From positions 1 through 32,517 of IMG/VR virus record IMGVR_UViG_3300044954_000346: a DNA stretch of 32,517 nucleotides, one strand, 5' to 3'. Below are positions 1-32,517 of this stretch, piece by piece. Each line of letters begins with the position of its first letter. The first letter of the stretch is position 1. Made by a program: the position numbers and the translations under genes. The notes beneath the pieces were generated by a model. It saw only the letters and a program-made list of their open reading frames with translations. It did not search any database and was not told the origin of the DNA. The stretch is from a virus.

Positions 1-6746: not shown

Positions 6747-8276
6747 TTAATCTATATTAACATTTATAATTTTATCCGGCGAAAAGGTTTGTCCGTTTAA
6801 AGTTTTTGTCCTAGACACCGTGGAGGTAATCGTTTTCGTTTTGCAATCATTTAATAAATATGATATTTCGTTGTATTCAATTTCTATTTTGTAAGTTAAT
6901 CCTTCGAAAACGTATTTTGGATTTGTTGTCCTATTTTTTTCAGCTTCAATCTCGGAGCAGAAAGAAAAATCTTCATCTAAATATTTTTTTATTTTGTCCA
7001 TTTTATCGGATACTATTTTAATGTATTTATTTAACGTCGCTAAAAATATATTTCTTTCGGGGTCTCCATATCCCGCGCTTCGAGCGGGATCGAATCTGGT
7101 TGTTTGAGCATGCTGACGATTATCAGGCATGTTCTTATGTCCATCGAGAATCATGAAATGATGGACTTTCGAATCGTCATTTGGGTCCACGATAAATAAA
7201 TGAGAAGAATATGTATATACACCGAAAGCTCGCTCGGCTAACTCGCCGAGATTCTTTGCGGAAAGATACCCTCTGCCATAAAATTTAAAGCTATTATTCC
7301 CTCCCGGGCTAAGTCTCGGAGTTGGAGATACGTTTACGCTATCAACAAATTCTTCACTTAAATTTCTAACCGCAGCTAAATGATAATCTCTCACGCTATC
7401 ATCGGAATCCGCTCTACAGTTTATCACTTCAGCATAGTGCTTAAGTTTGGCCATTAACCTATTAAGCTCTACTTTAAGAGGGGCAGTGTCATATAAATTT
7501 TTATTTATTAAAAAGTCAGAATCTAAATAATTCTCACTTGGAGAAATAACTGACGGTTTAGTCTCTTTTTTTACATCAAAAGCTCCCGCTGAAACTTGCG
7601 CGTCAAAAGCTGATTCGGCGCTAGCTTGTGAGGGACCGCATGTAGCTATATCTCTTTGTATTGTAAAATGCCCGTTTGCAATAGTACATAATGGGTTGGG
7701 AGTACTTTCGCAGGAGCCGATTTGCGTTATAGTCGGTGATATATATTGGCGACATATAGAATCGACGCCAACTATGGCACCGCTTATCAATAGATAGCCT
7801 TCAAACCATTTAGCCGTATTCGTCGAGGGGCCAGTGCAGGGAGTTAATAAATTACCATCTGAATCTTTTCCGCAATTGTTGTAAATTATGGGCGCCACAA
7901 TCCCATCATGGGGCCCTTCGGAACGAGGAGCGCCGATGTAAGGAGGAAATGAATTTGTTAACAATGGGTCATGAAGATCATCAATGTGAAGTTCTAGATC
8001 GCCTTCAGAATTTAAAAATAAATAGTGGTCTGTCTGTCCCGGACCTAAGCCTACGGACTTAAATTGTCCCGTCCAGTAATGATTCGCCGCAACTAAGCCA
8101 TAGTACCGATGATTAAATGGGCCCTGACCAGCATAATGTAAAACCAAATTCCTAGATTCATTAACCCCCGATGGGTAAGTATTATTACAAAACATTAAGG
8201 GAGATTCATCCCTCTTAATATTAGAATGAAGAGTATAACTTAAATTAAACTTTAAATTTTCCGGACAATATGACAT
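6747..8276 (-). CDS. Large virion-associated protein, unrecognised
   Basis: The product is 509 aa and I do not recognise it. The first ~230 residues are rich in aromatic residues, Gly and Cys (CNNTYPSG, NNCGKDSDG, CESTPNPLCTI), suggesting a disulfide- or metal-stabilised extracellular domain. The segment YWTGQFKSVGLGPGQTDHYL, followed by LNSEGDLELHIDDLHDP, could be a carbohydrate-binding-type beta fold. Residues ~270-400 are more helical and include FYGRGYLSAKNLGELAERAF. The last ~100 residues include a helix (KYIKIVSDKMDKIKKYLDE) and a beta end. It overlaps none of its neighbours but sits 1 nt after the 263-aa gene, in an uninterrupted run of tail-region genes. No signal peptide. A baseplate or adsorption role is inferred from position only. 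Confidence 0.65.
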   Translation of the reverse strand: MSYCPENLKFNLSYTLHSNIKRDESPLMFCNNTYPSGVNESRNLVLHYAGQGPFNHRYYGLVAANHYWTGQFKSVGLGPGQTDHYLFLNSEGDLELHIDDLHDPLLTNSFPPYIGAPRSEGPHDGIVAPIIYNNCGKDSDGNLLTPCTGPSTNTAKWFEGYLLISGAIVGVDSICRQYISPTITQIGSCESTPNPLCTIANGHFTIQRDIATCGPSQASAESAFDAQVSAGAFDVKKETKPSVISPSENYLDSDFLINKNLYDTAPLKVELNRLMAKLKHYAEVINCRADSDDSVRDYHLAAVRNLSEEFVDSVNVSPTPRLSPGGNNSFKFYGRGYLSAKNLGELAERAFGVYTYSSHLFIVDPNDDSKVHHFMILDGHKNMPDNRQHAQTTRFDPARSAGYGDPERNIFLATLNKYIKIVSDKMDKIKKYLDEDFSFCSEIEAEKNRTTNPKYVFEGLTYKIEIEYNEISYLLNDCKTKTITSTVSRTKTLNGQTFSPDKIINVNID

Positions 8277-8277
8277 A

Positions 8278-9069
8278 TTAAGGATTAGTTATATCAATTT
8301 TTCTCGACTCAACAATGTGAGTATTTGGTATTTGTAGTTGCTCCGCTTCCAGTCTATCTAATTCTTCTAAAATTAATTGATGAGTTATATTCGCGTCATT
8401 TGAATCGACACAAAGCTCATGACTGAATGTCTTTCTGAAAGATCCTTTAGTATTATAAATTGTGCAATTTCCTTCCACGACAGGGCAAGATAAAATGTTT
8501 TGATTAACGTCTGGGACTTGGACATTGGAAGTAAATCCGTTTCTTTGGTTATTAAATTCGACCTGAGCAAACGTTTCTATCATCGCTTTAATTTCCGGCG
8601 TCAAGATGGAGCTGTCATTAAGCCATTCTGGTTTGGAACTAAGCGGAAGTTCTGAATCGGTACAAGTTATTTTAATAGTTTTAATTTCAATGTCTTTACA
8701 GTATAGGTCATTTTTAATTTTGATTCTAAATTTAGGGCAATCATCTAATTGAGAAATACAAAGATTTGATCGATCAATTGATTGAGCCTTTGAAGTGGCA
8801 TAAACTAATTGCTGTTTTGGAGCCTCTCTTTCATTGAAGATAACCTGTACCGCTTCTCGATGCCAAATTGGTATGTTTGGATTATGACCTAATGACTGAA
8901 GATCTTTGAGTTCCTGCTTTATCTCGTCAATCCTCGTCACTAACTTTAATTCGCTCAGGCTAGCATAACTGCTATTAAGTCGAGTCAATTCTTCTTCTAA
9001 GCTAGCCTTGGTAGCCCTAATGAGATCAAGATTTTTCCAAAAATGAGGCCTGTCTGAATATGCTGGCAT
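8278..9069 (-). CDS. Unrecognised tail-region protein, 263 aa
   Basis: Residues ~10-60 form an amphipathic, probably coiled-coil segment (NLDLIRATKASLEEELTRLN, then IDEIKQELKDLQSL). A Cys-containing beta-rich middle follows (NLCISQLDDCPKFRIKIKND, CKDIEIKTIKITCTD), then a helical region and a C-terminal helix LILEELDRLEAEQLQIP. The Cys pattern resembles that of the downstream 509-aa protein, so the two may form one complex. No signal peptide or membrane segment. The 509-aa gene begins immediately after its stop, which suggests translational coupling. Confidence 0.65.
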   Translation of the reverse strand: MPAYSDRPHFWKNLDLIRATKASLEEELTRLNSSYASLSELKLVTRIDEIKQELKDLQSLGHNPNIPIWHREAVQVIFNEREAPKQQLVYATSKAQSIDRSNLCISQLDDCPKFRIKIKNDLYCKDIEIKTIKITCTDSELPLSSKPEWLNDSSILTPEIKAMIETFAQVEFNNQRNGFTSNVQVPDVNQNILSCPVVEGNCTIYNTKGSFRKTFSHELCVDSNDANITHQLILEELDRLEAEQLQIPNTHIVESRKIDITNP

Positions 9070-9071
9070 TT

Positions 9072-10088
9072 TTAAATTAAAATATTTATATTATTCAGAT
9101 CTGTTGTGCATTGAACCAAAAAGCCGGTTGGAGTAATATTCGTAGTAGTTACTTGGCTTGTTGTTAGATTCGTGACTTTCTTCACGCCGCTCAGATAATA
9201 ATAATTTTTAATTAATAACTGACCGTCATTGTCTATATTAGTACAAACGCAGTACATGTTTTTATTAACGCTATAATCAATAGTTAAAGAATGAGACTCC
9301 CTTCTTTGTGTCGAATCGCTGATTTGAAAATTATGTAAAAGCGGGGCCCCGTTTTTAATTAAATGTTTATCTGTGATTTGTTTTTGAGACTCTTTCGGAA
9401 GGGTTCCAAAGGCGGGTAAATCATGAAAATTCCTTTCTTTGACTTCTTTTAGTTGGGTCCCCGAGGTCCACACGCTAATATCATAAAGACTGGATAAGTT
9501 CGAATCTGTATTTTTGGGCACGGATATAACTACTCTCCCGCATTCTAAAGAACAGGCTCTTTGATATAGCTCTTCTATGGCATTGAAATTCTTAATAATA
9601 GACTTCAAGGAGGTCACTGAAGCAAACATCCTCCTGAATTCGCTTTCGAAAGTCCCCTTATCGAAAATGAACTCGTGGTTATCTATATCAAATATCTCTT
9701 TTTCAATCGATGAAGATAAAAAAATATTTACTCTGACTTTAGTGCTTGAAATTACTTGTGTTTTATTTAAAATGGACGAACAGAGGGAAGTGCTTTTTAT
9801 TAAAGATTCAGCATTCGGGCCTTCTATTTCTATGGCCAAATGGTCATTATTCTCTTTAAAGGAATTATTTGGCCCCGAATAACCTCTTACGTAATAGTAC
9901 TTAGATGTATCTTCGGCTTCTTTGGTGAAAAAAGAATTTCCTTTATAGCACCCATCTATATTCATCCTCTTTAAAATGTTAATGTAATTTTTATTTACAT
10001 TAAAATTAATATCAGATTTTATGAACAAGCCTTCTTCTTCAGAGAAAAAGACTTCGTCAAAAGATAAACTTCTTTCTTGTAGCGACAT
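9072..10088 (-). CDS. Unrecognised structural protein, 338 aa
   Basis: I do not recognise this protein. It is mixed alpha/beta, with an acidic N-terminus (SFDEVFFSEEEGLFIKSD) and a beta-rich C-terminus containing YSVNKNMYCVCTNIDNDGQ and many Thr/Asn residues. It has no signal peptide or membrane segment. It lies 4 nt downstream of the 166-aa gene and 2 nt upstream of the 263-aa gene, so it belongs to the same transcript. A tail or baseplate role is inferred from location between capsid and fibre genes. Confidence 0.62.
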   Translation of the reverse strand: MSLQERSLSFDEVFFSEEEGLFIKSDINFNVNKNYINILKRMNIDGCYKGNSFFTKEAEDTSKYYYVRGYSGPNNSFKENNDHLAIEIEGPNAESLIKSTSLCSSILNKTQVISSTKVRVNIFLSSSIEKEIFDIDNHEFIFDKGTFESEFRRMFASVTSLKSIIKNFNAIEELYQRACSLECGRVVISVPKNTDSNLSSLYDISVWTSGTQLKEVKERNFHDLPAFGTLPKESQKQITDKHLIKNGAPLLHNFQISDSTQRRESHSLTIDYSVNKNMYCVCTNIDNDGQLLIKNYYYLSGVKKVTNLTTSQVTTTNITPTGFLVQCTTDLNNINILI

Positions 10089-10092
10089 AAGA

Positions 10093-10593
10093 TTAATCGA
10101 ATGAATATCTAACGAAACTTTTTTTATTTTCGTCTTTGAATTTTTTAGTTACCAAGGTATAAAAGTAAGTAAATGAGTCTTCTATATATTCCGTTCCGTC
10201 TCCAACGGCCACCTTACTTTTTTCGGATACGTCAAAATAATTTTTTAAAATTGATTGATATTCATCATTGAATGTTCTGTAGACAAATTCAGAATATGTT
10301 TTAGAATTATGATAGCCAAAGGGGGGCTTTAATTTTATTGTAAGAAATTCTATTAAAGCTGTCTCGTTTGAAATATTCAAGTTCTTAAGATAAAGGCCAG
10401 TTTCTTGATCAAGTGTATATCCTAAACTGGTACTTTCGGATCTGGGCGACCAAACAAGAATTTCTTTGAGAATTTCAGGCACTATCCTATATCTCGGAAG
10501 TAAATCTCGCCCGATTACATTATACGAATTAGAATCAAATATAATTTTGCCGGTATATTTAAAATAAAGTCTTTTTCTTTTAGGGGCAATCAT
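10093..10593 (-). CDS. Unrecognised tail/neck protein, 166 aa
   Basis: The product is basic at its N-terminus (MIAPKRKRLYFKYTGKIIFD) and has several tyrosine-rich beta segments, ending KFKDENKKSFVRYSFD. The pattern of a short globular protein located a few genes after the major capsid protein fits head-tail connector or tail-completion proteins, but no family motif is visible. It sits 2 nt after the 416-aa gene and 4 nt before the 338-aa gene. Confidence 0.6.
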   Translation of the reverse strand: MIAPKRKRLYFKYTGKIIFDSNSYNVIGRDLLPRYRIVPEILKEILVWSPRSESTSLGYTLDQETGLYLKNLNISNETALIEFLTIKLKPPFGYHNSKTYSEFVYRTFNDEYQSILKNYFDVSEKSKVAVGDGTEYIEDSFTYFYTLVTKKFKDENKKSFVRYSFD

Positions 10594-10595
10594 AA

Positions 10596-11846
10596 TTAGA
10601 AATTGGTTTGTTTTTCAACGTGTTTAACATACTGCTTTAAAGCTCGTCCACTTTCAGTAACTCCCATTTTTATTAAAGTAGACTCCAACTTACGCAAAGC
10701 ATTTCCCTTCGCATGTTTTTCAGCTATTGTTTCAGCTGAAGATTGACTACTGGCACTTGAACGTCCAAATCCAATTATTTCTATATCTAGATTTTCGTAT
10801 CCAGTAGTGGGGACTACCTCAATTGATCCTTCGTATCCAATCGTAGTGCCATTATTAGACCAAGTTTCTATATAGAATGGAGTATAAGCTGGAATAATGC
10901 CGTCCCATTTGCCCGTAAAGATAGACGATCCAGTTAATCCAGTATAGAGAGAATAAAAGTTTGTCTCAACTATAGAACTTGGCGCGGTGGCGTTAATTAA
11001 ATTTCCGCTGGAATCCAGTTTCTGATACGTTGCTCCTCCAGAAAGGGTATATCCAGAAGGAAAAAAGTAATTTTTAGAAGACAAATAGTAATAAGGCGCA
11101 CGATCTAACATTTCCCCAACACCGGAGGCACCGCTAAAGGACGAGTATGAATCTTCTGTTTTAACGTGTCGAAAGGAGCCGGTAGTTTTATAATAAGCAA
11201 TTCCCGAAAGTTCTTCATGCGGAGAAACATATACTATTTTTTCTCTCCCCGCTATAAAGCCGCTTCTTATACCCCCAACGTAATTAAATTGTCCGGTTTT
11301 TATTATAATTAAATCATTTAAATCTTGGAAGGAGTTGGAGAATTTAAGTTTTACCGGCACCCTAAAGACTTTTGTCTGCATCCTATGAAACTGTCTCTCA
11401 GCGTAAATTTTATTATTTTTAATGAAATGGTGTATGAATATGGATCCAGAAGACAATACACTTCCGACTATTCTCCTGAGATTTTTCCCAAATAAACTCG
11501 TCTTAATCTTCTGGACGTGGGAGTATACCGTCTTTGGAAAACTATATGACAAAAATGCATTTTTAAGTTTAAAAAAATGACTCTTTATAGAGTTAAATGT
11601 CGTAATATTAGAGGAAAGATTTAAAAACGAAGCAGTATCTTTATTTACTTTTCGCTTGGCAAAAATGGAGGATCCCTTCGCAAAAAACTCTAAATTATCT
11701 GTCGAATCAACAAATCCTCTAGATTCTATAGTGCCGTCTTTTTTTATTTTAATTGGTATTCCGCCGTCGACTCCAAGCCTTAACACGTCCCGCTCTTGAG
11801 CTTGATTTGTTTCTGGGGTTAAATTTCTTGTAAAATCGTGAGCCAT
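10596..11846 (-). CDS. Structural protein of the tail region, 416 aa
   Basis: The N-terminus (MAHDFTRNLTPETNQAQERD, then IPIKIKKDGTIESRGFVDS) looks like a virion protein without leader. The middle is unusually basic, with Phe/His-rich helices (SIFIHHFIKNNKIYAERQFH). Residues ~190-350 are beta-rich with many SG/TG turns (YYKTTGSFRHVKTEDSYSSF), as in tail tube or fibre-related proteins. The end (~365-416) is a helical, Ala/Lys-rich segment. The gene is the first after the capsid terminator, so it probably has its own promoter. An AT-rich TTTAAATATAATAG lies upstream of ATG 11846, together with a GTGTAA motif. The family is not recognised. Confidence 0.65.
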   Translation of the reverse strand: MAHDFTRNLTPETNQAQERDVLRLGVDGGIPIKIKKDGTIESRGFVDSTDNLEFFAKGSSIFAKRKVNKDTASFLNLSSNITTFNSIKSHFFKLKNAFLSYSFPKTVYSHVQKIKTSLFGKNLRRIVGSVLSSGSIFIHHFIKNNKIYAERQFHRMQTKVFRVPVKLKFSNSFQDLNDLIIIKTGQFNYVGGIRSGFIAGREKIVYVSPHEELSGIAYYKTTGSFRHVKTEDSYSSFSGASGVGEMLDRAPYYYLSSKNYFFPSGYTLSGGATYQKLDSSGNLINATAPSSIVETNFYSLYTGLTGSSIFTGKWDGIIPAYTPFYIETWSNNGTTIGYEGSIEVVPTTGYENLDIEIIGFGRSSASSQSSAETIAEKHAKGNALRKLESTLIKMGVTESGRALKQYVKHVEKQTNF

Positions 11847-11878
11847 AATATTCTATTATATTTAAATCTCACTGCAAT

Positions 11879-11884
11879 TTACAC
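11879..11884 (-). promoter_or_regulatory. GTGTAA junction motif, site 4
   Basis: It lies between the capsid terminator and the 416-aa gene, 32 nt before that gene's ATG. The spacer contains AAATATAAT, which could be a -10 element. This makes it the best-placed copy for a promoter role. Confidence 0.45.
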
Positions 11885-11894
11885 TCAAAGTAAC

Positions 11895-11934
11895 AAAAAA
11901 AAAAAAAAAATCCCCCTCAGATTTCTCTGAGAGG
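11895..11934 (-). terminator. Strong rho-independent terminator after major capsid gene
   Basis: On the minus strand, CCCTCTCAGA-GAAA-TCTGAGGGGG forms a 10-bp stem (one G-T pair) with a GNRA loop, followed by an uninterrupted ~16-T tract. It lies 23 nt after the capsid stop. Confidence 0.95.
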
Positions 11935-11956
11935 GAAATTTGATACTGATATTTGA

Positions 11957-13063
11957 TTAGACCGCGATACCGACTGCGGCGCGAGCGTCTAAGCAAACAC
12001 GGCCTTCTTCAACGAATCCGTAGAAGCCAGTCTTCTCAGCGCGAGAAGCGAACTGGTCGTCGGGGAGAACGATGAACTGGCCACCGCTTTCGGACTGACG
12101 AGCAACCGGGCGGATGAAGGCTTCACGTCCGAGGTCAACGCCGACAACGATCTCGTCGGCAGCTGAATCGAAGGTGCCAGCTCCACCACCGTTGGGGATG
12201 CTGTTTCCGGCAGCGAATTCACCGAAGAGAGTGTTGTACTTCTTGCTCACTCCGAGCTCGACTAATTCGTGAACGGTTACGCCGTAGATCTCGCTGGCGC
12301 CAGCCGAGCGGAAGATGTCTTCTCTAACATTGTTAGGAAGAGCAACTGGGCCAGTCGACTTGTTGCCTACGGTGTTTACGGGGTTATAAGCGAAACCTCT
12401 GATATCCTGCATGATTTCGGGGCTGACGAAGAGGTCAGTTAATCCCTTGCTGTCGAAACCAGCGGGCGTACCAGCGGCGAAAGAGGTGTTAATTCTCTTA
12501 ATGCGGGTCATTAGCTTGTTGAGGTCGCCAACGTTGAAAGAGCTAGCGGTATCAGAGCCAACTACGTGCTTACTGCCACCAGTAGAAGCTTCAGCGAGAG
12601 CCTTGAGAAGTACGGCCCAAGCATTACGCTCCTGCTTCACGAGGACTTCCTGAGCCATGCGCTCAAGAGCCTTGCTAACTACGTCCAAACGGGCGCGGCG
12701 AGCATATCTCTTGAGGAAGCTTACGGCGCTGTCCAAGCGATAGGTAGCAATCTTCATCTCCTGAGCTCCAGAAACTTCGCTGGTGGGAAGGCCACCGGCT
12801 ACGTTCTGAGCCCAAACAGCGACGTGATTAGCATCCGTGCCATAATAGAGGTCTAGCGGGATGCTCGGATTATCATCTTCGTCGAACTCGTTGTCGACGT
12901 AGATCATCGGGGCGGTACCAGCCTGACTTAGCACCTTCTGCACGACAGGACCAATGAAGGCGGCAAAAGCTTCAGCAGCTTCGCGAGCGACGGTTTGATC
13001 TTTGGAAGCGAGAGCCTTAATTAGTTCTACTTGCTCCGGGCTATTTTTGAGTTTTAATTTCAT
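11957..13063 (-). CDS. Major capsid protein (HK97-fold, inferred)
   Basis: The product is 368 aa. It begins with a short helical arm (KALASKDQTVAREAAEAFAAF) and then has features typical of phage capsid subunits: PSIPLDLYYG, a conserved-looking helix region VSFLKRYARRARLDVVSKAL, a stretch of LMTRIKRINTSFAAG, and LFVSPEIMQDIRGFAYNPVN, like the SPEIMxxIR of other capsid proteins. The Shine-Dalgarno AAGGAGAAA is the strongest in the window, and GC content and codon choice are visibly richer than in neighbours, as expected for the most abundant product. The order protease, decoration, capsid and the strong terminator directly after it support the call. HK97 fold is inferred from this context. Confidence 0.88.
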   Translation of the reverse strand: MKLKLKNSPEQVELIKALASKDQTVAREAAEAFAAFIGPVVQKVLSQAGTAPMIYVDNEFDEDDNPSIPLDLYYGTDANHVAVWAQNVAGGLPTSEVSGAQEMKIATYRLDSAVSFLKRYARRARLDVVSKALERMAQEVLVKQERNAWAVLLKALAEASTGGSKHVVGSDTASSFNVGDLNKLMTRIKRINTSFAAGTPAGFDSKGLTDLFVSPEIMQDIRGFAYNPVNTVGNKSTGPVALPNNVREDIFRSAGASEIYGVTVHELVELGVSKKYNTLFGEFAAGNSIPNGGGAGTFDSAADEIVVGVDLGREAFIRPVARQSESGGQFIVLPDDQFASRAEKTGFYGFVEEGRVCLDARAAVGIAV

Positions 13064-13095
13064 GATAAATTTCTCCTTAATTATTGATTTTTAAA

Positions 13096-13638
13096 TTAGA
13101 TCTCAATCTTGAGAAGGATGTGGTCGTTGGAGTCCTTAGAACCAAGGGTTCTGCCGACCGTTTTCTTGCCAGCAGCGAGAGCGGTGAGCTCGCCGTTGTC
13201 ACCGGCGTAAACAATGGTGCCAGCAGGAGGATTCTCAGCAGCAAGACTGGCGCCGCTATAAAGAACAATGCCTCTAGTTAAAATCGGTACAACCTGACCG
13301 CTTACAACGACGCCCATTTCGGCGGCTTTGCGAGGGTTGAAAACTAGCTTCTCGCCGTTTTCGTCGGTTTCCTTGACATCCATGAGTAGCATACCTATGG
13401 GAACGTCGCCCGAGTTAGCGAGGCTGACCTTCGCGGCGGTAGCATAACGTTGAGAGACGGTGTTGGAGAAAGGGGAGCCTACTGATCCACCCATTGCGAG
13501 TGTCTCATCGGAGCTTCTCCAACCGCTTGCGGTTGCGAGTTTAACGATAGCGCCTTTATTAGCCGAAGCTCCATTGAAGGAGAAAAGGTTAATTACGTCG
13601 CTTTCGCTATACTGTCTTAGTGGTTTGATTGTAGCCAT
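13096..13638 (-). CDS. Head decoration-like protein
   Basis: The product is 180 aa and lies between protease/scaffold and capsid genes, the usual place for lambda-D or DUF2190-like decoration proteins. The C-terminal half has the expected small beta-barrel pattern (VVVSGQVVPILTRGIVLYSG, PAGTIVYAGDNGELTALAAG, then VGRTLGSKD and HILLKIEI). A Shine-Dalgarno AAGGAT lies before ATG 13638. Codon use is capsid-like, so expression should be high. The alternative is a minor capsid or fibre-anchoring protein. Confidence 0.72.
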   Translation of the reverse strand: MATIKPLRQYSESDVINLFSFNGASANKGAIVKLATASGWRSSDETLAMGGSVGSPFSNTVSQRYATAAKVSLANSGDVPIGMLLMDVKETDENGEKLVFNPRKAAEMGVVVSGQVVPILTRGIVLYSGASLAAENPPAGTIVYAGDNGELTALAAGKKTVGRTLGSKDSNDHILLKIEI

Positions 13639-13661
13639 AATTATTTATCCTTAGATTTATA

Positions 13662-14258
13662 TTAGTGTTTGATTTCGAATTGTTCTAAACTAAATGCTTT
13701 TTTGTATTTATCGAAGAGAGAAGCCTCTGAAGCAGAAGTGGTAGCTACTACCGGTTCGGGCTTAATTTCGGCCTTCTCCAATACTTCTTCCACAATAGTT
13801 TCAGATGCTTTTACTTCGGCTGCGACTTCCGCCTTCTCTTTAGAGGCCTTAGCCGCTTTCTTTTTGCTTTTCATAAGAACAGACATTTTCTTACGATAAG
13901 CAGAAAAAATTTCTTCGCTCATCTCTTTGATATCCGAAGCGATGATGGCGCGATCTTCGTCATCCAAATCGTATTCGTTATCGAATGAAGCCATGCGAGT
14001 ATTGAAGGTCTCCTCGATTTCCTTGGCGACTTTAACAGCTTCTAATTCTGCAAGGGTCTTCTGGATTCTCTCGATTTCAGCCCTGAGTTGGGCTTGGGCC
14101 TCCAAAGCAGAACTAAGAGCCTGCTCCTTCTCCTGCTTTTCAGCAGAGAAATGCTCCGAGGCCTTCTTCAATTCTTCTGCGATAAATTCGGTAACAGCAG
14201 AAGCGGAGAGCTCCTTCATGCTCTCGTCATTAATATCTTCAATCTTGCTGATTTTCAT
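13662..14258 (-). CDS. Possible internal-start scaffolding protein (nested)
   Basis: ATG 14258 (MKISKIEDINDES) begins exactly where the protease part ends and the coiled-coil part starts, giving a 198-aa scaffold. The codons just before it (VNKNTINNI) are AT-rich and linker-like, and the DNA reads ATGTAAATAAAAATACGATTAATAATATT before the ATG. No Shine-Dalgarno is seen. Separate translation of scaffold from the same gene is known for lambda C/Nu3 and similar phages; here it is inferred only. Confidence 0.4.
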   Translation of the reverse strand: MKISKIEDINDESMKELSASAVTEFIAEELKKASEHFSAEKQEKEQALSSALEAQAQLRAEIERIQKTLAELEAVKVAKEIEETFNTRMASFDNEYDLDDEDRAIIASDIKEMSEEIFSAYRKKMSVLMKSKKKAAKASKEKAEVAAEVKASETIVEEVLEKAEIKPEPVVATTSASEASLFDKYKKAFSLEQFEIKH

Positions 14259-15095
14259 AATATTATTAATCGTATTTTTATTTACATTATTCTCTTCTAA
14301 ATGGGAAAGATTTTCTACAATTTTTAAAGAAATAACTTCCTCAGCCTTTACTGATTCTACTGCTTTAACTGCGACCCCCTTGACATCGGCAGCCGGATTC
14401 TCGGTCAAACCGATACCCAAAGGCACAACATCAGCTACAACTTTTCTGTAAATAGAGCGTCCGTCTTTCAATTTTCCAGTGCCGCCAAAGGCTCTTAGAT
14501 GATCACTTAATTCACTAATCATTCCGCTATCACAGATGATTTCGGCGTCTTCTAGATTTTTGCTATCGCCATTAATGGCCGCCAAAACGTAGTCGCTAAA
14601 ACCTAATTCCCAGCTAGCTGAAATCTTCTGATAGTTTTCGCTAGTCGGATCATTTGAATCTTCTATTAGTTGGGTAAGTTTATTATTTACAACCTTCCAA
14701 ACCACTCCGCCTAGAGTGATATTAAATGGCCCCTTCATCTCTTTTACCTGATCTTCCGTAAGAGGAAGATCTGAGCCAAACTCGCTAAAGCTTGCCGAAA
14801 GTATTACTCCGACCACTCTTTCTCTATTATGCTCTACGTTAATTGGTTTATTAATGAAATTTTTATATACCCCCGAAGCGGTGGTGGCATCAATTACGTC
14901 GCCGTTCTTATTGACGCGATTAACTACGCAAGCATTAAAAGCAATAGGGAGTAGATCTATATTCTTGGAAATATCAATGTTGGGTACAAAATTACCAACA
15001 TCAATTAAACTTGCTAATGCCAAATATTTATCTTTTTCTTCTGAGACTAACGGCTTAACTACAGAACTAAAAATAGATGTATACTTTGGATTCAT
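13662..15095 (-). CDS. Prohead protease fused to scaffold-like domain
   Basis: The product is 477 aa. The N-terminal half (~40-240) carries the protease signature. INKPINVEHNRERVVGVIL puts the catalytic His at H89, as in the nveHd..vvGv pattern of phage prohead proteases. NYQKISASWELGFSDYVLA places the candidate nucleophile Ser at S159 or S161. Residues ~280-400 are a long Glu/Lys/Ala coiled coil (EKQEKEQALSSALEAQAQLR), followed by a Lys/Ala-rich tail and a short hydrophobic end, typical of scaffolding proteins. The fusion would let the protease remove scaffold during head maturation. An internal ATG at 14258 could make scaffold alone, as in lambda C/Nu3. Confidence 0.85.
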   Translation of the reverse strand: MNPKYTSIFSSVVKPLVSEEKDKYLALASLIDVGNFVPNIDISKNIDLLPIAFNACVVNRVNKNGDVIDATTASGVYKNFINKPINVEHNRERVVGVILSASFSEFGSDLPLTEDQVKEMKGPFNITLGGVVWKVVNNKLTQLIEDSNDPTSENYQKISASWELGFSDYVLAAINGDSKNLEDAEIICDSGMISELSDHLRAFGGTGKLKDGRSIYRKVVADVVPLGIGLTENPAADVKGVAVKAVESVKAEEVISLKIVENLSHLEENNVNKNTINNIMKISKIEDINDESMKELSASAVTEFIAEELKKASEHFSAEKQEKEQALSSALEAQAQLRAEIERIQKTLAELEAVKVAKEIEETFNTRMASFDNEYDLDDEDRAIIASDIKEMSEEIFSAYRKKMSVLMKSKKKAAKASKEKAEVAAEVKASETIVEEVLEKAEIKPEPVVATTSASEASLFDKYKKAFSLEQFEIKH

Positions 15096-15107
15096 GCTAT
15101 ATATGAA

Positions 15108-15113
15108 TTACAC
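15108..15113 (-). promoter_or_regulatory. GTGTAA junction motif, site 5
   Basis: It forms the last codon and stop (GTG TAA) of the 162-aa gene and ends 12 nt before the protease ATG; the spacer is TTCATATATAGC. Confidence 0.4.
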
Positions 15114-15596
15114 TTCAAAAGAAAATCTTGCAGGATTTTCATTTAAATAAAGCTCTTCTACGTCTTTGAAGTCATAATCGAGTTTGAATTTCTCGATGTC
15201 AATCAATGCTTGAGCAAAGTCTTCTTCAGACGGAGTCCAGTTTTCCGTTACATCGATTTCGAATTTAGACAAAGAAATACCGCCCTTCTTTTTATTGAAA
15301 GTGTCTTTGAAAGTATTGCTTGAAATCAAGCGGAGGAACATATTAACTCTAGCCATCGCCCATTGACCAGAAGTCTTATCGCCCCCCTCTTTAAAAGAGG
15401 CCCCTTTGACATAAACTTTTTTAAGCTGGGAGAGGGAGATTTTTTTGGAAGAATTAGAGTTATACTCTTTTGTCTTATGGGAGAGGGCCTCTACTACCTT
15501 TATAGAAAACTCAACACAAGTTTGTATCTGCTTCTCTAAATCGGAATTGGGATTTACTTTTTTGCAAATATCTACGTTGATTTCCCCGTGTTCCAT
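15108..15596 (-). CDS. Unrecognised head-region protein, 162 aa
   Basis: The product starts MEHGEINVDICKKVNPNSD and is mostly helical with basic stretches (SKKISLSQLKKVYVKGASFK), then WAMARVNMFLRLISS and an acidic C-terminus (WTPSEEDFAQALIDIEKFKL). No signal peptide, membrane segment or known motif is visible. It is the first gene after the terminator at 15654 and lies 12 nt before the protease gene. Upstream of ATG 15596 the minus strand reads TAGTGTATTTACTCATATAATTAGA, a near-match (GTGTAT) of the junction motif plus a TATAAT-like box, so a promoter here is plausible. A head-assembly role is inferred from its neighbours. Confidence 0.65.
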   Translation of the reverse strand: MEHGEINVDICKKVNPNSDLEKQIQTCVEFSIKVVEALSHKTKEYNSNSSKKISLSQLKKVYVKGASFKEGGDKTSGQWAMARVNMFLRLISSNTFKDTFNKKKGGISLSKFEIDVTENWTPSEEDFAQALIDIEKFKLDYDFKDVEELYLNENPARFSFEV

Positions 15597-15650
15597 ATTC
15601 TAATTATATGAGTAAATACACTAATTATAAAAAATCTAATTATTAAAATG

Positions 15651-15681
15651 AAAAACCCACGCCGTTTAGACGTGGGTTTAG
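15651..15681 (-). terminator. Rho-independent terminator closing the cargo island
   Basis: On the minus strand, AAACCCACG-TCTAAACGG-CGTGGGTTTTT forms an 8-9 bp GC-rich stem followed by five T. It lies about 20 nt after the stop of the 169-aa secreted protein. Confidence 0.9.
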
Positions 15682-15700
15682 TTTGGAGTTAAATTATGAT

Positions 15701-16210
15701 TTACTTCTTAGTTGGAGCCTTGACTTCGGTCTTCTTGTGGTGATCAGCCGCGCCGATAGTGGGATACGGGACATCCACAGATACAAATGGCAGAGTAACT
15801 CCGAGGCCATTCTTAATCCGAATATTAAACCACTTATCCTTATTGACGGAACCCAAAAGATTCACCTTGGGTAAATCCTGTCCGACCTTAACGGGCCCCA
15901 ACGTAACAGAACTGCTATTACCGACCGTTACGTTAAGTTGCTTGGGACCGATTGAGGCACTACCTAACTTAGCCTCGGCATTTACGAAGGGAATAGTTAC
16001 TCCAACGCCCCCGTTAATACTCGCGGCGAGAACCCCGTTGCCTTTGTTTGCATCTGAACCAATCTTAACGATTGGGAGACTTTGTTCAGCAATAACAATG
16101 GGGGACAAATCCACTTTGTTATTTTGCCCGACCGCTACATTTCCGGCGAAAGCCGAAGTGGTAACGATTAATGATGTGAGTGCGACTGATGTCTTGATGT
16201 TGTTTAGCAT
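15701..16210 (-). CDS. Secreted beta-rich protein, 169 aa
   Basis: The N-terminus MLNNIKTSVALTSLIVTTSAFAG is a clear Sec signal peptide with an AFA-G cleavage site. The mature part alternates valine, glycine and serine (SVTLGPVKVGQDLPKVNLLG) and repeats the phrase GVGVTIPFV / GLGVTLPFVSV twice about 75 residues apart. The halves may therefore be an internal duplication, as in beta-helical or barrel-like surface proteins. It ends with HHKKTEVKAPTKK, a His/Lys tail. It is the last gene of the cargo island, before the terminator. A signal peptide is odd for a phage structural gene and links it to the secreted cargo upstream. Confidence 0.75.
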   Translation of the reverse strand: MLNNIKTSVALTSLIVTTSAFAGNVAVGQNNKVDLSPIVIAEQSLPIVKIGSDANKGNGVLAASINGGVGVTIPFVNAEAKLGSASIGPKQLNVTVGNSSSVTLGPVKVGQDLPKVNLLGSVNKDKWFNIRIKNGLGVTLPFVSVDVPYPTIGAADHHKKTEVKAPTKK

Positions 16211-16251
16211 ACAAACAAATTATACAACACTAGACTAAAAAATGCAAATAT

Positions 16252-16356
16252 TTATGCAATTAAAATATTGAAGACGATAAAAGAAATTAGAATAAACCAC
16301 CCTAATACGCTAATTTTCTTATTTTCCGATTGGATTATGTAAGGAAGATTATTCAT
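16252..16356 (-). CDS. 34-aa single-pass membrane peptide
   Basis: ATG 16356 is 1 nt after the DUF1501 stop (TAA T ATG), so translation is probably coupled. The peptide reads MNNLPYIIQSENKKISVLGW followed by the membrane-spanning FILISFIVFNILIA, and ends at TAA 16252. It is too short to classify. The same pattern, a tiny membrane protein beside a DUF1501 gene, is seen at 17727-17918 and 22219-22515, suggesting a shared role, perhaps anchoring or export. A holin-like role is possible but unsupported. Confidence 0.6.
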   Translation of the reverse strand: MNNLPYIIQSENKKISVLGWFILISFIVFNILIA

Positions 16357-16357
16357 A

Positions 16358-17746
16358 TTAAGCTATAATATTTTTGGCGACTTCTCCGTGAACATCGGTC
16401 AAACGGAAATCTCTTCCGCTATAACGATAAGTGAGCTTAGTGTGATCGAAGCCCATTAAATGAAGGACGGTAGCGTGTAAATCATGGACGTGCATTCTGT
16501 CTTTTATGACGTTGCCGCCAATCTCATCCGTCTCGCCATATACAGTTCCGCCCTTAACTCCGCCACCAATCAAGACAGAGCTGAAAGCGCGACTCCAGTG
16601 AGAGCGTCCGAAACCATATTGACCGCCAGTGCCATCGCGAGAAGGAGTTCTTCCAAATTCTCCGCTAAGAATAATCAAGGTAGAATCAAGCATTCCTTTA
16701 TTCTTAAGATCTTGAATTAAAGCAGCAATTGGACCATCAACTTGATCTGCGGCGCCCTTTAGAGAGCGGCTGATTTCGTTATGGTTATCCCAGCCACCGG
16801 TCCAAACCTGAACGAAGCGAACACCCTTTTCCACTAGGCGACGAGCCACTAGCATTTGCTTACCCTGAGTAGTCATTCCGTACATTTCGCGCACATTTTG
16901 AGGCTCTTTAGTAATATCAAAAACGTCAGTAGCTTCAGTCTGCATTTTGAACGCTAATTCGAAAGACTCAATTCTCGAATCGAGCGCGGCTTCATTGTTT
17001 AATTTCTTATTATGAGCTTGATTAATTTTATTTAAAAGCTCTAATTGTTTCTTCTGCTCTTCAAGAGTAAGATTTTGGTTATTGATATTCTGAATCATTT
17101 GAGAAACAGAATTCAAAGAAGTGTTAATGCTGGTACCTTGATAAATCCCGGGAAGGAATGAAGCGCCCCAGTTCTTGGCGTCTCCATTACCCCCGGGACG
17201 TAAAGAAATAAAAGCGGGAAGATTTTGATTTATAGAACCTAAACCATAAGAAATCCAACTGCCAAGTGAAGGACGAATAAATCTGAAATTACCAGTATTC
17301 ATTATCAATGTAGCAACTTCATGCGCCGGAACATCCGTTACCATTGACCGAATAACTGCCGCGCTATCAATATGCTCTGCCGTTTTAGCGAAAGCATCGC
17401 TTACTTCGATTCCAGACTTTCCATATTTATTAAACTTAAAAGGAGAGCCACAGGCCAAACCGTTCATATTTGGCAATTTTTCTCCATCGATTTTGTTGAG
17501 GAGAGGTTTTGGATCCCAAGTATCCAAGTGAGATTGACCGCCGCCGAAGAAAATGTGAATTACCCTCTTTGCCTTGACTGGAAAATGTGGCTCCTTTACA
17601 GAAAGAGAACCCGCTAGAGACTCTGTCTGAAGCAGCTGCATTAGGCCCAGCGCCCCCATCCCCATCCCAAACTTATTTAGGAAGCCCCTGCGAGTCAAAA
17701 ATAAATTTTCTTCATTTAAATTATTGTTATCGCAGTAGTTTCTCAT
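16358..17746 (-). CDS. DUF1501 sulfatase-like protein with Tat-like leader
   Basis: The product is 462 aa from ATG 17746; an in-frame upstream extension exists but overlaps the preceding gene more. The N-terminus has TRRGFLNKFGMGMGALGL, a twin-arginine-type leader (R19, R20). DUF1501 landmarks follow in order: KAKRVIHIFFGGGQSHLDTW (~58-77), RSMVTDVPAHEVATLIMNTG, FVQVWTGGWDNHNEI, LIILSGEFGRTPSRDGTGGQ and HVHDLHATVLHLMGFDHTKL, ending YRYSGRDFRLTDVHGEV. The His/Asp/Glu positions fit the alkaline-phosphatase/sulfatase superfamily, but the substrate of DUF1501 is not established. The length is normal and no lesion is seen. It follows the PSD1 gene through one small membrane gene, the pairing common in Planctomycetes and Verrucomicrobia. 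Confidence 0.95.
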   Translation of the reverse strand: MRNYCDNNNLNEENLFLTRRGFLNKFGMGMGALGLMQLLQTESLAGSLSVKEPHFPVKAKRVIHIFFGGGQSHLDTWDPKPLLNKIDGEKLPNMNGLACGSPFKFNKYGKSGIEVSDAFAKTAEHIDSAAVIRSMVTDVPAHEVATLIMNTGNFRFIRPSLGSWISYGLGSINQNLPAFISLRPGGNGDAKNWGASFLPGIYQGTSINTSLNSVSQMIQNINNQNLTLEEQKKQLELLNKINQAHNKKLNNEAALDSRIESFELAFKMQTEATDVFDITKEPQNVREMYGMTTQGKQMLVARRLVEKGVRFVQVWTGGWDNHNEISRSLKGAADQVDGPIAALIQDLKNKGMLDSTLIILSGEFGRTPSRDGTGGQYGFGRSHWSRAFSSVLIGGGVKGGTVYGETDEIGGNVIKDRMHVHDLHATVLHLMGFDHTKLTYRYSGRDFRLTDVHGEVAKNIIA

Positions 17747-17918
17747 TTTTTTTCTTTCTATTCTTCTTTTTATTATTACAGACACATTCCTTTTTGTAGG
17801 ACGGAGGTTGAGCGGGAAAATCCATAAAGTCGTAAATTACCCAACTGACAACTAATAAAGTAACTCCAATAATTAATAACAATTCAACGTTATCGGTCAT
17901 AAGGTTTCCAAAAAACAT
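17727..17918 (-). CDS. Small membrane protein between PSD1 and DUF1501
   Basis: From ATG 17918 the product is 63 aa: MFFGNLMTDNVELLLIIGVT leads into a membrane span (LLLIIGVTLLVVSWVIYDFM), then a Pro-containing linker, a CVC pair and a very basic tail (NNKKKNRKKKNEKLLR). A second ATG at 17900 is possible and would leave the GTGTAA motif 18 nt upstream. It starts 14 nt after the PSD1 stop and overlaps the DUF1501 start by 20 nt. The arrangement (small hydrophobic N-terminus, short Cys pair) resembles the CcoQ/CcoN-adjacent small subunits of cytochrome systems, but that resemblance is weak. Confidence 0.65.
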   Translation of the reverse strand: MFFGNLMTDNVELLLIIGVTLLVVSWVIYDFMDFPAQPPSYKKECVCNNKKKNRKKKNEKLLR

Positions 17919-17923
17919 TACAC
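17918..17923 (-). promoter_or_regulatory. GTGTAA junction motif, site 6
   Basis: Here the motif overlaps a start codon (GTGTAATG), 9 nt after the PSD1 stop. If the ATG at 17900 is the real start, the spacer becomes 18 nt like the other sites. Confidence 0.35.
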
Positions 17924-17932
17924 TTATTATTT

Positions 17933-20752
17933 TTAATTTACGAATACCATTTCGTTGCCCATCATTAAAATATGAGCAAATTTTTCCCAAGGAGAGACCT
18001 TGTTTGGTTCGGTCTTAACGGAACTAATATAAGCTAAGGCTGTTTGTATTTCTTCTTGGTTTGGAATTCTCTGATAAATAATATCATAAAGAAAAATAAC
18101 TCGCGCATTATCATTATTCAAAATTTGGAATTCTGGTCTTGAAACTACATTCTTAATTTGCTCGTAAATGATTGGACTATTCATCAAGAATAATGCCTGC
18201 TTAGGGACAGTCGTCTCGAAGCGTCTGCCATTCGTCATGTCTGGATTGGCAAAATCGAATGTCGAAAATAAATCATTCAAATTTCTTCTGTCTATTAAAC
18301 CGTATATAGTTCTGCGGGTAGAATAATGACCGTCTTCTCTGACCAGTAGGTTGTCTGGTTTGCCGCCAATAGATTTATCTAATTTTCCGCCAATGGCTAA
18401 GATAGTGTCTCTTAAAGCCTCGAACTCCAGTCTGAGGATATTCATCTTCCAAAGGAATTTATTATCTGGATCTATTACAGAATAGGCTGCATTATGTAAT
18501 GAAGATTGCTGATACGTTGCGCTCGTCATTATTAACTTATGCATCTTCTTTTGCGACCAGCCCTCCTCAACAAATGTAGAAGCAAGCCAATTCAAAAGCT
18601 CTGGATGAGTTGGTCTTTCCCCTTGCGTACCAAAATCATCTGGAGTCGCAACGATGCCCTTGCCAAAATGATGCTGCCAAATTCTATTAACTATAGTTCT
18701 TGGGGTAAGCGGGTTGTTGGGGTCTATGATTGCCTGCGCCAGCTCTAATCTACCACTTCCGTTCGTGAAGGGCTTTTCCGTTTTATCAATTAGCTCCAAA
18801 AATCTTCTAGGAACTTCTGCGCCCAATGTCTTTGGATCTCCTTTCACAAAGACTTTAGAGTTTTCCGCGACTACATCAGAAACTACCATCGCCCTAGCGG
18901 GTGCTCCATCGTGATTACCTTCTAATTCGAGAAGTTTATTTTCCCTGTTACTAATTTCATTATTAAATCTCATCATCTTCTGGTTATTTTCAAGAAATCT
19001 TTGGAAGTTTGTCTTATCAATGTCGAGCGGCCCAGAAACAAATACGGCCCTTCTAAACTCTTCAGCGTCCGAATTAGGTAACTCCGTCGCTTGCGGGCTC
19101 TTTGCTTTTAAAATTCTCCACTGCTTATCCGCTTCAATTAGGGCGTATTGATAAGCTGCGGCAACCCCAAGAAATGAAGTAGTAAATTGAGGAGTTAAAT
19201 ACCCCTTAATAAATCCGTTTGGTTCCATCTCGGAAAGATTTTTGCTATATTGAGCAAAATCATTAGGTTTTGTTTGTAAAGCTAAAATAAGTGGCCCCCA
19301 CACCAATTCACTCACAGCTTTTTTCTTCTTAGCTTCCTTTTCACCTTTCGCGCCAACCTTTAACCCTTTGAGGAGATTTTCTTTCGGCAAAAGAAATCGC
19401 GACCATTTTTGTAAAAGTTGTTCGTTTACTTGATTCTCTCTTATATAATTTTGCCTTTTGCTTTCGCTAATCATCTTGAGGTCATATAATGACGAAAGTA
19501 CTTTTATGGTATTAGTTTTATAATTAAAGAAGGCGTTATTATAATTAGTAGTAATAAATAACTTCAATTGGGCTTCAAGTTTTTCCTTTTCTTTTAGGTA
19601 TTCAGAATAATCTTTTTGAGGGGGGATATAAATAATTGGCTTATCTTTGGGTTCGATTATGCTATTAAATACTCCATGTAAAGCATAATAATCTTTCGTT
19701 GAAATCGGGTCGAATTTATGATCGTGACAGCGAGCGCAAGAGACAGTCAAGGACATGAACCCCTTGGAGATGGCGTCGATTCTATCATCAATAATATCAT
19801 TCTTGTCATTGTTCCTTTTGCCCACGGTTAAGAAACCAACTCCCGCCACGGTCCAGTTGTTTGTTTTTTCTTTTAATTGATCTCCGGCAATCTGCTCTAG
19901 AACAAAACGGTTAAATGGCTTATCTTGGTTGAAAGAACCAATTACATAATCACGATAAGCCCACGCGTAAGGATAAGTGGTTTCGTTTCTCCGCTGCGGA
20001 TTTCCACTAGTATCTGAATATCTAGCTATATCAAGCCAATGGCGGCCCCACTTCTCTCCATAATGAGGAGAGCTTAACAGTCTATCAATAATTTTTTCAA
20101 AAGCATTAGAGGAGTCGTCTTTTAAGAAGTTTTGGATTTCTACTTCTGATGGAGGCAAACCAGTTAAATCAAAGGTAGCTCTTCTTATTAAAGTTCTTTT
20201 ATCCGTAGGGTTAGAAGGGCTTAATCTATTTTGTTCAAGTTTGCTGGCGATAAAATTATCTATGGGATTTTTCACCCAAGTATCAAAGGAGGTTCTTGGC
20301 GTCGCTGGCTTTGAAATCGGTTGAAAGCTCCAATGAGTTTTAGCTAATTCATCTAACTTGCCATAACTTTTACTAACTCCCCCCACCCTTGGATCGGGTG
20401 CCCCCATTTTAATCCAAATATAAAAATCTTGAACTACATTATCTGGAAGCTTTTTGCCCTGTGGAGGCATCTGAATGTCTGGATCTTTGTAAGTTAAAGC
20501 CTTGTAAAGCAAGCTCTCTTCCGGCTTACCAACAATTATCGAAGGGCCAGTCTCTCCGCCTTTTAATAGGTTGGCTTTATTATCAAGTAATAATTTGCCT
20601 TTAACTTTTTCTGATTGTGAACTATGGCATTTATAACAATCATTTACTAAAACGGGGCGAATTTTCTCTTCGAAGAACTTAACTTGATCTAAAGTTAACT
20701 GTTGTCCAAAACAATTAAAACTAATCAATAAAATAAAAAAAATATTCTTCAT
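17933..20752 (-). CDS. PSCyt1-PSCyt2-PSD1 (DUF1549/DUF1553) haem-binding secreted protein
   Basis: The product is 939 aa. It begins with a signal peptide (MKNIFFILLISFNCFG). The PSCyt1 domain (~25-125) has the c-type haem motif C39-Y-K-C42-H43 and PDIQMPPQG, with M95 the likely axial ligand. PSCyt2/DUF1549 (~140-360) shows HWSFQPISKP, RRATFDLTGLPPS, YGEKWGRHWLDIARYSDTSG and a second CARCH motif (C339, C342, H343) followed by DHKFDPI. PSD1/DUF1553 (~640-900) shows NPLTPRTIVNRIWQHHFGKG, DFGTQGERPTHPELLNWLA and RRTIYGLIDRRNLNDLFSTF. Length and domain order are normal and no frameshift is seen. The family is abundant in Planctomycetes and Verrucomicrobia, encoded beside DUF1501, and of unproven biochemical role. 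It requires host cytochrome c maturation. Confidence 0.96.
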   Translation of the reverse strand: MKNIFFILLISFNCFGQQLTLDQVKFFEEKIRPVLVNDCYKCHSSQSEKVKGKLLLDNKANLLKGGETGPSIIVGKPEESLLYKALTYKDPDIQMPPQGKKLPDNVVQDFYIWIKMGAPDPRVGGVSKSYGKLDELAKTHWSFQPISKPATPRTSFDTWVKNPIDNFIASKLEQNRLSPSNPTDKRTLIRRATFDLTGLPPSEVEIQNFLKDDSSNAFEKIIDRLLSSPHYGEKWGRHWLDIARYSDTSGNPQRRNETTYPYAWAYRDYVIGSFNQDKPFNRFVLEQIAGDQLKEKTNNWTVAGVGFLTVGKRNNDKNDIIDDRIDAISKGFMSLTVSCARCHDHKFDPISTKDYYALHGVFNSIIEPKDKPIIYIPPQKDYSEYLKEKEKLEAQLKLFITTNYNNAFFNYKTNTIKVLSSLYDLKMISESKRQNYIRENQVNEQLLQKWSRFLLPKENLLKGLKVGAKGEKEAKKKKAVSELVWGPLILALQTKPNDFAQYSKNLSEMEPNGFIKGYLTPQFTTSFLGVAAAYQYALIEADKQWRILKAKSPQATELPNSDAEEFRRAVFVSGPLDIDKTNFQRFLENNQKMMRFNNEISNRENKLLELEGNHDGAPARAMVVSDVVAENSKVFVKGDPKTLGAEVPRRFLELIDKTEKPFTNGSGRLELAQAIIDPNNPLTPRTIVNRIWQHHFGKGIVATPDDFGTQGERPTHPELLNWLASTFVEEGWSQKKMHKLIMTSATYQQSSLHNAAYSVIDPDNKFLWKMNILRLEFEALRDTILAIGGKLDKSIGGKPDNLLVREDGHYSTRRTIYGLIDRRNLNDLFSTFDFANPDMTNGRRFETTVPKQALFLMNSPIIYEQIKNVVSRPEFQILNNDNARVIFLYDIIYQRIPNQEEIQTALAYISSVKTEPNKVSPWEKFAHILMMGNEMVFVN

Positions 20753-20772
20753 AATTAAAAATAAGGAATAAT

Positions 20773-20854
20773 TTAAGTATTCATACCTCCATACCCTTGA
20801 TTCGCGCCATTCATCCTTCCTCTAGCGTTACTTAAGAAGCCCATTATTATAGCC
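20773..20854 (-). pseudogene. Out-of-frame extension of the Gly/Asn/Met-rich protein
   Basis: Past the stop of the 262-aa gene, a different frame continues the same composition: MGFLSNARGRMNGANQGYGG then MNT and TAA at 20773. It looks like the original C-terminus detached by a single-base frameshift (or a sequencing error) near 20850. Confidence 0.45.
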
Positions 20855-21616
20855 GCCCATGCCGCCATAATTATAGAATTGACCATTCATTCCCCACGCG
20901 GGGGAAGATTGATATATATTGCCGCCGTTAGGGATATTATTATAGCTGCCCATGCCATAGTTTGGATTTCCATATGCTCCTCCTTGTTGATTAAAATTAA
21001 GTTGAGAATTATAACCACCACCCACGTCGCCCATCTGACTACCATAATTACCCATGTTAAATCCCCCCATATTCATTCTACCCATTCCACCATTCATGCC
21101 CATTGCGCCCATTGGGTTCATTGAATAATCCCTTTGTGCTCTTGCCCCCATTCTATATTCTCTTAGTAAACTTTCGTATGGATTAACCATTTGCCAGCCA
21201 GAATTTCTCCAAATCGTATTGTTTAGATTCTCTATTCCTATTGCGGTCTGAAGCGCTGCCCCCCCCATCCCGATTTGAGGATTTTGTTGGGGAGGTTGGC
21301 TTACTGGCGGAGCGGGGGCGGGCAGCTGAATGGCGGGCCGAACTACGGGTTGATTATTTACGGGTTGATTTTGTTGAGGGGGCGCATTTGTAGATTGAGC
21401 CACATTAAACCTTGCACCGAACGATCTATCCCACCAAGCTTTCCACGCCGAAGCCATGCTGTCTCTATTGGAAGAGATTATCGCTTGCCAAGAATTTTTA
21501 TCTCTAAGATTTAATCTTGAGTAATTAAAAACGGGCGGGATATTAGTAGAAATCAAATTTGTTTGCTGCCCCCAAGAAATGAAGACGGCAAACAAAAATG
21601 TTAAAATATACCGCAT
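20828..21616 (-). CDS. Secreted Gly/Asn/Met-rich low-complexity protein
   Basis: The product is 262 aa. MRYILTFLFAVFISWGQQTN is a Sec signal peptide ending in the GQQ type also seen in the PSD1 protein. Residues ~40-75 are a short folded piece with many Trp (SWQAIISSNRDSMASAWKAW). A Pro/Gln linker follows, and residues ~155-262 are Gly/Asn/Met/Tyr-rich (MNMGGFNMGNYGSQMGD), resembling surface-coat or adhesive proteins. A good Shine-Dalgarno (GAGGTGGGATAA) precedes ATG 21616. It lies 76 nt before the PSD1 gene. The family is not recognised. The C-terminus may be frameshifted, because the composition continues in another frame. Confidence 0.72.
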   Translation of the reverse strand: MRYILTFLFAVFISWGQQTNLISTNIPPVFNYSRLNLRDKNSWQAIISSNRDSMASAWKAWWDRSFGARFNVAQSTNAPPQQNQPVNNQPVVRPAIQLPAPAPPVSQPPQQNPQIGMGGAALQTAIGIENLNNTIWRNSGWQMVNPYESLLREYRMGARAQRDYSMNPMGAMGMNGGMGRMNMGGFNMGNYGSQMGDVGGGYNSQLNFNQQGGAYGNPNYGMGSYNNIPNGGNIYQSSPAWGMNGQFYNYGGMGGYNNGLLK

Positions 21617-21626
21617 TTATCCCACC

Positions 21627-21947
21627 TCAGTTTGAAGAGATTGGAGGCCGCGTATTTTGTGCGGCGCCTCCAGAAGTAGCGTTGACTGTAGGGCGGCGCA
21701 AACCTACTCTGATTACGCTTCTACTTGCGGCTGGTCGACTAGCGATAGCCCCAAAAGAATTAGCCGCAGAAGTGGCTGAAAAGCCTCGAGGGCTTATAGA
21801 TTTCGAAACGTGTTCAATTCTCTTGGCGGTCCCAGCCCCCTCTCTCGGAGCTAGTTTCTCACTGATGGATTGTCCAGATAATTTACCAACAAATAAAAAA
21901 GAGAAGCTTGCTAGTAATACGATTATTGATTTTGTTATGTTTTTCAT
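21627..21947 (-). CDS. Short secreted basic protein, 106 aa
   Basis: MKNITKSIIVLLASFSFLFVGKLSGQ is a Sec signal peptide. The mature ~80 residues are basic, Ser/Ala/Arg-rich and low in order (FSATSAANSFGAIASRPAAS), ending TRPPISSN. I recognise no domain. ATG 21947 lies 4 nt after the end of the DUF1501 remnant and the stop lies 10 nt before the next ATG, so the gene sits inside the same transcript. It may be a co-secreted partner of the Gly/Asn/Met-rich protein. Confidence 0.65.
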   Translation of the reverse strand: MKNITKSIIVLLASFSFLFVGKLSGQSISEKLAPREGAGTAKRIEHVSKSISPRGFSATSAANSFGAIASRPAASRSVIRVGLRRPTVNATSGGAAQNTRPPISSN

Positions 21948-21951
21948 GATT

Positions 21952-22232
21952 TTATATTAAGAGTTTAGTTTCTATGTCTGTGTTGTCAACTAATCTGATT
22001 GGACGGCCGCCCGAAGCTAGTGATTCTCCTCTAGGATCGATTCCTATTAAATGATATATCGTGGAAGCATATTTGTCAAGAGTTAATAGCTCTAAATTAC
22101 ATTCTTGGCTTTCCCTTCTTTACTCAGCACTGAAGCTCTTTCCGCTTTTAGAATCTGAGGTAAAAAAATACCTAAGAACGAAAGTAATCCAACCCCTATG
22201 AAGCCCTTTCTTGATAAATTAAGTTTTTGCAT
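21952..22232 (-). pseudogene. Internally deleted DUF1501 gene (N- and C-terminal ends only)
   Basis: From ATG 22232 the frame reads MQKLNLSRKGFIGVGLLSFL then a leader-like segment and KAKNVI before TAG. This is the leader and first strand of a DUF1501 protein (compare KAKRVIHIFF in the intact copy). Shifted by one base, the next frame reads LELLTLDKYASTIYHLIGID, then PRGESLASGGRPIRLVDN and ends at TAA 21952. This matches the C-terminal block of the other common DUF1501 subtype (xDxYATIYHxLGIDPxxxxxxxxGRPIxLVD). About 350 central codons with the catalytic region are gone. The remnant is not a copy of the intact DUF1501 here, since its C-terminus belongs to a different subtype. Confidence 0.85.
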
Positions 22233-22515
22233 AGATTTTTGATTTGTTTTCTTTTTCTAGCTCTTTCAATAATTCGTCTATTGCTTCTTTTTGTTTTTTT
22301 ATTAAATCATTTTGTCTATCTATGGTTTCTTTGTTTGACTGCCGCTCTTTCATTAAAATATATCTTTCGGTCTCAGATTTTTTTAATTTATATCTATATC
22401 CAGAATCCATTACTCCAACTACAAAAATAAGAACAATCCCGAACAGAAAAATAAAAAAAGACTGATCCTTACAAAGATCATCCCAAAAGTCTTTTATTCT
22501 CTTTAGAATATCCAT
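22219..22515 (-). CDS. Membrane protein with coiled coil (spanin-like topology)
   Basis: The product is 98 aa. A short N-terminal amphipathic stretch (MDILKRIKDFWDDLCKDQS) leads into one membrane span (FFIFLFGIVLIFVVGVMDSG), then a ~50-residue charged coiled coil (NDLIKKQKEAIDELLKELEK). An N-terminal anchor with a coiled coil outside is the layout of phage inner-membrane spanins (Rz), but no partner lipoprotein is seen nearby, so this is only one option. Its end overlaps the start of the DUF1501 remnant by 14 nt, the same coupling seen at the intact DUF1501, so it may belong to the cargo. The start ATG 22515 has no clear Shine-Dalgarno. Confidence 0.65.
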   Translation of the reverse strand: MDILKRIKDFWDDLCKDQSFFIFLFGIVLIFVVGVMDSGYRYKLKKSETERYILMKERQSNKETIDRQNDLIKKQKEAIDELLKELEKENKSKIYAKT

Positions 22516-22553
22516 TTCGAGAAAAAGAAAAAAATATTCTTCCTATGTAAATC

Positions 22554-22559
22554 TTACAC
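22554..22559 (-). promoter_or_regulatory. GTGTAA junction motif, site 7
   Basis: It lies in the gap after the 22600 terminator, 38 nt before the ATG of the membrane/coiled-coil gene, the first gene of the cargo island. A promoter is needed here if the terminator works. Confidence 0.45.
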
Positions 22560-22595
22560 GAGAAAAAAGTTAAATTAAGATTAAATTTTAAACTA

Positions 22596-22620
22596 AAAAG
22601 GGGACCCACTTGGGTCCCCA
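22596..22620 (-). terminator. Rho-independent terminator before the cargo island
   Basis: On the minus strand, GGGGACCC-AAG-TGGGTCCCC is followed by TTTT: a GC-rich stem of about eight pairs. It is 17 nt after the stop of the 50-aa gene. The flanking A-tract means it could act on both strands. Confidence 0.85.
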
Positions 22621-22636
22621 TTGATTTTCGCTTTGC

Positions 22637-22789
22637 CTACTCATCTTTTTTATTCAAGGCCTCCATAACAACATTTACGGCCTTGTCTACCGTTTGATGT
22701 TCTTGGTATGAAAGCTTGGTTTGCCTAACCAAACTTACAAGCAAGTTAAAGGCTTCTGCGGTGGTCATTTGAGGCGTATTTTGTTCCAT
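22637..22789 (-). CDS. Small conserved-looking protein, 50 aa
   Basis: ATG 22789 to TAG 22637 reads MEQNTPQMTTAEAFNLLVSL then a helical remainder ending VVMEALNKKDE. It is a compact two-helix acidic protein with no membrane segment. It lies between the fibre-like gene and a terminator. The function is not recognised. A real gene is supported by the terminator just after it, the clean ATG, and the non-random amphipathic pattern. Confidence 0.65.
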   Translation of the reverse strand: MEQNTPQMTTAEAFNLLVSLVRQTKLSYQEHQTVDKAVNVVMEALNKKDE

Positions 22790-22827
22790 ATCAATTATAT
22801 TGACGAAGAAAAAAGTTTTCTATTTAA

Positions 22828-23838
22828 TTATTCTGCTCCTGTTCCTACCGGCGGGTGTTCGTCCTCTTTCTTAAGCGGTTCAACAATTACCTTACCGTCA
22901 TCATCTGTCCACTCCGTTTCAAGCATATGTTTGTCTTTTCTTTCGCCGATTACTAACCAAGATATAGTGGCGCTTGAGTTTTTATCTTGGCTTTCTATAG
23001 TTAAGAGATTACCACTAACTTTTCCCCGCACAGGATCCCAGTCAGTTTCGTTACTAGTATAACATTGCACGTCTCGGCAGAGAGCTTCAAAAGTCCCCTC
23101 AGTCATTCCAGCCACTTCGTCGATGTTTACGATGGCCGCGCCGTTTGTAAGTTTAATTTTCCCGCGATAAATCAAGTCCGCCTGTGGACCTTCAATAAAC
23201 GAGTGAACTAAGTAGTGACTTTTTTCCTTTGAAGGAAGAGGGTGGTCTATCTTAAACGAGCCAGAGCTTTTGAACAGCGAGCCCACCACATGAAGTTTAT
23301 GTCCCGGCGAACTTGTCCCAATGCCGACGTTGCCGGAGGAGTCGAGGATCATTTTATCGACATTTCCGATTCTAAAAAGTATCGGTTGACCCGGCGCCGC
23401 ATTTAAAAGAGTTGCGCCTACGCCATCTTGCAAAAGAGCATAGTTTGTATGGGTGTTATGATTAAGGGACGCGTTGCCGAAAAAGGCATAACTGGTATCA
23501 GAGGGCCATGGCCCCATGACAGAGCTGCCAACACTGAGTTTGCCGGATTCGTCGAAAGTTGCGGCAGTATGCCCGTTTCCGGTGTTAATTCTGACTTTAA
23601 ATCCAGTAAATGATAACGGAAGATATGCCGTCTCTGTAGGGTTACTTGACTCGAATATAAAACCATACGTTGAGTCAAGCCATCTAGTCCTAAGAACTAC
23701 ATTACCAGTTGACACTAATCGCAATTGCTGGGCTTGCTCCCCTGAAACAACTTCAAGTTTAGCTTGTGGCGAAGTCGTCCCAATGCCCAGCCGATTCAAA
23801 AATACAGCAGGATTTAAATTTTTAATATTAATTGCCAT
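22828..23838 (-). CDS. Fibre-type structural protein with GIGTxSP repeats
   Basis: The product is 336 aa. It starts MAINIKNLNPAVFLNRLGIG and has the phage/fibre motif GIGTTSPQAKLEVV (~18-31) and again NVGIGTSSPGHKLHVVGSLF (~170-190). The C-terminal third has FKIDHPLPSKEKSHYLVHSF, then EGPQADLIYRGKIKLTNGAA, which matches the common phage tail domain (..DHPLDPxNKYLVHSxVEGPEVDVxYRG..) found near chaperone-type fibre ends. ATG 23838 is preceded by a GTGTAA motif 8 nt away. A fibre or adsorption role is inferred from the motifs; the autocleaving chaperone domain itself is not visible. Confidence 0.8.
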   Translation of the reverse strand: MAINIKNLNPAVFLNRLGIGTTSPQAKLEVVSGEQAQQLRLVSTGNVVLRTRWLDSTYGFIFESSNPTETAYLPLSFTGFKVRINTGNGHTAATFDESGKLSVGSSVMGPWPSDTSYAFFGNASLNHNTHTNYALLQDGVGATLLNAAPGQPILFRIGNVDKMILDSSGNVGIGTSSPGHKLHVVGSLFKSSGSFKIDHPLPSKEKSHYLVHSFIEGPQADLIYRGKIKLTNGAAIVNIDEVAGMTEGTFEALCRDVQCYTSNETDWDPVRGKVSGNLLTIESQDKNSSATISWLVIGERKDKHMLETEWTDDDGKVIVEPLKKEDEHPPVGTGAE

Positions 23839-23846
23839 AAGAATTT

Positions 23847-23852
23847 TTACAC
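23847..23852 (-). promoter_or_regulatory. GTGTAA junction motif, site 8
   Basis: It directly follows the TAA of the 417-aa gene (TAAGTGTAA) and ends 8 nt before the ATG of the fibre-type gene. Confidence 0.4.
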
Positions 23853-25106
23853 TTAAAAGAATGGATAATATTCGTAATAGATAGAGTCCTCGTCCCCTGT
23901 AATCTCATTGCCAAAGTCATCAATTAGTCTTCCGGTTATCGTCTTGACTTGGCCACTAACAAAAATTCCCTTTCGATAATTATCCAAATCCATCTCCACA
24001 CTAAGATTAATTTCTGATGTATTATTATCTCCAATTGAAGACGAATGAGATACAGACTCTAATTTCGCCCCAGAGACTATATATTTCAAGCCAACAACTC
24101 CATCATTCCTTTTACAATTAACAACAAAATTATACAAATCATCGCGCCCCATTTCATTTAAAAGGGAACCGCTCAATTTAGCGTTATCTAAAAACCCTAA
24201 TCTTATAGAAGCTTTTATTGGGAGCCGCAACGGCCTATCTGCGTACAACTTATACCCAAGATAAGAAACGTTTTCCCTTTCAAGAGGGATATCTAGAGAA
24301 AAAGATTGGAGAACCTCTGTGTGGAAATTTATTCCCGTTTGGGTGCTTTTCTGAATATCTATCACGATATTCCCGGGTTTAAATAAAGAACTTTCGACCC
24401 CTACGTTGGACCCATTTTCTTTGAAATGTTTAGGTATTAAAAGGGCTGTAGATTCTGTATAAGAATTCCCACCTTTCAGATTTAGAAGCGGGACCCTAAC
24501 ATCATTGCCAGATGAAAAATAAATTAAATTATCAGCGACGCACGAAACGTTTACCTCAGACAAGGTTCCCACTGAAATGTTTACTGAGTAGTTGGAAACG
24601 TAAGCGTTTTGGAAAACTAAAACGCCATATCCTGTCGCATTGGGGTCAATCAAAAAAGAGGGGCTTCCTTCAAGCAGTCCCGAATAAGCCATTTCATAAG
24701 TTGTATTCTGACCCCTTATGTCCAATTCTGAAGCTTGATTTGTAACAAGATAAATATTTCTAGCATCAAATAATCGGCCCGTGTTAAAAAAGCCGCTAAT
24801 GAATAAAGGTCTATCTGAAGTGGTTTGATTATCGACCGAAAACCCAATTCTTCTTTCGTTTGTTACGCCCTCTAAAAAATAATTAAAATCCAAAGAAATA
24901 GTAACCGGCTCTATTATGGGGCGGGAAGCGTTTTGAGTTTTGCCAATAACCCCTACATCTGTTCGATTAACATCGAAATTGTACCCAAAAGACTGGACTC
25001 TATTTATTCTTCTCGCAATGTGATAACCGGGTAGCTCCGAAGTCTCCCCGCCGGGGAGTCCAAAAAATAAATCCTGAACATTATGAATTATGCGATTTTT
25101 TGGCAT
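23853..25106 (-). CDS. Unrecognised virion structural protein, 417 aa
   Basis: The product is strongly beta-rich, with an early piece (NVQDLFFGLPGGETSELPGY) and repeated long beta segments (PVTISLDFNYFLEGVTNERR, FVSGQVKTITGRLIDDFGNE). It has no signal peptide, cysteine-rich part or membrane segment. The layout (two similar halves of ~190 residues each with SLD/SLDI strands) suggests a duplicated beta-sandwich, as in tail tube or sheath-initiator proteins, but I recognise no family. It starts 7 nt after the portal-like gene's stop. Confidence 0.65.
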   Translation of the reverse strand: MPKNRIIHNVQDLFFGLPGGETSELPGYHIARRINRVQSFGYNFDVNRTDVGVIGKTQNASRPIIEPVTISLDFNYFLEGVTNERRIGFSVDNQTTSDRPLFISGFFNTGRLFDARNIYLVTNQASELDIRGQNTTYEMAYSGLLEGSPSFLIDPNATGYGVLVFQNAYVSNYSVNISVGTLSEVNVSCVADNLIYFSSGNDVRVPLLNLKGGNSYTESTALLIPKHFKENGSNVGVESSLFKPGNIVIDIQKSTQTGINFHTEVLQSFSLDIPLERENVSYLGYKLYADRPLRLPIKASIRLGFLDNAKLSGSLLNEMGRDDLYNFVVNCKRNDGVVGLKYIVSGAKLESVSHSSSIGDNNTSEINLSVEMDLDNYRKGIFVSGQVKTITGRLIDDFGNEITGDEDSIYYEYYPFF

Positions 25107-25113
25107 ACATAAA

Positions 25114-26964
25114 CTAAACTATGCTTGCATGAAGAATGCTGGCCAAATAATCATCAACTTGATGTTGAAGCGCGATCTCCCTAATCATTGAGATTCTTTC
25201 TGGGTTTTGATCAATTGGTTTTTCTAAATACTGCTGGATTTTAGAATTCCAATCTTGGGGCGTCTCATTTGAAATAATTACGCAGGCGATTTGTTCGCAA
25301 ACTGTTTTTTGTTCTTCAGAAAGCTTTTTGAGTTTATGCTTTTTCTTCAAAGAGCCTTCTACGTTCTTAAATAATTCCTGAGCCAAACTCATGTTATTGG
25401 CAACTTTCGACAAACTGAACTTGGCGGAGACGTTCGAGGCGGGAGCTCGTCTCATCGAAACGTTTTCTACTCCAACTGGTCTCCCAGCTCCGTTCTCGGA
25501 GGTATTCTTGCCGCCGATCAACGGATCATATAATCCTTCGTTTTTCAAGTTCACGAACTCTCTTTGTGATTCAATGGAAGATTCTCTATCCGGCAATCTC
25601 CCCGTCTCAATTGCATTTATACCTTCTGACGGAGTTAAAACGCCCAATTCTACTAGGCGATTGTAAATCCTCATCATGTTGGTATCTTCTGATAATGTGA
25701 CTTTATCAAAATAAGGGATGGGATAAGTTTTAAAACCTAACTGTTTTGACACTCTTCTAATTTCTGGTATTACGAATTCATTTATAAAAGCTTCGCGAGC
25801 TTGAGTTAGTCTGGCAATAAACACTTGAATCTTGCCTTGCTGATTAGAAAACTTTTCATCTCCGACTAATATGTTGTTTAATCCCTGCTGAATGTCTCTC
25901 TCCACCACCTCGTACTTCTTAGAATCCAAGAGAGAGGCGATATTCGGCACAACAAATTCAGCCTTCGTAGTATAATCCGCGATCAAAACTCTTCCAACCG
26001 ACTCATTCTCGAAAAGTTTTTGCATCGCTTCTAAATTCTTGGGATTAACTCCGCCGTCTTCGGGCTTTGACCCCATCGTCACTAATAGGATTGACTGCTG
26101 CATCGTTCTCGCTACGGCCATATCCATCTTTTTCATTTCCGCTTTCCAGTTAATATCTTCTAAAACAGGATATCCCATGGGCACAGAAAACGGCTCATAG
26201 TCTTGCTTCTTATAAAAAACCGAAGAAATTTTACCCTGTTCCAGTGGGAGGAGAACTGCTGAATTAGATTTGCTAGAAATTTTTTTCCTGCTTTCTTCAT
26301 CTAAATTATTAACAATTTCAGTATCCTCTTCCGTCTGTGGGAATCTAAGTCTAGCCAATTCGTAATCGGTGAGAACTTTATAATACTTTCCAGAAAAGAA
26401 TGAGGCAGACCCACCCAATTGAATATCCGCCGGATTTAAAATAACATATCTAATGGGCAAGGTAATCTGTGAACTTATCTTTTCGTCAGCGTAAACCTGA
26501 GTAATCTTTAGGGCGTCTTTACCGCTCACGTTGGCATCAAATCTATAAATAAAAACATTACCAGAACGATAATATTCTCTGAAAAACTTATCCTGCAAAG
26601 CCCAGATGTTTATTTTTTTAAAAAGGGCCGAGAAAAAATCTCTTGATTTTTTGTTGCCCCCTTTAAAGTAAATATCGCTCACCGAAAATTCAGTCATTAA
26701 ATCGACTACGTTTCTAAATATCGCAAAATTATAATAAGCTTTTTGGCAAAGAGAAACTGCCTCTTTTACGTCGATATTGCTTTTATTCAATCCGCCAGAG
26801 GAATATTTAAAGGGGACAAGTCCATCGTCAATGTTAGAAAAACGATTAGTTCTTTCTATCGTCGACGCGACGTTTCTGCGCGTTTTGGTAGAAGTAGCCG
26901 AGCTAGCAGTTGAGACCATCATCGGCGCCGCATTTTCCACAATTTTCTTGCCTTTTTCCTTCAT
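25114..26964 (-). CDS. Portal protein (head-tail connector)
   Basis: The product is 616 aa from ATG 26964; a TTG four codons upstream is less likely. It lies directly after the terminase and before structural genes, as portal genes do. The body has portal-like pieces: RYVILNPADIQLGGSASFFS (~165-185), MAVARTMQQSILLVTMGSKP, and the helical LARLTQAREAFINEFVIPEI near the clip/stem region (ASLLDSKKYEVVERDIQQGL before it). The last ~120 residues are helical and lysine-rich. Portal is inferred from position, size and these segments; it would form the dodecameric DNA channel at one capsid vertex. A GTGTAA motif lies 13 nt before the ATG. Confidence 0.85.
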   Translation of the reverse strand: MKEKGKKIVENAAPMMVSTASSATSTKTRRNVASTIERTNRFSNIDDGLVPFKYSSGGLNKSNIDVKEAVSLCQKAYYNFAIFRNVVDLMTEFSVSDIYFKGGNKKSRDFFSALFKKINIWALQDKFFREYYRSGNVFIYRFDANVSGKDALKITQVYADEKISSQITLPIRYVILNPADIQLGGSASFFSGKYYKVLTDYELARLRFPQTEEDTEIVNNLDEESRKKISSKSNSAVLLPLEQGKISSVFYKKQDYEPFSVPMGYPVLEDINWKAEMKKMDMAVARTMQQSILLVTMGSKPEDGGVNPKNLEAMQKLFENESVGRVLIADYTTKAEFVVPNIASLLDSKKYEVVERDIQQGLNNILVGDEKFSNQQGKIQVFIARLTQAREAFINEFVIPEIRRVSKQLGFKTYPIPYFDKVTLSEDTNMMRIYNRLVELGVLTPSEGINAIETGRLPDRESSIESQREFVNLKNEGLYDPLIGGKNTSENGAGRPVGVENVSMRRAPASNVSAKFSLSKVANNMSLAQELFKNVEGSLKKKHKLKKLSEEQKTVCEQIACVIISNETPQDWNSKIQQYLEKPIDQNPERISMIREIALQHQVDDYLASILHASIV

Positions 26965-26977
26965 AGGTCTAATCAAG

Positions 26978-26983
26978 TTACAC
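26978..26983 (-). promoter_or_regulatory. GTGTAA junction motif, site 9
   Basis: It is 2 nt after the terminase stop (TAATAGTGTAA) and ends 13 nt before the portal ATG. Confidence 0.4.
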
Positions 26984-26985
26984 TA

Positions 26986-28815
26986 TTATCTAATCATTAT
27001 TGGCGAGAAAGTAGAGTCTAAAGGTTCCTCGCGCAAGTCCATTAAATCATAATAACATTTAGACGCCCAATTAGCTAACATTAATGTCGTATAATTATCT
27101 TTCCTTGGTCTAGTAGGAGAAGAATTTCTCTTCATATGCTGGGGTAGGTCGAAAGATAGAGTACCCTTAGACGTAGAAGATACTTGAATCAGTGCGCATT
27201 GTTTTTTCGTTTGATAAATTAAAATGTCTTGGTTATCTATTAAATCTCCCATCGTATTTTCCCCGGTTAATTCAAGATTAACTTTGGTATTAATTGCTAT
27301 ATTGAAAGACTTCGAATTTCCGCTTATTTTAGAGGCAAACCAAATCTTCTTATAGTCTATGGCGTACTGAAGATATTCGTTGCCTCTCCTTATGAAGTCT
27401 GAGGTAAAATGTTGAGTGAAAAATATTCTTTTATCCTGAAGGTTATGTTGATTTTTAACTCTTTTTAATTCTTTAGTATAATCAACACCGTCCGCCATAG
27501 AATCAAACTCCAGTTTTTTGATTTCAAAGCCGTTTTTGACGAAGAGATCTGATCCATTACAAGCCCCCAAGAACGTATCTGCGCCAGCGTTATCGCAAAT
27601 AATTAAATGTATATCAAAATTGTTTAATAAATAATAAAAATATTTAACGTGATTACTTAAATTCCCAAGACCAGCATAACAATGGACCAACGTACTCTCT
27701 TTGCTTTCCTCGTCTAATTCTAATACGGACATTGCGAAATAGTCAGCGCTCGGGCTATCGTCCATATTCGGATCAATAGCTAATATATATTTTTTATCTT
27801 GCTTGCCCTTTACAAGGGAGGCGGGATCTTGACCGTCTGGAATAGTGCATTCATGCATCTTCTTCGCGCTAAAATAAGAATCGCTGCCATCTGTAAATTG
27901 AGCGCAGTATTCTCTCTTGAAAGATGAATCTGATATGCCCCCGTTCTGAGCCTCTTCAATTACTGTTTTATCTACCATCTCAGGGGGAAGGGCCTCGTAA
28001 CTTAACTGAGAAATAAAATACGTAGCCTCTCCCGTTTCCGAGCTATAAATTTTATCCGCCCACTCCTTATAAGTTTTATAAAGATTTTCAAACGTATAAG
28101 ATGCTGAAGATAGAGCAACCATTTTCGACGTATTCGGGAACACCATCCTTTCTTCTTCCTTCATGACGCCAGATTTTATAAGCTTATCTTCCATCTCTCT
28201 TACATCCATGCGCTCCCTAATATTCTGGGGTGCAACCAAGAAGGGCATAAGTACTGTCTTAACAATATCCTCCGGCAAAAGCAAATACTCATCTAGAAGT
28301 AGAACATTGGCACGGAAGCCACGAATCTTTTCTCCATTCAGTGGGATTGCAGTTATGGACCCGCCATTGATTTGCCATTCAAACTGATCATTCCTTTTAG
28401 CTTTCACACCGAAAGCCTCCTGCAAAAGGTCTGCGCCCTTAGAATCTACTATCTTCTCTAGATAATTAAAAATAAAACGAGCCGTTCTAAATGTGGGTCC
28501 GGCAATAAGTATTTTAGTATTTGGCTCGAAGATGCATTGCAATAAGCAGTAAACTGAAGCAATGAAGGACTTTCCCGCTCCGCGCCCCCACACATTCATA
28601 CAAAAGTTTCTATTTAATAAGCCTTTTAAAATTATTTCTTGATATGGGGCCAGTTTGATGCCGGAAATTAATTCTGTGGTGAACCCTAGATTCGCCCTAA
28701 GAAATTTAGCTAATGTAATCTTGGCCTCTTTATCTCCGAGCTCTCCGGAAAGGGAGGCGAATTCCTTGTTAATATCAGGAATCACTTTCCTATACTTGTC
28801 GGGGCAATACCACAT
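26986..28815 (-). CDS. Terminase large subunit (ATPase and nuclease)
   Basis: The product is 609 aa. The ATPase half has Walker A at G77-R-G-A-G-K-S83 (VWGRGAGKSFIASV) and Walker B at VLLLDE (171-176), with the adaptive region LIAGPTFRTARFIFNYLEKI between. The nuclease half begins at YILAIDPNMDDSPSADYFA, whose Asp is a likely metal ligand, followed by IHLIICDNAGADTFLGACNG. Together these make a full-length packaging motor that cuts and pumps DNA into the prohead. ATG 28815 overlaps the stop of the upstream nuclease gene by one base (TAATG), so translation is coupled. Confidence 0.95.
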   Translation of the reverse strand: MWYCPDKYRKVIPDINKEFASLSGELGDKEAKITLAKFLRANLGFTTELISGIKLAPYQEIILKGLLNRNFCMNVWGRGAGKSFIASVYCLLQCIFEPNTKILIAGPTFRTARFIFNYLEKIVDSKGADLLQEAFGVKAKRNDQFEWQINGGSITAIPLNGEKIRGFRANVLLLDEYLLLPEDIVKTVLMPFLVAPQNIRERMDVREMEDKLIKSGVMKEEERMVFPNTSKMVALSSASYTFENLYKTYKEWADKIYSSETGEATYFISQLSYEALPPEMVDKTVIEEAQNGGISDSSFKREYCAQFTDGSDSYFSAKKMHECTIPDGQDPASLVKGKQDKKYILAIDPNMDDSPSADYFAMSVLELDEESKESTLVHCYAGLGNLSNHVKYFYYLLNNFDIHLIICDNAGADTFLGACNGSDLFVKNGFEIKKLEFDSMADGVDYTKELKRVKNQHNLQDKRIFFTQHFTSDFIRRGNEYLQYAIDYKKIWFASKISGNSKSFNIAINTKVNLELTGENTMGDLIDNQDILIYQTKKQCALIQVSSTSKGTLSFDLPQHMKRNSSPTRPRKDNYTTLMLANWASKCYYDLMDLREEPLDSTFSPIMIR

Positions 28816-29744
28816 TATAAGAATTTATTGTCATACATATATTGCAAATCAACATCTCTGTATTCACAATTACATGTAAAAATTTTTTCTATGACCTTTG
28901 CTGCTTCAGCTCTATTCTCTACGAATAAAAACTGTATATGATCATACTTTTGTATTAAATCCCTAACCCTTCTAAAAACAAAATCGGGGGTAATTTTCAT
29001 GCCCTTTTTGTAAATATAGGGAAGAAAATTAAATTTAAGAGCATTAGTTAGAGTGTCCTCCACTAAAACTACTAAATAAGCTCCAGCCTCCTTTGCTCTT
29101 ACAATTTCCCTTTCAAATCTTTCGTATCCCCCAGTTAAAGTCCCAATAAAATCAGATAAAGACTTTCTTTCTATATATGCGTCGCAAACAGCCTCTCTTT
29201 TGCTGAATGTATAATCTCCAAATTTTAAAGTAGCGATCTCAATCGGCCTGTTTAGTTTTAGGGGCTGCTGCTCTCTAGTATCAACTAGGATATTAAAAGA
29301 ATTATCATAAATAGAATATGACAATTTTTCGGATTTTTTAAACTTATTTTTAAACCCTAACTCCTTACAAAATTCATAATAGTTCCCGAAAACTTTATTA
29401 TAATAATTTACCCCCGGGAATTTTAAAGACCTTAATTCGACTTGAGAAAGAGCATAAGTTAAATTCTTTTTGATTTTTCTCTTGGTTAGAAGATTCCCAC
29501 AATATTCCCTAACCTCATTTGCTGGTTTTGTATCTAACCATTTTCTTAGAGTAGATACGGTATTAAAATCGGTACTAAAATATTGCTCCTTATTTTTAAA
29601 TTTTATAATGGAGCCATCAAAAAGGTCATGTCTGGGGAAGTACTTTTGATAATACTCTGCCATGCGAAGCTCGTGCGCTTTTAGGTGCGCGTGCAAACTT
29701 CGATCGTCTCCAAAACTTTCTTTACAAATTTCACAATTAACCAT
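28815..29744 (-). CDS. C2H2 zinc finger fused to ERCC4-type nuclease
   Basis: The product is 309 aa. Residues 1-26 are a classical zinc finger: C4-X2-C7-X12-H20-X3-H24 (CEICKESFGDDRSLHAHLKA). Residues ~150-290 are an ERCC4/XPF nuclease core: VDTREQQPL with D155, then GDYTFSKREA (GDY, 176-178) and YIERKSLSDFIGTL (ERKS, 192-195). The VDTREQ...GDY...ERKS pattern holds the catalytic Asp and Glu/Lys. XPF-family nucleases cut branched DNA, so a role in resolving replication forks or trimming packaging substrate is likely. The gene lies between the coiled-coil gene (8-nt overlap) and terminase (1-nt overlap). Confidence 0.88.
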   Translation of the reverse strand: MVNCEICKESFGDDRSLHAHLKAHELRMAEYYQKYFPRHDLFDGSIIKFKNKEQYFSTDFNTVSTLRKWLDTKPANEVREYCGNLLTKRKIKKNLTYALSQVELRSLKFPGVNYYNKVFGNYYEFCKELGFKNKFKKSEKLSYSIYDNSFNILVDTREQQPLKLNRPIEIATLKFGDYTFSKREAVCDAYIERKSLSDFIGTLTGGYERFEREIVRAKEAGAYLVVLVEDTLTNALKFNFLPYIYKKGMKITPDFVFRRVRDLIQKYDHIQFLFVENRAEAAKVIEKIFTCNCEYRDVDLQYMYDNKFL

Positions 29745-30843
29745 TCAAAGCCTCATCCTCACTTAAGCCAAGAATTCTCGCTTTAACCTCGTCCATTGTA
29801 GACAATCTTTCTATCTCTTGGCTAACAGATTGCTTCCTTAATTCAGCTAATTTTAAAAGTTTTAAGCGAGATTCTTCTTCCTTCCACATTTGCACTAGAT
29901 TTATAATGCTCGCGTTCTCTTTAATTTGATTCTTCAATCTATCACTGCGCTTTTCTTTCAAATCATTTAAGAGTTTTTGTTGCCTATTGACGCATTGATT
30001 GTATTCGTTTTGCGCCGTGTTAATTGCCTCCACCAAGCTCATTGAAATTCTAACATTCTCTGTGCCATCCGCGCTATCAGCTGTCTCATCTAATAACCTT
30101 TGAAGCTTTTCAACTCGGCGCTGAATATTAGAGGAGATAACCACCTCATTGGAAAGAACAATATATTGATCTACTTCCTCCTGAGTCAAATCCGCCTTAT
30201 CGTAAGTATATCTTATAAAACTACTTTCGTATAAATCTCTATCAGTTTGAGTTTGATACATGGCTATCTGATGTGTAAAGCGATATGTGTTCATATAGCC
30301 TATTAAAGAGTTCACCTCTTTTTTCTGACGCGGCGTGACTTTATCTTTATCTATTCCTTCGTGGAGATATTTGTTAGCCCTTTGAATTGCCCTTTCGAAT
30401 GTTCTCGGTGGCTTATATTCTCCAGATGGAACCTCTTCGTCTTCCTGTTGATAAATCACTTTTCTATCTAGAGTCTTAACATATTCGCTTATAGCTCTGA
30501 CTTCCAAGTTAAGATTTGTTAAACTTCCATTTTTGAAAAGTATCCTACCTATTTCAACTGGCCCCATGGTGGCGATATTATTAACTATAAACTCTTTCTG
30601 CTCATCCGTTAACTCAACCCCATCTTTTGGAGTATAAATATGCGCCCCCTTTGGTTTAATACTATGAGTAGCCAAAAACTCCTTAATCTCTCTAGCCTCT
30701 TTACTCCTACCGTCTAACTCTGGTTTCTCTGGGAAGGCTACTTTTATTAATTCTAAAAGAGAGGGAGGATTATTCGGGCGCGAATTCCACTCTTTTAAAA
30801 CACCAAGCAAACGATCTTCTGAAACTAGTTTTTCTTCGGGCAT
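29737..30843 (-). CDS. Coiled-coil DNA-binding-like protein, small-terminase position
   Basis: The product is 368 aa. Residues ~70-125 (LTDEQKEFIVNNIATMGPVE, then IGRILFKNGSLTNLN) form a helix-turn-helix-like segment. Residues ~230-345 are a long coiled coil rich in Glu, Gln and Arg (RRVEKLQRLLDETADSADGT). Small terminase subunits combine an N-terminal DNA-binding helix-turn-helix with a coiled-coil oligomerisation part and lie upstream of the large subunit, which fits here. However, 368 aa is longer than usual and no family motif is seen. It overlaps the nuclease gene by 8 nt and follows the sigma gene by 1 nt. Confidence 0.6.
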   Translation of the reverse strand: MPEEKLVSEDRLLGVLKEWNSRPNNPPSLLELIKVAFPEKPELDGRSKEAREIKEFLATHSIKPKGAHIYTPKDGVELTDEQKEFIVNNIATMGPVEIGRILFKNGSLTNLNLEVRAISEYVKTLDRKVIYQQEDEEVPSGEYKPPRTFERAIQRANKYLHEGIDKDKVTPRQKKEVNSLIGYMNTYRFTHQIAMYQTQTDRDLYESSFIRYTYDKADLTQEEVDQYIVLSNEVVISSNIQRRVEKLQRLLDETADSADGTENVRISMSLVEAINTAQNEYNQCVNRQQKLLNDLKEKRSDRLKNQIKENASIINLVQMWKEEESRLKLLKLAELRKQSVSQEIERLSTMDEVKARILGLSEDEALNG

Positions 30844-30844
30844 A

Positions 30845-31525
30845 TTAAAAAATATCTATCTCGCCTTTTTCCATTATTCTCTTCGCTTTTATGAGAATGG
30901 CCTTTTGAATGTTCTTAATTTGCTTGTAGCCCGGCATCCGATTTTTTTCAGTCGTTTTATATCCCATTATCCCCGCTATTTCTTCGAGTGTTTTATTCTG
31001 AATATAAGAGGCCTCATATACTTTCCACTCATTAGGCTTCAAAAATTTTTTTATCTTTTCGTGAAATCTTTCTACTGCTCCTTCCACGTCCGAACTATCG
31101 GTTACTAAATTAAAAACTTCTTGGGTATGATTTTCTAAAGCTAATGGCAATTTAGTATTAAATGCTTTCTTCTTGGTCTTTTCCCAATGGGCGTATAGAG
31201 GGCAACTACTGCACTGCTTTGTATAAATGGAACAAAAGTCGCCTCCTTCTGCGGCGGCGCATTTTAAACACGGACGACTAAAGCTACCATAATTGTTTCT
31301 AATTAAATTTTTAATTTGGTTGGAAATTATTCGATTTATCCAAGGACTTAATGGTTTAGCTGGATTATAAAGATTCCATTTTTTATAAATATGGATACGT
31401 AAAATTTGCCCCACGTCCTCAAAATCCATCCAAGCCAACGCAGTTAAGTTCCATTTACTGCGCCGCTTGTTTATCTCTGTATTGATCTTCTCAATACAGT
31501 CTTCAAATTTGAGCCTATTTTTCAT
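30845..31525 (-). CDS. Phage sigma-70-like factor with cysteine-rich insert
   Basis: The product is 226 aa. Residues ~30-78 resemble sigma region 2 (DFEDVGQILRIHIYKKWNLY then LSPWINRIISNQIKNLIRNN), the core-binding and -10-recognising part. Residues 86-108 carry five cysteines (C86, C89, C98, C105, C108) that probably bind zinc and are not usual in sigma factors. Residues ~165-215 form a region-4-like helix-turn-helix (LKPNEWKVYEASYIQNKTLE then EIAGIMGYK). Size and architecture recall the late sigma factors of T4-like phages (gp55), which redirect host RNA polymerase to late promoters. It overlaps the zinc-ribbon gene by one base. Confidence 0.8.
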   Translation of the reverse strand: MKNRLKFEDCIEKINTEINKRRSKWNLTALAWMDFEDVGQILRIHIYKKWNLYNPAKPLSPWINRIISNQIKNLIRNNYGSFSRPCLKCAAAEGGDFCSIYTKQCSSCPLYAHWEKTKKKAFNTKLPLALENHTQEVFNLVTDSSDVEGAVERFHEKIKKFLKPNEWKVYEASYIQNKTLEEIAGIMGYKTTEKNRMPGYKQIKNIQKAILIKAKRIMEKGEIDIF

Positions 31526-31920
31526 TAGGACTCATTCTTAGACTTCCTACGAGGCCTCATGGATCCAGCCTCCTTCTTAAAGCTGTTTAAAAATTCCTCC
31601 CTTGAAACCCGTGGCTCCCTTTCCCTTTCAAAACCTTCGGAGCTACTAGCAGTACCAGCTATCTCTCTGATTTTATATCCTCTCTGAGGATTAACTTCGA
31701 TATCTATATCTAAATCTTTAATGTCTGGCACTACGTCCTCGCTCTCCTCTTCGTCGTCGTAATATTCATCTTCTTCATCGCGGGAAGTTAACTTTTGAGA
31801 CTCTTGGGGTATATTTTTGGCTATAGACGCATTGAACTGAAATCCGCAATTTTGACAAAAGTTAGGCTTCTTGGTAGTATATTCGTGAGGAGTACCACAG
31901 CTTTGACAGTACATTTTCAT
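31525..31920 (-). CDS. Acidic zinc-ribbon protein, 131 aa
   Basis: The N-terminus MKMYCQSCGTPHEYTTKKPN followed by FCQNCGFQFN is a zinc ribbon (C5-X2-C8 ... C22-X2-C25). Residues ~48-75 are highly acidic (RDEEDEYYDDEEESEDVVPD). The C-terminus is basic and Ser-rich (FKKEAGSMRPRRKSKNES). No enzyme motif is visible. Its stop overlaps the ATG of the sigma-like gene, so the two are made together. An accessory factor for the sigma protein is a reasonable guess, since T4 uses several small proteins with gp55. The alternative is a generic nucleic-acid-binding protein. Confidence 0.7.
   Translation of the reverse strand: MKMYCQSCGTPHEYTTKKPNFCQNCGFQFNASIAKNIPQESQKLTSRDEEDEYYDDEEESEDVVPDIKDLDIDIEVNPQRGYKIREIAGTASSSEGFEREREPRVSREEFLNSFKKEAGSMRPRRKSKNES

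Positions 31921-32517: not shown

Follow-up and report, generated by a model that had tools for sequence, protein, structure and literature searches.

The minus-strand segment between positions 21952 and 22232 is very probably a dead gene, namely a type-2 DUF1501 gene cut by an internal deletion. The window, which denotes here the whole stretch of DNA analysed (32,517 nucleotides), is a 32.5-kb uncultivated virus record in which a terminase, a portal protein and PhoH were recognised by PHROGs. Two DUF1501 subtypes are found in phage contigs and are named in this analysis type 1, like the intact gene of the window at 16358–17785, and type 2. Both ends of a type-2 gene are present in the segment, in the correct order and in different frames, and full-length relatives exist in other phages. 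Since the full-length gene is still found in other viruses, the remnant can be considered as an ordinary dead gene. Phages are known to carry inactivated auxiliary metabolic genes (pseudogenes), and the remnant would resemble these in that a phage carried a host-type enzyme gene which later became inactive.

In the scenario that we favour, the phage or an ancestor would have carried a complete type-2 DUF1501 gene of ~420 codons directly behind a spanin-like gene. The enzyme that it encoded would have been exported, would have had the alkaline phosphatase/sulfatase fold and would have come on top of the type-1 DUF1501 that is still intact, encoded with its partner PSCyt-PSD1 1–5 kb downstream. 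An internal deletion of ~1 kb, whose length is not divisible by three, would have taken the catalytic body, beginning in the first beta strand and stopping shortly ahead of the last helix, and would have left the ends fused out of frame, and the only product still possible would be a leader peptide of 46 residues. We infer that the deletion was single, the order of these events in time, and that the phage could do without the type-2 gene because of the type-1 gene.

Architecture, subtype and decay of the remnant

What is left of the gene consists of two blocks, listed here with the neighbouring spanin candidate:

22219–22515, minus strand: Rz-like inner-membrane spanin candidate (PHROG 9841, E=1.7e-4; PHROG 1152, E=1.4e-3)
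22092–22232, minus strand: N-block, leader and start of the first strand, KAKNVI (profile positions 2–42, blastp, leader alignment)
22090–22098, minus strand: deletion junction zone, ~331 codons absent (block positions, profile positions)
21952–22092, minus strand: C-block, last helix and last strands in a shifted frame with its own stop (profile positions 374–423, blastp to phage L144)

The N-block is a 46-codon open reading frame which runs from an ATG at 22232 to a TAG at 22094–22092 and ends in KAKNVI. The C-block has no start codon of its own; its reading frame is open from 22119, its conserved portion extends from 22092 to 21955 and its stop codon lies at 21952–21954. Its translation, read on the minus strand from 22092 to the stop at 21952, is ELLTLDKYASTIYHLIGIDPRGESLASGGRPIRLVDNTDIETKLLI. 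Both blocks are collinear and touch each other with a frame change of -1/+2, and the middle is absent from the contig, which is the arrangement of a pseudogene generated by internal deletion (ends collinear, adjacent and out of frame, middle gone). This agrees with the original prediction, which had described the two ends of a second DUF1501 gene, a leader and a KAKNVI strand followed out of frame by a C-terminal block, and had placed the deletion point near 22095. It had also announced the loss of ~350 codons with all catalytic blocks; the figure has to be lowered to ~331 profile positions (43–373), while the loss of the motifs stands, as the conserved motifs of the catalytic body (HGEAAHERGTHN, GWDHH, EFGRTP and GRDHW) all lie in the absent part (alignment A1) and neither GWDHH, EFGRTP nor GRDHW occurs in the remnant.

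The profile check proposed at the outset, with Pfam PF07394, failed in its original form, as it gave 14.9 bits and E=0.015 for the C-block, under the curated cut-off of 27 bits, and left the N-block unmatched. Because Pfam is too weak for the ends of the remnant, a better profile was needed, and one specific to the subtype (100 non-redundant phage type-2 DUF1501 proteins, length 424) was used to scan, with all filters off, the 598 pieces that a six-frame translation of the window yields at a minimum length of 25 residues. Of these, three passed: the intact type-1 DUF1501 ranked first with 304 bits, the C-block second (E=4.1e-8, profile positions 374–423 of 424) and the N-block third (E=1.9e-4, positions 2–42 of 424), the next piece having an E-value of 0.035. 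A blastp search was furthermore carried out on 293 DUF1501 proteins, made of 41 type-1 and 171 type-2 viral proteins (duplicates included) and 81 type-2 host proteins; L-numbers designate the fetched viral or host loci compared here. The C-block reached 57.8 bits with phage L144 (type 2) versus 28.5 bits with the best type-1 protein, and the N-block 40.4 bits with the host type-2 protein L274, every match of the latter block being of type 2. Identity to L144 amounts to 16/39 for the N-block and 26/46 for the C-block. The homology of both ends to DUF1501 (PF07394) members is thus found by profile, blastp, tree and leader alignment. A chance similarity, with neither block related to DUF1501, would fit the Pfam result taken alone, but it is refuted by blastp and by the window-wide ranking of two blocks that are correctly ordered and touching, and its probability is practically nil.

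As both blocks match type 2 and the intact gene is of type 1, the remnant comes from an independent gene which lost its middle, in line with the prediction that its C-terminal type differs from that of the intact DUF1501. Judging from its sequence, it is a fragment descended from the DUF1501 family and no working member of it. Like the type-2 DUF1501 proteins of phage L144 and of Verrucomicrobiota/Planctomycetota genomes, it displays the leader SR(R/K)xF..GLLxxLGxxLPQ, the KAKNVI strand and the C-terminal TIYHLIGIDPR...GGRPIR..N; unlike them, it has lost the codons bearing all conserved catalytic motifs, and its leader has RK instead of RR and is more hydrophobic. With the type-1 DUF1501 of the same phage, it shares family, fold, strand and interval but not the subgroup.

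An assembly artefact, in which the gene is complete and only the contig is missing its middle, is very unlikely. Within the window, the junction 22-mer has no second occurrence even when 3 mismatches are allowed, and no repeat of at least 16 bases between 15600 and 23000 touches the junction, so that no repeat there would mislead an assembler; moreover, the leader of the N-block carries changes unseen in the intact genes tested. Such an artefact is nevertheless favoured by the fact that the deletion is known from a single metagenome contig and that the junction 30-mer matches no other viral contig searched. Setting an artefact aside, as was done in the original prediction, goes further than these data allow. 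Nor is an erosion over many generations supported as it was put forward, since a single deletion is no proof of long residence, and the residence of such genes in phages appears better shown by the trees described below than by the deletion.

The remnant departs from 11 of the 27 conserved columns (conservation in 80% or more of the intact rows) versus a mean of 1.8 over 141 intact rows, only one of which shows as many as 11 departures. This excess lends modest support to a relaxed selection on the remnant. Its nearest intact kin, L135 and L144, show 6 departures each; since they also depart at conserved columns, the deletion is left undated. The identity of the C-block to L144 exceeds that of L178 to L144, which is lower (21/46), and the C-block search returned no close copy of this block in viral contigs. 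A very fresh deletion, compatible with the open frames, was considered as well and is weakened by how often the remnant departs from conserved columns.

Genome setting and the variable interval

The remnant lies in a cargo-bearing interval bordered by the portal gene and by a conserved gene labelled 'pro' in this analysis:

13662–15095, minus strand: 'pro', conserved gene preceding the putative capsid gene, one border of the interval (no PHROG match)
16358–17785, minus strand: intact type-1 DUF1501, alkaline phosphatase/sulfatase fold, twin-arginine-like leader (PF07394, E=3.1e-135)
17933–20752, minus strand: PSCyt1-PSCyt2(DUF1549)-PSD1(DUF1553) protein, DUF1501-family partner gene (PF07635, PF07583, PF07587)
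20828–21616, minus strand: Met/Asn/Gly-rich ORF that looks secreted, no relatives among the fetched loci
21627–21947, minus strand: 106-aa ORF with a signal-like N-terminus, without relatives in the fetched loci
25114–26976, minus strand: portal protein, other border of the interval (PHROG 16240, E=6e-5)

The model of the intact type-1 protein aligns with PafA over 281 residues with a Z of 16.1 and an rmsd of 4.6 (VIA-align), which corresponds to the alkaline phosphatase/ENPP/sulfatase fold; as its mean pLDDT is only 67, the model was used for the fold class alone. PSD1 is located within the fetched flank of 52/80 host type-2, 11/12 host type-1 and 6/80 viral type-2 loci. According to PMC5615132, the PSCyt-PSD genes of Verrucomicrobia are of unknown function and often lie near sulfatase genes. 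An Asn/Gln/Phe-rich secreted-looking protein (L144:11438–11938) is encoded near the type-2 DUF1501 of L144 and recalls, by likeness of composition only, the ORF at 20828–21616 near the remnant.

At least 599 stretches of viral contigs contain relatives of the terminase, and none of the 20 best of the 43 matches in named phages exceeds 29% identity or covers more than 60% of the protein. The portal-to-pro interval measures ~10 kb in the window and 0.43 to 9.7 kb in the 79 relatives spanning the portal gene to that at 13662–15095, none of which has a DUF1501 or PSD1 gene in this interval. It behaves as a variable slot of differing gene content (L007, L009, L194, L201, L206, L236 and others), with genes for spanin-like, lipoprotein-like, endolysin-like and protease-like proteins (names given by eye).

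When the 163 loci of the clade (2.26 Mb) were scanned with the type-1 and type-2 profiles, only L085 and L178/L179 matched, and the other 160 contained neither a DUF1501 gene nor a further remnant. L085 is a related phage with a type-1 DUF1501 and PSD1 in the same interval. L178 is a distant relative (terminase ~50% for L178/L179) whose full-length type-2 gene stands directly behind the portal gene, four genes away from the site of the remnant; the search for related phages with a full-length gene was hence successful as to the gene, not as to the exact position, and this lack of a close relative with a complete copy in the place of the remnant counts against the favoured scenario. Given the absence of DUF1501 from the other 160 loci, a two-gene ancestor of this lineage is something we infer and do not see. 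The idea that the cargo once held two DUF1501 genes receives support from the 19 fetched loci, or 16 distinct contigs (one of them, L171, doubtful), which carry both subtypes.

Elsewhere in the window, a Group I catalytic intron (4932–5214, minus strand; Rfam RF00028, 77.5 bits, full-length model match) lies in the virion gene region and overlaps the 3' end of the ORF at 5177–6742, and a gene running off the start of the window (1–480, minus strand) encodes long collagen-like Gly-Pro-Ala repeats.

The leader peptide and its spanin neighbour

The leader of the remnant (SRKGF) has RK where 131/131 intact type-2 leaders with the R-[RK]-x-F motif have RR, and its best 17-residue hydrophobicity is 2.07 versus a maximum of 1.71 in these 131 leaders. 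It therefore does not display the RR before a moderately hydrophobic stretch that characterises twin-arginine leaders. The remaining 11 of the 142 intact rows fall outside the motif test (3 with RR and another residue at the F position, 3 with KR or RN, 5 with a read-through 5' extension), and the occurrence of KR in L133 and of RN in L164 and L169 indicates that the twin arginine is not universal.

Small phage membrane peptides occur in lysis cassettes, and the ORF of the remnant is similar to them by its 46 residues, its single hydrophobic segment and its ATG, which is overlapped by 14 bases by the 3' end of the spanin candidate. An alternative is then that the 46-codon ORF was kept and re-used as such a peptide, only the C-block being dead, an explanation which the RK and the hydrophobicity exceeding that of all 131 intact leaders would suit and which we regard as quite unlikely. 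Relatives do have a small membrane ORF at this place (L201, overlap 14; L202, overlap 26; L206, overlap 4; L211, gap 120), and one is also seen by eye at the spanin-like gene of L194 and L200. However, the proteins of the relatives are unrelated to the leader of the remnant and bear their membrane segment at the C-terminus, and a spanin-like ORF is found by the rule used in only 7/44 intervals, window included. Unlike lysis-cassette peptides, the remnant ORF has the sequence of a DUF1501 leader, and the likeness holds by position and overlap alone. Furthermore, the changes in the leader may predate the deletion or result from drift, and intact rows can also dispense with the twin arginine. It is similarly doubtful, to the same degree, that the deletion freed an export leader which, now more hydrophobic and no longer bearing a twin-arginine signal, replaced the small membrane protein of some relatives; if this were true, a phage lysis peptide would have arisen from a host-derived enzyme. 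As the endolysin-like protein of L007 has no counterpart in the window (best E=2), a complete lysis cassette is not claimed. A dead gene remains our preferred reading.

DUF1501 genes in phages and hosts

A search of viral contigs with the intact type-1 protein gave no matches, probably because the peptide patterns were too specific, and the viral relatives were found via PSD1 (28 loci, L082–L109) and via the type-2 alignment (162 DUF1501 stretches; L110–L189). In the type-1 tree, built without the long-branch rows L171 and L108, the intact gene groups with phages L082 and L083 (100/99), then with L085 and L104 (97/98). Its phage kin are 67–68% identical to it versus 57% for the closest host gene found (strict limit, 5 of 115 genomes with a match). 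The type-2 tree comprises 142 intact rows, 78 from hosts and 64 from phages, host sampling being limited to the best 80 of 232 rows from a pattern search. The phage/host label changes 6 times along this tree versus 47 by shuffling. The joined row of the remnant, a long branch with only 20% of the columns, groups with phages L135 and L144 (SH-aLRT 92), inside the phage set. Judging from the homologues, the hosts would be Verrucomicrobiota or Planctomycetota.

No internal stop was found in any of the 58/58 DUF1501 matches, which are spread on 38/43 viral contigs; the five contigs with no DUF1501 match are the fragment L095 and four clade phages included as controls (L003, L006, L016 and L023). 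Between close phage copies, dN/dS is 0.02–0.09 in the 5/7 pairs with a measurable dS, among which is one PSD1 pair; two further pairs are saturated. The absence of internal stops and the low dN/dS indicate that phage copies are normally kept working, and since intact copies are under selection, the loss observed here is a real departure.

By tblastn, neither DUF1501 nor PSD1 was found in 50,697 named phage records, so the carried enzymes look undescribed in named phages. In a table of PMC5418858, a 61-aa protein from phage ZC03 is given a single weak CDD match to DUF1501; apart from this entry, the parts of the literature consulted gave no account of phage-carried DUF1501 genes. The enzymes form phage-only clades and occur, with a cytochrome-type partner, in many different uncultivated phages. 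As a dead gene, the remnant documents both gain and loss of exported sulfatase-fold enzymes within a large uncultivated phage group, and a phage in which one of two copies was lost offers a natural experiment on copy redundancy. Finally, the type-1 DUF1501 of L098 (12331–13709) is in two pieces near its C-terminus, which may mean either that another copy is broken or that the sequence contains an error.
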